Origin: Rhizobium favelukesii
GTDB lineage: Bacteria > Pseudomonadota > Alphaproteobacteria > Rhizobiales > Rhizobiaceae
Reading direction: 5' to 3'
DNA: 64,000 nt
Assembly (NCBI RefSeq): GCF_000577275.2
Contig: NZ_HG916852.1
Coordinates: forward strand, 1,181,001 to 1,245,000
Shown: positions 1 to 64,000 of the stretch, in pieces
How positions within the stretch are numbered: position 1 is the stretch's first letter
Layout of the letters: each line of letters begins with the position of its first letter
The notes under the pieces: model-generated
Databases searched by the model: none
The model's input: the letters and a program-made list of their open reading frames with translations, nothing else
What the model was told of the DNA's origin: nothing
Program-made: the position numbers and the translations under genes

Positions 1-550
1 GCGACAGAAGCTGGACGACGCTGCCGGCCCCGGTCGTTCCGGTCAGCGCGCCCGTCTCCCGCTCCTGGTCGGCAAGGCGCTGGAATCGTTCCTGTGTGCG
101 CTGGATGTCGGGAAGTAGGCTCTGCGCGGCGAGTGCATTCTGGTGTGCCTGGTCGAGATCGGCCGTGTAGTCCTCCAGCGTTTCGGCCAGATGCTGTTCG
201 AGCGCCGCCGAGCCCGCCAGTGCGGCCGCGTTCAGCCAGCTCGACATGGCGATGATCATCGCGCAGCCGAGCGCCATGACGCCGAGCATCGCGGTGCGTC
301 CGGCCGTCCCCGTCACATGCGGATAGAAGCGAGCCATATAGGTCCAGAAGGCGTAGATCGCCACCGAAACGGCGCTGGAATAGATGAGCGCTGCGAAGAA
401 GACTGCCGTTGCCGAGCCGTCGAGGATGCTTCGCACCCCAAGGTAGGTGTAAACGCCGGAGGCGAGCGCCAGGATCGCGAACGCGAAACGGGTCATGGTC
501 TCGACGGCTTCGACGCCGTCCTGCAAGCGATGCGATGTGCCGAGCGCCAT
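1..550 (-). CDS. Membrane protein with coiled-coil tail, partial (C-terminus beyond window)
   Basis: The gene reads leftwards and leaves the window at base 1, so only the first ~183 residues are visible. The ATG at 550 follows a GGAGGA ribosome site. The protein has about three hydrophobic segments (roughly residues 20-40, 48-70 and 85-115). A polar, Glu/Gln/Ala-rich stretch follows that looks like a coiled coil (LAETLEDYTADLDQ, then QRTQERFQRLADQER). I do not recognise the family. A broken coiled-coil gene lies just upstream on the same strand, so the two probably formed one transcription unit. Cell-envelope location is inferred from the hydrophobic segments only. Confidence 0.65.
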   Translation of the reverse strand, partial: MALGTSHRLQDGVEAVETMTRFAFAILALASGVYTYLGVRSILDGSATAVFFAALIYSSAVSVAIYAFWTYMARFYPHVTGTAGRTAMLGVMALGCAMIIAMSSWLNAAALAGSAALEQHLAETLEDYTADLDQAHQNALAAQSLLPDIQRTQERFQRLADQERETGALTGTTGAGSVVQLLS

Positions 551-654
551 GGTCTCCTCCGGGCTAGCCCCTTAAGAAACCACTACAATACAGGCAAAAG
601 CAAGGTTTGGCATCGGGCAGGCCGACGGCGCCAAACCGGATCTCGTTCGGCCGC

Positions 655-1121
655 TTATTCGGCCGGCGTAATGTGGGCCGATTCGGCGTCGAAACCCGCT
701 CCGCGCAGCGACTTCTCCGAGATGTCGATCATCGGCGTGAAGCTTGCTACCGGCATGCCGACCTCGTCGCGCTGATCGAGGGTAGCTGCCGGCGCCATGC
801 CGCCCGACCGCTCGCTGCGTGCGACTTCCAACTGGCCGGTCAGGATGGCACGCTCGGCGCGCAGCTGCCGGATTTCCGACTTGGCGATCTCCAGGCTGGT
901 GCGCAACTGGCCGATTTCGTAGCGATGCGCGTGTCGATATCGCGACGCGGCGCATCGGCATCCCGGTCGCGGCGTACGCGCAGGCTCTCGGCTTCACGCA
1001 GCGTCAGCGCGCGCTGCCTGCTTGCACTTGCCGTCACCTCGGTCGCGAACTCCTGCCAGGCATCGCCTGACGAGGTGTGGGCCGCTCCTGCCGCGGCCAA
1101 TTGTGCGTTTGTCGGTAGCAA
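655..1121 (-). pseudogene. Coiled-coil hypothetical protein interrupted by a frameshift
   Basis: Two reading frames look coding. The upstream one begins near a TTG at 1121 (LPTNAQLAAAG, then LREAESLRVRRDRDAD). The downstream one ends at 655 with a heptad-like stretch (YEIGQLRTSLEIAKSEIRQ, then LRAERAILTGQL). They join if one base is restored near 920-930, which gives a single ~155-residue coiled-coil protein. This is either a real -1 lesion or a sequence error. The gene would be transcribed with the membrane protein ending at base 1. The start is uncertain because no strong ribosome site is visible. Function unknown. Confidence 0.4.
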
Positions 1122-1247
1122 ATGCCACTATTGTTACGCGACTAGAAATTGAACGACAACTTTGCTACAAAAGGCAGCCTTGGGAGGCATGGAAGTTACG
1201 CTTGGTAGTGAGCGCAGAACTCTGTGCTCCGAGGGGCGGAGGCGTCG

Positions 1248-1643
1248 ATGCCTTTCACACCTTCAACAGCGTCCATGGTGGCCTTGGCAGCGATATCGGT
1301 TTGCCTTTTCGCACAGAGCGATGCCCACCAATCCGACAGCGGTTGGACATACCCGCCATCGTGCTGCACCGGTAAAGATCTCGGTGGAGACTGCCGGGCC
1401 GTACCCAGATCTCAGGTGAGGAAAGGACCCAACGGATTCTCTGTTATCCTTCATCCGGGGGACCATCACCTGGTGACGCGAAACCAGTTGTTCCTGATCC
1501 GTTATGGAGATGAGTTACGCTCTGGAGACGGTGATTTTCACATCTGCCTGCAGCCAACCGATGACCCCACTGAGGCGGATGGGATAGGACGGGGTGGACG
1601 GTATCATATGAACTGCTTTTTTGCGCCTCCTGACGGCGTTTGA
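1248..1643 (+). CDS. Small secreted cysteine-containing protein, conserved hypothetical
   Basis: 131 residues. The ATG at 1248 follows GGAGG and opens a signal peptide (hydrophobic run MVALAAISVCLFA, cleavage probably near SDAHQS). The mature part holds a YPPSCCTGKD motif, a second cysteine cluster (GGDCRAVP) and the C-terminal signature NCFFAPPDGV. Paired cysteines and this ending are, as far as I recall, typical of a small periplasmic protein family common in Rhizobiales. Disulfide-bonded periplasmic location is inferred. No neighbour gives a functional hint. Confidence 0.7.
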   Translation: MPFTPSTASMVALAAISVCLFAQSDAHQSDSGWTYPPSCCTGKDLGGDCRAVPRSQVRKGPNGFSVILHPGDHHLVTRNQLFLIRYGDELRSGDGDFHICLQPTDDPTEADGIGRGGRYHMNCFFAPPDGV

Positions 1644-1916
1644 TCACCAAGCGGGCTTTTGGGGACAGTTGCTGCAAATAGCGCAATTGTGCAAAAGCGG
1701 ATTTTATTCCTCTCCATCTGAAAGGCCCCGTCTCCTGCTGTTGCGAAACGCGCCCATGATCAGCGATTTAGGGCCGCAAAGCCAAGTGCTTGGTAGAGGC
1801 AATTTTTCCTCTCGGCCGATCTTTTTTGATATTTCGCTGGTTGCCTCTCCATGCTTGCGCTCCTATGTTCCGCCTCACCTGCCGACTACGCAAACTATTG
1901 CCAAAGGAGACCCGCA

Positions 1917-2519
1917 ATGGCTTTCGAATTGCCCGAACTTCCCTATGACTACGAAGCGCTTCAGCCCGTCATGTCGAAGGAAACCCTGGAATTCCATCAC
2001 GACAAGCACCACAAGGCCTACGTCGACAACGGCAACAAGCTTGCGGCAGAAGCAGGCCTTTCCGACCTCTCGCTCGAAGACGTGGTGAAGAAGTCGTTCG
2101 GCACCAATGCCGGGCTCTTTAACAATGCTGCCCAGCATTACAACCACGTCCACTTCTGGAAGTGGATGAAGAAGGGCGGCGGCGGCAACAAGCTGCCGAG
2201 CAAGCTCGAAGCTGCCATCAGTTCCGATCTCGGTGGCTACGACAAGTTCAAGGCCGATTTCATTGCCGCAGGCACGACTCAGTTCGGCTCCGGCTGGGCA
2301 TGGGTTTCCGTCAAGAACGGCAAGCTCGAAATCTCCAAGACCCCGAACGGCGAAAACCCGCTCGTACACGGCGCAACCCCGATCCTCGGCGTCGACGTAT
2401 GGGAACACTCCTATTACATCGACTACCGCAACGCGCGCCCGAAGTACCTCGAAGCCTTCGTCGACAGCCTGATCAACTGGGATTACGTCCTGGAGCGCTA
2501 CGAAGCCGCTGCGAAGTAA
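1917..2519 (+). CDS. sodB: Superoxide dismutase, Fe/Mn family
   Basis: 200 residues, full length. It converts superoxide to H2O2 and O2, probably in the cytoplasm since no signal peptide precedes the ATG at 1917 (ribosome site AAAGGAGA). The four metal ligands are visible: H27, H77, D160 and H164 in the signature DVWEHSYYIDY. A glutamine at the AAQ motif (Q73) corresponds to the position typical of Fe-SODs. Rhizobial enzymes of this family can be cambialistic, so metal use is not settled by sequence. An upstream ATG at 1851 is rejected because it lacks family similarity and a ribosome site. A strong terminator follows directly, so the gene is monocistronic. Confidence 0.95.
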   Translation: MAFELPELPYDYEALQPVMSKETLEFHHDKHHKAYVDNGNKLAAEAGLSDLSLEDVVKKSFGTNAGLFNNAAQHYNHVHFWKWMKKGGGGNKLPSKLEAAISSDLGGYDKFKADFIAAGTTQFGSGWAWVSVKNGKLEISKTPNGENPLVHGATPILGVDVWEHSYYIDYRNARPKYLEAFVDSLINWDYVLERYEAAAK

Positions 2520-2544
2520 GCAGCTCGCAAGAACAAGATGTCAG

Positions 2545-2579
2545 CACCCGGCGGCTAGAAACGCCGGGTGTTTTCGTTT
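2545..2579 (+). terminator. Rho-independent terminator after sodB
   Basis: A 9-bp perfect stem (CACCCGGCG / CGCCGGGTG, 2545-2553 and 2562-2570) with an 8-base loop is followed by TTTTCGTTT. It lies 25 bases after the sodB stop. Confidence 0.9.
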
Positions 2580-2625
2580 CGACGACCGTCACAAGCTTGT
2601 CATGCCGCGCGCCTAAAGCCCTGCC

Positions 2626-3480
2626 ATGACATCCTTTTCCGATTTCCCAAGTCTCCGCTTCGGCATCGTCGCAGACCCGCAATACGCCGCAAGGGCGCCG
2701 CATCTCGGGATGAACCGCCATTATGCCAAAAGCCTCGCCAAGCTGGCAGAGGCAATCGAGGTCTTCAATCGTGAGGACCTGAGCTTCGTCATCACGCTCG
2801 GCGATATCATTGACCGCGATTTCGAGAGCTTCGACGATATCCTGCCCGTCTACGGTAGCCTGAGGCACGATAATTTCTTCCTGCTCGGCAACCATGATTT
2901 TTCCGTCGCAGCGGATCGATTGGTCGATGTCGCTAAGCGTGTCGGACTGACCTCGCCGTGCTACAGCTTCGTCCGACACGGCTGGCGGTTCATTGGTCTC
3001 AATGGCAATGAGGTCAGCACCTTTGCGCCACCGGAAGGGCATCCCTATCGAGACATCGCGGCCCGCCGCCTTGCTGAGCTCAGGGCTGGCGACGCCATCA
3101 ACGCGCAGGAATGGAACGCCATGCCGAGCGACGAGCAGTTCGCCTGGCTTTCCGGCCAGATCGAGGACGCCGGCGCCACGGGCGAGCGCGTTATCGTCAT
3201 GAACCATTATCCGGTCTATCCGCCGAACGAGCACGACAGCTGGGATCGTGAGCGCATCATCACGCTTCTGACGGCGCATGACAATGTCGCCGCCTACCTC
3301 AGCGGCCACAACCACGCAGGCAATTTCGGCACGCTCGACGGATGCCACTTCCTCAATTTCAAAGGCATGGTCGATACCGAGACCGAGAATACCTTCGCCA
3401 TCGTGGAGATCTGGGCCGACCGCATGGAAGTCCGCGGCTTCGGACGCGAGGACAGCCGGATGCTGAAGCTCCGGCGCTAG
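2626..3480 (+). CDS. Metallophosphoesterase, ADP-ribose/CDP-alcohol diphosphatase-like
   Basis: 284 residues. The calcineurin-like motifs occur in order: GIVADPQ (residues ~13-19), GDIIDRD, GNHD, NHYPVYP and SGHNHAG. The DPQ in place of the usual DxH at the first motif is characteristic of the Mn-dependent ADP-ribose/CDP-alcohol diphosphatase branch, so hydrolysis of a nucleoside-diphosphate-linked substrate is the best guess. No signal peptide. The gene sits alone between the sodB terminator and a convergent gene. The family assignment is firm, the substrate is inferred. Confidence 0.85.
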   Translation: MTSFSDFPSLRFGIVADPQYAARAPHLGMNRHYAKSLAKLAEAIEVFNREDLSFVITLGDIIDRDFESFDDILPVYGSLRHDNFFLLGNHDFSVAADRLVDVAKRVGLTSPCYSFVRHGWRFIGLNGNEVSTFAPPEGHPYRDIAARRLAELRAGDAINAQEWNAMPSDEQFAWLSGQIEDAGATGERVIVMNHYPVYPPNEHDSWDRERIITLLTAHDNVAAYLSGHNHAGNFGTLDGCHFLNFKGMVDTETENTFAIVEIWADRMEVRGFGREDSRMLKLRR

Positions 3481-3677
3481 GTCAGGATGATTTTGGCCCG
3501 AAGCCACCTGCGTGTTTCACGAAATGCGTAAAAAGGGGGCAAGCCGATTGATCCGACGCGATCGGCAGCTTTGCGCCCGTCAATGCGGCCCCACGTGAGG
3601 CGTGGCAAGGCGGCGCCATGTCTTGCGCCAGGTACGGCCGCTCTGGCAGTAAAATTTCCGCGCGATGCGATGGTGCC

Positions 3678-4151
3678 TCAGCCACGCCGGGCGGCTTCGA
3701 TCACCCCAACGTCGATCTTCCTCATGGTCATCATGGCATCAAAGGCACGCTTTGCTTGATCACCGCCTGCCGCCAGCGCTTCGGTCAGTACGCGCGGTGT
3801 GATCTGCCAGGACAGACCCCACTTGTCTTTGCACCAGCCGCATTCACTTTCCCGGCCGCCGTTGCCGACAATGGCGTTCCAGTAGCGGTCGGTTTCTTCC
3901 TGATCGTCAGTTGCGATCTGAAATGAGAAGGCTTCGTTGTGTTTGAACGCGGAACCGCCGTTCAAGCCGATACAAGGAATACCCGCGACCGTGAATTCAA
4001 CAACCAACACGTCTCCTTGCTTACCGTCCGGATAGTTTCCAGGTGCACGAATGACGGCACCCACGGCGCTGTCGGGAAAGGTTTCGGCATAGAAGCGGGC
4101 GGCGGCCTCAGCGTCTTTGTCGTACCATAGGCAGATCGTGTTCTTTGCCAT
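3678..4151 (-). CDS. VOC-fold protein of the PhnB/YdhR-like (3-dmu-9_3-mt) type
   Basis: 157 residues. The ATG at 4151 follows AAAGGA; an in-frame extension to 4205 lacks a ribosome site. The protein begins ICLWYDKDAEAAARFYAETF and contains FKHNEAFSF, QEETDRYW and CGWCKDKWGLSWQITP. These are hallmarks of the PhnB-like branch of the vicinal-oxygen-chelate superfamily, often annotated as a 3-demethylubiquinone methyltransferase domain. Catalytic activity is unproven for most members. It lies on the same strand as, but 175 bases downstream of, the AraC regulator. Confidence 0.85.
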   Translation of the reverse strand: MAKNTICLWYDKDAEAAARFYAETFPDSAVGAVIRAPGNYPDGKQGDVLVVEFTVAGIPCIGLNGGSAFKHNEAFSFQIATDDQEETDRYWNAIVGNGGRESECGWCKDKWGLSWQITPRVLTEALAAGGDQAKRAFDAMMTMRKIDVGVIEAARRG

Positions 4152-4327
4152 TGCGCGGGTCCTTTCGCTCTTCATTTCCCATGTCCTCCCTGAAATAAGA
4201 AGCAAACCGTCTTTCTCCAGCCCATACGAGCCATGTCACGCGGCCGATAGCCAAGTGCCTCTGTATGGTCGAAGGGTCCGCTTTGGGCCCACAGTTGCGA
4301 TTGGACCCGGTAGCTTTCGGTATCGCT

Positions 4328-5236
4328 CTAAGCTGCCGTCACCATCGGCAGCTCTTTGCGGTCCATGGCATCGCGATTCGGCGGCGTGCCGAACATGCGC
4401 GAATATTCGCGGCTGAACTGCGAGGCGCTTTCGTAGCCCACCTGATAGGCGGCAGTGGCAACGCTCGCACCGTCCGAAACCATCAGTCGCCGCGCCTCCA
4501 GCAGTCGCAGGTTCTTCTGATACTGCAGCGGTGTCATGGCGGTCATCTGCTTGAAATGCTGGTGGAAGGAGGAGGGGCTCATGCGGGCGATGGACGCAAG
4601 CTGCTCGATGCGCACGGGCGCAGCGAAATTCTCGCGCAGCAGGTGGATGGCATCGGTCATGCGGCGGGCATGGCTGCCGGGTAGAGCAAGCTTGCTGACC
4701 TCGCCCGCATTCGGCCCCGTCAGCAGCCAATAGCAGATTTCGCGCATGATCGCCGGGTAGAGCACCGGAATCGCCCTCGGCGTTTCGGTCAGCCGCACGA
4801 GTCTCAGGACGCAGTCGGCAAGCACCCCGTCGAAATCCTGAACGAAGACCCCGGCTGCGCCGTCGCCGACGGGCCGAGGCGGTTGTTCCATCGCCTCCAT
4901 CACCTCGCGGAGGATCGTCACGTCGAAATCGATGTTCAGGCCTATATAAGGTTCCTGCTTGCTGGCCTTCGTGATCTGTCCGACGGCCGGCACCTCGAAC
5001 GTGACGATCAGCGACTGCATCTCGCCATATTGGAAGTCCCGGTCGCCGACCATGATTTCCTTCGCTCCCTGGACGACGACGCAGATCGTCGGCCGGTAGA
5101 TCATGTGGTTCGGCATGACAGGATGGGTGACGCGGGATACCGAAAGCGCCGGCACCGGTGTCTCGAAGCGCCCGTCGGCCTCGCTGGCAGTTCTGTCGAT
5201 AAAGGTGTGGATTGCTTGCTTGAGGGTATCGAGCAT
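4328..5236 (-). CDS. AraC-family transcriptional regulator
   Basis: 302 residues. The N-terminal half (to about residue 190) matches the AraC_N sensor type, with VVVQGAKEIMVGDRDFQYG. The C-terminal ~100 residues carry the paired helix-turn-helix (IARMSPSSFHQHFKQM, then AAYQVGYESASQFSREYSRM). It is divergent from the SDR gene at 5408, with 171 bases between the starts. That arrangement usually means the regulator controls its neighbour, often in response to an aldehyde or small carbonyl compound. The target and ligand are inferred from position only. Confidence 0.92.
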   Translation of the reverse strand: MLDTLKQAIHTFIDRTASEADGRFETPVPALSVSRVTHPVMPNHMIYRPTICVVVQGAKEIMVGDRDFQYGEMQSLIVTFEVPAVGQITKASKQEPYIGLNIDFDVTILREVMEAMEQPPRPVGDGAAGVFVQDFDGVLADCVLRLVRLTETPRAIPVLYPAIMREICYWLLTGPNAGEVSKLALPGSHARRMTDAIHLLRENFAAPVRIEQLASIARMSPSSFHQHFKQMTAMTPLQYQKNLRLLEARRLMVSDGASVATAAYQVGYESASQFSREYSRMFGTPPNRDAMDRKELPMVTAA

Positions 5237-5407
5237 CGCCAGCTCTCCTTGGCCATCCCCCGACGGGGCCTTTCAAGATATGCGCCGCATAGCCCTCGGC
5301 CGCAAGTCTGTTGGAGGATCAGGCAAGAAATTCGAGAGTTCCGGCATTCAACAACAGGCCCTCACAGGCGTACCGTTAGGGCATCAACTCCAGCAAAGGA
5401 AGAGATC

Positions 5408-6187
5408 ATGCCGAACGAAACTCGAGCAAATTCAGCATCTAAGATTGCCATCGTCACCGGCGGCAGTCGTGGGCTCGGCCGCAACACGGCGATCAATCTC
5501 GCCCGTCGTGGCGTCAACGTCATCTTCACTTATCGAGCAAATCGGGCAGAAGCGGAGGCCGCCGTTTCGGAGATCAAAGCACTCGGCGTCGACGCCATTG
5601 CTCTGCAACTGGACACCGGCCATATCGCCGACTTCGACGCCTTCGTGGGTAAGGTAAAGGACACCCTGCAAGGCCTTGGACGGAGTGAGTTCGACTACCT
5701 CGTCAACAATGCCGGCAGCAGCTATCACGCAGCGATTGTCGAGACGACGGAAGAGGCCTTCGACGAGCTCGTCAATGTGCACTTGAAGGGCGTCTATTTC
5801 CTGACGCAGAAGCTCTTGTCGCTGATGGCCGATGGCGGGCGCATCATCAATATATCGAGCGGCCTTGCCCGCTTCGCGGTGCCGGGCATCTCTGCCTATG
5901 CGTCGATGAAGGGTGCGGTCGAGGTCTTCACCCGTTACCTCGCCAAGGAGCTCGGTCCGCGCGGCATCACGGCCAATACGGTTGCACCCGGCGCGATCGC
6001 TACCGATTTCAGCGGCGGGATGGTGCGTGACAATCCGACCTACAACAAGATGGTTGCCGATGCGACGGCGCTCGGCCGTGCCGGCGTGCCTGACGATGTC
6101 GGCCCGATGATCGCCTCGCTGCTCTCGGAGGACAACCGCTGGGTCAACGGCCAGCGCATCGAAGTCTCCGGCGGCACATATCTCTGA
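5408..6187 (+). CDS. Short-chain dehydrogenase/reductase (SDR)
   Basis: 259 residues, classical SDR. The ATG at 5408 follows AAAGGAAGAG. The Rossmann motif TGGSRGLGRN is at residues ~17-26, NNAGS near 100, the catalytic serine in NISSGLARF, and Y-x3-K as YASMK. C-terminal PGAIATDF and SGGTYL are typical. It should use NAD(P)H to interconvert a carbonyl and an alcohol in the cytoplasm. The substrate is unknown. It is probably under the divergent AraC regulator. Confidence 0.92.
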   Translation: MPNETRANSASKIAIVTGGSRGLGRNTAINLARRGVNVIFTYRANRAEAEAAVSEIKALGVDAIALQLDTGHIADFDAFVGKVKDTLQGLGRSEFDYLVNNAGSSYHAAIVETTEEAFDELVNVHLKGVYFLTQKLLSLMADGGRIINISSGLARFAVPGISAYASMKGAVEVFTRYLAKELGPRGITANTVAPGAIATDFSGGMVRDNPTYNKMVADATALGRAGVPDDVGPMIASLLSEDNRWVNGQRIEVSGGTYL

Positions 6188-6193
6188 CGCGCC

Positions 6194-6262
6194 AGATCAG
6201 GATGATTTTAGGTCGTTCGACCTGAAATCTGAATCCCGATCTACATCAAAGAGCTAATAGAG
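6194..6262. repeat. Rhizobial palindromic intergenic repeat
   Basis: The stretch after the SDR stop contains the hairpin ATTTTAGGTC-GTTC-GACCTGAAAT and surrounding sequence resembling the mosaic palindromic elements common between genes in Rhizobiaceae. A weaker relative starts at 3482 (GTCAGGATGATTTT). The assignment is from memory of such elements, not from an alignment. Confidence 0.45.
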
Positions 6263-6305
6263 CGGATTTCGGCCGAGAACCGCTTACACTTTTCGGCATC
6301 CCGCT

Positions 6306-7007
6306 TTAGGCGGTTGCGGCGGCCGGCGGGTTCAGCCACTCGCCCGTCCACAGCTGCCGCAACCGGTCGCCTTCGCCCCGGAAATAAGCGTCGGCCGCCT
6401 CGCAGTTCTCCACCCGGTCGCTGCGGAAATTGCGGATCGCCTGGCGCAGCTCGCACCAGGCCACGATGTTGGCGGTTTGCGAATAATAGATGAGCGCGAT
6501 CGGTCGGATCTTGCGCTCGGTCGCGCGGCCAAGTTCGTCACGATAGTCGAGCACCAGCTTCTGCTCGTCGCGGATGGCGCGGCGAACAAGACCGAGGTCA
6601 AGGCCTGCCGGAGATTGGGCAACCGATCCCCAGGCATAGAGCGCTTTTCGTTCCATCGCCTGACGCAGCGGCGCCGGTACGGAGCCGGCAATCTTCTGGT
6701 TGACGCTCTTGGCCGCCCGCTTGAGTTCCTCGTCGCCGGTCCGGTCGAGCAAGGCCAGTGACAGGACGATTGCCTCCATTTCCTCGACCGAGAACATCAG
6801 CGGCGGCAGGTCGAAGCCGGGTCGCATGATGTAGCCGATGCCGCGACCTCCCTCGATCGGGACGCGCATCGCCTGCAAGGCGGCGATATCGCGATAGATC
6901 GAGCGTACGGTCACCTCAAGCATCTCCGCCATGGCTGCCGCCGTCATCGGCTTGCTCGCCAGTCGCAGGATCTGGATGATCTCGAAAAGCCGTGAAGCCT
7001 TGCGCAT
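6306..7007 (-). CDS. YafY-type HTH/WYL-domain transcriptional regulator
   Basis: 233 residues. The ATG at 7007 is preceded by GGAGG; the frame extends further upstream without support. Residues ~1-60 form an HTH_11-type winged helix (SRLFEIIQILR, MLEVTVRSIYRDIAAL). The rest is a WYL sensor domain with the IALIYYSQTANIVAWCELR core. Such one-component regulators bind small ligands and often control a divergent neighbour. Here a LysE-type exporter starts 128 bases away on the other strand and a palindrome lies between them. Confidence 0.9.
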   Translation of the reverse strand: MRKASRLFEIIQILRLASKPMTAAAMAEMLEVTVRSIYRDIAALQAMRVPIEGGRGIGYIMRPGFDLPPLMFSVEEMEAIVLSLALLDRTGDEELKRAAKSVNQKIAGSVPAPLRQAMERKALYAWGSVAQSPAGLDLGLVRRAIRDEQKLVLDYRDELGRATERKIRPIALIYYSQTANIVAWCELRQAIRNFRSDRVENCEAADAYFRGEGDRLRQLWTGEWLNPPAAATA

Positions 7008-7031
7008 TTTCGCCTCCGTCGGTCTAGGCTC

Positions 7032-7049
7032 CTGACAATACCCTGTCAG
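7032..7049. promoter_or_regulatory. Candidate operator of the WYL regulator
   Basis: An inverted repeat CTGACA-ATACCC-TGTCAG lies in the divergent region, 25 bases upstream of the regulator start and 87 upstream of lysE. TGACA/TGTCA half sites are what I would expect for YafY/WYL regulators. Position and symmetry support an operator. The binding partner is inferred. Confidence 0.55.
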
Positions 7050-7135
7050 TTGGGTCGTCGTACAGATCTCCCTATCAAATTGAAAATCAACAAGGTCCCG
7101 GAAATCGACCTTGACCTGGATAGCGAGCAACTGAC

Positions 7136-7774
7136 ATGACTTACAGCGAAAATCTCTGGCTCTATTTCACCCTCCTCTTCGGCATCATCATCGTTCCCGG
7201 TATGGACATGCTCTTCGTGCTGGCCAATTCGTTGACCGGCGGCAGGCGAACCGGCATTGCCGCGACTGCCGGCATCATGGCAGGCGGTGCAGTGCATTCG
7301 CTCTATGGCGCGATCGGCGTCGGCGTGCTTGCAATCCTCTTGCCGACGCTGTTCAACCCGCTGCTTTTTGCCGGTGCCGCCTACATGGTCTGGATCGGCT
7401 ACACGCTGATGCGCAGTTCGATTACCGTCGATACCGTCGGGGCTGGTGGCCTGCGCTCGGGCTGGCGGGCCTTTGGCCAGGGTGCGGCGACCTGCCTGAT
7501 GAATCCCAAGGCCTATCTCTTCATGATCGCCGTCTATCCGCAGTTCCTGAAGCCCATCTACGGGCCGATCTGGGCGCAGGGCCTCGTCATGGGCTTCATG
7601 ACCATGGCGACCCAGGCTGCCGTCTACGGGACGCTGGCGCTGACGGCGGCGCGAAGCCGCAATTTGCTGGTGTCCAATCCCAAGGCGACGATCCTCGTCG
7701 GCCGGATCGCCGGCGGCCTCCTGATCGCTGTTTCGATCCTCACGGCATGGCACGGTTGGCGCGCGCCGTCGTGA
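7136..7774 (+). CDS. LysE/RhtB-family amino-acid exporter
   Basis: 212 residues with about six hydrophobic segments. The N-terminus has the LysE hallmark (LLFGIIIVPGMDMLFVLANSL), followed by GIAATAGIMAGGA and MNPKAYLF. It is an inner-membrane exporter, probably of an amino acid or derivative. Transcription diverges from the WYL regulator at 7007, which probably controls it. The substrate cannot be read from sequence. Confidence 0.9.
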   Translation: MTYSENLWLYFTLLFGIIIVPGMDMLFVLANSLTGGRRTGIAATAGIMAGGAVHSLYGAIGVGVLAILLPTLFNPLLFAGAAYMVWIGYTLMRSSITVDTVGAGGLRSGWRAFGQGAATCLMNPKAYLFMIAVYPQFLKPIYGPIWAQGLVMGFMTMATQAAVYGTLALTAARSRNLLVSNPKATILVGRIAGGLLIAVSILTAWHGWRAPS

Positions 7775-7931
7775 GGCACTCGGTGTGAAACGATTTGGAA
7801 GCCTGTCTTTTCCTGAAATCCTTGAAATCTCACCCATTTGTTACTTTTGGAGGCGGAAAAATTTGCAATGATGCCGCGCGCCTAGCGAAGCGCCGGGCTT
7901 TGCGCACCTGTTATCAACGAGGAGTGGAGAC

Positions 7932-8381
7932 ATGAGACTGAAAACGATAGCCGCGGCACTGCTCGTCGCCGGCCTGGGGGTCGTGGGCGTTGCCATTGCA
8001 GCAGACGACGGCACGCACGAAGCGCGTTCTGCGCTGATGAAGAACGTCGGCGGCGCGGCAGGGGCGATGACAGCAATCGCCAAGGGCGAGAAGCCCTACG
8101 ACGCAGAGGTGGTGAAGGCTGCGCTGATGACGATCTCGGAAACCGCAAAGGTTTTCCCGGATCAGTTTAAGGCTGGCACCGAAAAGGGCGATAAGGCGGC
8201 AAGTCCAAAGATTTGGGAAGATCACGCCGACTTCAAGGCCCGTGCAGCGAAGCTTTCAGCCGATGCCGACGAGGTCCTCGCCCAGCTTCCGGCTGACGCA
8301 GCCGGTGTCGGCGGCGCTTTAAAGACGCTTGGCGGCAACTGCGGCGGATGTCATGAGAAATTCCGCATAAAGACCGAATAG
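7932..8381 (+). CDS. Class II cytochrome c (c'/c-556 type)
   Basis: 149 residues with a signal peptide (LLVAGLGVVGVAIAA, cleavage near residue 23). The haem-binding motif CGGCH lies near the C-terminus, as in four-helix-bundle cytochromes c' and c-556. The start is supported by GAGGAGTGGAG. It is periplasmic and probably shuttles electrons or binds small gases. A strong terminator separates it from the following dihaem cytochrome gene, so the pair is not one transcript although the functions may be related. Confidence 0.93.
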   Translation: MRLKTIAAALLVAGLGVVGVAIAADDGTHEARSALMKNVGGAAGAMTAIAKGEKPYDAEVVKAALMTISETAKVFPDQFKAGTEKGDKAASPKIWEDHADFKARAAKLSADADEVLAQLPADAAGVGGALKTLGGNCGGCHEKFRIKTE

Positions 8382-8400
8382 CGATCCTGGCATTTCAGTC

Positions 8401-8448
8401 AAACGATCCGCGCCAGCCTTGTCGCTGGTGCGGATCGTTTTATGTTTT
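8401..8448 (+). terminator. Rho-independent terminator between the cytochrome genes
   Basis: A 17-bp stem (8401-8417 with 8424-8440) containing one G:U pair and a 6-base loop is followed by TATGTTTT. The stem begins and ends with A/T runs, so it could act on either strand, but only + strand genes flank it. Confidence 0.9.
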
Positions 8449-8478
8449 CAACAAAGCTATTGGCAACAGGAGCGGTGA

Positions 8479-9396
8479 ATGTTCCGCAGGTTCGTCCGGT
8501 ATTTGCTCTGTCTCGTCGGTGTGGTCGTCATTGGCGGAGCGGTCTTCTACTTCATCACCGCGCCCAATCCGCTTCCCGACAATCATTGGGCCAACCTTGG
8601 CGAACCCGATCTGAAGAACGGTGAAATGGTCTTCTGGACAGGTGGCTGTGTCAGCTGCCACGCTGCGCCGAGATCGGAAGGCGACGCCAAGCTCACGCTC
8701 TCGGGCGGCCTGGCGTTGAAAAGTCCCTTCGGCAACTTCCACGTGCCCAACATCTCGCCTGACGAGAAGGCCGGTATCGGGACATGGACGTTGGCGCAGT
8801 TCGGCAATGCCATGAAGCGCGGCGTCGCGCCCAACGGACAGCATCTCTACCCGTCCTTCCCCTACAATTCCTACGCCCGGATGAGCGACAAGGACGTCAA
8901 CGATCTCTTCGGCTATCTGAAGACGCTGCCGAAGAGCGGCAACGTTGCCCCGCCGCACGAATTGCCTTTCCCTTACAACATCCGGCTGGTGTTGGGCGGC
9001 TGGAAGTTCCTCTATTTCAACGACGAGCCACGTGTCGCGCTTGCGGCCAATGTCGACGACAAGATTAAGCGCGGGCAGTATCTGGTCGAAGGGCCCGGCC
9101 ATTGTGGCGAATGCCACACGCCGCGCGATCGGCTCGGCGGGTTCGAGGGTGACAAATGGCTGGCGGGTGCGCCAAACCCGGAAGGTCGGGGCAGGATCCC
9201 CAATATCACGCCGGGTTCGAAAACCGTCGGCTCATGGAGCCAGGAGGATATCGCCAACTATCTGGAAACCGGCTTCACGCCCGACTTCGATACGGCGGGT
9301 GGCTCGATGGCGGAGGTGCAGCGTAACCTCGCCCACCTGCCGAAACCGGAACTCGAGGCGATCGCAGCCTACGTGAAGGCGGTTCCGAACCGCTAA
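8479..9396 (+). CDS. Dihaem cytochrome c
   Basis: 305 residues. An N-terminal hydrophobic helix (residues ~8-28) acts as signal or anchor. Two cytochrome c domains follow, with haem sites CVSCH (near residue 60) and CGECH (near 210). Each domain carries the distal-side features of the family (HVPNISPDEKAGIGTWT; PNITPGSKTVGSWSQED). This architecture is that of the cytochrome subunit of periplasmic alcohol/aldehyde/gluconate dehydrogenases, here without its dehydrogenase partner next door. The start follows CAGGAGCGGTGA. The partner enzyme is unknown; the PQQ glucose dehydrogenase lies 6 kb away. Confidence 0.93.
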   Translation: MFRRFVRYLLCLVGVVVIGGAVFYFITAPNPLPDNHWANLGEPDLKNGEMVFWTGGCVSCHAAPRSEGDAKLTLSGGLALKSPFGNFHVPNISPDEKAGIGTWTLAQFGNAMKRGVAPNGQHLYPSFPYNSYARMSDKDVNDLFGYLKTLPKSGNVAPPHELPFPYNIRLVLGGWKFLYFNDEPRVALAANVDDKIKRGQYLVEGPGHCGECHTPRDRLGGFEGDKWLAGAPNPEGRGRIPNITPGSKTVGSWSQEDIANYLETGFTPDFDTAGGSMAEVQRNLAHLPKPELEAIAAYVKAVPNR

Positions 9397-9528
9397 TATT
9401 AGCAATATCTCAAAAATGCCGCATTGCAGCACTCCACTGGGTCGTGCGCACTGAACGCCCAGTGGCGAACCCTTCCGAGGTTCGCTTTCCGAACGACGCC
9501 CATCAACGTCTTCCGAAAGGACAGCTGC

Positions 9529-10494
9529 ATGCACATCACGTCGGCCAACCCTGCAGATGATCTCGAGTCCGTCGCCCGCAAGGGCGGCAAATTGCGGCGC
9601 ATGGCGGTGCGGATACCGACTTACATTGCGGATATCCGCGAAAATCCTGCCTGGCTGCCGATGTTCCTGCTGGCGCGAACAATACCGGCGCGCAAGGCGC
9701 ATTGGCTGACTGCACGACGCAGCAATGGCGCGATCGAGAATCTGCCGACGCTTTTCACGGGCGTGGATTATGGAAGCGCCGTCGCGGCGCTGAGGCGGGA
9801 TGGGATATTTCCCAACCTGACGCTCCCCGAAGCGATCACCCGTGAAATCGCCCGCTTTGCAAGCGCAACCCCATGCTTTGGCAATTTCGATCGGCAAATC
9901 GAGTTTCGGGCGTCGGATCATCGCGACGCAGAGCAGCAATGGGGACGGCCGATCCTGAGCGGCCACCACTTCGAGCGTGCCCTTGATTGCCCCGCGGTTC
10001 GTGCGGTCCAGCGCGATCCGGTCCTATCGGAAATCGCACGCTGCTATCTCGGTGCCCAAGCCCGCCTCATTACCACCCGCATCTGGTGGAGTTTTCCCAC
10101 GAGGGCCGGCGAGACCGACCGCAGCCTGGCGTCGCTGGACAAGTATCACTTCGATCTCGACGACTGGCGAATGCTGAAGTTCTTCTTCTATCTCGTCGAC
10201 GTCGACGAAGGCACTGGTCCGCATGTCTATGTCAGGGGTAGCCACAACAAGCGCCGCATCAAGCACCAATTGACCCTTGTGGTCGGCCATCCCGCGCATG
10301 AAATCCTGGATTTCTACGGGAAGGAGAGCGTGACGACGCTGACCGGCGCGGCAGGCTTCGGCTTCGTGGAAGATCCGTTCGGTTTTCATATGGGCACGGT
10401 CGCCAAGACGAAGCCGCGCCTGATGATGGAGGTGGGCTTTGGTGTTTCCAAGCCGTCGCGCCGCCGCTTCCACGGCGAGCCGGTGCTACGGTGA
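9529..10494 (+). CDS. PhyH-like Fe(II)/2-oxoglutarate dioxygenase
   Basis: 321 residues. The ATG at 9529 follows GAAAGGA; an upstream in-frame start at 9424 has no support. The proposed facial triad is H207 and D209 (YHFDLDDW) and distal H287 (PFGFHMG). The segment FFFYLVDVDEGTGPHVYVRGSH is typical of the phytanoyl-CoA dioxygenase family. It is a soluble oxygenase that would hydroxylate an organic substrate using 2-oxoglutarate and O2. The substrate is unknown. There is no operon partner; a palindromic repeat follows. Confidence 0.8.
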   Translation: MHITSANPADDLESVARKGGKLRRMAVRIPTYIADIRENPAWLPMFLLARTIPARKAHWLTARRSNGAIENLPTLFTGVDYGSAVAALRRDGIFPNLTLPEAITREIARFASATPCFGNFDRQIEFRASDHRDAEQQWGRPILSGHHFERALDCPAVRAVQRDPVLSEIARCYLGAQARLITTRIWWSFPTRAGETDRSLASLDKYHFDLDDWRMLKFFFYLVDVDEGTGPHVYVRGSHNKRRIKHQLTLVVGHPAHEILDFYGKESVTTLTGAAGFGFVEDPFGFHMGTVAKTKPRLMMEVGFGVSKPSRRRFHGEPVLR

Positions 10495-10514
10495 ACCCAG
10501 CGCCGTCGGCGCCG

Positions 10515-10612
10515 CTAAAAGTGGGCGCCGGTTTCGGGATAAAGACATGCGTGAGACCAAAAAAAGCGCAGTAAACGCATCCAAAAGATCGCGACGCGCT
10601 TCAGTTAGTTTA
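10515..10612. repeat. Rhizobial intergenic mosaic repeat
   Basis: The stretch between the dioxygenase stop and the convergent PfpI gene contains AAAGTGGGCGCCGGTTTCGG and ATAAAGACATGCGTGAGAC. I recognise these as a widespread non-coding intergenic element of Rhizobiaceae. No gene is visible in it. Recognition is by memory. Confidence 0.45.
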
Positions 10613-10614
10613 GA

Positions 10615-11193
10615 TCAGGCCGCTTTCGGCTGGTGCTCGGCACCGAACATCAGCACGTACTGGTCCAGTTCGTCGCCGGCATGTCCAAGCGCGCGGTAGA
10701 TTTCCGCCGCAAAGGTCATCGGTGCCGATCCGGCCGCCGTCACCAGCTTTCCGTCACGCACGGCCTGCGGGATATCCTTGTAACGAGAGTGGCCGGCGTA
10801 GCCGGGCGCACCTGCGATAAAATTGGCGGCATTGCTGGTATGGTCGATGGCATTCAGCGCTCCTGCGCGGGCAAGGGCCAGCGTTGCGCCGCAAATCCCG
10901 GCGACGAGCTTGTCGTGGGCGATGAAGTCGTCGATCACCTGTTTGAGGTCAGGCGCCTTCTCCGTTTCCCAGATCGTTCCGCCGCAGAGCACGAGGCCGT
11001 CGAAGGCGTTGGCATGCAGGTTTTCAGCCGCGGTATCGGCCGCGACGCGCATGCTGCCCATCGAGCGCACTTCCTCGCCTTCGGGCGTTGCAATCACCAC
11101 GTCGAAGCCGAAGTAGGAGCGTGCGGAGGCCGTCAGTTGCGCGACCTCCCAGTCGGCGAATCCGTCGGTCAGCACGATTGCAAGTCGGGTCAT
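10615..11193 (-). CDS. DJ-1/PfpI family protein
   Basis: 192 residues. The ATG at 11193 follows GGAGA. It shows the class I glutamine-amidotransferase-like fold: LAIVLTDGFADWEVA at the start and nucleophile elbow AGICGATLALA with C101. Family members act as deglycases, chaperones or stress proteins; which applies here cannot be told. It lies 39 bases downstream of the GNAT gene on the same strand and may be co-transcribed with it, which would put it under the leader-peptide element upstream. Confidence 0.88.
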   Translation of the reverse strand: MTRLAIVLTDGFADWEVAQLTASARSYFGFDVVIATPEGEEVRSMGSMRVAADTAAENLHANAFDGLVLCGGTIWETEKAPDLKQVIDDFIAHDKLVAGICGATLALARAGALNAIDHTSNAANFIAGAPGYAGHSRYKDIPQAVRDGKLVTAAGSAPMTFAAEIYRALGHAGDELDQYVLMFGAEHQPKAA

Positions 11194-11232
11194 CGGTTTC
11201 TCCAATGAAAGAACGCAAGGGGCCAATGCCGC

Positions 11233-11727
11233 TCATGCTAAAGCCTGCATATAGCGCATGCCAGTGACCGGGCGAGGCACGAAGTCCATGTTCTCGTAGA
11301 AGCGATGGGCCTGCACGTTGCCGGTGGCGGCGCTGACCGAGAGATAGCCGCAGCCGGCGCTGCGAGCCGTGTCGCGGGCGCGGTTGACGAGATGCTGGCC
11401 GACGCCGTGGCCGCGATGGCCGTCGCGCACGAAGAGATGGTGCAGATCCATGCCGCGCGCACCGTCCTGCGCCCTGTAGAGCGGCACGAGGATCGCGTAG
11501 CCGATCAGGCCTTCGCCGGTCTCGGCAACGAGGGCGCTGATCCACGGCACAGGGCCGAAGAGGTCGCGCTCGAGCTGCTCCTGGCTCGAGGCGGAAGCAT
11601 CGCCGTGGTGCTTGGCGAGCAGGGCGATCATTTCGGTGAGTTCGGGCAGATCGCGCGGCTTGGCGGCGCGGATATTGATCACCGGCGGGCGGATCAATGA
11701 GACTTCGCTGTCTTCGATTTCAACCAT
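11233..11727 (-). CDS. GNAT-family N-acetyltransferase
   Basis: 164 residues. The acetyl-CoA binding motif A is clear (LFVRDGHRGHGVGQHLV), followed by FYENMDFVPRP. Acetyl-CoA-dependent transfer to an amine is expected; the substrate is unknown. The gene is preceded by 150 bases that hold a 16-codon aromatic-rich reading frame and a terminator hairpin, suggesting control by transcription attenuation. The start at 11727 has AAAGGACGCGAAGACC upstream. Confidence 0.9.
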   Translation of the reverse strand: MVEIEDSEVSLIRPPVINIRAAKPRDLPELTEMIALLAKHHGDASASSQEQLERDLFGPVPWISALVAETGEGLIGYAILVPLYRAQDGARGMDLHHLFVRDGHRGHGVGQHLVNRARDTARSAGCGYLSVSAATGNVQAHRFYENMDFVPRPVTGMRYMQALA

Positions 11728-11774
11728 GGTCTTCGCGTCCTTTGTGGTTTTCTGCCGTCAGGACGCTGCCAATA

Positions 11775-11805
11775 CAACAAAGCCGCCTGACGGCGGCTTG
11801 TTGAC
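11775..11805 (-). terminator. Intrinsic terminator of the proposed attenuator upstream of the GNAT gene
   Basis: On the minus strand AAGCCGCC-GTCA-GGCGGCTT forms a perfect 8-bp stem. It extends with one bulge (CAACA / TGTTG) to about 12 bp and runs into TTTGTTGTATT. It ends about 50 bases before the GNAT start. A second copy of GGCGGCT just after the leader stop (within 11818-11828) can pair with the 5' arm instead, so terminator and antiterminator are mutually exclusive. Confidence 0.6.
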
Positions 11806-11828
11806 AATATGATCTGTCCAGCCGCCCC

Positions 11829-11879
11829 TTACAGGTACAGCCAAAAATACGTGCTGGTGATGTGCGCGTTCTTGATCAT
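11829..11879 (-). CDS. Leader peptide of 16 residues (MIKNAHITSTYFWLYL)
   Basis: The ATG is at 11879 and TAA at 11831-11829. The C-terminal codons are Tyr-Phe-Trp-Leu-Tyr-Leu, an aromatic cluster of the kind used as a ribosome-stalling or starvation sensor. There is no ribosome site. Instead the ATG lies about 7 bases after a -10-like GATCTA, so the transcript would be leaderless, as is known for trpL of Sinorhizobium. The stop codon abuts the GGGGCGGCTGG segment that competes with the terminator. Identity as a leader peptide is inferred from this architecture. Confidence 0.55.
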   Translation of the reverse strand: MIKNAHITSTYFWLYL

Positions 11880-11886
11880 GCGTCGA

Positions 11887-11915
11887 TAGATCGTCCAGAA
11901 CGCGCCGTTTGTCAA
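11887..11915 (-). promoter_or_regulatory. Predicted promoter of the leader/GNAT transcript
   Basis: TTGACA at 11915-11910 is followed after 17 bases by GATCTA at 11892-11887. Transcription would start at or next to the ATG of the leader peptide. Confidence 0.5.
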
Positions 11916-12035
11916 TGGGGTTTACGCGCGGGCGCCGGGAAGCGCGCAGCGTCCTTCGACGCAGCCGCCATCGACTGCTTTGCCGGTGGCATCGGAACCG
12001 CTTGCGCCAGCTACTTTTCATCGGCCTCATATTAA

Positions 12036-12054
12036 TATAGGGTACCCCCCTATA
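12036..12054. promoter_or_regulatory. DmeR-type operator
   Basis: TATAGGG-TAC-CCCCCTATA (12036-12054) is an inverted repeat with G/C tracts flanked by AT, the form bound by RcnR/DmeR regulators. It sits immediately before dmeR and overlaps a TATACT that could be the -10 box, consistent with repression of dmeRF. Confidence 0.7.
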
Positions 12055-12070
12055 CTAAGTGGATGAAGCC

Positions 12071-12343
12071 ATGTCGCACACCACGCACCACAAGAAAAAG
12101 CTGATGGCCCGCGTCAGCCGCCTGAAAGGCCAGCTGGAGGCCGTCGAGCGAGCCCTGGAGGCAGAGCGGCCCTGCGGGGAGATTTTGCAGCTGCTTGCCT
12201 CCATACGCGGTGCGCTGAACGGCTTGACCGGGGAGGTGTTGGACGATCATCTCCACGAGCATGTCCTGCATGCCGCGGATGAGAAAGCCCGGACGGAAGC
12301 GGTCGAGGAAATATCCGAAGTCCTGCGGACCTACATTCGCTGA
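12071..12343 (+). CDS. dmeR: RcnR/CsoR-family Ni/Co-responsive repressor
   Basis: 90 residues counted from the ATG at 12071; a GTG at 12059 is the alternative. All RcnR-type metal ligands are in place: H3, C35, H60 and H64. It is an all-helical repressor that releases DNA on binding Ni(II) or Co(II). A matching operator lies immediately upstream and the CDF exporter gene 24 bases downstream. This is the dmeR-dmeF arrangement described in rhizobia. Confidence 0.88.
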   Translation: MSHTTHHKKKLMARVSRLKGQLEAVERALEAERPCGEILQLLASIRGALNGLTGEVLDDHLHEHVLHAADEKARTEAVEEISEVLRTYIR

Positions 12344-12367
12344 GAAAACCGACATGAGGAGCGTGCA

Positions 12368-13342
12368 ATGACTGCACAGACGGAAACACTTAAGCACGAC
12401 CACGTTTTCCTGGGCGCGGACCACGACCGCAACGCCCGCCGTGTCTGGTTCGTCATCGCCCTGACCGCCGTCATGATGGTGGTCGAGATCGGCGCCGGAA
12501 CGTATTACGGTTCGATGGCGCTGGTGGCCGATGGCTGGCATATGTCGACCCATGCCAGCGCTCTGCTGATCTCTGCGGTTGCCTACCGCTATGCGCGCCG
12601 GCAGGCGCACAATCCCCGCTTCACCTTCGGCACCGGCAAGCTCGGCGACCTCGCAGGCTTCGCCAGCGCCATCATCCTGGCGCTGATTGCGCTCTTGATG
12701 GCCTGGGAGAGCTTTCTGCGCATCACCCATCCCGTACCGATCAGCTTCGAGCAGGCGATCGGCGTCGCTGTCGTCGGCCTGCTGGTCAATCTGGCCAGCG
12801 CCTGGCTCCTAAAGGACGGCCATCACGGCCACAGCCACGGTCATTCCCACCATCACCACCACGAGCACGGCGATCATGCCCATCATGGCGACCATGCCCG
12901 TTCTGCACATGCCTCCGACAACAACATGCGTGCGGCCTATGTCCATGTCATTGCCGATGCGCTGACGTCGGTGCTCGCCATTGCCGCACTGTTGCTCGGC
13001 AGTCTTTATGGCTGGCTCTGGCTCGACCCGCTAATGGGCATCGTCGGCGGCCTGATCATTGCCCAATGGTCCTGGGGCCTGATCACGTCGTCGGGCCGCG
13101 TGCTGCTCGACGTTGTGCCGCGGGAGGTGGATCTGCAGCATGAGATTCGTTCGGCGCTGGAAACGGGTGGCGAGCGGATCACCGATCTTCACGTCTGGCA
13201 GGTCGGACCTGGCCATCATGCCGCGATCGTCGCACTCGTCGCGCCGCAGCCCGAAAGCCCGGCCTTCTACAAGGCGAAGCTCGAGCCTCTTGCAGGTCTT
13301 TCGCACGTCACGGTCGAGGTCTCAAAGTCAGCGGCCGCTTGA
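12368..13342 (+). CDS. dmeF: Cation diffusion facilitator, Co/Ni exporter DmeF
   Basis: 324 residues, six hydrophobic segments. ALVADGWHMSTHA near residue 55 and VHVIADALTSV near 195 carry the transport-site His/Asp residues. Between the fourth and fifth helices is a very histidine-rich loop (residues ~152-178), typical of DmeF. It extrudes divalent metal, probably Co and Ni, across the inner membrane in exchange for protons. It is co-transcribed with dmeR. Confidence 0.92.
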   Translation: MTAQTETLKHDHVFLGADHDRNARRVWFVIALTAVMMVVEIGAGTYYGSMALVADGWHMSTHASALLISAVAYRYARRQAHNPRFTFGTGKLGDLAGFASAIILALIALLMAWESFLRITHPVPISFEQAIGVAVVGLLVNLASAWLLKDGHHGHSHGHSHHHHHEHGDHAHHGDHARSAHASDNNMRAAYVHVIADALTSVLAIAALLLGSLYGWLWLDPLMGIVGGLIIAQWSWGLITSSGRVLLDVVPREVDLQHEIRSALETGGERITDLHVWQVGPGHHAAIVALVAPQPESPAFYKAKLEPLAGLSHVTVEVSKSAAA

Positions 13343-13408
13343 CGCGACTCATCCGGGCCACAATCGGTCTCTAGCCCTGTCTCCATTGATTCAGGTAGAG
13401 GACTTTTC

Positions 13409-14299
13409 ATGCGCGGCTTTTCCATCCGTCGCCGGACACTTCTTGGTTCGGCACTGCTTTCGCCCGCCTTGCTCCTTCCGCGTGTTGCGCGGACGGAAGA
13501 CAGTGATGATGAAATCAATCGGCGGATAGGTGCACTCGAAAAGGCGATCGGTGGTCGTATTGGTGTATCCGCCATCGACACCCAGACCAACATTTCGTTC
13601 GGCTATCGCGAAACCGAGCGCTTTCCTCTCAGCAGCACGTTCAAGGTCCTGGCCGCGGGCCTTGTGCTTGCGCGGGTAGACAAGGGGCAGGAGACGCTCG
13701 AGAGGCGTGTCGTCTACGACCAGGCCAAGCTCGTCACCTATTCGCCCGAGACGGAAAAGCACGTCGGCGGCGAGGGCATGAGCCTCAGTGAACTCTGCGC
13801 AGCGGCGATCACGCTGAGCGACAATACGGCCGGCAACCTGCTGCTGGAAAGCTTCGGCGGCCCTCCCGAGCTCACCAAATGGCTGCGTACGCTGGGCGAC
13901 CGTTCGACAAGGCTCGACCGCTGGGAAACGGCACTGAACGAAGCCAAGGACGGCGACCCGCAGGACACGACGACGCCCGATGCAATGGTCGACACGCTCG
14001 GCAACCTGGCGCTTGGCTCGGCGCTATCGGAGCCCTCGCGCGACAAGCTGACGGAATGGATGGTGGCGAATACGACGGGTGGCGCGCGCCTGCGCGCCGG
14101 CCTTCCGGGCGCCTGGAGGATCGGCGACAAGACCGGCACCGGAAACAACGGCAGCGCCGCCGATATCGCCATCGTCTGGCCGCCCGGGCATGGCGCGATC
14201 CTCGTTGCAGCTTATGTGACGCAGGCCAAGGCGCCATTGTCGGAGATCAACCCGGTCTTCGCCGAGGTTGGCAGGATCGTGGCCGATATGGTCGGATAA
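13409..14299 (+). CDS. Class A beta-lactamase with Tat-type signal
   Basis: 296 residues. All class A motifs are present: S76-T-F-K79, S137-D-N139, the general-base glutamate E173 in RWETALNEA, and K241-T-G. It hydrolyses beta-lactams in the periplasm. The signal has consecutive arginines ahead of a hydrophobic stretch (SIRRRTLLGSALLSPALLL), consistent with twin-arginine export. The start follows AGAGGAC. No LysR/AmpR regulator adjoins it. Substrate range cannot be read from sequence. Confidence 0.92.
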   Translation: MRGFSIRRRTLLGSALLSPALLLPRVARTEDSDDEINRRIGALEKAIGGRIGVSAIDTQTNISFGYRETERFPLSSTFKVLAAGLVLARVDKGQETLERRVVYDQAKLVTYSPETEKHVGGEGMSLSELCAAAITLSDNTAGNLLLESFGGPPELTKWLRTLGDRSTRLDRWETALNEAKDGDPQDTTTPDAMVDTLGNLALGSALSEPSRDKLTEWMVANTTGGARLRAGLPGAWRIGDKTGTGNNGSAADIAIVWPPGHGAILVAAYVTQAKAPLSEINPVFAEVGRIVADMVG

Positions 14300-14372
14300 T
14301 GCTTGTCGGTCAAAGAGATGCGACGGAAACGCAATTCTCCGTCGCATCGACCTGAATCAGTTTGTGAAGGCC

Positions 14373-14831
14373 TCAGACGCTGATAGTCGCGTCCGGGTTC
14401 GGCTTATCCTTGCTGTCGTCGTCGCCGGTCAGCTGTCGCTTCAGCTCGGCCGCGATCTGCTTTTCGATGGCCTCGCGCTGTTCCGGCGGCATTGCCTTGA
14501 GATCGTCCTCGGTCAGACCGAGCCGCTGGAGGATCTGGTCGCGAATGCGCTCTGCCGGCGTCTTGTTGGCGAGGTCCGTGAACTCGGAGACAACAGCGTC
14601 ATGGCGCGCTTTCGCCGGATCCTCGGTGCCATCCATGGTCACCGTGCCGCTGCTCTGCAGCGCCCACATCGTGCTGGAGATTGAGGTCGGCGTGCTGCTT
14701 GGCTGAAGTGCCGCGCCGCTTTGGCGAACGCTCATCTCGGCATCACTGGACTGTTGCTTGTTGCGCTGGCCGGACTGGCCGAAGAGGTTGGTCAATCCAT
14801 AGGTGCTGGAAATGCTACTGCCTATCTTCAT
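14373..14831 (-). CDS. Hypothetical protein, Ser/Gln-rich N-terminus
   Basis: 152 residues. The ATG at 14831 follows CAGGGAGAA. The first ~65 residues are low-complexity (Ser, Thr, Gln). The second half is charged and helical (PAERIRDQILQRLGLTEDDL, then MPPEQREAIEKQIAAELKR), a form seen in rhizobial proteins of unknown function. There is no signal peptide or membrane segment. It lies downstream of gcd on the same strand beyond a strong hairpin. Confidence 0.7.
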   Translation of the reverse strand: MKIGSSISSTYGLTNLFGQSGQRNKQQSSDAEMSVRQSGAALQPSSTPTSISSTMWALQSSGTVTMDGTEDPAKARHDAVVSEFTDLANKTPAERIRDQILQRLGLTEDDLKAMPPEQREAIEKQIAAELKRQLTGDDDSKDKPNPDATISV

Positions 14832-14902
14832 GAAAATTCTCCCTGAAACAATGCGCGGGAGAATGGCGTGCCAGACATGCCTGGAGCTTGCCTCCGCGGG
14901 CT

Positions 14903-14932
14903 CGGACGGCGGCCTATAGAGGCGGCCGTCCG
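14903..14932 (-). terminator. GC-rich hairpin after gcd
   Basis: CGGACGGCGGCC-TATAGA-GGCGGCCGTCCG is a 12-bp stem with one mismatch, just past the gcd stop. There is no U-run, so it may be a weak terminator or an mRNA 3' stabiliser. Confidence 0.4.
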
Positions 14933-14946
14933 CCTCACGTCCCGAG

Positions 14947-17286
14947 TTAGGGCAGGGCGTAGCCGATCACGTAATCGCCGGGCTTGGTGCCGATCGAGCC
15001 GTGTCCGCCGGCGACCATGACGACGAACTGTTTGTTGTCGCTGGTCGTATAGGTCATCGGTGTCGCCTGGCCGCCGGCCGGCAGGCGGGCTTGCCACAGG
15101 TGGTCGCCGTTCGTCACGTCGTAGGCGCGCAGAAAGTTGTCGACCGCCGCCCCGAGGAAGGCAACGCCGCCTCTCGTCAGGATCGGGCCGCCGATGCCCG
15201 GCACGCCAACCTTGAAGGGTAACGGCAGCGGCGTCATATCGTAGATGGTGCCGTTCCTGTGCTTGTAGGCGATCTTTCCGGTACGCAAGTCGGCGCCGGT
15301 GACATAGCCCCATGGCGGCGCCTGGCAGGGGATACTCAACGGGCTGAGGAACGGTCCCATGAAGACGCCATAGGGCGCACCGTCGTTGCGGTTGAGGCCC
15401 TGTTCGCTACCTTTCTCGTCCTGGCCTCTCGGCGGAATGTCGGCCGCCGGCACAAGTCGCGAGGTGAAGGCGAGATAGGTCGGCATCCCGAACATGATCT
15501 GCCGCTCGGGATCGACCGCCACGCTGCCCCAGTTGAAGGTGCCGAAGTTGCCGGGGTAGATGATAGAGCCGACCAATGACGGCGGGGTGTAGCGGCCTTC
15601 GTACTTGTAGCGGTGGAACTGGATGCGGCAGGCGAGCTGATCGAACAGCGAGATCCCCCACATGTCCTTTTCCTGCAGCGGCGGCGGCGAGAAGGTGAGG
15701 TCCGAGATCGGCTGCGTTGGCGACGTGTGGTCTTCAGGGATCGCGCCGCCCGGGGCGGGTATCTCCCTGAACGGGATGATCGCCTCGCCGGTGCGCCGAT
15801 CGAGCACATAGATGTCACCCTGCTTGGTCGGGGCAACGAGCGCCGGCACGGGCGTTCCGTCGGATTTCGTCATGTCGAACAGCACGGGTTGGGCGGGAAC
15901 GTCCATGTCCCACAGGTCGTGGTGCACGAACTGCTGGACCCATTTCACTTGCCCGGTGGCGATGTCGAGTGCGACGATCGAGGAGGAGTATTTCTCCACA
16001 TGGGCGCTGCGGTTCATGCCGAGCTGGTCGGGTACCTGGTTGCCGAGCGGGATGTAGACCATGCCTAGACCGTCATCGACACTGAAGACGGACCAGCTGT
16101 TCGGAGAGTTGGTGGTGTAGGTCTGGCCTTCGGGCAGCGGCGTGGTGACATCAGGATTGCCGGAATCCCAATTCCAGATGAGCGCGCCGGTATTGATGTC
16201 GTATGCGCGGATAACGCCGGACTGCTCCTTTGTGGAATAGTTGTCGTTGACGGCGCCGCCGACAATCAGCTTGCCGGCGACCGCGACCGGCGGCGATGTG
16301 GAATAGTAGTAGCCGGCCGGATTGTACTGCATACCTTTTTCAAGATGCAGCACGCCATCTTCGGCAAAGCTCGTGCAGATCTGGCCATTTGCCGCATCGA
16401 GCGCAATCAGCCTAGCGTCGGAGGTCGGCAGAAACACGCGCTCGGCGCAGGCCGAGCCGGGGGCTGCGGCCGTGTCGCGATAGTAGGTGACGCCGCGGCA
16501 GGTTTGGTGCTGGCGGTTCGGGTTCATGCCGGAGTTGGAATCGTATTTCCATTTCTCCTTGCCAGTCTTGGCGTCGAGCGCGATTGCCCAATTGTGTGGC
16601 GTGCAGAGGTACAACGTGTCGCCGACTTTCAGCGGCGTCACCTGATAGGTGGTTTCGCCGACATCCTCGGGTCGCTTCACATCACCGGTCTGGTAGCGCC
16701 ACACCTCCTTGAGATCCTTGACGTTGCTGACATTGATCTGGTCAAGCGGCGAGTAGCGCTGACCGAAGAGTGTACGGCCGTATTGATGCCACTCTTCGTC
16801 GGGCACAACACCGCCGAAGGTCGCGGGGCTAGTGACGGCCTCGGTCGGCAAAGTGCCCGTGATCCGGTGCGGATCGGTGGTCATCGAATAGCCGGCGATC
16901 GTGATCGCAATCACAACCGGTATGGCGAGCGGCCAGGGGTTTGCCCCATAGGAGATCCCGGTCGGGCTGAGAAAGCCGAGCGGCCGGCGGATCCAGGGCG
17001 TGAGCAACCACAAGCCGAGAAGAATGATCAGTCCGCCGCGCGGTCCAAGCTGCCACCAGTCGAAGCCGACTTCCCAGATCGCCCATGCCAGCGCCACAAT
17101 GACGAGCGCCGCGTAGGCCCACAAGGCGGCCGCTCGGCGCATCGCAAGCAGGATGGCGGTCAGCAGGAACATGGCGCCTGCGAAGGCATAAAAGACGCTG
17201 CCGCCGAGCATGACGAGCCAAAGACCGCCGCCGCCGAGCGCAAGGCCAATCAGGATGAAAAGAATGGACGTAATGACGATTGCCAT
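14947..17286 (-). CDS. gcd: Membrane-bound PQQ-dependent glucose dehydrogenase
   Basis: 779 residues. Five hydrophobic helices fill residues ~1-145. A PQQ beta-propeller domain follows with DEEWHQYGRTLFGQRYSPLD and repeated tryptophan-docking motifs (WGYVTGADLRTGK; GSVAVDPERQIMFGMP). It oxidises glucose to gluconolactone on the periplasmic side and passes electrons to ubiquinone. This activity underlies phosphate solubilisation in soil bacteria. The start follows GGGAG. No PQQ synthesis genes are in the window. Confidence 0.95.
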   Translation of the reverse strand: MAIVITSILFILIGLALGGGGLWLVMLGGSVFYAFAGAMFLLTAILLAMRRAAALWAYAALVIVALAWAIWEVGFDWWQLGPRGGLIILLGLWLLTPWIRRPLGFLSPTGISYGANPWPLAIPVVIAITIAGYSMTTDPHRITGTLPTEAVTSPATFGGVVPDEEWHQYGRTLFGQRYSPLDQINVSNVKDLKEVWRYQTGDVKRPEDVGETTYQVTPLKVGDTLYLCTPHNWAIALDAKTGKEKWKYDSNSGMNPNRQHQTCRGVTYYRDTAAAPGSACAERVFLPTSDARLIALDAANGQICTSFAEDGVLHLEKGMQYNPAGYYYSTSPPVAVAGKLIVGGAVNDNYSTKEQSGVIRAYDINTGALIWNWDSGNPDVTTPLPEGQTYTTNSPNSWSVFSVDDGLGMVYIPLGNQVPDQLGMNRSAHVEKYSSSIVALDIATGQVKWVQQFVHHDLWDMDVPAQPVLFDMTKSDGTPVPALVAPTKQGDIYVLDRRTGEAIIPFREIPAPGGAIPEDHTSPTQPISDLTFSPPPLQEKDMWGISLFDQLACRIQFHRYKYEGRYTPPSLVGSIIYPGNFGTFNWGSVAVDPERQIMFGMPTYLAFTSRLVPAADIPPRGQDEKGSEQGLNRNDGAPYGVFMGPFLSPLSIPCQAPPWGYVTGADLRTGKIAYKHRNGTIYDMTPLPLPFKVGVPGIGGPILTRGGVAFLGAAVDNFLRAYDVTNGDHLWQARLPAGGQATPMTYTTSDNKQFVVMVAGGHGSIGTKPGDYVIGYALP

Positions 17287-17420
17287 ATGGGAAGACTCCC
17301 GCTGAGGTTAGCCGGGTGCGATCAGAACGAGAAAAATGTCCGCAAATCAGCGAGATAGGGCGGTCGCAAACGCCGTCAACTGCGACCATAGGTGTCAGGA
17401 TGGAGAGGGTTCGCGCCAGG

Positions 17421-18920
17421 TCACGTACCGCAGAAGGTCTGCAGCACGCGTTCCTCCGGCTTCGGCGGCTCCATGTAGGCCGCAAAGTCTGGTTGGTCGT
17501 CATAGGGCTTGGCGAGCACGGCAAGCAGCGCTTCGAAGAGCGAAAAGTCCGCATCGTCGACCGCCGCATTGATGGCCTGCTCGATGCGGTGGTTGCGCGG
17601 AATGAAGGCGGGATTGACAGCGCGCATTGTCGCTGCGCGGTCGTCCTCGGTCCGGCTATCGTCACGCGTAAGGCGCTCGCGCCAGCCGGCGAGCCATTCG
17701 CGCGCCGCATCGGGGTCGCGGAACGTCGAGAGGAACAATGCCTCGCCACCTGATCCTGAGGCGTCGGAGAGCCGGCGGAAGGCGAGGGTAAAGTCGGCCT
17801 GTTGCGCCTGCATCACGGCAAGCAGCGATTGAACGAGCTCCAGGTCGCCGTCCTCGACGGTCGCCAGGCCGATCTTCTCGCGCATGCCGCGCAGCCAATG
17901 GATCTGGAAGCGCTCGCCATATTGCTGGATCACGGTGTTGGCGAGCTCGACGGCCTTTTCTGCATCGGCATCGATGAGCGGCAGCAGCGTTTCTCCGAGC
18001 CGCGCCAGGTTCCATTGGCCGATGCCCGGCTGATTGGCATAGGCGTAGCGCCCGCGCTGGTCGATCGAGGAAAACACCGTGCCGGGATTGTAGGTGTCCA
18101 TGAAGGCGCAGGGGCCGAAATCGATCGTCTCGCCCGAAATGGCCATGTTGTCGGTGTTCATCACGCCGTGGATGAAGCCAATATGCAGCCACTTGGCGAT
18201 CAACGCCGCCTGACGCTCACAAGCGGCTTCGTAAAGGGCAATATAGGGGTTGTCCCTGTCCTTGAGTTCCGGATAGTGCCGGTCGATCACATAGTCGGCG
18301 AGCGCCCGCACGCCGTCCGTATCACCGCGGGCGGCGAAAAACTGGAAGGTGCCGACGCGGATATGGCTCGCCGCAACGCGGGTGAACACTGCGCCCGGCA
18401 GGATGCTCTCACGATAGACGGGCTGGCCGGTCGACACTGCGGCAAGCGCTCGGGTCGCCGATACGCCGAGCGCATACATCGCCTCGCTGACGATATATTC
18501 CCGAAGCACCGGTCCAAGTGCGGCGCGGCCATCGCCGCGGCGGGAGTAAGGCGTCTGGCCCGCGCCCTTCAGCTGGATATCACGGCGCTGACCGTTGTGG
18601 TCGATGACCTCGCCGAGCAGGATCGCCCGCCCGTCGCCGAGCAGCGGCACGAAGGAGCCGAACTGGTGCCCGGCATAGGCCATCGCCAGCGGATCGGCGC
18701 CATCAGGCAACAGGTTGCCCGAGAAGATCGCAGCGCCGTCGCGCCTGATCATCTCGACATCGAGGCCGAGTTCGGCCGCGAGAGGCTCGTTCAGCTTGAT
18801 CAGCCACGGCTCGGCCACCTGCGAGGGGACCTGGCGCGTGAAGAATTGCTGCGGCAACCGCGCATAGCTGTTGTCGAAGGTGAATGGCCGCGAGGTGGAC
18901 GCTTTCGGAATGATCGTCAT
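17421..18920 (-). CDS. selO: SelO/YdiU family protein adenylyltransferase
   Basis: 499 residues. The ATG at 18920 (MTIIPKAS) matches the usual family start. The conserved core is present: AMAYAGHQFGSFVPLLGDGRA, QLKGAGQTPYSRRGDGRAAL, LREYIVSEAMYALGVSATRA, and the metal/ATP region GVMNTDNMAISGETIDFGPC. SelO is a pseudokinase-fold enzyme that AMPylates proteins in response to redox stress. The Cys-containing C-terminus (QTFCGT) resembles the redox CxxU/C tail in position but has a single cysteine. The gene lies alone upstream of gcd. Confidence 0.93.
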   Translation of the reverse strand: MTIIPKASTSRPFTFDNSYARLPQQFFTRQVPSQVAEPWLIKLNEPLAAELGLDVEMIRRDGAAIFSGNLLPDGADPLAMAYAGHQFGSFVPLLGDGRAILLGEVIDHNGQRRDIQLKGAGQTPYSRRGDGRAALGPVLREYIVSEAMYALGVSATRALAAVSTGQPVYRESILPGAVFTRVAASHIRVGTFQFFAARGDTDGVRALADYVIDRHYPELKDRDNPYIALYEAACERQAALIAKWLHIGFIHGVMNTDNMAISGETIDFGPCAFMDTYNPGTVFSSIDQRGRYAYANQPGIGQWNLARLGETLLPLIDADAEKAVELANTVIQQYGERFQIHWLRGMREKIGLATVEDGDLELVQSLLAVMQAQQADFTLAFRRLSDASGSGGEALFLSTFRDPDAAREWLAGWRERLTRDDSRTEDDRAATMRAVNPAFIPRNHRIEQAINAAVDDADFSLFEALLAVLAKPYDDQPDFAAYMEPPKPEERVLQTFCGT

Positions 18921-19236
18921 ATGTCCTAGGTAGGGCTCCGGCATGCATGACGCAAGCGGCCGAGAGCCTTTGCCTTGGATGGAGCGGCCGGTCCGATGGT
19001 GGTCGCGGGTGCCGCCACAGCCGCCTCGTCCATCGCCACGCGTCGCCGCGATATCTCGCGCAGACGCAAATGCTGCACAGCCATTCCCTGCGGGCACGGC
19101 TGCCCTTCCATATAAGCATAACGACGCCACATTTGCGGGCGTATACAAAGATCCTCAATCCTCTTTTGGCATCACGCCATACCATACCGCGGCCACGCTT
19201 CCGCGCCGGCCACGCCATTGCGAGTGATCCCTGACG

Positions 19237-20688
19237 ATGTCGGATCAGATCTACCAGGCAGCCGCCATCGGGCGCGCCAAGCCCAATTTCCGCGTGATAG
19301 CGATGATCGTTGCGAGCGCCATGTTTATGGAACAGCTCGACGCAACCGTGCTGGCGACGGCGCTGCCGACCATGGCGCGTGATTTCGGCGTTAGCGCTCC
19401 GTCAATGAGCATTGCACTGACGTCCTATCTCCTCAGCCTCGCGATCTTCATTCCGGCAAGCGGCTTGATTGCCGATCGCTTCGGCTCGCGCACGGTTTTT
19501 CGCGCGGCGATCGCCGTCTTCGTCACCGGCTCCATCTTCTGCGCGCTGTCGCCCAATCTCCTCTGTCTTGTTCTAGCGCGTCTGTTGCAGGGTCTCGGCG
19601 GCGCCATGATGCTGCCGGTCGGTCGCCTCGTTCTGTTGCGCAGCGTCGACCGCAAGGACATGGTCAATGCCATGTCGTGGTTGCTGGTGCCGGCGCTGAT
19701 CGGCCCGATTCTCGGCCCGCCGGTTGGCGGCCTGATCGTCACCTATCTCGACTGGCGCTGGATCTTCTACATCAACGTGCCGATCGGCATCATCGGCTTC
19801 ACGCTGGTCTCGATCTTCATCGAGGATTTCAAGGGTGAGTCGAAACGTCGGTTCGATACGGTCGGTTTCATCCTCTCCGGCATCGCGCTTGGCTCCTTGC
19901 TCTTCGGTTTCGAAAGCTCCAGCCGGCCGGGCGAAGCGGCCTTTTCGCTGTTTCTCATTGCGGTCGGGATGCTATTCGGCATCGCCTACCTCAAGCATGC
20001 CCGCCGCCATCCGTCGCCGATCATGGATTTCTCGCTGATGAAGGTACCGAGCTTCGGCACCTCCGTTATCGCAGGCTCGCTGACCCGCATCACCCAAGGC
20101 GCGCAGCCTTTCCTGCTGCCGCTCTATTTCCAGCTCGGCTTCGGCCTCTCGGCCGCCAAGGCCGGCCAGCTAGTTACCGCCGCAGCACTCGGCTCGATGG
20201 CAATGAAAGCCGTTGCGCCGCGCGTGCTGCGCCGCTTCGGCTTCCGCAACAGCCTGGTCGCGAACGGCGTCATCGCCACCTGCGGCTATGCGCTCTGCGC
20301 CGCTTTTCGGCCGGATTGGCCGTTGGCACTGATTTTCGCGTTCCTCGTCATGTGCGGCTTCTTCATGTCGTTCCAGTTCACGGCCTACAACACGGTGGCC
20401 TATGACGAGATTGACCGCGACCGGATGAGCTCGGCCACCAGCTTCTACACGACCTTCCAGCAGCTGATGCTGTCGCTCGGCATCTGCGTCGGCGCGCTGG
20501 CGCTGCACACGTCGATGACGGTCAACGGCAGCGAGACGCCGCAGCTCCACGATTTCTCCGCCGCCTTCCTCTTCGTCACCGCGATCTCGATCACGGCGAC
20601 CTTCTGGAATCTGCGCTTTGCGCGCAGCGCCGGCGCCGACATCAGCGGTCATGATGCGGGCAAGGCGGCACACGCCGCCGAGCACTGA
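19237..20688 (+). CDS. MFS multidrug exporter, DHA2 (EmrB/QacA) type
   Basis: 483 residues with about 14 hydrophobic segments, as in the DHA2 family. Typical motifs are the N-terminal MEQLDATVLATALP, ADRFGSRTVF in loop 2-3, LLQGLGGAMMLPVGRLV, and PVGGLIVTYLDWRWIFYINVP (motif C region). It is a proton-driven exporter in the inner membrane, probably of drugs or toxic organics. No membrane-fusion partner or regulator is adjacent. The ~315 bases between selO and this gene contain nothing I recognise beyond possible promoters. Confidence 0.9.
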   Translation: MSDQIYQAAAIGRAKPNFRVIAMIVASAMFMEQLDATVLATALPTMARDFGVSAPSMSIALTSYLLSLAIFIPASGLIADRFGSRTVFRAAIAVFVTGSIFCALSPNLLCLVLARLLQGLGGAMMLPVGRLVLLRSVDRKDMVNAMSWLLVPALIGPILGPPVGGLIVTYLDWRWIFYINVPIGIIGFTLVSIFIEDFKGESKRRFDTVGFILSGIALGSLLFGFESSSRPGEAAFSLFLIAVGMLFGIAYLKHARRHPSPIMDFSLMKVPSFGTSVIAGSLTRITQGAQPFLLPLYFQLGFGLSAAKAGQLVTAAALGSMAMKAVAPRVLRRFGFRNSLVANGVIATCGYALCAAFRPDWPLALIFAFLVMCGFFMSFQFTAYNTVAYDEIDRDRMSSATSFYTTFQQLMLSLGICVGALALHTSMTVNGSETPQLHDFSAAFLFVTAISITATFWNLRFARSAGADISGHDAGKAAHAAEH

Positions 20689-20693
20689 GCCCG

Positions 20694-21641
20694 TCAGGCG
20701 TGGGTGGGTTCCGGCAGGCATGCCGCGCAGATGGCGGCCACATGCCGGTGATCGGTGCCACAGCAGCCGCCGACGATCCTGATTTGCGGCATCCGGGACA
20801 TCAGTTGTCTGTAGTGCTGTCCGAGATCGACGGGATCGCCCGCATCAAGCGTCTCGCTCTCGTCGAGTTCGGCGTGGCTCATGCGTGAGGCATTGGCCCG
20901 CAGCCCACGGATCCGTTTCGTCCAGTTGGCCTTTGGATCAAACGCCTCGGCGAAATGCGTTGGGTGGGCGCAATTGATCATGTAGTAGGCGGGTGAACCG
21001 CCAGTCGCCGCGTCCGTCGTCTCGATCGCCTCCTGCATGCTGCGCCCGGTCACCAGCCTACCGTCGATCTCGACCGTGAAGGAGATCGCGCAGGGCATGG
21101 CCCTGGCGGCGGCCGCCCGCGCCGATCGCCTCGTCGATGTTGGTCAGTGTGAAGGCCGTCACCATGTCGGCATCGCTTTCGGCGAAGCTGCCGATCTGGA
21201 CGCCGTGGTAATCCTCGGCTTCGGTGGCATCCATGTCGCCGGCCTTGTAGCCGTCGCCGCGCGGCCCGATGGCGCCGCTGATGACGATCGGCTGTCCCGG
21301 TTGTTCGTATCTCCCGCGCAATCCTGCCAGCAGCGAGACGCTGCCCACATTGGCCGCGTGCAGGCTTCGCGCGTGTAGCCGAGCTTCCCGGCCCAATCCG
21401 GATTGGCGCGCCATGTCGGCGTGTCGAGGATGAATCCGGCGCCATGCTTGCGGGCGATATCGAGATAGCGGCGATAGTAGGCCTGCAGCCGATCGCGCCC
21501 TTCCTCCGAGGCCAGCATCACAAACGATGCGAAGTTTGGCAGCGGCAATCCGTCAAGAAAGATGAAGGTTGTCTCCATGCCGCCATCGGTCACGAAGAAG
21601 CCGCCCTCGAGCTGCGGTAAGCTGCGTCGGTAGGTCGCCAT
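20694..21641 (-). pseudogene. Homocysteine S-methyltransferase family, two compensating frameshifts
   Basis: The first ~95 residues (from the ATG at 21641) and the last ~130 are in one frame. The middle ~85 residues (ISGAIGPRGDGYKAGDM and following) are in another. One base is missing near 21370 and one extra is present near 21110, so the frame is restored. All conserved blocks survive, including zinc-ligand cysteines in NCAHP and GGCCGTD and the N-terminal TDGGMETTFIF. Repaired, it would be ~315 residues methylating homocysteine to methionine from S-methylmethionine or a similar donor. Such good conservation suggests sequence error or very recent damage. Confidence 0.75.
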
Positions 21642-21734
21642 CGTATCTCCTCAGCCGGACGAAAGACAATGTTGCGACGTAACTGATGAGTTAGTATGTT
21701 CTAAAATAGACTCCCGCGATGGTACAGCGAAATC

Positions 21735-22256
21735 TCAGCGGTCCTCCATCGCCCAAGCCATCTCGGCGAGCTTGCGTACCGTATTCAGGTTGCGCGCCGT
21801 TCCGGGCTTCAGGGCCGGCAGCTTGAGCTTCGATTTGCCGGAGCCGATGGGGAAGTGGACATAGATTTCGCGCCCGGCCAGAACCGCCTCTTCGCCGTCG
21901 GGCGCGACCATCGCGTCGAGAGCATCGTTCTGTGCAGCCTCGGGCAGGAAGCTTACGAGCAGATAGTTGGGCTTGGCGTCGCGAAAGGGCGCGTTGGCGA
22001 CGATCGCCTCGAGCTCCTTGCGGCTGCGGAGCATCACGCCGGGCTTCTTGCCGAGCACCTTTCCAAGCGCGTCATCCAGCTTTTGCTCGACCTCGGCTTC
22101 CCTCTCGTCGGAGCGGAACAGCACGTTGCCGCTCTGGATGTAGGTCTGCACGTCGCTGAAGCCGAGCTCTTTGCAAATTGCCTTCAGCGTCGTCATGGGC
22201 AGCTTGCCCGTGCCGCCGACATTGATCGCTCTCAACAGCGCCACATAGACCGTCAC
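21735..22256 (-). CDS. DUF1697 family protein
   Basis: 173 residues. The GTG at 22256 follows GGAGGAG, and the protein begins TVYVALLRAINVGGTGKLPM, the standard DUF1697 start. Also seen are ELGFSDVQTYIQSGNVLF and NLNTVRKLAEMA near the end. The biochemical function of this family is unknown. It begins 17 bases after the oligopeptidase stop, so the two are one transcription unit. Confidence 0.9.
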   Translation of the reverse strand: MTVYVALLRAINVGGTGKLPMTTLKAICKELGFSDVQTYIQSGNVLFRSDEREAEVEQKLDDALGKVLGKKPGVMLRSRKELEAIVANAPFRDAKPNYLLVSFLPEAAQNDALDAMVAPDGEEAVLAGREIYVHFPIGSGKSKLKLPALKPGTARNLNTVRKLAEMAWAMEDR

Positions 22257-22272
22257 GGGCTCCTCCAGCCGA

Positions 22273-24381
22273 TTACACCTTCCCAGCAACCTTGATCGCG
22301 AAGGCGTACTCGAAGGCGATCTCCTCCAGCCGTTGGAAGCGTCCCGAGGCGCCGCCATGGCCGGCATCCATGTTGGTCTTCAGCAGGATCGGCGCCGAAC
22401 CGGTGGTCTTTTCGCGCAGCCGCGCCACCCACTTTGCCGGCTCCCAATAGGTGACGCGCGGGTCCGTCAGACCACCGAGCGCCAGGATCGGCGGATAGGC
22501 TTTCGCGCCGACATTGTCGTAGGGCGAGTAGGCGGCGATCTGCTCGTACTCGTCCTTGCTCTCGATCGGGTTGCCCCATTCCGGCCATTCCGGCGGGGTC
22601 AGCGGCAGCGTGTCATCGAGCATGGTGTTCAGCACATCGACGAAGGGAACGGCGGCGATCAGGCCGGCAAACTTCTCCGGCGCCATATTGGCAACGGCCC
22701 CCATCAGCATGCCGCCGGCCGAACCGCCTTCGGCGATGATGTTCGCGTAGGAGGTGAACTTTTCCTGATTCAGATAGTCAGCGGCGGCGATGAAGTCTTT
22801 GAAGGTGTTGGTCTTCTTCTCCATCTTGCCGTCTTCGTACCAGCCAAAACCCTTGTCCTTGCCGCCGCGGATGTGGGCGATGGCGTAGACGAAACCGCGG
22901 TCGGCAAGCGACAGGCAGTTGGTGTTGAAGCCGGCCGGAATGGTAATGCCGTAGGCGCCGTATCCATAGAGCAGGCAGGGTGCAGACCCGTCGAGCGGCG
23001 TATCCTTGCGATAGAGCAGGGTGACCGGCACCTGTTCTCCATCCCAGGCCGGCGCGAAGACACGGCGGGTGACATAGTCGTCGGGATTGTGGCCGGAGGG
23101 CACTTCCTGCGTCTTGAGGAGGGTACGTTCGCGCGTCACCATGTTGTAGTCATAGAGCTGTGACGGGGTCGTCATCGAGGAGTAGGAGAAGCGGATGACG
23201 TCGGTGTCGTATTCCGCCGCACCCTGCAGGCCGAGCGAATAGGCCTCTTCGGCAAAGGCGATGGCGTGCTCCTCGCCGGTGCGCCGGTCGCGGATGATGA
23301 TCTGCGGCAGGCCGTCCTTGCGCTCCAGCCAGAGCAGATGCCGGGCAAAAGCCATGTGGCTGATGATCAAGGTGCCGGGCTTGTGCGGCACGACTTCGCG
23401 CCAGTTCGCCTTGCCCGGGTTTTCAACCGGCGCTTCCATGATCTTGAAATCCTTGGCGTCGCCGTCATTGGTCAGGATGTAGAAGACATCGCCGCCTTCC
23501 GTCATCGAGTATTCGATGCCTTCCTCGCGCTCGGAAACAAGCTTCGGCTCCGCCGTCAGATCCTTGGTGGAGAGCAGGCGGTATTCTGACGTCTCGTGGT
23601 CGTGAATGTCGATGTAGATGAAATCGTCGAGCAGCGAGCCGCCGACGCCCATGAAGAAGCCGGCGTCCTTCTCCTCATAGACCAGCCGGTCGTCGGATTG
23701 GGGCGTCCCGAGGATGTGGTGGAAGACCTTTGAGGGACGATGGTTCTCGTCGAGTGCGGAATAAAAGAAGCTCTTGCCGTCAGGTGCCCACGCGCCGCCG
23801 CCGCCGGTGTTCTCGACCACGTCGGGAAGGTCCTCGCCGGTCGCAAGATCGCGCACGCGCAGCGTATAGAATTCTGAGCCCTTGTCGTCATAGCCCCAGA
23901 TGCCGCGGCTGTGATCGGTCGAATGGTCGAGGCCCGCCAGCCTGAAATAGGCCTTGCCGGCCGCTTCCTTGTCGCCGTCGAGCAGAACGGCGCGGATCGT
24001 CTCGACCTTGACGTCGCCGTTGCGGGGAATGCGAAAATAGCGTGGCTGTTCGCCGCCGGTGACGAAGAAGGTGCCGTAGGCATAGTCGCCGTCCTTCATC
24101 GGCACGGAGCTGTCGTCCTCCTTGATACGGCCGCGCATCTCGGCAAACAGCGTCTTCTGCAGCGCCTTGGTGTCCTCCATCGCCGCGTTCATGTAGACGT
24201 TTTCGGCTTCCAGATGCTGGCGGATCGCCGGATCGAGGATCGTGGGATCCTTGAACATCGCCTGCCAGTTGTCCGCCCGCAGCCAGGCGTAGTCATCCGT
24301 GCGCGTGATGCCGTGGCGCGTATCAGAAAGCGGCTTCTTGGCGGCAACGGGCGGGTTCGGCATGTTCTTGAAGACGGTCAA
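22273..24381 (-). CDS. Prolyl oligopeptidase family serine peptidase (protease II, S9A)
   Basis: 702 residues from the TTG at 24381, chosen because GGAG lies 6 bases before it; an ATG at 24363 is the alternative. The N-terminal two thirds form the beta-propeller. The C-terminal alpha/beta-hydrolase domain has the nucleophile motif EGGSAGGMLMG and the catalytic histidine in MDAGHGG. It cleaves short peptides after basic or prolyl residues in the cytoplasm, since no signal peptide is seen. Typical protease II length is about 690-700. Confidence 0.93.
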   Translation of the reverse strand: MTVFKNMPNPPVAAKKPLSDTRHGITRTDDYAWLRADNWQAMFKDPTILDPAIRQHLEAENVYMNAAMEDTKALQKTLFAEMRGRIKEDDSSVPMKDGDYAYGTFFVTGGEQPRYFRIPRNGDVKVETIRAVLLDGDKEAAGKAYFRLAGLDHSTDHSRGIWGYDDKGSEFYTLRVRDLATGEDLPDVVENTGGGGAWAPDGKSFFYSALDENHRPSKVFHHILGTPQSDDRLVYEEKDAGFFMGVGGSLLDDFIYIDIHDHETSEYRLLSTKDLTAEPKLVSEREEGIEYSMTEGGDVFYILTNDGDAKDFKIMEAPVENPGKANWREVVPHKPGTLIISHMAFARHLLWLERKDGLPQIIIRDRRTGEEHAIAFAEEAYSLGLQGAAEYDTDVIRFSYSSMTTPSQLYDYNMVTRERTLLKTQEVPSGHNPDDYVTRRVFAPAWDGEQVPVTLLYRKDTPLDGSAPCLLYGYGAYGITIPAGFNTNCLSLADRGFVYAIAHIRGGKDKGFGWYEDGKMEKKTNTFKDFIAAADYLNQEKFTSYANIIAEGGSAGGMLMGAVANMAPEKFAGLIAAVPFVDVLNTMLDDTLPLTPPEWPEWGNPIESKDEYEQIAAYSPYDNVGAKAYPPILALGGLTDPRVTYWEPAKWVARLREKTTGSAPILLKTNMDAGHGGASGRFQRLEEIAFEYAFAIKVAGKV

Positions 24382-24617
24382 CGAAGGCTCCGGATACGTG
24401 GTGTCAGGTTGGCAAGAGATAGAGGCGCGGATGCATCGGATCAAGCGCCGAACGCACCTCCGTGACAAAACCGAAGGAATGCTCACGTTGCCTTGATGTC
24501 ACCATATTGTTTAAGAAAGTCCGCTACGTCGCCCGGAATTTATCCCCTGTTCGACCGTGAAAGCCCCGGTCGTCCACAGGCGATTCCGGAATGAGAATGC
24601 AAAGGAATCCCACTGTA

Positions 24618-25007
24618 ATGCCAAAACGCCTTGTGTTGCTTCTGTCCGCATTTAGCCTTGCGGTTCCAGCGTTCGCAGTCGATCCCGCAATCAAGAAGCA
24701 ACTCGAAAAGCTCGACCCCGCGACCCGGCTCGAACAGAGCTGCGACACTGAGGCGATGAGCCGAATCAACAAGGACGATACTGGCTACAGGCCCGACAAG
24801 GTCATCGCCTACACCTTCAAGGATCCCGTTCCCAGTGACAACAAGCTGGACGCACCTGGCGCCGTGTTCCGAAGCAAGGGCGACTGGTATCACCTGTCCT
24901 ACACCTGCATCACCGGTCCGCAGCACATGAATGTTCGCGAGCTTGACTATAAGATCGGCGAGAAGGTGCCGAAGGAGAAGTGGGAAAAGTACTACCTCTA
25001 TGATTGA
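24618..25007 (+). CDS. Secreted DUF930 domain protein
   Basis: 129 residues with a signal peptide (MPKRLVLLLSAFSLAVPAFA). The mature region has LEQSCDTEAMSRI and YHLSYTCITGPQHM, with two cysteines, and matches the DUF930 family of Rhizobiales periplasmic proteins. Function unknown. The start at 24618 follows AAAGGAAT and fits the signal peptide; an upstream ATG at 24591 does not. Confidence 0.8.
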   Translation: MPKRLVLLLSAFSLAVPAFAVDPAIKKQLEKLDPATRLEQSCDTEAMSRINKDDTGYRPDKVIAYTFKDPVPSDNKLDAPGAVFRSKGDWYHLSYTCITGPQHMNVRELDYKIGEKVPKEKWEKYYLYD

Positions 25008-25186
25008 TCGAGGGATCAGAGCGCTCGCCTGCCTTGCCTTTCTGAAGCCTTAGTCCTCAGGCATCAGCTCTTCGTTGAATGCTGGCGGCAAATCGCAGGA
25101 GCGACCGCAAGCGGCATCAGACCACATGGCGCCGGCGCGCTGGGTGCGTTATGCAGCGCTTGAACAATGAACGGCTTCTCTTTGGT

Positions 25187-25996
25187 ATGAATCGAATTTT
25201 TCTCGCTCCGGCGCTGCTGATCGCCTCCACCGCCTCCATCGCGGCCGCTCTCCCGCCGCAGGAAACGCCCGCAATCACCGCACCACAGAACATCGCCCAG
25301 CCGCCAAAGATGGCAGCCCAGCCAAAGCTCATGGAGCCGCATCTGCGCATTGCCCGTTCCGACGTCAAGGGCCACGCGCGCGTGGCGTTGACGTTCGACG
25401 CCTGCATGGGCAAGGCTGACGACCGCATCCTCTCGGTGCTGGTTCGCGAGCGGATCCCCGCAACCATATTCGTCACCGCACGCTGGCTGAAGCACAATCC
25501 ACAGGCGCTGCAGGTCTTCCTTGAGAACCCCGCTCTTTTCGAACTCGAGAACCACGGCCAGAACCATATTCCAGCCGTGGACAAGCCGGTCTCCATCTAT
25601 GGCATTGCGTCTGCTGGGTCGCCGGAGGCCGTGCGCCAGGAAGTGCAAGGCGGCGCCGATGCGATGCTCGCAGCCGGCATTGCCCCGCCGCATTGGTTCC
25701 GCGGCTCGACCGCCAAATACGACCTGTCCTCGATCGCCCAGATCCGCGAAATGGGATACCGCATCGCCGGCTATTCCGTGAATGGCGACGGCGGCTCGCT
25801 GCTCGGTGCGGCGGTCACGGAAAAGCGGATTGCCGCCGCCAAGGACGGCGATGTGGTGATCTCCCATATCAACCAGCCTACCCACGTCGCGGGCGAGGGT
25901 GTTGCCAAGGCGATCCTCGACCTGAAGGCCAAGGGCGTCGAATTCGTCCGCCTGCAGGATGTCGAGGATACCGGCGACGACCAGACGACGCAGTGA
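25187..25996 (+). CDS. Secreted polysaccharide deacetylase (NodB homology)
   Basis: 269 residues from the ATG at 25187, chosen because it opens the signal peptide (IFLAPALLIASTASIAAA); an ATG at 25151 is possible. NodB motifs: ALTFDACMG (catalytic Asp), ENHGQNHI in place of the usual H-x3-H metal site, and WFRGSTAKY. It would remove acetyl groups from a cell-wall or surface polysaccharide in the periplasm. The stop abuts the convergent oxidoreductase gene with no gap. Confidence 0.85.
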   Translation: MNRIFLAPALLIASTASIAAALPPQETPAITAPQNIAQPPKMAAQPKLMEPHLRIARSDVKGHARVALTFDACMGKADDRILSVLVRERIPATIFVTARWLKHNPQALQVFLENPALFELENHGQNHIPAVDKPVSIYGIASAGSPEAVRQEVQGGADAMLAAGIAPPHWFRGSTAKYDLSSIAQIREMGYRIAGYSVNGDGGSLLGAAVTEKRIAAAKDGDVVISHINQPTHVAGEGVAKAILDLKAKGVEFVRLQDVEDTGDDQTTQ

Positions 25997-27289
25997 TTAG
26001 TTGACGGCGCTCTGCGTGCGGTCCTCACTGACGCTCGCATGTCCAGGTACATCCGGCGCGTCACGGTCCAGGGCGAAATCGTCGAACCAGTCGCGGTATC
26101 CTCCGCCGATCATTGCGCCGATCACCTGCGTCGCGAGATAGGAAAAGGTGATGCCGTTGCCGCCGTAGCCATAAGCGGCATAGACCTGCGGCATCGAGGG
26201 AACGGCACCAATTAGCGGCAGCCCGTCCGAAGTCTCCCCGAAGGTGCCGCACCACGCCGTCGCGACACGCGTGTCAGCCCTTGACCAGAGCCGTTTCATC
26301 TTTTCCCGGATCGTCACGATCTTCTCAGCAAGCTTGCTGTCGCGGATCGCGGGGTCGACGGTATCGTCGTCCTCGCCGCCAGCGATGATCCGCCCGTCCG
26401 GCGTCGTGCGCATGTAGAGATAGGGATGGCTGTCTTCCCAGATCAGCACTTGGTCGCGCCACAGCATTGCCGGATCCTGCGGCATCGTTGCAAGTGCCCA
26501 GCTCGACGTCGTCCGATGCAGTTTCGGCATATCGATGCCCGGCATGGCGTAGCCGGTGGCGAGCACTGCAGTTTCGGCTTCGATGACGAACGGGCCGTCG
26601 GTCTCGGCGCTCACCCGCCCACCTTCGCTATGGAGTTTGGTGACCGAGGCGCCGATGAGACGCGCGCCTTGCTTTACGGCAATGTCCAGCAGGGCCCAGG
26701 TCAGGAGCAGCGGATCGGCCTCCGCCGAGCCGCGGGACAGGATGCCCGCATCGCGATCGAGTTCGAATTCGGTAAAGAGATCGCAATGCTCCAGATATCG
26801 GCTGGGCAGGCCCGCCTGGCGGCGAAGCTCGACCTCGTTGTGCAGATCGCGGGCGCCCTCCTGGTTGCTGGTCAGGAGCAGCGACTGCCGAGGCAGCAGA
26901 TTGCAGGCGATGCGATGGGCGACGATCAGCTTCGAGAGACCTGCGACCGAGGCAGCGCTTCGCCTGTAGATACCGACGGCGCGTTCGAAACCATAGACAT
27001 GCTCGAGCTCGCTCAGCGTCCGGTCGATCTCCCATTGCAGCATGGCCGTGCTCGCCGCCGTGCTGCCGAGACCGGGCGTCTCGCGGTCGATGATGATCAC
27101 GGAAAGCCCGCGTTCGGAGAGGTGCTGACCCAGCAGCGCGCCGGTGATCCCTCCGCCGATCACCATGGCGTCGACCTTGAGATTGTCCTGAAGTGGCTGG
27201 TAGGCGGGTTTTGTTCCGGCGTGGCTCCACGGGGGGATGCCACTCTTCAGCCGGTTGTGGCTGGACCCTGCAAGATTGATTTCGGCCAT
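25997..27289 (-). CDS. FAD-dependent oxidoreductase (DAO/DadA-like)
   Basis: 430 residues. A dinucleotide-binding site is near residue 40 (VDAMVIGGGITGALLGQHL), then IIDRETPGLGSTAASTAML, which resembles glycine/D-amino-acid oxidases, and a C-terminal FAD contact (AAYGYGGNGITFSYLA). The reaction is probably oxidation of an amine or amino acid. The Rieske domain found in some relatives is absent. The AI-2E permease gene ends 20 bases upstream on the same strand. Confidence 0.87.
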   Translation of the reverse strand: MAEINLAGSSHNRLKSGIPPWSHAGTKPAYQPLQDNLKVDAMVIGGGITGALLGQHLSERGLSVIIIDRETPGLGSTAASTAMLQWEIDRTLSELEHVYGFERAVGIYRRSAASVAGLSKLIVAHRIACNLLPRQSLLLTSNQEGARDLHNEVELRRQAGLPSRYLEHCDLFTEFELDRDAGILSRGSAEADPLLLTWALLDIAVKQGARLIGASVTKLHSEGGRVSAETDGPFVIEAETAVLATGYAMPGIDMPKLHRTTSSWALATMPQDPAMLWRDQVLIWEDSHPYLYMRTTPDGRIIAGGEDDDTVDPAIRDSKLAEKIVTIREKMKRLWSRADTRVATAWCGTFGETSDGLPLIGAVPSMPQVYAAYGYGGNGITFSYLATQVIGAMIGGGYRDWFDDFALDRDAPDVPGHASVSEDRTQSAVN

Positions 27290-27308
27290 CTGACGCGTCT
27301 TACCTCAA

Positions 27309-28475
27309 TTATTTCGGCAATTGCGGCTGCAGTCTCTCTTCGATGAAAAGTTCATCGATGATGGTCATGACAATCAGCGATAGTGGTAGCGCGAGCATAG
27401 CACCAACTGCGCCCCACATCCAAGTCCAGAACAGAATTGCCAGAAACACCACGAAAGGATTGATTTCCAGGCGCTTCCCCATCACCGCCGGGAAGACCAG
27501 ATTTTCCATGATGAGGTGGACAATGAAGAATGCTGCGGCTGGCATGAGGCCGACCAGCAGGCCGTCATGCGTGATGATGCCGGCTACAGCCACCGCGAGC
27601 GTCATGGAGGCAATGCCGAGATAGGGGATGAAGCTCGAAAGAAAGGCAAAGAAGCCCCAGAGCACCGGCGCCGAAAGACCGCCGAGATAGGCGATCACCG
27701 TCATCATGACGCCCAGGCACAGATAGATCAACGAAGCCGTGGCGAAGTAGAAGCCGAGGACCTGTTCCACACTGTTGATCACCCGGATGGCGGCAAGCCG
27801 CTGCGGACGCGTCCGAAAGACCATGATGATCGATCTGCGCAGGCTGACACGTCCGGCAAGGAAGAGCAGCAGCGCCGCGAAGAAGATCAACGCCTGGACA
27901 AGGGCAGGGGTCAGGTTGGCGCTGATGAGATGCAGCACGTTACCCGTATTCTCGAGGAGCTTGTCGCTCGACATCGGTCCGCCCTGGAAGGTCTCCGGCG
28001 TGATATGCAGCCACCGGATCTGTTCGAGATAGGGCATCAGCCGGTTGAACGTCTTCTCGACGAAGGCCGGGCCCTCGTTGGCAAGCGTCGTCAGTGGTCC
28101 GGCGAGCGAATTGGCAACGAGGACGATCACCAGCGCGACGCCGGTCGACAGGATGACGGCGTTGGTGATGCGCGGTACGCCGAGTCTGCTGAGCTTTTCC
28201 GCCAGTAGCCCGAGAATCATGCCAACGACAACGGCAAGCGTCACCGGAACGAGAATGAGCGACATCATGTAGATGGCCGAAAGAGCGAGCACCGCAAAGA
28301 TGCCGATCACAGCCCAGGCCATGGTGATATCAAGCCCGTCCTTTTCGACGCGGTGCATCGGCGCTTGCGGCATCTCCTCCGTGTCTTGCTTCAGTTTTTC
28401 GGCCCAGGCGCTGACAGAGCGCTCGCCCATTGTGATCTTGCTGGCCTGCTTGCGGATACCGTTGGCAATTCCCAT
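27309..28475 (-). CDS. AI-2E family transporter (PerM/YhhT-like)
   Basis: 388 residues. A cytoplasmic N-terminus of ~50 residues is followed by about seven to eight hydrophobic segments. Family signatures are LILVPVTLAVVVGMILGLL, FLSSFIPYLGIASM and LEINPFVVFLAILFWTWMWG near the end. Family members are putative permeases, some exporting AI-2 or acting as Na/H antiporters; the substrate here is unknown. Probably in one unit with the downstream FAD oxidoreductase. Confidence 0.9.
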   Translation of the reverse strand: MGIANGIRKQASKITMGERSVSAWAEKLKQDTEEMPQAPMHRVEKDGLDITMAWAVIGIFAVLALSAIYMMSLILVPVTLAVVVGMILGLLAEKLSRLGVPRITNAVILSTGVALVIVLVANSLAGPLTTLANEGPAFVEKTFNRLMPYLEQIRWLHITPETFQGGPMSSDKLLENTGNVLHLISANLTPALVQALIFFAALLLFLAGRVSLRRSIIMVFRTRPQRLAAIRVINSVEQVLGFYFATASLIYLCLGVMMTVIAYLGGLSAPVLWGFFAFLSSFIPYLGIASMTLAVAVAGIITHDGLLVGLMPAAAFFIVHLIMENLVFPAVMGKRLEINPFVVFLAILFWTWMWGAVGAMLALPLSLIVMTIIDELFIEERLQPQLPK

Positions 28476-28546
28476 GGATAGACGATCCCCGGAAGCCCAG
28501 GTGCTTCGCGACGGAAACGCACAGAACCCCTTCAGGTTCCTGAGGG

Positions 28547-29500
28547 TCAGGCGGACAGCGTCAGGCCGATACCCCAGGGGTCGTGCAGGAACACGCCACT
28601 ATTGCGCTTCTCGCTCCTGATCTCGAGCTCGTCGAGCTTGGCGATGGCATTGTCGAGCGCGGCCTTGTCGTTGAAGCGAAGGGCATAGTCGGAAAGGCCG
28701 GTCATCCCCTCGGCGCGGGCGCCGGCGCCGGCGCTGTTCCAGATGTTGGCGGCGACGTGGTGATGGTAATCGCCTGTGGCAAAGAAGCTGGCGCCGGGAT
28801 AGCGCGCCATCAGCCTCAAGCCAAGCACATCGCGGTAGAATGCGTCGGCCTCGGGTATGTCGCCGACCTGCAGGTGGATGTGGCCGATTGCGGTGCTGTC
28901 GGCCATGCCGTTCCAGGTATCGTCGGGCGCACTGTTGTAGAGCGACTGCAGATCGAGACGCCGCGTCGCCATCTCCACCTGGCCGTCGGGATGGAACTTC
29001 CACTGCTCGTGCGGTCGGTCGGCATAGATCTCGATGCCGTTGCCTTCTGGGTCGGAGAGATAGATGGCCTCGCTGACCAGGTGATCGGATGCGCCGTCCA
29101 GGGCGACATTATTATGTGCGGCGTGGCGCAGCCAGCGGGCGAGCTCGGTGCGGTTGGGCATCAGGAAGGCCGTATGGAAGAGGCCGGCGGCATTGCGCGG
29201 CGCGATGCGGACATCCTTGCCCGTCGTCAGCGCCAGAAGCGGCGCGCCGTCGACGCCGAGCACGTCGCCGCTGGCGCTTTTCTCGATGACCTTCAGGCCG
29301 AGCATGGACTGGTAGAAACTGGACACCAGCGGCAGGTCGGTGACGACGAGGTGCGACTGGTCGACATAGGCAGGGCGCGTCAGGGCGTAGGACGTTTCGG
29401 TGTTCATGGGCGTATCTCCTGCCTTGGCTGAGGGAGTCGTACCGGCGCTGGCGGCGAGAGCGCCGCCCGTAGCGATACCAAGGAATTTGCGCCGGTCCAT
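28547..29500 (-). CDS. Two-domain VOC (glyoxalase/CatE-like) protein with Tat signal
   Basis: 317 residues from the ATG at 29500. The N-terminus MDRRKFLGIATGGALAASAG is a twin-arginine signal. Two VOC domains follow (HLVVTDLPLVSSFYQSMLGL; IGHIHLQVGDIPEADAFYRD), with metal ligands in HTAFLM, GIEIYADR and HVAANIW. This layout matches catechol-2,3-dioxygenase-like proteins such as CatE. A second ATG at 29407 has its own GGAGAT ribosome site and would give a cytoplasmic form without the Tat signal. The substrate is unknown. Confidence 0.82.
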   Translation of the reverse strand: MDRRKFLGIATGGALAASAGTTPSAKAGDTPMNTETSYALTRPAYVDQSHLVVTDLPLVSSFYQSMLGLKVIEKSASGDVLGVDGAPLLALTTGKDVRIAPRNAAGLFHTAFLMPNRTELARWLRHAAHNNVALDGASDHLVSEAIYLSDPEGNGIEIYADRPHEQWKFHPDGQVEMATRRLDLQSLYNSAPDDTWNGMADSTAIGHIHLQVGDIPEADAFYRDVLGLRLMARYPGASFFATGDYHHHVAANIWNSAGAGARAEGMTGLSDYALRFNDKAALDNAIAKLDELEIRSEKRNSGVFLHDPWGIGLTLSA

Positions 29501-29622
29501 ATGCCTCAGAGGTCCCCTTGGCCGCTGTACTTGCTCTCTATATGGCGGATTCCGATTGTTCACAGAAGCCCTGTTTTTGATGATTGAGCGTTCGACGATC
29601 GTTGACAAAAATCCGCGCGATC

Positions 29623-29636
29623 TTGATCTTGATCAA
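29623..29636 (+). promoter_or_regulatory. FNR/FixK-type binding site
   Basis: TTGAT-CTTG-ATCAA is a perfect FNR/FixK half-site pair, 63 bases upstream of the usp start. It implies activation under low oxygen of the usp/dksA-like pair. Confidence 0.8.
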
Positions 29637-29698
29637 AGCGCCTTATTTATCTCCTGAGAGGATGTGGCCGTTAGAAACGGCGGCGCTGGAGGGCCTGA

Positions 29699-30115
29699 AT
29701 GTACAAGAAAATCATCGTTCCAATCGAACTAGGCGCGCTGCACAGCGGCGAGAGGGCTTTCCGCAAAGCATCCACGCTCCTTGATACGGGTGGCGAGATC
29801 ATTTTGCTCAACGTCGTCGAGGACGTTCCCACCTATGTCGCGATCGATCTGCCGGCCGAATTGCTGCAGAACGCGATCGATGATGCCCAGGAAAAGCTCG
29901 GAATGCTGATCCGCACGAGCGGCATACCCGCAATGATCGAAATCGGCCACGGCCGCCCGGCCCATAGCATCCTCGCCACGGCCGAAACGCATGATGCGGA
30001 TCTCATCATCGTCGCTTCCCATATCCCCGACTTCAGCAACTACTTCATCGGCGCCACCGCCGACCGTGTCGTCAGGCATGCCAAATGCTCTGTGCTGGTC
30101 GACAGGCAGCGCTAA
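29699..30115 (+). CDS. Universal stress protein (UspA family)
   Basis: 138 residues, one Usp domain. It begins YKKIIVPIELG and ends SNYFIGATADRVVRHAKCSV; the G-x2-G-x9-S/T nucleotide-binding motif is partly altered (GATADRVV). Cytoplasmic. It is followed 35 bases later by a DksA-like gene and preceded by a FNR/FixK-type site, pointing to a role in microaerobic or stationary-phase survival. Confidence 0.93.
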   Translation: MYKKIIVPIELGALHSGERAFRKASTLLDTGGEIILLNVVEDVPTYVAIDLPAELLQNAIDDAQEKLGMLIRTSGIPAMIEIGHGRPAHSILATAETHDADLIIVASHIPDFSNYFIGATADRVVRHAKCSVLVDRQR

Positions 30116-30150
30116 GGAGAAAATGGCACAGGACCGATGGAGGAACTTCC

Positions 30151-30474
30151 ATGAGCGACACGCAGACATACGAGAAGATCCTACGCGACCGCCAGCGTGA
30201 GCTTGAATCGCGGCTGAGCCGCATCGACGGCGATCTCGGACGCACCAAGGAGCAGGACAGCGACGACCGCGCGGTCGAGAGCGAGAACGACGAAGTGCTG
30301 GAGGGGCTCGGCCAGGCCGGCCAGGAAGAGCTGCGCGCCATCGGCGCCGCTCTCGATCGGATCGCGAAAGGCACGTATGGCACCTGCGTCCGCTGCGGCG
30401 AGTCAATTTCAACGAAGCGTCTCGGCGCCGTGCCTTATGCCCCACTCTGCGAGGATTGCATGGGCCAGGGCTAG
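30151..30474 (+). CDS. TraR/DksA-type C4 zinc-finger protein
   Basis: 107 residues. The start at 30151 follows GGAGGA. The N-terminal ~60 residues are a charged helical hairpin (ILRDRQRELESRLSRI; TKEQDSDDRAVESENDEV), followed by a C4 zinc finger CVRCG...CEDCM. Members bind the RNA polymerase secondary channel and modulate transcription during stress. It is the short, DksA-like form. The FNR/FixK site upstream of the usp gene probably drives both genes. Confidence 0.9.
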   Translation: MSDTQTYEKILRDRQRELESRLSRIDGDLGRTKEQDSDDRAVESENDEVLEGLGQAGQEELRAIGAALDRIAKGTYGTCVRCGESISTKRLGAVPYAPLCEDCMGQG

Positions 30475-30482
30475 CACGCTTT

Positions 30483-30526
30483 ACCACAAGGGAGCGATCC
30501 GGTCTGCGCGGCCGCCCCCTTGTGGT
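30483..30526. terminator. Bidirectional hairpin between convergent genes
   Basis: ACCACAAGGG (30483-30492) pairs with CCCTTGTGGT (30517-30526), a 10-bp stem with a 24-base loop. It lies between the stop of the DksA-like gene and the stop of the convergent monooxygenase. There is no strong U-run. Confidence 0.5.
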
Positions 30527-30531
30527 GCGTT

Positions 30532-32076
30532 TCAAGCCGCCGCCGTCGCAGCGGCAGCGCGCAGCATGTCCCGAATGCTGCGTTCTTCGGCGGTAAAATC
30601 CTCGCTTGTGATCGCGCCGAACTCCGCGGCGGCCTTTTTTGCGAGAAAGGATGCGTTCGGCAGACGGTCCGGGCCCTCGAGCCTAAAGGAAATTGCTGAA
30701 AGCGGGCCGAAGAGCAGCGCCCGTTCCAGCTCGGGATAATGCTCCAGGGAAGGCTCGATGCCAGCGTTGCGGGCAAAGGCGAGGGCTGCGACATGCGTCG
30801 GCACCGCGGGTCCGAACGTGCGAGCCGCGCGACTTCTTGACAGAGCCATCGCCTGCTTCTCGGGAGTCGGCCGCGCCGCAATACCCGTAAAGGAATAGGC
30901 GATCCAGCGTGCCTGCAGCTCGATCGCTGGAAAGAAGGGACCAATAAGGTCGATCAATCCCGCAAAGGCGAGGCCCGGCAGATCGGGATGGAGCGTGAAG
31001 TCGTGAAGCGTCATGTTCGCCGTGTCGAGCTCCACCGTCTCGGCGAGCTCCGGCGACAGGAACGGTAAGGACAGCCGATAGCCGGTGCCCAGCAAGAGCG
31101 CATCCGCTTCAACAGCGCTTCCATCGGCAAAATGCACGGTTCTGCCGTCGATCCGTTCAATCCATGGCCGCGTCACGATCCGCCCCTCGGCAACGGCAGG
31201 CAGGAAGTTTTGCGATTGCGTGATGCCGGCAGCGAAGATGTTCTCATGCGGCTTGCGGGCGCCGAACTGTTCAGGGCTGCCGGCCGCGTTGAGCACCATC
31301 GCCTTCAGCGCTTCGGCGGCGATGTCGGGTGGGCAGCGTTGCGCCGCGATGGCTGCCGCACGCGTGAACATGACGGATTCGGTCGGCACCCCCTTGATGA
31401 GTTTGGGCAGCACGTAGCGCTGGCGGCGATAGCTCGCAGTCACCTGCGCAGCGCCGGCAAGGGCGATTTCCGCGGCAATTTCGAGAGCGCTGATCGAGCA
31501 TCCGGCAACGACTACTGACCTGCCGCGCAGGCGTTCCGGCCCGCAGTAATGGCTCGTGTGCGCGGCGCCGAAGGAACCGCAAAAGCTCTCTATGCCTGCT
31601 ATATCAGGCACATCAGGCGCAACGTGCCGGCCGGTGGCAACGATTGCGCGCCTGAAAACCTCCCTGCGGATCACTCCGTCTGTATTCGAGTGGATCTGCC
31701 AAAGCCCGTCGTCTCCGCGTAAAAGATGCTCCACCCGCGCTCTCGTTCTGATGCGGGGCAGTAGATCAAAATGCTCTGCGTAGCGCTCCAGATATGCGAG
31801 CATCTCGTCGTGGCGCGGATAGGTGGCGGTGCCCTCGATATGGTCCATGTCGGAAAAGGCGGTTGTCACACGGCTCGTATTGGTCCGCATGCCGGGCCAG
31901 ACGCCGCTCATCGGCGACAGGCTGTTCCACTGCCCGCCGAGCTGGTCGGCTGCTTCGAAGAGAAGCGGTTCCAGTCCGTGCGCACGCAGCCAGCGAGCGC
32001 AGGCGAGGCCGGATGGCCCAGCGCCGATGATGGCGACGGTATTGTCGGGCATGCGTTCGAGGCGATTGCCTGTCAT
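30532..32076 (-). CDS. Flavin-containing monooxygenase-like FAD/NADPH enzyme
   Basis: 514 residues. FAD site GAGPSGLACARWLRAHG (residues ~17-33) and NAD(P) site VVVAGCSISALEIAAEIA (near 195). An FMO-like identifier appears as FGAAHTSHYCGPERLRGRS, and ATG motifs as IVATGRHVAPD. It should oxygenate a soft nucleophile or ketone (N-hydroxylation or Baeyer-Villiger). The start follows AAAAGGAG. It diverges from a pair of split-barrel genes starting at 32213, with 136 bases between, which suggests common control. Confidence 0.85.
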   Translation of the reverse strand: MTGNRLERMPDNTVAIIGAGPSGLACARWLRAHGLEPLLFEAADQLGGQWNSLSPMSGVWPGMRTNTSRVTTAFSDMDHIEGTATYPRHDEMLAYLERYAEHFDLLPRIRTRARVEHLLRGDDGLWQIHSNTDGVIRREVFRRAIVATGRHVAPDVPDIAGIESFCGSFGAAHTSHYCGPERLRGRSVVVAGCSISALEIAAEIALAGAAQVTASYRRQRYVLPKLIKGVPTESVMFTRAAAIAAQRCPPDIAAEALKAMVLNAAGSPEQFGARKPHENIFAAGITQSQNFLPAVAEGRIVTRPWIERIDGRTVHFADGSAVEADALLLGTGYRLSLPFLSPELAETVELDTANMTLHDFTLHPDLPGLAFAGLIDLIGPFFPAIELQARWIAYSFTGIAARPTPEKQAMALSRSRAARTFGPAVPTHVAALAFARNAGIEPSLEHYPELERALLFGPLSAISFRLEGPDRLPNASFLAKKAAAEFGAITSEDFTAEERSIRDMLRAAAATAAA

Positions 32077-32212
32077 TTTTCTGCTCCTTTTGTGCCGGGA
32101 GCCTCTCTATAGTCGCCACTTCGAATGCTTGTTGCTAAATGCTTCCTAAGTCAGTGGAAGCCGTTCTTAAAAAATCGCTAAATACGATCGGTGGACGGAT
32201 CGGGGGGAGGAA

Positions 32213-32683
32213 ATGGTGCTTGACGCAGAGTTGGCCAGGTTCATCGCAAGCCCGGTGATGATCATCATCGGTACGCGCGATACGCACAATCGCGCCGCGA
32301 TCGCTCGTGGTGCCGGCGCTACGGTGGTGAAAGGAAGCGGTATGGTCGAAGTGATCGTCTCGGAATGGCAATGGCCGGACTGTATCGCCAACATCCATGC
32401 GACCGGCCACATTGCGGCGACGTTCGTTCGCCCTTCGGACTATGTTGCCTATCAACTGAAAGGACGGGGCACTTTACGAACAGCGGCTGAGGAGGATATC
32501 CGGCTCTCGCGCCGCTATGTCGACGACATCGTCGACACGCTCGGAGGTCTCGGTGTGGAACCACAGCTTGCCGCGCCCTGGATCGTCAACGCCAAAGCCG
32601 CCGTCATCCGCTTTGACGTCGAAGACGTCTACCTCCAGACGCCCGGTCCAGGCGCCGGCGCTCTGCTGCGGGGTGTCGCATGA
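32213..32683 (+). CDS. Pyridoxamine-5'-phosphate-oxidase-like split-barrel protein
   Basis: 156 residues. It begins LARFIASPVMIIIGTRDTHN, then ARGAGATVV and HIAATFVRPSDYVAYQLKGRG, the order of the PNPOx-like flavin-binding split barrel. The partner gene starts inside its last codon (ATGA overlap at 32680), so the two are translationally coupled. It may bind FMN or haem. No enzymatic role can be fixed. The ribosome site GGGGAGG is close to the ATG. Confidence 0.75.
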   Translation: MVLDAELARFIASPVMIIIGTRDTHNRAAIARGAGATVVKGSGMVEVIVSEWQWPDCIANIHATGHIAATFVRPSDYVAYQLKGRGTLRTAAEEDIRLSRRYVDDIVDTLGGLGVEPQLAAPWIVNAKAAVIRFDVEDVYLQTPGPGAGALLRGVA

Positions 32684-34023
32684 CGCTTCACCTCTCTGAT
32701 CTGCGGGCCTGCTTCGAAGGCGTTATCCCGTCGATCATCGCCACGTCGTCGGGCGATGGGAGGCCGAACATCTCCTACCTCTCGCATGTCATCATGATCG
32801 ACAGCGATCACGTGGCGCTCTCGAACCAGTTCTTCGCCAAGACGGCCCACAACATCAGGGCCAATCCTTACGCCAATCTGCTTCTCGTCGATGCCAGGAA
32901 CGGCGGTCAGTTTCGGTTGGACATCGTCTTTTCCCATCCACTTGAGGACGGCGTCTTTTTCGATCGGGTGGCGACGCAGCTGCAGGCGAGCAGCGAACAG
33001 GTCGGCATGGGCGGCATTATGAAGCTGAAGGGGCTCGACGTCTTCCGCGTGCTGTCGATCGCTAGTGTTCCTTCGCCGGTTGTTCTGCAGAAGGAGGCCG
33101 TCGAGGAGCCTTCGCGCAAACTGATTGCGCTCAGCCGACTTGTCGACCGGATCGCCATTCAGAACGATGTGGGCGGCGCCATCGACGTCGTCCTGAGCGG
33201 GCTGGAGAGCGAATTCGGCTACACCAACACGCTTTTCATGCTCCATGACGAAGCACGCAGGCTTCTGGCAACCGTGGGCAGTCGCGGTTACGAGCGCTCC
33301 GGCGTGGGGTCGGAAGCCGCCGTCGGCGAAGGCATCATCGGGGCCGCGGCCGTCAAGCGGCGGCTCGTCAAGGTCAGCGACATGAGCCGTGTGCGGCGCT
33401 ATGGCGCCGCGATCCGAACATCTTCCGTCGATGAGGAGAGAACCCGCGCCATCGTTCTGCCTGGTATGAGAGGCGCGATGAGCCAGATGGCAGTACCCGT
33501 CATGGCGCAAGACGTCCTCCTCGGAGTGCTGTTTGCCGAAAGCCGCCAGCGCCTTGCTTTTTCCGAGGAAGACGAGGCGGTGATGACTGTTGTCGCCCGC
33601 CAGGCCGCCGCGACGCTTGCTCTTTGCGAGCGCCTCGCCAGCGAAACGCAAAAGGTTGCAAAGGCAGACAAGGCGCCAGCCCACCTGCAAAGCAGCTTCC
33701 GGGTCGTCCATCATGCCTACGACGATAGTGTCTTTATCGATAATGCCTATGTCATCAAGGGCGTGGCCGGGCGTATGCTGATGATGATGCTGAGCCTCTG
33801 GCTCCGGGAAGGGCGCACTGAGTTCACAAATCGCGAGATCCGCCTTTCCGACAGTCTGCGCTTGCCAGAGATCAAGGACAATCTCGAAACCCGCCTCCTC
33901 CTGCTGCGCCGTAGGCTTGAAGAAAAAGGCACTCCCGTTCGCCTTGTCCGCGCCGGGCGCGGCCTCATCCGTCTCGAACTCGATGGTGTTCCGAGGCTTG
34001 ATACCGTAGGGCTGCCCGTCTAG
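32680..34023 (+). CDS. Split-barrel / GAF / winged-helix protein, probable regulator
   Basis: 447 residues in three parts. Residues ~1-130 are a PNPOx-like split barrel (IIATSSGDGRPNISYLSHV; NQFFAKTAHNIRANPYANLLL). Residues ~150-320 are a GAF domain (DVVLSGLESEFGYTNTLFML; MRGAMSQMAVPV; VLFAESRQRLAFSEEDEAVM). Residues ~345-440 carry a basic helical module (EFTNREIRLSDSLRLPEI; NLETRLLLLRRRLEEK) ending in a wing-like RAGRGLIRLELDG, which looks like a winged helix. I infer a one-component sensor. It is coupled to the split-barrel gene upstream and divergent from the monooxygenase. Confidence 0.7.
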   Translation: MTLHLSDLRACFEGVIPSIIATSSGDGRPNISYLSHVIMIDSDHVALSNQFFAKTAHNIRANPYANLLLVDARNGGQFRLDIVFSHPLEDGVFFDRVATQLQASSEQVGMGGIMKLKGLDVFRVLSIASVPSPVVLQKEAVEEPSRKLIALSRLVDRIAIQNDVGGAIDVVLSGLESEFGYTNTLFMLHDEARRLLATVGSRGYERSGVGSEAAVGEGIIGAAAVKRRLVKVSDMSRVRRYGAAIRTSSVDEERTRAIVLPGMRGAMSQMAVPVMAQDVLLGVLFAESRQRLAFSEEDEAVMTVVARQAAATLALCERLASETQKVAKADKAPAHLQSSFRVVHHAYDDSVFIDNAYVIKGVAGRMLMMMLSLWLREGRTEFTNREIRLSDSLRLPEIKDNLETRLLLLRRRLEEKGTPVRLVRAGRGLIRLELDGVPRLDTVGLPV

Positions 34024-34105
34024 AGCGTTGGGCATCCATATAAAATGCACAAAGAACACTCTAACGCTTTGAATTTGCGTAATCCCGAAAATCGATTTAC
34101 CTCCA
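34024..34105. repeat. Rhizobial palindromic intergenic repeat
   Basis: The sequence from TCTAGAGCG through ACTCTAACGCTTTGAATTTG and TAATCCCGAAAATCGATTT is of the palindromic RIME-like class found between genes in Rhizobiaceae. It fills most of the gap before hlyIII. Recognised from memory. Confidence 0.5.
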
Positions 34106-34215
34106 GTCGATAACCGCCTCTCGTCGCTCACGAATGTTTATCGGCCTGTACACCTGTTGTGTTGCACGTACTCCGTTTCGGTGACACGATTTGAGAGATA
34201 ATGAGGGTTTCCTGC

Positions 34216-34884
34216 ATGACGGAGTTCAACGGCATCCGCTGGGCTTATGACAAATACGAGCTTATCGCCGACGGCGTCGTCCACGGCGTCGGACTTGCGT
34301 TTGCGCTCATCGGTGCGACCGTTCTGATCTTTTACGCCACTCTCTGGAGTTCCCATGCCGAACTCGCCGCCGCATGGATCTACAGCATCGGCCTGGTGCT
34401 GACGATCGGCATCTCCTTCTCCTACAATGCCTGGCCGGTCTCGCGCACCAAGTGGTTCCTTCGCCGTCTCGATCATTCCTCAATCTTCATCCTGATCGCC
34501 GCCACCTACACGCCTTTCCTGGAACGCGGCGCCGACAGTCCGCTTCTGTTCGGGATGCTGATCGGCATCTGGGCGATCGCTGCGCTCGGCATCTTCCTGA
34601 AATGTGCCTTTCCCGGGCGCTTCGACAAGGTCGCCATCCTTCTGTATCTCGGCATGGGGTGGAGCGGCATCTTCGTGGCCGGACCGGTGGCCGAGCGCAT
34701 CCCCTACGTATCGATGCTCCTGATCCTCGTCGGCGGCGTCATCTATTCTCTCGGCGTCATCTTTCACGTCTGGGAAAAGTTGCGCTTCCAGAACGCCATC
34801 TGGCACGGTTTCGTCGTGGCCGCGGCGGCCGTGCACTATTCAGCGGTACTCACCTGCTTCAGCATGGCGAACGCGGGGCTCTGA
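34216..34884 (+). CDS. Hemolysin III family (PAQR/YqfA) membrane protein
   Basis: 222 residues with seven hydrophobic segments. Conserved His/Asp positions are in YELIADGVVHGVGLAFA, RRLDHSSIFILIAATYTPF and IFHVWEKLRFQNAIWHGFVV, which form the zinc-like site of the PAQR fold. The ATG at 34216 is preceded by GAGGG; an ATG at 34201 is the alternative. Despite the name, members are generally not haemolysins, and the role is probably lipid or membrane homeostasis. The last 49 bases overlap the convergent secreted-protein gene. Confidence 0.9.
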   Translation: MTEFNGIRWAYDKYELIADGVVHGVGLAFALIGATVLIFYATLWSSHAELAAAWIYSIGLVLTIGISFSYNAWPVSRTKWFLRRLDHSSIFILIAATYTPFLERGADSPLLFGMLIGIWAIAALGIFLKCAFPGRFDKVAILLYLGMGWSGIFVAGPVAERIPYVSMLLILVGGVIYSLGVIFHVWEKLRFQNAIWHGFVVAAAAVHYSAVLTCFSMANAGL

Positions 34885-35285
34885 CCCCAGCACCGCGGTG
34901 GCGCAGCCAATGTCTTGTCCAGATGCTGGACCACCGGATCATATGCCTTCAGCGCCGCCTTCGGATACTCCAGCATGAGGTATCCGATCGCATCGTGGCA
35001 GAGAGCCACGGCGCGCGCGTAAAAAGTGCGATCCTTGCGCGTGCCGGAATAGCTGGCGAATGTCCTTGAGGGCTTCGAATAGTTGATCTGCCAGCTGTCC
35101 TGCTTGGCCATTCCGTCTGCCGATTGCAGTGTCATGCCGTCGCCGTTGTCGGCGTCGTTGGCGAGCGTGAAGCCGGCTGTAAGGTCGACGGCATAGCCGA
35201 AACGGGCATTGGCATAAGGCCGACAATCCTCGGCCAGCGCAGACGTCGCCGCGAGGCAAAACAGGATGACGAAACGGCCGATCAT
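34836..35285 (-). CDS. Secreted hypothetical protein
   Basis: 149 residues. The ATG at 35285 follows GGAGGG and opens a signal peptide (MIGRFVILFCLAATSALA). The mature part begins EDCRPYANARFGYAVDLTAGF, a beta-rich pattern seen in many short rhizobial periplasmic proteins, and has three cysteines. Function unknown. The 3' end overlaps that of hlyIII by 49 bases on opposite strands. Confidence 0.7.
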   Translation of the reverse strand: MIGRFVILFCLAATSALAEDCRPYANARFGYAVDLTAGFTLANDADNGDGMTLQSADGMAKQDSWQINYSKPSRTFASYSGTRKDRTFYARAVALCHDAIGYLMLEYPKAALKAYDPVVQHLDKTLAAPPRCWGQSPAFAMLKQVSTAE

Positions 35286-35412
35286 GGTTCCCTCCGCAAT
35301 GACGCCATACCCTGTCGCGGACGATCGCTTCCGGTGCACGATTTCGCTGGTTTACAACGCTGAATGCGGGGCGTATGCCGCTTGCCGGAACCGAACTGAA
35401 ACTGGACCTGAT

Positions 35413-35919
35413 ATGACCGACGCCGTTCTCGTGCGCGACGCCACCGAAACCGATCTCCCAGCCATCCGCGATATCTACAACCACGCTGTCGAGCATACGA
35501 CGGCGATCTGGAACGAAACACTGGTTGATCTCGACAACCGCATCGAATGGTTCAAGGCCCGCAAGGCGAAGGGATTTCCGGTCATTGTTGCCGAGATGGA
35601 CGGCAAGGTCGCAGGCTATGCCTCTTATGGCGATTGGCGGGCTTTCGACGGCTATCGCCACACGGTCGAGCACTCGGTCTATGTCGACAAGGATCGCCGC
35701 GGCGCTGGCATTGGCGAATTGCTGATGCGGGCGCTGATTGAGCGCGCCGCCGACGCCAACATCCATGTGATGATCGCCGGCATCGAGGCGGCGAATGCGG
35801 CCTCCATCAAGCTGCACGAAAAGCTCGGCTTCCGCGTTGCCGGAACCTTCTCGGAAGTCGGTACCAAGTTCGGCCGCTGGCTTGACCTGACCTGCATGGA
35901 GCTTAGGGTTACGAAGTGA
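35413..35919 (+). CDS. GNAT acetyltransferase, phosphinothricin/methionine-sulfoximine type
   Basis: 168 residues. It begins VLVRDATETDLPAIRDIYNH and has the acetyl-CoA loop DKDRRGAGIGELLM. AGIEAANAASIKLHEKLGF and WLDLTCMELR are hallmarks of the PAT/Bar/YncA group that acetylates phosphinothricin or methionine sulfoximine. A natural substrate may be a methionine derivative. The stop overlaps the GTG of the next gene (GTGA), so they are co-translated. Confidence 0.9.
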   Translation: MTDAVLVRDATETDLPAIRDIYNHAVEHTTAIWNETLVDLDNRIEWFKARKAKGFPVIVAEMDGKVAGYASYGDWRAFDGYRHTVEHSVYVDKDRRGAGIGELLMRALIERAADANIHVMIAGIEAANAASIKLHEKLGFRVAGTFSEVGTKFGRWLDLTCMELRVTK

Positions 35920-36422
35920 GCCTTATCGTTCTCACCGGCGCTTCGGGATCGGGCAAGACGGCGATCGCCAAGGCGATTGCCGCCCGGTTCACGGGTGAGA
36001 TTGATGTCTACTATTTCGATGACATCGGCGTTCCCTCGCTCGGGCAGATGACGGCGGACCACGGCTCGCCGGCGGGTTGGCAGCGAGCCATGACCTTCAA
36101 ATGGCTGGAGAGTCTTGCAGAAGCTCAGCGGTCGGGCCGCAATCAGCTGCTCGAAGGCCAGATGCGCCTTGCTTTCCTGGAGGAGGCGGCAACCGTTGCC
36201 GGCATCCCCTATCTGCCGCTGCTGGCCGATTGCGATGACGAGACACGAAGGCATCGCCTGGCGGTCGAGCGCCGGCAGCCCGAGCTTGCCGACGCCGAGA
36301 TGATGGCCTGGGCAGCCTTCCTCCGCCGCGAGGCGGCGGCCAAGGGCTGTGAGATACTGGACACGTCGCGCTTGTCGCTGGATGAAAGCGTTCTGGCCGT
36401 CGTCGGGCGCTTTCAAGGGTAG
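35916..36422 (+). CDS. P-loop ATPase/kinase of unknown specificity
   Basis: 168 residues from a GTG that overlaps the preceding stop. Walker A GASGSGKTA is at residues 8-16. A possible acidic partner is YYFDDIGVP. LLEGQMRLAFLEEA and RRHRLAVERRQPEL resemble the lid of small nucleoside/shikimate-type kinases. It probably phosphorylates a small metabolite. Coupling to the acetyltransferase suggests a shared pathway or detoxification role; this is inference. Confidence 0.75.
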   Translation: MSLIVLTGASGSGKTAIAKAIAARFTGEIDVYYFDDIGVPSLGQMTADHGSPAGWQRAMTFKWLESLAEAQRSGRNQLLEGQMRLAFLEEAATVAGIPYLPLLADCDDETRRHRLAVERRQPELADAEMMAWAAFLRREAAAKGCEILDTSRLSLDESVLAVVGRFQG

Positions 36423-36451
36423 TCCTCGAACTTGATCTCCGGGCCGAGGCG

Positions 36452-36862
36452 CTATTTCCCCGGTTCGAACACCATCGCGTGGCCGTTGATGCAGTAGCGC
36501 AGGCCGGTCGGCGGCGGGCCGTCGGGAAAGACGTGCCCGAGATGGGCATCGCACGTGCCGCAGCGGATTTCCGTGCGGACCATGCCGTAGCTCGTATCGC
36601 GATGCTCGATCACCGCGTCGGGCGAGACCGCCTCGAAATAGCTCGGCCAGCCGCAGCCGGCATCAAACTTTGTATCCGAACGGAATAGCGGCGAATTGCA
36701 GCCGACGCAGCGATAGAGCCCGGTCTCGAACGAATCCCAGTAGGGGCCGGTGAAGGCACGCTCGGTGCCATGCTGCCGGGTGATCCGGTATTGCTCGGGC
36801 GTCAGCTGCTCTTTCCATTCCGCGTCGGTCTTGTGAACTTTGGCGATTGTCGTATCGGCCAT
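36452..36862 (-). CDS. msrB: Peptide methionine-(R)-S-oxide reductase
   Basis: 136 residues. The ATG at 36862 follows AAAGGAACAAGCC. Two CxxC zinc pairs (CVGC, CGTC) frame the core [14 protein letters not shown]. The catalytic cysteine is in [11 protein letters not shown] and the product-site motif is [16 protein letters not shown]. It repairs methionine-R-sulfoxide in cytoplasmic proteins using thioredoxin. It is convergent with the kinase gene. Confidence 0.96.
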
Positions 36863-37130
36863 GGCTTGTTCCTTTCGCGCCGGGGGGTACGGCTTTGATT
36901 TTCGACAGCAATGTGGTGCGGGAAGCAGCATGGATCAAGGGATGCCGATCTCGGCAAAGCGGTATGAAGCCCTCGGAAGATGCGGGCAGAACCCGTTCCC
37001 TGTGGGTATCCCGCCGCCGCAAGTTGCTCCTGGTCGAACAAGGCTTGTGACCGCGCTCCTGTTCTCGTACACCTGACGGGACTTCCGGCTTTCGCCGGTT
37101 CCACGAAGCGTTGCCAGCAGAGGAGGGCAC

Positions 37131-39509
37131 ATGGCCGGTGTCACGGCTTTGACATTTGCGGCCTTGTGTCTGCCACTTCTCGGCGCTGTTGTTGCTCCCT
37201 TTCTCGTTCGCGCCTTTGGTGCAAGCGCCGCCTGGCTCTTGGCGCTCGCGCCGCTTTTGGCCTTTGCGCACTTCGCCAGCCTGCTGCCGGCGATATCGGC
37301 CGGCAAGGTGATTACCGGCGGCTATGCCTGGGTGCCGAGTTTCGACCTCCGCTTCTCCTGGCTACTCGACGGTCTTTCACTGACCTTTGCGCTGCTGATC
37401 ACCGGTATCGGCACGCTGATCGTGCTGTATGCCGGTGGGTATCTGAAGGGGCACAGGGATCAAGGGCGTTTCTTCTCGTTCATCTTCCTGTTCATGGGCG
37501 CCATGCTCGGCCTCGTCGTATCAGACAGCCTGCTGATGCTCTTCGTCTTCTGGGAGCTGACGTCGATCACGTCCTTCCTGCTGATCGGGTTCGACCACGA
37601 GCGCGATGCCGCCCGTCGTGCCGCCTTACAGGCGCTTGTCGTTACCGGTGGCGGCGGCCTACTGCTGTTGGCGGGCCTACTGCTGATCTGGAGCACGACA
37701 AATGCCACGCAGCTGTCGACGCTGCTTCAGTCCGGCGATCTGCTGCGCGCCAATCCGTACTACCTGCCGATCCTGATCCTCGTTCTCGGCGGCGCCTTCA
37801 CCAAGTCCGCGCAGTTTCCGTTTCATTTCTGGCTGCCGAACGCGATGGAGGCGCCGGCACCGGTTTCCGCCTACCTGCACTCGGCGACGATGGTGAAGGC
37901 GGGCGTCTATCTCCTGATGCGGCTCAATCCGGTGATGGGCGGGACCCCGGCGTGGGAGCTATTGCTGCCGCTCTTTGGTGGCGCGACGTTGATCATCGGC
38001 ACGCTGCTTGCGATCCGTCAGACCGACCTCAAGCTGCAACTCGCCTACACGACCGTCTCGTCGCTTGGCCTTCTTGTGCTGCTGACCGGCTTCGGCTCCC
38101 CCTATGCGGTCGAGGCCGCGGCGCTCTACCTCGTAGCGCATTCGTTTTTCAAGGGAGCGCTGTTCCTGGTTGCCGGCATCATCGACCATGAGACCGGCGC
38201 GCGCGACATCACCCGGCTCGGCGGCCTGAGGAAGGCGATGCCGCTGACATTTGCTGCCGCCCTTGCCGCGGCGATTTCGATGGGCGGCCTGCCGCCATTT
38301 TTTGGCTTCCTCGCCAAGGAGGAAATCTATGCCGCGCTGGCCCATGGGGACCCGCGATCGATCGTCTTTACGCTGGTTGCGGTATCAGGCAACGCGCTGA
38401 TGTTCGCGATCGGTTTCGCGGTGACGCTGAAGCCGTTTCTCGGGTCTGTTCTGGAAACGCCGAAGCACCCGCACGAGGCGCCGCCATTGCTGTGGGCCGG
38501 TCCCGTCGTGCTGGCACTGCTCGGTTTGATCGGTGCAGTCTTCTCGGCAACTTTTCATCATTACATCTCGTCTCCGGCGGCGTCGGCAATCCGGGGCTCG
38601 TCGAGCGTGATCGAGATTTCATTGATCCCGCAGGTCTGCGTACCGCTGCTTCTTTCCGCCCTTACGATCGCGCTCGGCATTCTTGTCTATTGGAGAATCG
38701 ACCAAGCGCGTCGGATGATGGCAGTGGTACTAGGCAAGCTCGGACCGGGGCCGGATCGCTGGTTCGATGACTTCATTGCCGGTCTCGTCAGCCTGTCGGT
38801 CCGCGTGACGCGTTTTGTCCAACCAGGACGACTTGAACTCTACATCACCTGCACCTTCCTCTGCGTCGCCACGATCCTGCTCGTACCGCTCTGGCTCTAC
38901 GGCGAAATGCCTGCGCTTCCGGTCTGGCCGCGAGAGGTCCAGATTCACGAATGGGCCATTTTCCTGCTCGCCGTGCTCGGCCTGTTGAGCGTTGTCATTG
39001 CGCGCGACCGGCTGACGGCGATCGTCTCCCTCGGCATCCAGGGCTTCTCCGTCGCCATCATATTCCTGCTGTTCGGTGCGCCCGATCTTTCCTTCACGCA
39101 GTTCATGGTGGAGACACTGTCGGTCGTCATCCTGGCTTTGGTCATGACCCGCCTTCGATTGTCGCCGACCGACCGGCGGCCACTCGGCCAGAAGATACTC
39201 GACGGCAGCATCGCCATGGCCTGCGGCTGCGGCTTCGCGCTGCTTCTGATGAAAGCCACGCAGGCGCCGTTCAACAACGCGCTGACGGAGTTCTTCAATA
39301 CCCACTCGAAGTCGATCGCCCACGGCGCCAACGTCGTGAACGTCATCATCGTCGATTTCCGCGGTACCGATACGCTGGGCGAGATCGCCGTCGTCGCCAT
39401 CACCGGCCTTGCCATCCTCGCCCTCATTCGCGTCCGCGCGCAGACCGAGCGGAAGCTTGCGGAAAACGATCCGGATGCTCCCGAGGATCTGGGAGTCGAG
39501 CGCCCGTGA
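37131..39509 (+). CDS. mrpA: Mrp/Mnh cation:proton antiporter subunit A (fused MnhA/B type)
   Basis: 792 residues with about 20 hydrophobic segments. Residues ~1-500 match the NuoL/ND5 proton-channel core ([51 protein letters not shown]). A C-terminal MrpA-specific region follows ([26 protein letters not shown]). The start is preceded by AGAGGAGGGCAC. It is the largest subunit of a hetero-oligomeric Na+ or K+/H+ antiporter. Rhizobial homologues (pha) are needed for pH and K+/Na+ adaptation. First gene of a seven-gene operon. Confidence 0.95.
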
Positions 39510-39925
39510 ACACGCTGATCTTCCGCACGATCGCCCCGGTTTTGACGGCGCTGATGCTGCTCTTTTCCGTCTTCGTCCTCCTGCGCGGCCACAACGAGCC
39601 GGGCGGCGGCTTCATCGGCGGTCTGATCGCGGCCTCGGCGCTGGCGATCTTCGGCATTGCCCGCGGCGTCGGCGCCGTCCGCCGGGCCATCATTTTCCAT
39701 CCGCTGTCGGTATCAGGCGCCGGACTATTGATGTCCTGCTGCGCCGGCCTGCTGTCGATTGGCTTTGGCGTGCCGTTCATGACCGGGCTGTGGATCTATC
39801 CTGAGATATCAGGCGTCGAGGTGCCGCTCTCGACCGTCATGCTCTTCGATATCGGGGTCTACCTGGTGGTGGTCGGCGCCATCACCTCGATCGCGTTGGC
39901 GCTGGAAGAAAGGGAGGTCGAGTGA
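39506..39925 (+). CDS. mrpB: Antiporter subunit B (MnhB)
   Basis: 139 residues. The GTG at 39506 overlaps the mrpA stop. It has about four hydrophobic segments and the MnhB signatures [19 protein letters not shown] and [20 protein letters not shown]. Small integral subunit of the Mrp complex in the inner membrane. Confidence 0.94.
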
Positions 39926-40302
39926 TGGAGCCGCTGTTTGCGATCCTCGTCGGTCTGTTCTTCGCCGCCGCGATCTATCTGATGCTATCGAAATTCTCGA
40001 TCCGCATCATGCTCGGCATCGCCATCCTCGGCAACGCCGTCAACCTGCTGCTGTTCACGGCCGGACGATTGACGCGCGAGGTGCCGCCGATCATCCCGGC
40101 CAATCTCGATGCGCTTCCGGCCGCCGCCGCCAATCCGTTGCCGCAGGCGCTGATTCTGACGGCGATCGTCATCTCGTTTTCCTTCCTCGCCTTCCTCCTG
40201 GTGCTGACCTATCGCGCCTATCAGGATATCGGCACCGACAACACCGACGAGATGCGGGTGGCCGAACCCGTCGATCCGCCGCTGCCGCCGATGGGGTACT
40301 AG
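39925..40302 (+). CDS. mrpC: Antiporter subunit C (NuoK-like)
   Basis: 125 residues from the ATG at 39925, sharing a base with the mrpB stop; a GTG one codon upstream is possible. Three hydrophobic segments and the NuoK-like motif GIAILGNAVNLLLFTAG are seen, then LPQALILTAIVISFSFLAFL. It packs between the A and D subunits. Confidence 0.94.
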   Translation: MEPLFAILVGLFFAAAIYLMLSKFSIRIMLGIAILGNAVNLLLFTAGRLTREVPPIIPANLDALPAAAANPLPQALILTAIVISFSFLAFLLVLTYRAYQDIGTDNTDEMRVAEPVDPPLPPMGY

Positions 40303-41859
40303 ATGGCGGCTCCGGCAAGTACGATCACCGATCTTTCCGCTGCGATGGTGACGGCGCCTGTGCCTTTGGCGAACTGGCTTGTCATCGCACCCGTCGCGCT
40401 CTGCCTCACCCTCGGCGCTGCGCTGTTGATGATGCGCAACTCGACGCGGTTGCAGGCGCTGGTCGCCGTTCCCGGCCTTGCCGTTCTGGTCTTGCTGGAT
40501 GCCGCGCTGTTGGCAAAGGTCGTCGCGCATGGCCCGTTGACCATGGTCATGGGGCGCTGGCTTCCTCCCTTCGGCATCGCCTTCACCGTCGATCTCTTCG
40601 GCGCGCTGATGACCCTGACTGCCGCCGTCGCGGCGCTTGCCGGCGGCTTTTATGCACTGAAGGATGTGACCGAAAGCGGTCGCTGCTACGGCTTCTTCCC
40701 CTTCCTGATGCTGCTGATGGCAGGCGTCTCAGGAGCGTTCCTGACCGGCGACGTCTTCAACCTCTACGTCTGGTTCGAGGTACTTCTTATTTCGTCCTTT
40801 GGCATGTTGATCCTCGGCTCGGAGCGCGGGCAGATCGACGGGGCGCTGAAATATGCGGTGCTGAACCTGATCGGAACGACCCTGTTCCTGATCTCAGTCG
40901 GCATTGTCTACGCGGTCTTCGGTACGCTCAATATGGCCGATATCGCAGGCAAGGTGGAAAGTGTGCGCGACACCGCGCCGCTGATGACCCTGTCAGCTCT
41001 GGTGCTGCTGGCCTTCGCCATAAAGGCGGCCGCCTTTCCCGTCAATTTCTGGCTGCCGGCCTCCTATCACACGCCGCGTATCGTCGTGTCGGCGCTGTTT
41101 GCCGGTCTGCTGACCAAGGTCGGCGTCTACGCTCTGATCCGCATCATGGTGATGCTGCTGCCAGTCGAGCGCGAGCAATTGAGCCTGGTGATCGCCGCGG
41201 CCGGTGCGGCCACCATTGTCTTCGGCGCGCTCGGCGCTCTGGCGCAGGACGATATCCGCAAATTGCTCGGCTACGTGGTGATATCGGGCATCGGCAATAT
41301 GCTGGTCGGCATTGCGCTCGGCACGCCGGGCGGTCTCTCGGGTGCAATCTTCTACGCCTTGCATTCCATGCTGCTGATGACGGCGCTCTATCTTTTAGCC
41401 GGACAGGCAGCCGCGCTCGCTGGTAGCTTCTCGCTGACCGACCTTGGTGGGCTCTATCGTCGCAGCGGCAGTTTTGCTGCCGTGTCTTTCATCCTGTTTC
41501 TCGCCGCCTGTGGATTGCCGCCTCTTTCCGGCTTCTGGCCGAAGGTGGTCTTGGTCCGGGCGTCGATCGATGTCGGCGCGTGGTGGCTGGCCGCCGCGAT
41601 CCTGATCGGCGGTTTCCTGATGACGATCGCCTTCGGACGCGTGTTCCTGCTCGCCTATTGGCGGCCGGCCGCAGCGCCGCAGCCGGAAGCCTCCATCGGC
41701 TGGCAGGCGGGGCTGCCGCTCGTGATCCTCACGGCCCTCATTGCCGGCTTCGGCATTCTGCCGGAGCGGCTGTTGGAATTGGCGCAGGCGGCGGCCACCG
41801 GTCTCGTTGATCCGACGACTTATCTGCAGTCGGTCTTCCCGGGCGGAGCGATGCCATGA
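40303..41859 (+). CDS. mrpD: Antiporter subunit D (NuoN/NuoM-like)
   Basis: 518 residues, about 14 hydrophobic segments. The proton-channel residues of the family are present: the glutamate in YVWFEVLLISSFG, lysines in ALKYAVLNLIGTTLF and AFAIKAAAFPVNFWLPASYH, and LTKVGVYALIR. The ATG directly follows the mrpC stop. Second large channel subunit of the complex. Confidence 0.95.
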   Translation: MAAPASTITDLSAAMVTAPVPLANWLVIAPVALCLTLGAALLMMRNSTRLQALVAVPGLAVLVLLDAALLAKVVAHGPLTMVMGRWLPPFGIAFTVDLFGALMTLTAAVAALAGGFYALKDVTESGRCYGFFPFLMLLMAGVSGAFLTGDVFNLYVWFEVLLISSFGMLILGSERGQIDGALKYAVLNLIGTTLFLISVGIVYAVFGTLNMADIAGKVESVRDTAPLMTLSALVLLAFAIKAAAFPVNFWLPASYHTPRIVVSALFAGLLTKVGVYALIRIMVMLLPVEREQLSLVIAAAGAATIVFGALGALAQDDIRKLLGYVVISGIGNMLVGIALGTPGGLSGAIFYALHSMLLMTALYLLAGQAAALAGSFSLTDLGGLYRRSGSFAAVSFILFLAACGLPPLSGFWPKVVLVRASIDVGAWWLAAAILIGGFLMTIAFGRVFLLAYWRPAAAPQPEASIGWQAGLPLVILTALIAGFGILPERLLELAQAAATGLVDPTTYLQSVFPGGAMP

Positions 41860-42329
41860 TTGCCCTGCTGCTTAACCTCCTGCTGGCCATCGCCTGGGCT
41901 ACCGTCACCGGCAGCGCCTCGCCGCACAATCTCATATTCGGCTTTGCTCTCGGCGCTTTGTGCCTCACCATTGTGCGCGAGCCCTATGGTAGCAGGCGAT
42001 ATCTTCGCCGGTCTTGGGCAATCCTGCATCTCGCCCTAGTGTTTTTGAAGGAATTGGCGATTTCCGCCTGGCGGGTCGCCGTCACGGTGCTGACGCCCAA
42101 CATGCGGCTGCAACCCGGCATCTTCGCCTTTCCCCTGACTGTCGATCGCGATTTCGAGATTACGCTTCTTGCCAACATGATCACGCTGACACCAGGCACA
42201 CTGTCGGTCGATGTCTCCGAGGACCGCAAGACGCTCTATGTCCATGCGCTGGATTGTGCCGATCCCGAAGCGACCAAACGCGATATCGCCAACGGTTTCG
42301 AACGCAGGATCATGGAGGCCTTCCGATGA
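41856..42329 (+). CDS. mrpE: Antiporter subunit E (MnhE)
   Basis: 157 residues, overlapping mrpD by 4 bases (ATGA). Two N-terminal hydrophobic segments are followed by the MnhE motifs [28 protein letters not shown] and [20 protein letters not shown]. It is needed for assembly or activity of the complex. Confidence 0.94.
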
Positions 42330-42703
42330 TCGCGCCGCTTGCCATCGTCTCCGCCGCCGCCGGGGTCGCTCTGATGATCCTTGGCGTCGCCTTTCTTCTG
42401 GCAGGCTGGCGGTTGGTCGTCGGGCCGACGCTGCCGGACAGGATACTGGCGCTCGACACGCTTTCGGGCACGGCGATCGGCTTCATTGCCGTATTGGCGG
42501 TCAAAACAGGCTTTAGTCTCTACATCGACATTGCCATCTCGCTGGGTCTGGTCGGCTTCCTGGCGACGGTCGCCTTCGCGCGTTTCGTGATGTCGCGCAG
42601 CATTGTTGCAGAACGGCACAGCGAAAAAACCGCGGGTGCCTCGAAAAAGCCCAAAGTGGCAGCCAAACGCAGCCGCGCAAAGGAAAGAAAGGGCAAGCCA
42701 TGA
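42326..42703 (+). CDS. mrpF: Antiporter subunit F (MnhF) with basic C-terminal tail
   Basis: 125 residues, overlapping mrpE by 4 bases. Three hydrophobic segments and the signature [19 protein letters not shown] are seen. After residue ~93 there is a lysine/arginine-rich tail ([19 protein letters not shown]) beyond the usual ~90-residue family length. The tail would lie in the cytoplasm. Confidence 0.93.
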
Positions 42704-43032
42704 TGGACTACGCGGTCGCGCTTGCCGTGACGTTCCTGCTGCTTGCAGGCTCGCTGTTTGCCCTCGTCGCCGCTCTCGGCGTCGTGCGCATGCCGGACCT
42801 TTATACGCGTATGCACGCCGCTTCCAAGGCAGGAACGGTCGGTTCCGGCATGCTGCTTTTCGCCGCCGGTGTCGCGTCGGGCGAGGTTGCGGTCTTTGCG
42901 CGGGCGCTGGCCGGGTTCGTCTTTTTTCTGTTAACCGCGCCGGTCGCGGCGCATCTTCTCGCCAAAGCGGCACACCAGACAGGACACCGTCTTGGCCCTC
43001 AATCGGTGCGTGATGACCTCGCCAAAAGATGA
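42700..43032 (+). CDS. mrpG: Antiporter subunit G (MnhG)
   Basis: 110 residues, overlapping mrpF by 4 bases; a second ATG follows at once. It has three hydrophobic segments and the MnhG signature [22 protein letters not shown]. Last gene of the operon. No clear terminator is seen after it. Confidence 0.94.
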
Positions 43033-43475
43033 GAGCGCTTCCGATTCAGTATTTTAAGTTGATTTTTGCACCCTTTTGCAGATTTCTTAATGGTTAATGT
43101 TTGGGTGTAGGGCAGACAATTCTTGCGAGTTGGGCATTTTTCGGTAGATATATATGAAATAATAATTGGCGTTTTCGCAAAACGGTGATATTTGGTGTTC
43201 CAAGTAGAGTTCTGATATTGAATTAGAATGACGTTGCTTATTTCCTCATTGGCTTTGCATTTCAGTGTTTACTTGAGGAAGTGGACTGCGTGATAGCGTA
43301 CTAATTCGAAATCAGGCAGTATAAGAAACGGGTTTCGGCCTCAGGAATCTAGGGGTGGATTTCAGTTTTTCGAAACAGGTAGCCGTAGCCTGAGTTTTTT
43401 GCTGTTCGCTCTACGATGACGGTCTTGGCTGACGAGGCTTAGACCTTTGGAGCATTAAAACAGGAGAAACGTATT
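43033..43475. other. AT-rich intergenic region upstream of mucR
   Basis: This 443-base gap is clearly richer in A/T than its surroundings. No reading frame with coding character is visible. It contains many T/A tracts (TTAATGGTTAATG, ATATATATGAAATAATAATT). MucR/Ros proteins bind AT-rich DNA and repress their own genes, so this probably holds the autoregulated mucR promoter. Confidence 0.55.
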
Positions 43476-43907
43476 ATGACGGATACTGCAGCCGGTAGCG
43501 GGCCGGAATTGCTGGTGGAGCTTACCGCAGATATTGTCGCCGCCTATGTCAGCAACCATGTGGTCCCAGTTGGCGATCTTGCCAACCTGATCTCGGACGT
43601 GCATTCGGCACTGAGCAATACATCGGCGCCGCAACCTGCAACGGCGGTTGTCGAGAAGCAGAAGCCGGCTGTATCGGTGCGTAAATCCGTTCAGGATGAG
43701 CAGATCACCTGCCTGGAATGCGGCGGCAACTTCAAGTCGCTCAAGCGTCATCTGATGACCCACCACAGCCTTTCGCCGGAAGAATACCGCGAGAAATGGG
43801 AACTTCCCGTCGACTACCCGATGGTAGCGCCGGCCTATGCTGAAGCGCGTTCGCGCCTCGCAAAGGAAATGGGGCTCGGCCAGCGTCGCAAGCGCGGCCG
43901 CGGCTGA
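43476..43907 (+). CDS. mucR: MucR/Ros-family zinc-finger transcriptional regulator
   Basis: 143 residues. The prokaryotic zinc finger has ligands C79 and C82 (CLECGG) and H92 and H96 (KRHLMTHH). The following [20 protein letters not shown] is the family hallmark. MucR controls exopolysaccharide, motility and cell-cycle genes in rhizobia by binding AT-rich DNA with minor-groove contacts. The start follows CAGGAGAAA. It has its own strong terminator. Confidence 0.97.
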
Positions 43908-43932
43908 TTGTTGCCAAGAACATGATCTGAAG

Positions 43933-43963
43933 AGCCGGGCAGAAGCCCGGCTTTTGTGTTTTT
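43933..43963 (+). terminator. Rho-independent terminator of mucR
   Basis: AGCCGGGC-AGAA-GCCCGGCT is a perfect 8-bp stem with a tetraloop, followed by TTTGTGTTTTT. Confidence 0.92.
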
Positions 43964-44258
43964 GGAGGATAGGAACGGGGAAAATAATCCTATTTATCTC
44001 CGCCCGTCAAAAAAATGAGAAGCGGGATCGACAGAACGTTGCCCATGCATCCATTTGTTTGTCCCCGGATCACCGCCTCCTGGGAGCCGGACCATGCAAG
44101 TCGCGCGAAAGGAGAGCGTGGCGGCATGGCCGACCTCGCCGACAGGCGCTGTTACGGCATTATAGTCCGCCCGCACCGGCGCGCCGACCGCGCATGGAGC
44201 ATTGGGGTGCTGAGGGCTATCGGCCAGAATTGTATTCGTGACTGGTGTCGGCGGCCGC
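43964..44258. other. Intergenic region between mucR and sufE
   Basis: About 295 bases between the mucR terminator and the convergent sufE stop. Several short frames cross it but none has a good start, ribosome site or recognisable product. I see no hairpin or RNA gene. Confidence 0.4.
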
Positions 44259-44681
44259 CTAAGCCACTGCGCGTACGAGTGCTTCCTCGCGGATGCGGTT
44301 GACCATCGAGCGCAGACCGTTGGCGCGCTGCGAGGAAAGGTGTTCGACAAGGCCGATCTTGGAGAATACGTCGAAGGCATCGAGCGCAGCGATCTCGGAG
44401 GCCGTCTTGCCGGAATAGGTCGCCAGCACGATGGCTACGAGCCCGCGCACGATATGCGCGTCGGAGTCGCCCTCGAAAGTCATCACCGGATTGTCCGGGT
44501 CCCCCTCGGTGTGCGTGACCAGCCAGACCTGGCTGGCGCAGCCCATCACCTTGTTGGCCGATATCTTCTGGTCGTCGGGAAGGTCCGGAAGCGCCTTTCC
44601 AAGCTCGATCACATAGCGATAGCGGTCTTCCCAGTCGTCAAGGAAGGAGAAATCATCGAGGATCTGCTCGAGGGACGTCAT
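44259..44681 (-). CDS. sufE: SufE family Fe-S cluster assembly protein
   Basis: 140 residues. The ATG at 44681 gives the usual family start (TSLEQILDDFSFLDDWEDRY). The sulfur-accepting cysteine is in the motif VMGCASQVWL. SufE stimulates the cysteine desulfurase SufS and passes persulfide sulfur to the SufBCD scaffold. The rest of the suf operon is not in the window. Confidence 0.94.
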   Translation of the reverse strand: MTSLEQILDDFSFLDDWEDRYRYVIELGKALPDLPDDQKISANKVMGCASQVWLVTHTEGDPDNPVMTFEGDSDAHIVRGLVAIVLATYSGKTASEIAALDAFDVFSKIGLVEHLSSQRANGLRSMVNRIREEALVRAVA

Positions 44682-44740
44682 GCATTCTGGCCTTTCGTTA
44701 TCAAGATTCATATAGGTGAAACGTGGCCAGATTTGAACCA

Positions 44741-44780
44741 TTAAAAAGAAACGCCGCAGAGGATGTGCATCCACGCGGCG
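44741..44780 (-). terminator. Terminator of the DUF5330 gene
   Basis: On the minus strand CGCCGC...GCGGCG, with an inner GGATG/CATCC stem, forms a long imperfect hairpin followed by GTTTCTTTTTAA. It lies ~105 bases beyond the stop of the gene at 44885. Confidence 0.6.
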
Positions 44781-44884
44781 CAGCAAAGGCTGAAAATAAA
44801 CAGGGCAGGCACGTCAGGCACGAGACGTTCCGCGTCGTGCGGATCGTCGGCGCAAGCTTGGTTGCGGGAAGTCTAGTGGAATTC

Positions 44885-45379
44885 TCAGGTGGCGGGGCGC
44901 GGCGTCGGCAGCGGAATGGTGCCGGTCGTCACGGTGTCGGAGACGGCCTCGTCGCCGTCATCAACCGGCGGGCGATAGGGCAGCGGCTGGTTGAGGGCTG
45001 CGGTCCGTTCCTGCGCCGCGGTCTGGGCCTCGGCACGGGCCGGTGCAAGCGCCGCGACAGGAGCACTCGGCGCGATCGTCGCAACGGCAGGTTTGACGGA
45101 GTTATCGTCGCCGAAGCGGCTGTCCAACAGCTCGTAGGCGACACGGGCGCCTTCGCGAGCCCGGTGGCCGAGGGCTGTCATGGTCTCGGCGCCCTTGACA
45201 CAGACCTCCGGCTTCTCGCCGCACATGCCGGTCACATAGTCATAGACACCTGTCGCCGCGACAAAGGCGTCGGAAACCTGCAATTTCGGCCGGGGACCTG
45301 TAGAGCTTTCGCCGCTGAAAAACGACAAGAGCACGAGCACAAGCCCGAACCAGAATGATCCTTTGATCAGAAACCACAT
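44885..45379 (-). CDS. DUF5330 family membrane-anchored protein
   Basis: 164 residues. One N-terminal hydrophobic segment (MWFLIKGSFWFGLVLVLLSF) acts as anchor. Then comes a conserved region with TGVYDYVTGMCGEKPEVC, and a Pro/Ala-rich tail (residues ~95-164). The pattern matches the DUF5330 family restricted to Rhizobiales. Function unknown. It diverges from the histidine-kinase gene; the 461 bases between hold no recognised gene. Confidence 0.8.
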   Translation of the reverse strand: MWFLIKGSFWFGLVLVLLSFFSGESSTGPRPKLQVSDAFVAATGVYDYVTGMCGEKPEVCVKGAETMTALGHRAREGARVAYELLDSRFGDDNSVKPAVATIAPSAPVAALAPARAEAQTAAQERTAALNQPLPYRPPVDDGDEAVSDTVTTGTIPLPTPRPAT

Positions 45380-45840
45380 CGTCGTTGCCCATCCTGATTT
45401 GCCGTTCGGTCTTGCTGCCGAATCGGTCCGGTCTTCCGGTGTGCTTTGACCTTAGAGCAGAGTTGCGAATGCCAGTTTTCGAAACTCGTCGGCATTTGCG
45501 GCAAATTTAGCTCGAATTTTAATGAACGGGATTTGCACCACATTTCAGTCAAATTGTAGCGAGTGTCGTTAAGCATGTGGCGGGCCACCTCCTGTAATTG
45601 CAGGCAAACCTTGCGGCGAAGCTGCCACAAAGGTTAATGGCAGTCCGAAATGTGAGCGAAATCCGTCGCTTACCGCCCGTTAACCGTAAAAACCAAAGCC
45701 GCTTTCAGATGCCCAAAAACGGGACATTTCGCTCTTTTGCGGTGCGGAGGCGGCTTTTCCCTTATCCTTTCTTTAAGCGCCCAAGGCCTATTGTCCGCCT
45801 TGGTAAAGAGCCTTTTTCGGGCGGGTATTGCGTGCGTGTA

Positions 45841-47373
45841 ATGAGTAAGATCGCAGAGCGGGCGGCAGCCCTCGTGGACCGGGTAGTCGGAAGCTGGCTC
45901 TCCCGCACAGGCGGCGGTGCGGCCGTGCGCCAGCGCGAACTGATGATCCTGAGCCGGTTGGCATTGCTGTCGTCGGCGGCTCTCGTTGCAGCACCCGTCG
46001 GGCTCTCCCTGGTCACCAGTCCCGCTGTCGCACTGCCGGTAGGTGTCGCGACCGTGTGCGCGGCTTTCCTCTTCTCCGCAGTGGGCAGCATTGCGCTGTC
46101 GCGCCAGAGCACGGCAACGGCGGCGGTCGCCCCGCCCATTGCCGAAGACTTTTTCATGGAGGCAACGGCCGGTCTCGCCTTGTTCCTCGACCCACAGGGC
46201 AACGTCACCACCGTCGGCGGTCGCGACAAGCGCGAGTATCTCGCCTGGATACGCGATCCGATCGGCAAGGGCTTCGTCGACCAGATACACGTCTCCGACC
46301 GCATCCTTTTCCTGCAGGCGCTGGATCAGTTGCGCCAGGGCGAGGCGACGGCCGCCGTCGACCTGCGCCTGGAGCGCCCGTCCGTTTCGCGCGACAACCG
46401 GCAGTTTGCCTATCTGCGCATGGACCTGACGGCGCGGCATGACAGCGACGGCGTGTTCTTCAGCGTGATTGCCCAGCTGCGCGACGTCTCGATGGAGCAG
46501 CAGTTGCGGCAGGAAGCGCAGAGCCGTGCCGCCGACGCCCGCACGGCCAACGACGCAAAATCGCGGTTCCTCGCCGCCGTCAGCCACGAGCTGCGCACGC
46601 CACTCAATGCCATCCTCGGCTTCTCCGACATTCTGCTCGGCGAGTATTTCGGCAAGTTTGAGAACGAACGCCAGCGGGAATATGTCGGTCTTGTCAGGGA
46701 CTCCGGCGCGCACCTGCTTTCGGTCGTCAACACCATGCTCGACATGAGCAAGATCGAAGCCGGCCGCTACGAGCTATGCCTCGAACCCTTCGACATTGCT
46801 GCCGTCGTCCGTTCCTGCGAGGCAATGCTGGCGCTGCAGGCGAAGACCAAGGGTGTGACGCTGACGAGCCGCGTGCAGCGCGGTCTTGACGAGGTCGTTG
46901 CGGATCAGCGCGCGATCCAGCAGATCCTGATCAATCTGGTCGGCAATGCCGTGAAGTTCACTGATGCCGGCGGCGCGATCTCGATCGATGCCTCGATGCG
47001 CGACGGCGTTCTGAACCTTTCCGTCAGTGATACCGGCATCGGCATACCGGGCGACAAGCTGGAAATGCTCGGCCAACCTTTTGTCCAGATCCAGAACGAC
47101 TATAGCCGTCGCTTCGAAGGCACGGGGCTCGGTCTGTCGCTGGTGAAGGGTTTGGTGGCGTTGCATGGTGGCGACTTCGCTATCGCCAGCACGCCGGGCT
47201 CCGGCACGATCATCACGATTTCCATCGCAGCGGATGGCTCTGGCGTTCCGGCTGCGGGTACTGCCCGCAACGATCTTGTCGAGTTCCCGCCGCGACTGAA
47301 GGCTGCGCCGGCGCTTGTCGGTGTTTTGGAAGAAGGGCTTTTCGATGGCCGCGAGCAAGCGAAAATCGCCTAA
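45841..47373 (+). CDS. PAS-domain sensor histidine kinase
   Basis: 510 residues from the ATG at 45841; no strong ribosome site, so the start is tentative. Two hydrophobic segments lie at residues ~38-85, a PAS-like domain at ~100-220, a short coiled coil, then the H-box with H249 (AVSHELRTPLNAILGFSDIL), N-box (LINLVGNAVKFTDAGG), DTGIGIPGDKLEML and GTGLGLSLVKGLV. The H-box resembles the PleC/DivJ/PdhS group. No response regulator is adjacent. The end overlaps the next gene by 29 bases. Confidence 0.88.
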   Translation: MSKIAERAAALVDRVVGSWLSRTGGGAAVRQRELMILSRLALLSSAALVAAPVGLSLVTSPAVALPVGVATVCAAFLFSAVGSIALSRQSTATAAVAPPIAEDFFMEATAGLALFLDPQGNVTTVGGRDKREYLAWIRDPIGKGFVDQIHVSDRILFLQALDQLRQGEATAAVDLRLERPSVSRDNRQFAYLRMDLTARHDSDGVFFSVIAQLRDVSMEQQLRQEAQSRAADARTANDAKSRFLAAVSHELRTPLNAILGFSDILLGEYFGKFENERQREYVGLVRDSGAHLLSVVNTMLDMSKIEAGRYELCLEPFDIAAVVRSCEAMLALQAKTKGVTLTSRVQRGLDEVVADQRAIQQILINLVGNAVKFTDAGGAISIDASMRDGVLNLSVSDTGIGIPGDKLEMLGQPFVQIQNDYSRRFEGTGLGLSLVKGLVALHGGDFAIASTPGSGTIITISIAADGSGVPAAGTARNDLVEFPPRLKAAPALVGVLEEGLFDGREQAKIA

Positions 47374-48277
47374 GGGAAGGAGGGGCCGGCAGCAGAGGCC
47401 GGGCCTGCTTCTCACCGGGGCATCCGTCGTTGGCGGATTGGGACTGCGGGGCGCAAGCGCGCTGGGCTGCGTGATTGGCCGCAACCCGTCGGTTGCTGGC
47501 GGCACTGCAGCCTTCCTGGTCATCTTCAGCTTCGTTGCCGCCAACGCGCTCTGGTATCAGCCGGGCGCACATCCGCATCCGTTCCTGCGCACGCGTGATG
47601 CGCTTTTCCCGAATGTGCTTGGCGGCCGCCCGGCCGCCGAGGAGCACAGTGGCAACGTCACGACCTTCAAGATCGAGCGGCAGGACGAGGCCGACGCCAC
47701 GCAGACCAATGCGACGCCGCCGGCCGCTCCCGGTGGCCAGCGGCCGAGCCAGATCGTCATGGACATCCAGACCGAGCTGGTACGGCGCGGCCTCTACAAC
47801 GGCACGCCGGATGGCGTGATTGGTCCGCGCACCAGTGCGGCGATCCTCTTCTTCGAGGAAACCGTGGGCATGCCGCAGACGGGCGACGCGACGCCCGACG
47901 TGCTGGCAGCGCTGAGAACGGACTCGGTCGGCCCCTCGGCGGTTCCGCTGGAAAAGCCGCCCGAGGACGTGACCTCGAAGGAATCCTCTGAGGATCCGGT
48001 CGCCGCCGCCATCCGCAGTGCCGAAAGAAACATCAAGACCGCGCCGACACCCGCAAGGAAGGCAGTCCAATCGGCGGAACTGTCGAGCGTCGACCTCGTC
48101 TTGAAGATCCAGAAGGGTCTCAGCAACATGGCCTATGCCAATGTCGGCGTCGACGGCGTGCCGGGCGAACAGACCCGCACCGCCATCCGCCACTTCCAGA
48201 AGCACTACAACCTTCCCGAGAACGGTGAACCCAGCGAGGCGGTCCTGAAGAAGCTCAAGGAAATTGGCGCGCTCTAA
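47345..48277 (+). CDS. Membrane protein with two peptidoglycan-binding domains
   Basis: 310 residues. The ATG at 47345 lies within the end of the kinase gene and follows GGAAGAAGGG. It has a basic N-terminus, one or two hydrophobic segments (residues ~20-70), then two PG_binding_1 repeats (VMDIQTELVRRGLYNGTPDG; DLVLKIQKGLSNMAYANVG). Overlap with the kinase gene implies co-translation, suggesting the kinase and a cell-wall-contacting partner work together. That link is inferred. Confidence 0.85.
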   Translation: MAASKRKSPKGRRGRQQRPGLLLTGASVVGGLGLRGASALGCVIGRNPSVAGGTAAFLVIFSFVAANALWYQPGAHPHPFLRTRDALFPNVLGGRPAAEEHSGNVTTFKIERQDEADATQTNATPPAAPGGQRPSQIVMDIQTELVRRGLYNGTPDGVIGPRTSAAILFFEETVGMPQTGDATPDVLAALRTDSVGPSAVPLEKPPEDVTSKESSEDPVAAAIRSAERNIKTAPTPARKAVQSAELSSVDLVLKIQKGLSNMAYANVGVDGVPGEQTRTAIRHFQKHYNLPENGEPSEAVLKKLKEIGAL

Positions 48278-48390
48278 AGGTTGCCGCAGTAGCGACACAA
48301 TTATAGCGCGAATCTCGGGCGAGGACCAATATCAATCGCTCGGGGCGACCGCAGCATTGCCACTGCCCGTTTGTCTGCTATAGGACGCCG

Positions 48391-48747
48391 ATGAGATTAC
48401 GCACTGACATCTTTGTCTCCGCCCTTCTGCGCCGGGTTTTCGCCAAGGGCGGCTTTGCCGCTGTCGAGGCGAAGGGCGCCGACGAGGCAGGCGCCGTCTT
48501 CATCCGCCAGCACTTCCGCGATGGTCTTGAGACGCTTTATGGCCCTGCTCCACAAAGTTTTTTCGACGAAGAAACGACCGGCGCCCGGCTGTTCGAGCAG
48601 CGGTTGACGCGCAAAGAGCCTGACAGGATCAGGGAAATGCTCGAGCGCGAGCGGAAGTTTGACCCGGACCTCTGGATCATCGAGCTGGAAGCCGAGGATC
48701 TCGGCGATATCGTTCCGCTTGTCGATGAGCGTCAGAACCCGCTCTAG
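48391..48747 (+). CDS. DUF1491 family protein
   Basis: 118 residues. Family features: RLRTDIFVSALLRRVFAKGG, GADEAGAVFI and DPDLWIIELEA near the C-terminus. Function unknown; the family is found across alphaproteobacteria. It is convergent with the DUF2336 gene, six bases apart. Confidence 0.92.
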   Translation: MRLRTDIFVSALLRRVFAKGGFAAVEAKGADEAGAVFIRQHFRDGLETLYGPAPQSFFDEETTGARLFEQRLTRKEPDRIREMLERERKFDPDLWIIELEAEDLGDIVPLVDERQNPL

Positions 48748-48753
48748 ACAGGA

Positions 48754-49707
48754 TCAGCGTGTGCGGCCGATGATGCGCCTGTCTCGGGCCGGCGGCACCT
48801 CGTGGGCGGGGTGGGCCGTTTCTGTTTCCTCGGGCAGGTAGGTGTAGGTGTCCGCGCGGCGCCAGGCTTCGACGCGGGCACTGCACTCTTCCGGATCGAG
48901 CCCGTCCAGCACCATCCAAGCGCGCGTAACGCTGTGCTGCGGTTCCGCGAGGTGAGGATAGAGCCTTTCGAGCACGAAGACGGCCTCGAGGAAATCCATG
49001 CCGAGACTGATGAGAGTGGTCGCCAGCTGCTGTCCTGAGATATCGAGCATGATGCGCTCGGCCAGCCAGCGGCTTGCGGAAAGCCCATCGGCAAGCGCCT
49101 TGGCAAAGAGCACTGCCTCGCGGTTGCGGGCGAAGCGGACGAGCAGTGCGCCCTGGATCGGCGACAGGTTCCTGAGCCCCAGGCGATCGCCGTCCGGACG
49201 GCTGACGTGACGCGCCAGTTCCCGGATCCTGTTGCGCATTTCTTCTTCGTTGGCGCGGCGTGCGGCAGCTTCCGCGTCCTCGAGGGACGTGGGAGCCGGT
49301 GGTTCGGGTGGCACGATACTGGGCGCCTCGACCTCGACCGGTGCCGCCAGCCGCTGTTCGGCCTGACGCAGACCGACCAGAGCGTCGATGACCCGCGGCG
49401 AAAGGGCATTCCGGCTGACGATCGCCTTCATGTGCGCGCTACCCTGCGTGCGCGCGATCGTGATCAGGGTTTCGTCGTCGATCGCCGGCGAGGAGGTGAG
49501 GAAGGGTGCCGCAATGTCGATCGGCTGGCTGCCGACGAAAAGCGCAACGGCCGGCGGAATATGCGCGCATTGGGAAAGAGCAGCCACGGCCTGTCGCCTT
49601 GCCTCATCGGAGGATGCCTGAAACAGCGGCGTGAAGAGTTCGGCGAATTGGCGCAGTTCGGAGCGGGTCGGCGGTTGCAATCCCTCGAAGCTGCTGACAG
49701 TCGCCAT
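48754..49707 (-). CDS. DUF2336 family protein
   Basis: 317 residues from the ATG at 49707 (ATVSSFEGLQPPTRSELRQF). HEAT-like alpha-helical repeats occur in the first half (ARRQAVAALSQCAHIPPAVA; ETLITIARTQGSAHMKAIVS). A charged linker follows, then a second helical region (HSVTRAWMVLDGLDPEECSA). This is the DUF2336 pattern of alphaproteobacteria, whose function is unknown. No signal or membrane segment. Confidence 0.85.
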   Translation of the reverse strand: MATVSSFEGLQPPTRSELRQFAELFTPLFQASSDEARRQAVAALSQCAHIPPAVALFVGSQPIDIAAPFLTSSPAIDDETLITIARTQGSAHMKAIVSRNALSPRVIDALVGLRQAEQRLAAPVEVEAPSIVPPEPPAPTSLEDAEAAARRANEEEMRNRIRELARHVSRPDGDRLGLRNLSPIQGALLVRFARNREAVLFAKALADGLSASRWLAERIMLDISGQQLATTLISLGMDFLEAVFVLERLYPHLAEPQHSVTRAWMVLDGLDPEECSARVEAWRRADTYTYLPEETETAHPAHEVPPARDRRIIGRTR

Positions 49708-49941
49708 GAGAACCACGTCCTTCTTCCGGCTGGCGGATGGGGCCTCTAGGTCTCGGAACCGGTCACGCACAAGAACACACCCTGGAAACGCAAAAAAGGG
49801 ATGCCGCGGGACTGGACGTAGAGAGACGCCCCTTACCCCACATAGGTTATGAACAAATCCTACATGGGCAGGGTTAATGGTTGCTGAAGACTTTATTAAA
49901 ATTGTGCCGAAAGGCGCCATCGCCTGAGGCCGCGTCCGAGA

Positions 49942-50148
49942 CTAAAGCCCTTTGTGTCCGCGCAGCGCCGCCAAGAGCCTTTCGGCGTTATTGTTTCCCG
50001 ATTGGTAGAGGTCGAGGGCCGCGGAGGCTGCCAGTTGCGCCTCGGGGCTCTTGATGTCGATCCGCTTTTCCGCACACCAGGCATCGAGCGCATTGCGAAG
50101 CACATCAAGGTCCTCGGGGGAGAATGTCGAACCGATAAACAAAGACAT
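49942..50148 (-). CDS. Small conserved hypothetical protein (68 aa)
   Basis: The ATG at 50148 follows AAGGGG. The protein has LDVLRNALDAWCAEKRID, SPEAQLAASAALDLYQSG and ERLLAALRGHKG, an all-helical soluble protein. I recall similar short proteins in rhizobia but know no function. The 387 bases upstream include an AT-rich stretch and a CtrA-like box. Confidence 0.7.
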   Translation of the reverse strand: MSLFIGSTFSPEDLDVLRNALDAWCAEKRIDIKSPEAQLAASAALDLYQSGNNNAERLLAALRGHKGL

Positions 50149-50448
50149 TTTAGCCCCTTCCTTGTCCGTGGTGAACGGAACAGCGCCCAGCCGACCGGCC
50201 TCGAAACCCTGGCCGATCGTACAACCATACCGGTATCGCTGAGGACCGCAATTGATATTTTTGTGACAGGGACCTGCCACACTGACGTCCAGCTGGCCCC
50301 GTTGACACAACCTCCATTAAGTATATGAATTAATGCTAATATCATTGTGACATTGTGGACTGAATCTTCTTGTGAGACGTTTGAAACCAAAAGACGGCAC
50401 GGCGCGTTTACAGAGCGTCGTACAAGCAGCGAATGTCCACGCATGAAA

Positions 50449-50464
50449 TTAACGATCTGTTAAC
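50449..50464. promoter_or_regulatory. CtrA-like binding site
   Basis: TTAA-CGATCTG-TTAAC matches the CtrA full site TTAA-N7-TTAA. It lies in the 387-base gap 50149-50535, about 300 bases upstream of the 68-residue gene. No promoter could be tied to it. Confidence 0.4.
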
Positions 50465-50535
50465 CGTCATATGTCTCAATTCGGGTATGAACGGCGGTCG
50501 AGTGCTTCGGTCGTCCGGTTTCACATCACGGTATT

Positions 50536-50811
50536 TCAAACAGGTGCCGTGAGAAAAGCGCGAATGCCTTCTAGCCCGGTCGGGCTCTGCAGGACGCGCT
50601 GGCTCGCATAGGCGGGCAGGGTGAGATTGCGCAGTTCATCCGTCTCGGGCCGTGCATGGAGACGAGAATGGCAATAGTCGTCGCATTGGCGGACCGTCTG
50701 TCTCAGACGCGACGCCGCAAGGGCAAGAAACCAGTCGAGGCACAGATCCTGCTTTTCACCGGCGTGCGTTACGAGCGCCTCACGGAAAGCTCGAAGCGTT
50801 CCTCCGCGCAT
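50536..50811 (-). CDS. Possible hypothetical protein (91 aa)
   Basis: Frame from the ATG at 50811 with RAFREALVTHAGEKQDLCLD and ALAASRLRQTVRQCDDYCHS. Four cysteines and even residue use make it look coding, but there is no ribosome site and no family I know. It lies downstream of the DUF1214 pair on the same strand. Confidence 0.35.
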   Translation of the reverse strand: MRGGTLRAFREALVTHAGEKQDLCLDWFLALAASRLRQTVRQCDDYCHSRLHARPETDELRNLTLPAYASQRVLQSPTGLEGIRAFLTAPV

Positions 50812-50845
50812 CGCGTTTCGCGGGCAAAGAAATAGAGAGATTGCT

Positions 50846-51400
50846 TCAGTTCGAGGAGCCGGCATACTCGTCGCAGCCGGCCTCCGCGAGAAAGTTCCTT
50901 GCGGCCGCGTCAAAGCTCGCCTGGGGCGCCAATGTCCTCAGCACCGCATAGCCCTGCGAACGCGTGCTTTCCACGAGAATGGTCTTCTGCAGATCCGGCG
51001 GCAAAGCCTTGCGAAGCTCCGTCAGCTGGATCGGCGTTCCGATCAGAACATCGAGCGCGCCTCCGACTGACGTCCTGTCATTCATGCTGAAGACCTCGTT
51101 CGATGCCTCGTCATAGAGTGCGATCGACCAGAATGGCACATTGCCCTTGGCGGTCAGGCGGACCGGACTTTCCTCGATATCGAACGCGCAGACCGCGGTG
51201 CGGACAAAGGGATCGTCGTTGGAAAGCCCGGCCGCGTCATCGGTAGCACCCAGCAGGTAGAACTTGTCGAGATCGCCCTCGGCAGCGACGCGGGTCGCGG
51301 CATCCCTGCCGGTAAAGTGCGGCAGCGACAGGATGATGACGAGATGCAGCAGCGCCGCCCCGAAAAGTCCCGCAAGAATGGCAAACAGGACCCTAAGCAT
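50846..51400 (-). CDS. DUF1254-like partner of the DUF1214 protein, membrane-anchored
   Basis: 184 residues. An N-terminal hydrophobic helix (LFAILAGLFGAALLHLVIIL) is followed by DKFYLLGATDDAAGLSNDDP, AVCAFDIEESPVRL and FWSIALYDEASNEVFSMNDR. The last are typical of the DUF1254 half of DUF1254/DUF1214 proteins. Its start overlaps the end of the DUF1214 gene by 8 bases. Function unknown, probably periplasmic. Confidence 0.72.
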   Translation of the reverse strand: MLRVLFAILAGLFGAALLHLVIILSLPHFTGRDAATRVAAEGDLDKFYLLGATDDAAGLSNDDPFVRTAVCAFDIEESPVRLTAKGNVPFWSIALYDEASNEVFSMNDRTSVGGALDVLIGTPIQLTELRKALPPDLQKTILVESTRSQGYAVLRTLAPQASFDAAARNFLAEAGCDEYAGSSN

Positions 51401-51980
51401 TGCCGCATCCGGTTTTCTGGAGCTTCGGCATGGAAAGGTCGATGACGCCGGAACTGCCCGCCGTCGGGGTATCGAACAGGGTCAGAACGAGCTGGAACGT
51501 GCCCGCCGCCGGCAGTGCCAGCCAATTTCCGGGCCGGGCGTGCGCTGCAATCTCGATCGAGAAGCTGCTGTCGGCCTGCCGCAGCACCGTCCAGGAATTC
51601 ATCGCACCGGGAAGTCCTGGCCGCAGCGAGGCCGGGTTGCCGCTATTGTCTGCGGTAAACAGGGTCCAGATGCGGGCAGGCGGCGTCTGCCCTGTGATGC
51701 GGTAGCTGCAGCCGGCATTCAGCCGATCGCCCGCATCGTCGACCTTGGCGGTGAACATCAGGCCTTCGGCATTTCCATAGAGCAGGCGCCCGGCCCGCGC
51801 TCTATGCGATTTCGCATAGGGGTCGGCGCTTTCCGTTTGCAGTTCGGGGAAGGCTTCCCAAGCGCCGAGCTTGATCGCGCCGAAGCCAGCCGTTGCATCC
51901 AGCGCGTAGAGCGAAATCATGATCCCGCCGCCAAAGGCGATAATCAGAGTCATCGCTATGAAGAGAGGAAACCGAAACAC
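51393..51980 (-). CDS. DUF1214 domain protein, membrane-anchored
   Basis: 195 residues. An N-terminal hydrophobic segment (LFIAMTLIIAFGGGIMISLY) is followed by DPYAKSHRARAGRLLYGNAE, the family signature, and NSWTVLRQADSSFSIEIAAH. It is translationally coupled to the downstream DUF1254-like gene, so the two domains often fused in other bacteria are separate here. Confidence 0.82.
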   Translation of the reverse strand: MFRFPLFIAMTLIIAFGGGIMISLYALDATAGFGAIKLGAWEAFPELQTESADPYAKSHRARAGRLLYGNAEGLMFTAKVDDAGDRLNAGCSYRITGQTPPARIWTLFTADNSGNPASLRPGLPGAMNSWTVLRQADSSFSIEIAAHARPGNWLALPAAGTFQLVLTLFDTPTAGSSGVIDLSMPKLQKTGCGNA

Positions 51981-52412
51981 TATGCGCCCTTGAGAAACAA
52001 ATCAGTTGAAAGGGTTACCACTGATTCTGGCTGCGCGGAATGGCGCAGGGCTCTGCCAGCGGCATATCCCGGCAAAACGGAACAACGCTGGGCTGTCCGC
52101 CGCCCTCTGCAAGAGGCGCAGCCGATGGCCGAAGACTGAAATTGTCGATGGCACATGGACGACGCCGCCCGTCATAAAGGGGTAACCGCAACCCGTAAAG
52201 GCCGCTTGTGGTGCATTCCGGCCGACCCAATTCGCGGGTTGTTATACTGGTCCGGCTTTGGCAAGGATGAGGAATGCATTGCCCAGCCCTGCTGGAAACG
52301 GGAGAAGGACCGACATAGGCTGAGACCAAATATTTCAATCTCATTGTCGGATTGGCAAAAGCTGGTTCGTCCTAGGGGCATTCATAGTATTCTATCCATA
52401 GGAGGTGGCATC
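51981..52412. other. Intergenic region before the SRPBCC gene
   Basis: 432 bases. On the minus strand, 52018-52160 reads as a coding-like tail (IDNFSLRPSAAPLAEGGGQP, then FCRDMPLAEPCAIPRSQNQ) without a credible start. It could be a small gene or a remnant. The last 60 bases hold the promoter and the AGGAGG site of the next gene. Confidence 0.4.
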
Positions 52413-52856
52413 ATGCCCAACACGATACGTCTTCACCGCGTCCTGGCGGCCAGTCCTGAGAAAGTCTATCGCGCATTCCTCGAGCCGGATGCACTGGCGA
52501 AATGGCTTCCGCCAAATGGGTTTGCCTGCACAGTGCACCATTTGGAGCCAACCGTCGGCGGAACACACAAGATGTCCTTCCGGAATTTCACGACCGGAAA
52601 AAGTCATGCCTTCGGTGGCAACTATCTTGAACTGGTGCCAGGCGAGAAGCTTCGTTACACGGACAAATTCGACGACCCCAACTTGCCTGGTGAAATGGAG
52701 GTTACAGTGACGTTGAAGAAGGTCTCGGTCGGCACCGAACTCGATGTCGTCCAGGCGGGAGTACCGGACGTTATTCCCCCGGAGGCATGCTATCTCGGCT
52801 GGCAGGAATCGCTTCGCAATCTGGCAAGGCTCGTCGAGCCGGAAATCAACGAATGA
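52413..52856 (+). CDS. SRPBCC/AHSA1 (START-like) domain protein
   Basis: 147 residues. A strong AGGAGG precedes the ATG at 52413. It starts IRLHRVLAASPEKVYRAFLE, then ALAKWLPPNGFACTV, FGGNYLELVPGEKLRYTDKF and YLGWQESLRNLARLVEPEI, the classic AHSA1 helix-grip pattern. It has a hydrophobic ligand-binding cavity; the ligand is unknown. Frame extension to 52155 has no support. Confidence 0.92.
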   Translation: MPNTIRLHRVLAASPEKVYRAFLEPDALAKWLPPNGFACTVHHLEPTVGGTHKMSFRNFTTGKSHAFGGNYLELVPGEKLRYTDKFDDPNLPGEMEVTVTLKKVSVGTELDVVQAGVPDVIPPEACYLGWQESLRNLARLVEPEINE

Positions 52857-53315
52857 GCCTCAAAGCCTGCGGAGAGCAGGTTCGACTGCTTGGTCTGAGA
52901 GGCAAGAGCAAGGGGAAAGGCGGAGCTTAGCGACTGAGGCCGCCTGCCTTCGGCGAAGGCCGGTTCTTCCAACGCTACGTGAAAACGCGCAAGGGGGGCC
53001 CTCTTGGCAATCAGTCGCGATGACGCCTCTTGGCGCAAAGCGGAAGCGTGCGATATTCCGCTCGTGACCAAGCGGACACGTTGGCGGACACGTTGTGGGG
53101 TTCCGTTAATCTCATTGGCACCGGCCGTGTGCTTCGCGCAGCTGCCATCCAGTGAGCAGCCAATCCATTGTCGGATTTTGTTGCGCCCGCCCCACGCGGC
53201 TCGTGTCTGGACCGGGCGAAACTATCAGCGCGCACATCACATCTCAACGGCAGCAATCGGCGCAAAGCGACGTTTTCGCAACGTGGGATCGTTATTGAGC
53301 TCGAGGTGGTGGCCC
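52857..53315. other. Intergenic region with a 12-bp tandem repeat
   Basis: 459 bases with no convincing gene. It contains a perfect tandem duplication of GCGGACACGTTG at 53072-53095. Confidence 0.5.
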
Positions 53316-55451
53316 TCAGTCGGCGCTCGCCACCTTTTGCGCCGTAAGCGGTGGGGCCGCCTTCAGCGCCTGTCCAATGTCCTTAAGAATACGCGTCGAA
53401 TCGACCGAGAGCATCCGCGGGCGAACGAGGGGAGGCGGGCTGCCTTCCTCGGGCTCGGCGGCAACGGTCTTGACCGTCTTATCAGGCGGCAGCGGCTGTG
53501 TGCCGGGGATTTGCCGGAGGGTGATGCCCTGGTGGGCATAGTCCATCGCGCGCTTGAAGGTCATGGCCGGCAGCGAGCCGCCGGTCATCTTGTTGGTCGA
53601 GGTGTAGTCGTCATTGCCGAACCAGACGGCGGCGGTGTAGTTGCCGGTGTAGCCAATGAACCAGGCGTCACGATAGGCCTGCGTCGTGCCCGTCTTGCCG
53701 GCCGTCAGGATGCCGTTGTCGAGGGCTGCCTTGCGCGCAGTGCCGACATAGGGGACGCGCGACAGCATCTGGTTCATATAGGTATCGGCCTTCTCGGAGA
53801 GCACCCGCTTGGCGGGCGGCTCGTCACGGTCGAAGTCGTAGAGGACGTCACCCCCGTAATCCAGAACCTGCGTGATGCCGTGACGGCGCGACTGGTAGCC
53901 GCCCGCCGGGAAGACGGCGTAGGCGGTCGCCTGGTCGAGCACGGTCACTTCTGAGGTGCCGATCGGGATCGTCACGTCGTCGCGCACCGGCGATTCGACC
54001 CCGAGATTCTTCGCCATCGCGCGGATCGGCTGGATGCCTAGCTTCTCCTTGGCGAGGCGCACCGGGATGGTGTTGATCGACTGGGCAATGGCGGTCGCGA
54101 TGGTGACACGGCCGGCATATTTGTTGGCGTAGTTATGCGGGCTCCAGTTGCCCCAGTAGATCGGCGCGTCGACGACGATGGTGTCGGGCGTCATGCCGCT
54201 CTCCATCGCCACCGAATAGGTGTAGACCTTGAAGGACGAGCCCGGCTGGCGCAGCGCCTTGGTGGCGCGGTTGAACTGGCTTTCGCCATAGTCCCGGCCG
54301 CCGACCATGGCGCGCACCGCACCGCCGTTTTCGAGCACGACCATCGCGCCCTGCTTGGCGTGATAGCTCTCGCCATACTCGCGCAACGACGTTTCGACGG
54401 AATCTTCGGCCGCACTCTGCAGGCCCATGTCGATCGTGGTCCGGACGACGAGCGAATGCTGATGGAAGCGTGGCGACAACCGCATCACCTCATCAAAGGC
54501 CCAGTCGAGGAAGAAATCGGGCGATTCTACCTGGTTGCGGTCGACGACCGTCGCCGGATTGCGCCGGGCGGCGATCACCTGGCCCTCGGTCATCAGGCCG
54601 CTTTGGACGAGATTGGTCAACACCTCGTTGGCGCGACCGCGCGCCGCCGGCAGGTTGACGTGCGGCGCATATTTCGCCGGCGCCTTGAACAGGCCGGCAA
54701 GCATCGCGGATTCGGCCAGATTGACATCGGTGATGCTCTTGCCGAAATAGAACTGTGCCGCCGCAGCAGCACCAAACGTGCCGCCGCCCATATAGGCGCG
54801 GTCCAGGTAGGTGGAGAGAATTTCCTTCTTGGAGAGGTTGGCTTCGAGCCACAAGGCCAGGAAGGCTTCCGTGATCTTTCGATCGATCGACCGTTCGTTG
54901 GAGAGGAACAGGTTCTTGGCGAGCTGCTGCGTCAGCGTCGAGCCGCCCTGCACGACTTCGCCGGCCTGGGCGTTGGTGACCACCGCGCGGAAGAGGCCGA
55001 TGACGTCGATGCCGAAGTGGTCGAAGAAGCGGCGGTCTTCGGTTGCCAGCACCGATTTGATCAGTGCATCAGGCAGCTCATCGATCGGGACGGAATTCTG
55101 GTGGATGACGCCGCGATGGCCGATGACGTTGCCGTAGCGGTCGAGGAAGGTGACGGCGTAGTCGCCGCGATTGCGCCAATCTTCCTTGGTAGCCTCGAAG
55201 GCAGGCTGGGCAAGGGTTAGCATCAGGACGGCGGCGACAGCGCCGAGCGTCAGGCCTTCCCCGCCGAGTTCAAAGACGATGCGCTTCCAACCGCGGACGC
55301 GGAAGCGGCGAAAGAAGATGGTGATGTCTTCCCAGATTTCGGCCGAGCGAAAACCGGCGTTCCAGATGGTCGAATCGATCCACGAGTCGATCTTCAGCAA
55401 CAGGTGGCGTTGCTTGCGCGGCCGTTTTTCTGGATTGTCCGGATCCGTCAC
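53316..55451 (-). CDS. Class A penicillin-binding protein (PBP1a/1b type)
   Basis: 711 residues. One N-terminal transmembrane segment (~65-85) follows a basic cytoplasmic region. The GT51 glycosyltransferase domain (~110-290) has its catalytic glutamate E138 in ATEDRRFFDHFG, then GGSTLTQQLAKNLFLS. The transpeptidase domain (~330-640) has SxxK in QPGSSFKVYTY, SIN in QSINTIP and KTG in AGKTGTTQAYRDAWFIGYTG. It polymerises and crosslinks peptidoglycan. The C-terminus is proline-rich. Confidence 0.94.
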   Translation of the reverse strand: MTDPDNPEKRPRKQRHLLLKIDSWIDSTIWNAGFRSAEIWEDITIFFRRFRVRGWKRIVFELGGEGLTLGAVAAVLMLTLAQPAFEATKEDWRNRGDYAVTFLDRYGNVIGHRGVIHQNSVPIDELPDALIKSVLATEDRRFFDHFGIDVIGLFRAVVTNAQAGEVVQGGSTLTQQLAKNLFLSNERSIDRKITEAFLALWLEANLSKKEILSTYLDRAYMGGGTFGAAAAAQFYFGKSITDVNLAESAMLAGLFKAPAKYAPHVNLPAARGRANEVLTNLVQSGLMTEGQVIAARRNPATVVDRNQVESPDFFLDWAFDEVMRLSPRFHQHSLVVRTTIDMGLQSAAEDSVETSLREYGESYHAKQGAMVVLENGGAVRAMVGGRDYGESQFNRATKALRQPGSSFKVYTYSVAMESGMTPDTIVVDAPIYWGNWSPHNYANKYAGRVTIATAIAQSINTIPVRLAKEKLGIQPIRAMAKNLGVESPVRDDVTIPIGTSEVTVLDQATAYAVFPAGGYQSRRHGITQVLDYGGDVLYDFDRDEPPAKRVLSEKADTYMNQMLSRVPYVGTARKAALDNGILTAGKTGTTQAYRDAWFIGYTGNYTAAVWFGNDDYTSTNKMTGGSLPAMTFKRAMDYAHQGITLRQIPGTQPLPPDKTVKTVAAEPEEGSPPPLVRPRMLSVDSTRILKDIGQALKAAPPLTAQKVASAD

Positions 55452-55635
55452 GTCTTATATTCCCGCCCGATCAGTCACTTCGACGTCGGGGGAACCTGAC
55501 GCCGGACTATGGCAAATCTGCCGACAGTGCCCCGGAGCAACCGGAGCTTGGTGAATCATTGGTTGATTTGCCTGACAAGAACAAGAGAAATGGAAGCTCT
55601 CACGCGATTTTGCGAGGAGCTGTTGCAAGAACGGA

Positions 55636-56127
55636 ATGATGGAAAAAATACCCTTCTGGAAGACGAAGACGCTCGCCGAGATGACGACAACGGAATGGGA
55701 GAGCCTGTGCGACGGCTGCGGCCTGTGTTGTCTCAACAAGCTCGAGGAGTGGGATAGCGGCGACATCTACTTCACGTCGATCCGCTGCAAGCTGCTCGAC
55801 AATGAGAGTTGTCGCTGTGCCAGCTACGAAAACCGCTGGGACTTTGTGCCCGATTGCGTTCAGCTCACCAAGCAGAATGTCGACGAGATCGCCTGGCTGC
55901 CGCCGACCTGTGGCTACCGATTGATCAACGAGGGACGCGATCTCTACTGGTGGCATCCGCTGGTCTCCGGCGATCCCGAGACGGTGCACGCGGCCGGCAT
56001 TTCGGCGCGCGGCCGCACGATCAGCGAAACCGAAGTCGATGTCGACGACTTCGAGGATTACGTGGTTGATTGGCCGCTCACGGTTGGCGACGAAGCGCGT
56101 GCCAAGCAGCCGGAGACGGCTAAGTAG
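55636..56127 (+). CDS. YcgN/UPF0260 cysteine-cluster protein
   Basis: 163 residues. The cysteine signature [19 protein letters not shown] (residues ~25-43) plus [25 protein letters not shown] and [10 protein letters not shown] is that of the YkgJ/YcgN family, thought to bind zinc or an Fe-S cluster. Function unknown. It diverges from the PBP gene, and its last 8 bases overlap the tetR stop on the other strand. Confidence 0.93.
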
Positions 56128-56689
56128 TCCCGGACTGACCGGTCGTCTCAAGGAATTGCTTTAGCTCGCCGCGAACATAGGCTTCGATCGAGCCTTGCGG
56201 CTCGAAGCCCCACCAGAGCAGGCAGCCCTGCCACTGCGAGAGCATCAGCCTTCCAAGAGGCTTCTTGCCTTGGGCGTGAAGGCACTGGTCGAGCGCGTCG
56301 GCGAGCGTCCTGCCCCAGGCCGCACCGCGAGCACGCAAGGCCCGATCTCGCAGATCTTCCCTCAGGAGCAGCAATCCCTCCGCATAGGAGGCGACATCGT
56401 CGCCATAGTCCTTCGAAAGGCCGACGAGCAGGTCTATGGCCCCCTCGTACGTCGTTGGAACGGATTGGATCAGTCGGGCCGTTTCCATGTCCAGCCGGTC
56501 CCAGGCGCGCAGTAGGCAGGCTCGCAGCATTGCCGCCTTGGTGCCGAAACGCTGCACGAGCGTCGAGCCGGAAAGGCCGCTGATCTTCGATACCGCTCCG
56601 AAGCTTGCGGCATCCGGGCCTTCCGCATGCACGAGCTCCAGCACCATGTCGAGAAGCTGTTCGTCCGAAAGCGTGCGTGGGCGCGGCAT
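56120..56689 (-). CDS. TetR-family transcriptional repressor
   Basis: 189 residues. The ATG at 56689 follows GAGGGAG. The N-terminal HTH is [20 protein letters not shown] at residues ~30-50; the C-terminal ligand domain is unique. A near-perfect palindrome lies between it and the SDR gene at 56793, so it probably represses both itself and that gene. The inducing ligand is unknown. Confidence 0.9.
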
Positions 56690-56714
56690 CAAACTCCCTC
56701 TTGCGTTCGCGTTA

Positions 56715-56740
56715 AATATGAACGAACGTTCGTTTATATT
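56715..56740. promoter_or_regulatory. TetR-type operator
   Basis: AACGAACGTTCGTT (56721-56734) is a perfect 14-bp palindrome, extended by symmetric AAATAT/TATATT flanks to 26 bp with one mismatched pair. It lies in the divergent tetR/SDR promoter region. Confidence 0.85.
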
Positions 56741-56792
56741 CAAGTCGTGCGGTTAAACCGATCCATCGGGTTCTAGCGTGGAGGAGAAGCCA

Positions 56793-57977
56793 GTGACAGC
56801 AGACCTTTCGGGAAAGATTGCCCTCGTGGCCGGCGGCACCCGCGGTGCCGGTCGCGGCATTGCGGTGGAGTTGGGCGGTGCTGGCGCCACGGTCTACGTC
56901 ACCGGCCGCACGACGCGGACAGAGCAATCGGAGTACGGCCGGCGGGAAACGATCGAGGAGACGGCCGACATGGTCACAGCCGCCGGCGGCAAGGGCATCG
57001 CTCTTCGCATCGACCATCTCGTGCCAGCGCAGGTCGAGGCACTGGTCGGCAGGATCCGCCGCGAGCAGGGCCGGCTCGACATCCTGGTCAACGATATCTG
57101 GGGCGGCGAGCATCTGACGGAGTGGAACAAGCCGGTTTGGGAGCATTCGCTGGAGAAGGGGCTTCACATGCTGCGGCTGGCGATCGACACCCACCTGATC
57201 ACCGCGCACTACGCGCTGGCGCTGATGATCGAACGCCCCGGCGGCCTGCTGGTCGAACTGACCGATGGCACAGCCGAATACAATGCCACGCATTACCGCC
57301 TCTGCCCCTATTACGACCTCGTCAAGACGGGCGTCATCCGCATGGCCTGGGCGCATGCAAAGGACCTTGCGCCGCATGGCGCCACCGCGGTCGCCATCAC
57401 GCCCGGCTGGATGCGATCGGAGATGATGCTCGATATCCTCGGCGTTCGCGAGGAGAACTGGCGCGATGCAACGGCGGTGCAGTCCCACTTCGTCATCTCC
57501 GAGACGCCGCGCTTTACCGGCCGCGCGGTCGCTGCACTTGCCGCCGATCCTGAACGCGCCCGCTGGAACGGCCAGTCGCTCTCGAGCGGCGGGCTGGCCA
57601 AGGTCTACGGTTTCGACGACGTGGACGGTTCGCGGCCGGATTGCTGGCGCTACATGGACGAGGTGATGGAAGCCGAAAAGCCGGCCGACGTTTTTGCAGT
57701 GTTTTCGGCGCGGCGTTCCGCCAAGACTTGCGCACGAGATCCCGCACCAGTTCGTCGCTCGCCTTGCCGTAGAAGAGCCGGGTCGAGCCGCGCAGTCCCC
57801 AGCCCCCGGGCACGGCAGTCGTATCGTCGGGTGCCACAGCCAGCGTCATATGCTGCTGGTCGGGAGTCAGGCGGACGACGCAGTAGTCCTGATCCGGCAT
57901 CGTCAAGAATATCTTGCTGCGCACGCGGAAGTCGCGCGTGCCGTGGTGCGCGCTCTCGACCGCCTCCGGCAGGCTGA
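56793..57977 (+). CDS. Short-chain dehydrogenase with aberrant read-through C-terminus
   Basis: From the GTG at 56793 (ribosome site GGAGGAG), residues ~1-297 are a regular SDR: VAGGTRGAGRGIAVELGG, NDIWGG (in place of NNAG), and a C-terminal DGSRPDCWRYMDEVMEAEKP. At the point where relatives end (near 57690) no stop occurs. The frame then runs ~95 residues antisense through the YjbR gene, giving an Arg/Pro/Ser-rich tail of no known family. A deletion that removed both 3' ends is the likely cause. Function should be an NAD(P)H-linked reductase under the TetR neighbour. Confidence 0.75.
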   Translation: MTADLSGKIALVAGGTRGAGRGIAVELGGAGATVYVTGRTTRTEQSEYGRRETIEETADMVTAAGGKGIALRIDHLVPAQVEALVGRIRREQGRLDILVNDIWGGEHLTEWNKPVWEHSLEKGLHMLRLAIDTHLITAHYALALMIERPGGLLVELTDGTAEYNATHYRLCPYYDLVKTGVIRMAWAHAKDLAPHGATAVAITPGWMRSEMMLDILGVREENWRDATAVQSHFVISETPRFTGRAVAALAADPERARWNGQSLSSGGLAKVYGFDDVDGSRPDCWRYMDEVMEAEKPADVFAVFSARRSAKTCARDPAPVRRSPCRRRAGSSRAVPSPRARQSYRRVPQPASYAAGRESGGRRSSPDPASSRISCCARGSRACRGARSRPPPAG

Positions 57978-58008
57978 GCGCAAACGAAATGACCTCGTCC
58001 TGGTTCAT
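57514..58008 (-). CDS. MmcQ/YjbR family protein with aberrant read-through C-terminus
   Basis: Residues 1-~105 from the ATG at 58008 are a normal MmcQ/YjbR domain (NQDEVISFALSLPEAVESAH; DYCVVRLTPDQQHMTLAV; FYGKASDELVRDLVRKSWRN). After QKRRPA the usual stop is missing and the frame continues ~55 residues antisense through the SDR gene. The family is DNA-binding-like with unknown role. The convergent SDR gene shows the same loss of its stop. Confidence 0.72.
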   Translation of the reverse strand: MNQDEVISFALSLPEAVESAHHGTRDFRVRSKIFLTMPDQDYCVVRLTPDQQHMTLAVAPDDTTAVPGGWGLRGSTRLFYGKASDELVRDLVRKSWRNAAPKTLQKRRPAFRLPSPRPCSASNPAANRPRRRNRRPWPARRSRATGRSSGRVQDRRQVQRPRGR

Positions 58009-58061
58009 GCTCTTAAAATTAGCACATGCTGATAGGCGCGGGCCAATCAGAAAAACTCACG

Positions 58062-58642
58062 CGGCCGCCCCTCGCCGGCCGCTACGGCGGCACGCGGGTC
58101 GGGCGTCAGAAGCTGGACGGCGAGCTGATCGAGGATCGCGAAGACGCGCTCTGGCGGCGCGAGTTGATCGAGGCCGCCACGATCCGCTTCACTGGCGAAC
58201 TCAGGCGTGTCGTCGTTGCCGTCGATCCGCCGGCGGCGGGCGCCGCAATCCTGCTGCGGCATCGTCGTGGCAGGAGTGGAGGCGTCGTCGGGCCGGGCTG
58301 TGGTGCTTGCCGATTGTTCGCTGCAGGGGGCAAGCCCGGCCGGCCGGGCAAGCGCGGTGGTGCGGGCTTACCGGCGCTTTTCGGCCGACCGCGTGGTCGC
58401 CGAGATCAACCAGGGCGGCGACATGGTCGCCGCGATGCGGAAGAGCCTCGACGAGAGGCTGCCGGTCTCGACCGCGCGCCACCCGCGGTGAGTATCTGAG
58501 GGCCGAGCCGGTCGCCGCACTCCACGAGCAGGGGCGAGTTGCCCATGCCGGCCGCTCGCCCGACCGGCTGGATGCGCTGGTCTGGACGTTGACGGCATTG
58601 ACGCTGGAGGGAAATGGAGGACCCCGGGTGAGGGGTATCTGA
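58062..58642 (+). pseudogene. Phage/GTA terminase large subunit remnant
   Basis: Only the C-terminal half remains, split over three frames: LAGRYGGTRVGRQKLDGELI with VVVAVDPPAAG (to ~58225); CGIVVAGVEASSGRAVVLAD with RRFSADRVVAEINQGGDMVA (to ~58490); and EYLRAEPVAALHEQGRVAHA with DRLDALVWTLTALTLEGNGG (to 58642). About 20 residues usually present before SPDRLDAL are missing. These are motifs of the GTA/phage DNA-packaging ATPase nuclease domain. Two frameshifts and an internal deletion make it non-functional. Confidence 0.75.
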
Positions 58643-58646
58643 AGGC

Positions 58647-58778
58647 TTAGCGTTGCGGCTGCGGCTGGGGCGGGCGCGGGGTCTGCCGCTCGGGGCGGAC
58701 CTGGCGCCACTCGTTTTCGAGCTGGTCGATGACATGCTGGGGAATGGTCGGCTGATTGCTGTTGCCAGGCTGCTGCAT
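58647..58778 (-). CDS. Small Pro/Gln-rich protein (43 aa)
   Basis: The ATG at 58778 follows GGAGGAG with good spacing. The protein is QQPGNSNQPTIPQHVIDQLE, then NEWRQVRPERQ and a PPQPQPQ tail. A short helix with a Pro/Gln tail and no known family. The strong ribosome site makes it likely real. It ends 5 bases from the convergent terminase remnant. Confidence 0.6.
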   Translation of the reverse strand: MQQPGNSNQPTIPQHVIDQLENEWRQVRPERQTPRPPQPQPQR

Positions 58779-58799
58779 GCTCTCCTCCGAGTGCTTGAT

Positions 58800-58814
58800 T
58801 TAACGGTGAGTTAA
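58800..58814. promoter_or_regulatory. CtrA-like binding site upstream of the endolysin
   Basis: TTAA-CGGTGAG-TTAA matches the CtrA full site. It lies between the 43-residue gene (start 58778) and the endolysin (start 58929). Several more TTAA half sites follow up to 58880. CtrA controls gene-transfer-agent and lysis genes in Rhodobacter, so the location is suggestive. Confidence 0.45.
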
Positions 58815-58928
58815 TCACTGGCACGGCTTAAACTACGTGTAAATCAGGCGCTTAAACACTTTAAACGATTGAATTAATTTTAATCGATTGAGGCGCAAAG
58901 CGCCGTACCACTTTTTGAGGCGGGTATC

Positions 58929-59633
58929 ATGGTTATCCACATCGACAGGCCCTTCTTCTTCGACACGGTGCGGGGTGCGCTCTTCAAGGGTGCTCTGAAT
59001 CAGCCGCAGGTGGAGGGCATGACGGCGATCCTCGACTTCTGGGAGGACCGGATGCCCGACACAGATCCGCGCTGGCTCGCCTACATCATGGCGACCGCCT
59101 ATCACGAGACGGCCTACACGATGCAGCCGGTGCGCGAGACGCTGGCGGCGACCGACGCCCGGGCGATCGAGATCCTGGAAAACGCTTATGCAGGCGGCAA
59201 GCTCTCCTGGGTGAAGACGCCCTACTGGCGGCCGGACGAGGACGGCAAGAGCTGGCTCGGCCGCGGCCTGGTGCAGCTCAAGCGCAATTACGAGGCCATG
59301 AGCCGGCTGACCGGCATCGATCTCGTGGCCGAACCCGACCGGGCGATGGAGATGGACGCTGCCGTTTCGATCCTGATCGAAGGCATGGTGCAGGGCTCCT
59401 TTGCCACTCACAAGCTCGCCGACCATCTGAACGAGACGACGGACGACTGGATCAATGCGCGCCGCATCGTCAACGGCACAGACCGGGCGGAGAAGCTCGC
59501 CGGCTACGGCAAGAGCTTTCTTGCGGCGATCCGCCGCGAGCAGCCGAAGGGCCGGCTTGCGCGGTTGAAGGCCTGGCTCGTGCGTGCTATCGCGCGGGTC
59601 TTCGGCTACACCCTGACAGGAGTTTCCGCGTGA
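58929..59633 (+). CDS. Phage-type endolysin (chitinase/GH19-like fold)
   Basis: 234 residues. The ATG at 58929 follows GAGGCGGG. It shows features of chitinase-like lysozymes carried by phages and prophages: LAYIMATAYHETAYTMQPVR with the catalytic His-Glu pair, WLGRGLVQLKRNYEAMSRLT, and WINARRIVNGTDRAEKLAGY. It would cut peptidoglycan. There is no signal peptide; an amphipathic or hydrophobic tail is near the C-terminus (LKAWLVRAIARVFGYTL). The frame is intact although neighbouring phage-like genes are broken. Confidence 0.85.
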   Translation: MVIHIDRPFFFDTVRGALFKGALNQPQVEGMTAILDFWEDRMPDTDPRWLAYIMATAYHETAYTMQPVRETLAATDARAIEILENAYAGGKLSWVKTPYWRPDEDGKSWLGRGLVQLKRNYEAMSRLTGIDLVAEPDRAMEMDAAVSILIEGMVQGSFATHKLADHLNETTDDWINARRIVNGTDRAEKLAGYGKSFLAAIRREQPKGRLARLKAWLVRAIARVFGYTLTGVSA

Positions 59634-59938
59634 TCCGCCACATCGTCTTCTTCACAGCGCCTGCGGAAAATCTGGATGAAGTGCGCGCCGGCCTGTCGAT
59701 CCTGACGGCCATCCCGCACGCCCGCCTGCTGGAGATCGGCACCAACGTCAAGACCGACCAGCTCGGAACCGACGTCGACCTCGTGGTCTACGGCGAATTC
59801 GACGACGAGGCGGCACTCGCCGCCTACAAGGCACATCCCGACTACCAGCGCTCCATCGACCTCGTGCGCCCGATCCGCGAAATGCGGATGGCGGCGGACT
59901 ATGAGAGCGACGCGGCCGTGAAGCAGCCGCTGGGGTGA
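59630..59938 (+). CDS. Dabb-family (stress-responsive A/B barrel) protein
   Basis: 102 residues from a GTG that overlaps the endolysin stop (GTGA). It begins IRHIVFFTAPAENLDEVRAG and has KTDQLGTDVDLVVYGEFDDE and YKAHPDYQRSIDLVRPIREM, the dimeric alpha/beta barrel Dabb pattern. Function unknown. Translational coupling to the endolysin is unexpected for a lysis gene. Confidence 0.88.
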   Translation: MIRHIVFFTAPAENLDEVRAGLSILTAIPHARLLEIGTNVKTDQLGTDVDLVVYGEFDDEAALAAYKAHPDYQRSIDLVRPIREMRMAADYESDAAVKQPLG

Positions 59939-60085
59939 TGGTGTCGGCAAGTTGCCGCGTTGTCCACTAAGCTTGGGGTAGCGCCAGCGTCCGCTTTGCG
60001 CCGATATTGTTCTCCAATGGTCAAGGAGCGGCAGCTCGATTAAAAGCATTGTGGGCGCTTTCGAGAGCCTGCGTTCTCTCCGTGC

Positions 60086-60373
60086 TCAGGTGGCACTTGA
60101 TGAGGTAAGCTGGGTTTGGAGCGGATTGGTTAAAAGCGCAGTCGGCCGATCTTCTTGGCCGCATGCTACAGTATCGGCGCCGTCGTCCATTCCCTCCCTG
60201 GGCGTCGCTCCGCTCGGGAGCTCGTTTCGGTCTCCTATCCGGGCGATCGTTTGGTATGCGGCTTTGAACTCGGTGCCTGCCTGAGCATTGGCCAGCCGCC
60301 GTGCGAGAGCAATCCGCGCCTTTCGCGTCGTCGACTGCCTTGCGAGCGCCAGCGCCCAGTCCTTCAGCTTCAA
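60086..60373 (-). pseudogene. Remnant of an IS110-family transposase C-terminus
   Basis: The frame LKDWALALARQSTTRKARIA, then LARRLANAQAGTEFKAA, resembles the last ~45 residues of IS110-type transposases (pattern L-x-W-x-Lx(A)-x-R...KA-x-x-ALARKLA...GTxF). Nothing before it looks like the N-terminal DEDD domain. The rest of the 608-base gap 59939-60546 contains no other gene I can support. Confidence 0.4.
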
Positions 60374-60546
60374 GAAGGGTGCTAGACCAGTTGGCGCTGA
60401 AGAAGGCGCGGCCCCGCTCTGCCTGAGGACACAGAGCCGGCGCGAACCGAAGGCGAAGCTCTATGTTGCAGAGCTGCGGTTCAGGGCAGTGACAAAACCG
60501 GCTCCCGCTGTCGCTTCGTAACGGCGCCTCGCACCGTTCGCGCGAC

Positions 60547-60939
60547 CTATTCCTCGAAGCGACCCGTGGTGTCCCGATCGCGGTCGTATCGTCTCGTCAG
60601 CGGAAACGGCGGCAGCCAGGACTCGCGACGGACGGTCCAGAGTTCGTAGGTTGGCCTCAATTGGTCGGGAGCATCCAGAGACCCCAGGTTCACTTCGATC
60701 TCGTCTCCAGTGCGTCCGAAGAGGGGCGAGCCGCAGCTGGGGCAGAAGAACCGCCCGGCGTAGTCACGGGTTTCGCCGTCGATCGTCACCGCATCCTGAG
60801 GAAATATCGCGGAAGCGTGAAAAAGGGCCCCATGATGCTTGCGGCAGTCGAGACAGTGACAAAGGCCGACCCGGTATGGTCGTCCCGACGCCACAATTCG
60901 GACGCTGCCGCACAGGCAGCCGCCAGTGAACCGGTCCAT
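60547..60939 (-). CDS. GFA-family (CENP-V/GFA domain) protein
   Basis: 130 residues. The ATG at 60939 follows GGAGGAG. Zinc ligands are arranged as CLCGSVR, CHCLDCRKHHG and CPSCGSPLFGRTG, the GFA pattern of glutathione-dependent formaldehyde-activating enzymes. Most members are not proven to react with formaldehyde. It stands alone. Confidence 0.93.
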   Translation of the reverse strand: MDRFTGGCLCGSVRIVASGRPYRVGLCHCLDCRKHHGALFHASAIFPQDAVTIDGETRDYAGRFFCPSCGSPLFGRTGDEIEVNLGSLDAPDQLRPTYELWTVRRESWLPPFPLTRRYDRDRDTTGRFEE

Positions 60940-61100
60940 GCTGCTTCTCCTCCAAGATCAAGCGGTGAACTGTTTACAACGAACAGCATTGTTGTTGCTA
61001 TTGCTCGCTGCGATCGGGCAACGCGCGCGTTGCCCCACGATGCGAGAGGCGAACCCACATTTCTCGTCCATTGTCGCACGCACAGCAGGCTTCGTCTCGC

Positions 61101-62315
61101 TTAAGTCTGTCCGCACAGCCTAGTCGCGGCCTTGACCTGCGCCGCCAGCATCAGGACGAAGCCGAGCGACATGACGGCAAGCATGGCACAGGTCGCGATT
61201 GCGGTTCCAGCGCCCGCGCGGTCGAGGATCGCCGTGAAAACGACCGGTGCGATGGCGTTGGCGAGATTTTGCGGCAGCGACAGCCGGGCGGATTGCAGTC
61301 CGTATTCGCGTGGCGAGAACAGGGCGAGCGGCAGCAGTGCGCGGGCGACTGTCATCACACCGGAGCCGAAGCCGTAGAGCAGGATGAAGCTGATCAACAG
61401 CGGCGTCGAGGGCGCCATTGCGAGCATCAGCAAAAAGCTTGATACCATCAGGGTCACGCCCATTGCGGCGCTGAGAATAGGGTTGCCACGGCGGCCGAGC
61501 AGCATGTCCAGGAAGCGAGCGGAAATGCCGATGACACCGCGTGCCGAACCGAGCTGCAGCGCCAGCGCCGGCGAGGCGCCGGACTGGCGGACGATTTCGA
61601 GCAGCGATGGCGACACGCCGAAGGTGATGAAGGTCGAGATCGTCGTTGCCGCGGCAATCAGCAGGAACGCCTTGCGTTGTCCCTCGGGGGAGCGCGGTAC
61701 CGGCGTTTGCTGTGCGGCGTTGCCGTCCGCGGCAAAGGCGATCGGTTTCGGCAGGGCGAAAAGATGCAGCGGCAGGCATACGAAAAACTGCAGCGCAGCG
61801 CAGATCAGAAAAGTGATGCGCCAGCCGACGGTCTCGTTGAGCAGGGTGAGGATCGGCCAGAAGATTGCGCTCGAAAGGCCGGTGAACAGCATGAGGATGG
61901 CGATCGCGCGTTTGCTGTCAGGTCCGGCGCGCTCGACGACGGCGGTATAGGCCGGGGCGGAGAGACCGAAGGCACCACCGGCGCCGATGGCGATCCAGGC
62001 AAGCACATAGAGGATGATACCCTGCGCGGCGGCTAACAGCAGCAGGCCGATTGTGAAGGTGATCGAAGCGGCGGCCAGCAGCTGTGCGGCTCCATGTCGG
62101 TTCAGCAGGCGCCCCGTTGCAGGGCCGGCAAAGGCGCTGACGATCATCATGATGCTCAGCCCGCCGAAGACCACCTCGTTCGGCAAGCCGAGGTCGGGCG
62201 CGATGACGCGACCCATGACGCCGAGCATATCGAAGCTGGTGCCCCAGCCAATCAGCTGCGTGACGGCAAGGACGGCGACCGTCTGCGCCGAGCGCAGGGG
62301 GATGGATCGAGGCAT
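61101..62315 (-). CDS. Major facilitator superfamily transporter
   Basis: 404 residues from the ATG at 62315, with about 12 hydrophobic segments. VFGGLSIMMIVSAFAGPATG and NRHGAAQLLAAASI correspond to the MFS motif A region, and AIGAGGAFGLSAPAYTAVVE to helices 4-5. Inner-membrane transport; substrate unknown. A longer frame reaching 62636 is rejected because it overlaps phage remnants without homology or ribosome site. Confidence 0.88.
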   Translation of the reverse strand: MPRSIPLRSAQTVAVLAVTQLIGWGTSFDMLGVMGRVIAPDLGLPNEVVFGGLSIMMIVSAFAGPATGRLLNRHGAAQLLAAASITFTIGLLLLAAAQGIILYVLAWIAIGAGGAFGLSAPAYTAVVERAGPDSKRAIAILMLFTGLSSAIFWPILTLLNETVGWRITFLICAALQFFVCLPLHLFALPKPIAFAADGNAAQQTPVPRSPEGQRKAFLLIAAATTISTFITFGVSPSLLEIVRQSGASPALALQLGSARGVIGISARFLDMLLGRRGNPILSAAMGVTLMVSSFLLMLAMAPSTPLLISFILLYGFGSGVMTVARALLPLALFSPREYGLQSARLSLPQNLANAIAPVVFTAILDRAGAGTAIATCAMLAVMSLGFVLMLAAQVKAATRLCGQT

Positions 62316-62442
62316 GGGCGGGCTTTGAGGCGGATGGGGTTGCGGCGAGGCGGTCGTAGCAGCTTCGCCGGCTGGTTGAAAGTGACAAGTGGATGACACC
62401 AGTGGGCGCGAGCGACGCCTGTTTTTTTTGAAGGGATCGGAG

Positions 62443-62640
62443 ATGGCGCAGAAGGCAAGGACCTGCTCCTGAAGATAGTCAACGGAACAAGCTACGAAAC
62501 GGTCGCGGGACTGAGATCGAAACGCCTCGCCTTCAACGCCGAAACCGTCGATGTCACCGATGCCGAGAGCGCGGGGGCGAGCGCGAGTTGCTGGGCGGTG
62601 CCGGCGCGATGCGGCTGCGGGCAGCGTTCGCACCATTGAT
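62443..62640 (+). pseudogene. Phage/GTA major tail protein remnant
   Basis: From the ATG at 62443 (ATGGCGCAGAAGG) the frame breaks after four codons. It resumes with one base restored as GKDLLLKIVNGTSYETVAGL and RSKRLAFNAETVDVTDAESA, then shifts again to ERELLGGAGAMRL. These are the N-terminal motifs of the TP901-1-like major tail proteins found in GTA clusters. The rest of the gene is missing. It stands ~3.8 kb from the terminase remnant. Confidence 0.65.
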
Positions 62641-62918
62641 AAGTGTGGTCATTGCCGTGGACGGTATCCAGCAAGGTCCCGCGGCGCTTGGCGGCCCGCT
62701 GGCCGTCTATGGGCGTGTCACCGCCAAGCGGCCATCAAGTCCGCCGCTTGACGCCGGTGCGGCGAGCGGCGGCGTCGTTCGCCGAGCGCATTTTTGAACA
62801 CGCGTGGCGCAAATTCGGAATTGTTCTAAACATCAGGGATTACAAGGCATTCATTTGCCATTCAGGTCGCTTGAGTACATAGTCTGGGCCAAGTTAGTAT
62901 CCATTGAAAGCATTGCAC

Positions 62919-63167
62919 ATGGCCTCTCCCTTGAGCGTCGCAGCGCTAGCCGCCGGGCTGGCGATAACGTCGCCCACACCGGATAATCCGCGTACCCTGA
63001 CGGTGCGCGTTGCAGGCGATTGCAGCGAGGCGGCGCGTGACGTTGTGGAAAAAACGGGAGGCCAGCTCCTTTCCGTCCAGCCTTTGGGCGATAGCTGCAT
63101 CATTACCGTTCTCGTCCAGGGCAACGGCCAGCGCCCGCGTAAGGTAACCGTCAAGGTTCCGATGTAG
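62919..63167 (+). CDS. feuN: FeuN, periplasmic modulator of the FeuPQ two-component system
   Basis: 82 residues from the ATG at 62919; a TTG at 62904 in frame would add five residues. A signal peptide (SPLSVAALAAGLAITSP) precedes a small domain with two cysteines (AGDCSEAARDVVEKTGGQLL; GDSCIITVLVQGNG). Position directly upstream of feuP and this form match FeuN of Sinorhizobium, reported to restrain FeuQ signalling. It begins the likely feuNPQ operon. Confidence 0.8.
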   Translation: MASPLSVAALAAGLAITSPTPDNPRTLTVRVAGDCSEAARDVVEKTGGQLLSVQPLGDSCIITVLVQGNGQRPRKVTVKVPM

Positions 63168-63220
63168 GCAGAATCGGCCTATCTAAACGCCGAGAAGATC
63201 AAGCGGAGTAAAGCGGACCG

Positions 63221-63892
63221 ATGCGCATTCTGGTAGTCGAAGATGACGTCAACCTGAACCGGCAGCTCAGCGATACCCTCAAGGAAGCAGGCTACGTCGT
63301 CGATCAGGCTTTTGACGGCGAGGAAGGGCATTTCCTTGGCGATACCGAGCCCTATGATGCCATCATCCTCGATATCGGCCTGCCCGAACTGGATGGCGTG
63401 ACGGTTCTCGAGAAGTGGCGCGGCGCCGGTCGCGGCATGCCGGTGCTGATCCTCACGGCTCGCGACCGCTGGAGCGACAAGGTCGCCGGTATCGATGCCG
63501 GCGCCGACGACTATGTCACCAAGCCTTTCCACGTCGAGGAAGTCCTGGCGCGTATCCGCGCGCTGATCCGCCGGGCGGCGGGGCACTCTTCGTCCGAGAT
63601 CATCTGCGGCCCGGTGCGGCTCGATACCAAGAGCTCGAAGGCCACGGTCAACGGCGTGGCGCTGAAGCTGACCTCGCATGAATACCGGCTGCTTTCCTAT
63701 CTCATGCATCACATGGGCGAAGTGGTTTCGCGCACCGAACTGGTCGAGCATATGTACGATCAGGATTTCGACCGCGATTCCAACACGATCGAGGTTTTCG
63801 TCGGGCGCCTTCGCAAAAAGATGGGTGTCGATCTGATCGAAACGGTGCGCGGGCTTGGCTACCGCATCCAAGCGCCCAACAATGCGAATTAA
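63221..63892 (+). CDS. feuP: OmpR-family response regulator FeuP
   Basis: 223 residues. The receiver domain has phosphoacceptor D51 (DAIILDIGLPELDG), acidic pair E7/D8/D9 and K in TKPFHVEEVLARIRAL. The C-terminal winged helix (residues ~125-220) is of OmpR type (SHEYRLLSYLMHHMGEVVSR; IEVFVGRLRKKMG). In Sinorhizobium FeuP activates genes for cyclic beta-glucan export and is needed for symbiosis. It overlaps the feuQ start by 11 bases. Confidence 0.93.
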   Translation: MRILVVEDDVNLNRQLSDTLKEAGYVVDQAFDGEEGHFLGDTEPYDAIILDIGLPELDGVTVLEKWRGAGRGMPVLILTARDRWSDKVAGIDAGADDYVTKPFHVEEVLARIRALIRRAAGHSSSEIICGPVRLDTKSSKATVNGVALKLTSHEYRLLSYLMHHMGEVVSRTELVEHMYDQDFDRDSNTIEVFVGRLRKKMGVDLIETVRGLGYRIQAPNNAN

Positions 63893-64000
63893 GTCGCTTA
63901 CTGCACGCGTCCTGCTGCTGACCACGATCTGGTCAACCGTCGCGCTTGTTGTCATCGGCCTTTTGATCTCGACGCTGTACCGGAAGAGCGCTGAGCGCGG
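63882..64000 (+). CDS. feuQ: Sensor histidine kinase FeuQ, partial (continues beyond window)
   Basis: Only the first ~39 residues are visible, from the ATG at 63882 inside the end of feuP. They read RIKSLTARVLLLTTIWSTVA, then a hydrophobic run to LISTLYRKSAERG, i.e. the first transmembrane helix and the start of the periplasmic domain. Assigned to FeuQ by its position after feuP. Confidence 0.8.
   Translation, partial: MRIKSLTARVLLLTTIWSTVALVVIGLLISTLYRKSAER

Follow-up and report, generated by a model that had tools for sequence, protein, structure and literature searches.

Aromatic codons in a short leader are known to control a biosynthetic or synthetase gene in the pheST and pheA attenuators of E. 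coli and in the aroR leader of Corynebacterium glutamicum. These systems belong to other lineages and are not known to have a GNAT acetyltransferase as a target. Attenuators of amino acid and aminoacyl-tRNA genes have reportedly been predicted by Vitreschak (2004) and Lopatovskaya (2010), the studies in which earlier predictions of alphaproteobacterial tyrS, trpS or aro attenuators are most likely to be found.

The trpE(G) attenuator of Sinorhizobium meliloti, rnTrpL/peTrpL, is leaderless and translated (PMC10117765; see also PMC7298713). It is also reported to act in trans. The element analysed here resembles it in that a short ORF, leaderless by prediction, is part of a rhizobial transcription attenuator. 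However, in rnTrpL/peTrpL a peptide of 14 amino acids precedes trpE, whereas here Tyr, Phe and Trp occur once each, supplemented by Tyr15, upstream of a GNAT gene. With one Trp codon and a GNAT rather than trpE(G) downstream, the element is not a member of the peTrpL/trpL family proper. It further differs by a pairing of the start codon with a loop and by an anti-Shine-Dalgarno lock, neither of which is described for rnTrpL/peTrpL in the covered part of PMC10117765.

In Caulobacter crescentus, ribosome profiling revealed a translated leader coding sequence before trpS (PMC4117421), which may be related to the trpS leaders L191, L197 and L199 described below; on structure, codon logic and any connection with other genes the covered part of that source is silent. 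Predicted uORF attenuators include uORFC-8-2 upstream of cysS in Rhodobacterales and uORFC-13-1 upstream of aroF in Acholeplasma (PMC8632094). They likewise precede genes for an aminoacyl-tRNA synthetase and a DAHP synthase, but contain Cys or Phe codons and occur in other lineages. Moreover, for a DUF1127 gene of Sinorhizobium meliloti an attenuator that depends on a uORF has been proposed to sense translation inhibition (PMC12218461). Within the covered portions of the open-access literature, a scope that lies outside Vitreschak 2004 and Lopatovskaya 2010, no report of this leader before a GNAT gene was found, and the same scope (including PMC1273637, PMC4833913 and PMC2965389) yielded no report of tyrS or tyrA leaders in Hyphomicrobiales.

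Architecture and conservation of the leader

The promoter, leader ORF and hairpins that an earlier note had described on the minus strand of the window, i.e. the whole 64-kb stretch of DNA analysed, are present, and both the coordinates and the base pairings given there are right. A -35 box, TTGACA (11910..11915), was read directly and is conserved among GNAT loci. It is separated by a 17-nt spacer from the -10 box GATCTA (11887..11892), located 7 nt before the leader ATG. Of the 111 GNAT loci, 110 have the first base of TTGAC 34-37 nt 5' of the leader start codon. Across 113 aligned members the consensus at this position is TTGACA, and the bases 24 and 25 nt after its first base are A in 85% and T in 65%, respectively. 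Immediately 5' of the leader ATG, 97% of the 75 GNAT members and 92% of 39 others have a C, which, in combination with the promoter spacing, fits a leaderless start with the A of the ATG as +1. At sequence level this supports the leaderless leader peptide of the earlier note, with a predicted transcription start at 11879. Mapped leaderless starts in S. meliloti all begin with AUG, as stated in the covered part of PMC3616915. The tyrS and hydrolase leaders L143, L150-L152, L181, L183 and L219, which belong to the sister elements treated below, carry -35 boxes of the TTGCC- or TTGCA-type instead of TTGACA.

The leader ORF MIKNAHITSTYFWLYL comprises 16 codons (11829..11879, minus strand) and reads ATG ATC AAG AAC GCG CAC ATC ACC AGC ACG TAT TTT TGG CTG TAC CTG TAA. 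Its regulatory codons are Tyr11, Phe12 and Trp13 (TAT TTT TGG), followed by Tyr15. Directly 3' of the stop codon lies GGGGCGGCTGG with segment 1, GGCGGCU (11820..11826), the partner of segment 2, AGCCGCC (11792..11798). According to the folding model, segment 2 serves both as 3' arm of the antiterminator and as 5' arm of the terminator; its GCCGCC never varies in the GNAT-leader alignments. The terminator hairpin, AACAAGCCGCC-GTCA-GGCGGCTTTGTT with a weak U tract (11775..11803), was recognized by consensus scan, alignment and folding. Its arms, AAGCCGCC-GTCA-GGCGGCTT (11799-11780 including the loop), are situated 5' of the regulated gene, which encodes a GNAT acetyltransferase of 164 residues with an SSAT-like fold (11233..11727, minus strand; PF00583, 6.8e-15). 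In the consensus scan the attenuator terminator is one of 3 sites in 5 kb, compared to a mean of 4.0 in shuffled sequences; since this is not significant by itself, the case for an attenuator rests on conservation. The consensus scan detected no sigma-70 promoter in the same 5 kb, and the curated Rfam models (T-box, riboswitch and others) gave 0 matches at gathering score in the whole 64-kb window.

Orthologues of the GNAT were collected by a whole-genome search and from named records, of which the best 80 of 233 were used (nearest Rhizobium tibeticum, 99%). The resulting 111 loci comprise L001, the 30 best loci of the genome search and these best 80 of 233 relatives, with some genomes represented twice. 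In all 111 loci the leader is in frame, with a length of 16 or 17 codons. A first covariance model, built from 28 leaders, was run on 297 genomes of the family to which the window belongs (Rhizobiaceae, judging by named relatives). An orthologue at E<=1e-35 occurs in 68 of them, and every one of these carries the element directly upstream of the GNAT gene. Sequences from 22 of these had contributed to the model, while the other 46 are independent of it and possess the element without exception. Weak model matches in three other genomes (1.7e-4 to 0.008) proved not to be members on inspection.

Codon usage was counted in 81 distinct GNAT-leader DNAs from 129 loci. The frame is kept in all of them, and the Tyr position is occupied by Tyr in 81/81, the Phe position by Phe in 80/81 and the Trp position by Trp in 76/81. 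The remaining five carry WYF (L166-L168), WFYY (L158) or no Trp (L159). The penultimate codon is Tyr in 55, Phe in 22 and another residue in 4, and the stop is TAA in 60 and TAG in 21. The N-terminal half differs among the leaders, with the exception of codon 2, which is ATC in 78/81. Synonymous changes and one-codon length changes occur with the aromatic triad kept, and 56 of 57 distinct GNAT leader peptides contain all three aromatics, mostly as one run of three. Frame and hairpins are conserved in relatives, an outcome in favour of the earlier note, which had named their absence as refuting, and the codon-level conservation that it had proposed to test in the frame is evident.

A preference at Phe12 points in the same direction: TTT is used in 80/80 distinct GNAT leaders, vs a TTT share of 0.23 among the Phe codons of 26 long ORFs of the window. 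This represents a codon-level constraint which the protein sequence does not explain, and it may perhaps reflect slow wobble decoding or the need for an unstructured U-rich stretch. Across the leaders, the run that lies at 11849-11841 in the window has mostly TAT as first Tyr and the minor codon TTT as Phe.

Downstream of the GNAT gene the window contains a DJ-1/PfpI family gene (10615..11226, minus strand; PF01965, 2e-25), which the earlier note had considered as a further target. It is optional: 44 of 111 loci have it next to the GNAT gene, whereas it was not detected at the other 67, of which two offer less than 1 kb of downstream DNA. It does not qualify as a constant target.

Sister elements and the amino acids probably sensed

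The first model also matched sites before tyrS, representing a second copy of the element in four genomes of the family. Two of these copies (L150, L151) precede an intact and one (L152) a broken tyrS, and the fourth (L153) has no tyrS. The search with a second model, R2, which included tyrS-site sequences, covered 397 genomes at the level of the order and 289 at the level of the class. All 107 rows of the order search and 32 of the 37 rows of the class search were inspected, the five class-search rows outside this inspection lying in G723, G727, G735, G908 and G940 (E 0.003-0.01). Eighty-three loci, among them L200-L214 and the weak matches L235-L247 from the window's own genome, were screened by script for ORFs of 12-30 codons with close aromatics. 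The 26 loci flagged were read by eye and yielded three more tyrS leaders with confirmed gene (L285, L291, L302). Owing to strict filters and sampled taxa the member counts given below are lower bounds, and gene identities derive from profile scans of representatives. Remaining weak model matches are terminators of other genes.

Leaders with YY, YFYY, YYY or YF are found before tyrS at 17 loci, and YY leaders before a prephenate-dehydrogenase-like 'tyrA' at nine loci, for which NCBIfam models stay below their cut-offs and Pfam PDH_N exceeds its cut-off in the two genes scanned. Three trpS loci (L191, L197, L199) possess two WW leaders and one FYW leader, and four loci of class I DAHP synthase show, for example, YFWYF. 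Five loci of an isochorismatase-domain hydrolase (L181, L183, L186, L219, L225) carry FYW or YW plus F, and four loci of a second, distant GNAT, about 30% identical to the first GNAT in two comparisons, carry WYF. The hydrolases with their FYW/YW leaders constitute a second enigmatic target class of the switch.

The codons follow the gene. Trp is absent from all 21 distinct tyrS and tyrA-like leader peptides, as well as from three found later (24 in total), and present in 16/16 distinct peptides of trpS (3/3), DAHP synthase (4/4), hydrolase (5/5) and second-GNAT (4/4) loci. The exact Fisher value for 0/21 vs 16/16 is 7.8e-11, a figure that ignores kinship and includes members that trained R2. 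All four DAHP synthase leaders contain the three aromatics. DAHP synthase opens the common aromatic pathway, so that an all-aromatic leader is logical there, and the GNAT leader falls into the same codon class. For the relatives before tyrS, tyrA-like, trpS and DAHP synthase genes, the presumed target functions in metabolizing the amino acid concerned or in charging its tRNA. A single architecture recurs in Alphaproteobacteria, where it precedes at least six gene families and has its codons rewritten for each gene. The aromatic sensing put forward in the earlier note is corroborated by the conserved triad and the gene-matched codons. Its suggestion that the element serves something other than biosynthesis control may hold for the GNAT, but the sister targets are mostly aromatic biosynthesis or aminoacyl-tRNA synthetase genes.

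By reading, L153, L177 (G669) and L230 (G466) appear to be decayed tyrS leaders in which the gene is lost or the ORF decayed, and at L195 (G942:C6:669138-669260) a leader MENTKIHINAYFTSSK precedes an ORF of 109 residues that is S4-like by eye. The 13 weak model matches in the genome of the window (L235-L247) include no second element that could be recognized. The stretches of 400-500 nt preceding the tyrS, trpS and class II DAHP synthase genes of this genome contain no leader-like ORF; a 9-codon ORF, MGFYGISLN, is located 259 nt before the DAHP synthase gene.

Taken as a whole, the element can with good probability be described as a ribosome-mediated attenuator that senses charged tRNA-Tyr, tRNA-Phe and tRNA-Trp and controls the GNAT gene. 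This description is based on observed conservation of the parts, on codon identity matched to gene function and on pair-specific complementarities, and the assignment as an aromatic-codon attenuator is made with high confidence. Two further readings of the stalled ribosome are considerably less probable. In the first, any slowing of the leader ribosome, for example by tetracycline, chloramphenicol or general starvation, would induce the gene, in the manner suggested for the uORF of the DUF1127 gene in S. meliloti; because ribosome position sets the hairpins, such generic slowing could act too. However, the regulatory codons are exactly the three aromatics and differ by downstream gene, and the strict use of TTT at Phe12 departs from the habit of the window ORFs, which makes a general sensor of translation efficiency very unlikely.

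In the second, a drug or metabolite bound in the ribosomal tunnel would arrest the peptide at Tyr-Phe-Trp and thereby induce a resistance acetyltransferase. The leader peptide is conserved only in its C-terminal part, a trait known from arrest peptides, and GNATs include antibiotic acetyltransferases, aminoglycoside acetyltransferases being among the many folds similar to this GNAT. Yet the order of the aromatic residues is permuted (YFW, WYF, WFYY) and their neighbours vary (L158, L166-L168 and the second GNATs), so that composition rather than an exact arrest sequence is kept. In addition, the codons of the sister elements match the genes that follow them (tyrS, tyrA-like, trpS and DAHP synthase), and no NCBIfam model, resistance families included, matches the GNAT at cut-off. 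The ribosome-stalling antibiotic, one of the options of the earlier note, is therefore disfavoured and retains only a very small probability.

Pairings and the proposed switch

Three putative parts suggested by the sequences extend the ribosome-mediated attenuator beyond the earlier note: a pairing of the start codon with the antiterminator loop, a pairing of the terminator loop with a downstream segment 4, and a hidden Shine-Dalgarno region of the GNAT gene. The first, P1, was proposed by RNAalifold on the mixed alignment as a pairing of the 5' ATGATC with GATCAT between segments 1 and 2. In the window it connects AUGAUC, i.e. the start codon and codon 2 (11874..11879), with GAUCAU in the antiterminator loop (11809..11814), the latter being backed by alignment fold and permutation test. 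The second links GCCGUCAGG (11786..11794), which spans the terminator loop, with its complement, segment 4 (CCUGACGGC, 11754..11762). The third involves an anti-Shine-Dalgarno GCGUCCU (11760..11766), which overlaps segment 4, and segment 5, AGGACGC (11735..11741), in the Shine-Dalgarno region of the GNAT gene. All of these lie on the minus strand and are backed by permutation tests, complemented by folding for segment 5.

For P1 the duplex energy of a member's own strands is -7.66 vs -6.59 (sd 0.14) for permuted partners, a difference reached in 0/5000 permutations of 102 distinct members. It persists without the 57 close GNAT representatives (-8.48 vs -6.32, 0/5000, n=51), whereas control stretches of the same RNAs, nt 13-24 and 25-36, gave 4114/5000 and 4051/5000. 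In the GNAT group alone, where ATGATC/GATCAT is nearly invariant, the value is 1291/5000. Compensatory versions occur in L159, L160, L161, L179, L181, L184, L188, L189, L199 and L217, for example ATGATCGTCCC/GGGACGATTAT (L189), TGAAATATC/GATATTTCA (L199), TGAACGC/GCGTTCA (L184) and ATGACGAC/GTCGTCAT (L181). At least 6 bp can form in 80 of 113 members, compared to an average share of 0.56 after permutation. For members that do not belong to the first GNAT class the figures are 20/38 and 0.31, respectively; the other 18, all four DAHP synthase leaders among them, have fewer pairs.

The two distal pairings are equally specific to their own RNA. Loop and segment 4 reach a duplex energy of -21.98 vs -18.92 (sd 0.23) for permuted partners (0/5000, n=106), and anti-Shine-Dalgarno and Shine-Dalgarno -13.78 vs -10.72 (sd 0.24; 0/5000, n=110). 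In the GNAT group alone both again yield 0/5000 (n=70 and 72, respectively). A control pairing of the terminator loop with the Shine-Dalgarno gave 957/5000, and a borderline 245/5000 in the GNAT-only set. Compensatory stems between anti-Shine-Dalgarno and Shine-Dalgarno include CTTTCCC/GGGAAAG, GCATCC/GGATGC and ACGTCCC/GGGACGT; some '4:5' helices picked by script in the compensatory listing are spurious A/T runs. The five hydrolase members stand outside the P1 permutation test and entered the segment-4 and Shine-Dalgarno tests with a wrongly placed terminator, so that they are counted correctly only in the tally of P1 helices of at least 6 bp (n=113). L197, which has no hairpin by the rule used, is outside the hairpin tests.

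Clear covariation of the two alternative hairpins, which the earlier note had proposed to test in an alignment, did not emerge. The 1:2 and 2:3 helices are nearly invariant, too much so for pair-specific testing; the 1:2 helix gave 180/5000 in the GNAT group alone, without clear covariation. Six terminator pairs never vary among 39 GNAT leaders and carry little covariation information, and RNAalifold on the GNAT alignment proposed little besides the terminator; in a single pair both partners had changed.

That the two hairpins exclude each other is supported by the folding model, in which terminator and antiterminator share segment 2 and a ribosome at the stop codon blocks the antiterminator. 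As long as segment 3 has not been transcribed, the 1:2 helix of the window RNA has a probability of 1.0 when a ribosome is stalled at Trp13 or absent, and of 0.0 when one covers the stop region. The nascent leader without ribosome folds into P1 (0.96) and the terminator (1.0). As soon as segment 3 is available, the terminator prevails at equilibrium whichever stalled state of the nascent leader is considered, and the ON form must accordingly be a kinetic state, as in classical attenuators. In a longer RNA, a stall at Trp13 leaves the terminator at 0.94 with the Shine-Dalgarno paired, and a stall at Tyr11 brings the 1:2 helix to 0.99, the Shine-Dalgarno still being paired. The ON fold of the Trp13 stall (1:2 plus loop with segment 4) amounts to -41.1 kcal/mol, or -37.5 kcal/mol with the Shine-Dalgarno forced open, and the OFF fold (terminator plus anti-Shine-Dalgarno stem) to -44.8 kcal/mol. 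Before the Shine-Dalgarno is made, both sides lie within about 2 kcal/mol. Opening of the Shine-Dalgarno is suggested by complementarity and does not follow from the folding energies.

From these parts we infer the following scheme, from transcription start and termination to ribosome stalling, the sense in which each step switches and the function of the start-codon pairing; its details are proposed with moderate confidence. Transcription would begin at the A of the leader ATG, and a 70S ribosome would initiate on the bare 5' AUG. With all three tRNAs charged, the ribosome would proceed to the stop codon and cover segment 1, so that segments 2 and 3 pair and RNA polymerase terminates. In transcripts that leak through, the GNAT Shine-Dalgarno would be paired with the anti-Shine-Dalgarno segment, a stem that can be read as a second lock compensating for the weak U tract. 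Should any aromatic tRNA be short, the ribosome would halt at Tyr11, Phe12 or Trp13 and leave segment 1 free to capture segment 2. The terminator would then not form, and the loop strand would be available to segment 4, whose pairing would compete with the anti-Shine-Dalgarno and favour GNAT translation. If no ribosome is loaded, AUGAUC would pair with GAUCAU and favour the terminator, making OFF the default of the untranslated leader. As far as the sequences indicate, the switch very probably turns on the GNAT gene when aromatic amino acids run short.

The same pairings bear on an action of the terminated leader RNA or its peptide in trans, with control of the GNAT in cis being secondary. With a length of about 105 nt and a peptide of 16 amino acids, the terminated RNA would resemble rnTrpL as portrayed in the covered part of PMC10117765. 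In contrast, the peptide varies in its N-terminal half, and the complementarity between anti-Shine-Dalgarno and Shine-Dalgarno ties the element in cis to the downstream gene, so that a primary role in trans is slightly less probable even than antibiotic arrest. A conserved DNA or transcription-factor site with an ORF by chance would fit TATTTTTGG being nearly invariant as DNA in the GNAT group, but is practically dismissed by the frame that is always kept, the synonymous and reordered aromatic codons, the interchange of TAA and TAG, the compensatory RNA pairs and the different leader DNA with matching codons before tyrS, tyrA-like and trpS genes.

The acetyltransferase in the probable aromatic response

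The feature is real and very probably represents ribosome-mediated attenuation with an unexpected target. The structure model of the GNAT has a pLDDT of 88.8, and the nearest solved folds in a structure search are spermidine/spermine and thialysine acetyltransferases as well as 2fe7. In fold and sequence the protein resembles SSAT-type amine acetyltransferases, though a shared fold says nothing of the substrate. No clue to the function of the GNAT came from the genes around the DAHP synthase, hydrolase and second-GNAT loci. Divergent from the attenuator promoter, the window carries genes for a metal-sensing repressor (PF02583) and for Co/Ni efflux of the DmeF type (12059-13342). They are followed by a class A beta-lactamase gene at 13409-14299 (NCBIfam bla_class_A above cut-off), and an ORF of 321 residues at 9529-10494 has no Pfam or NCBIfam match at E 0.001.

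The role of the acetyltransferase can be assigned only with low confidence. It is conceivable, though rather doubtful, that the switches reading all three aromatics form a response to shikimate blockage. A shortage of aromatic tRNAs would report a poisoned or stalled pathway and drive a small-amine acetyltransferase, elsewhere the hydrolase, that modifies the inhibitor or a toxic intermediate where the DAHP synthase lacks the switch; the pairing of the leaderless start codon with the antiterminator loop would be the gate that couples ribosome loading to attenuation.

This pairing, for which no description exists in the covered parts of the literature, constitutes a testable feature. Furthermore, the elements provide a natural series in which leader codons, leaderless initiation and the two downstream locks can be tested together. 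Finally, strong comparative evidence places the acetyltransferase in the response to aromatic amino acids, which gives a handle on its substrate.
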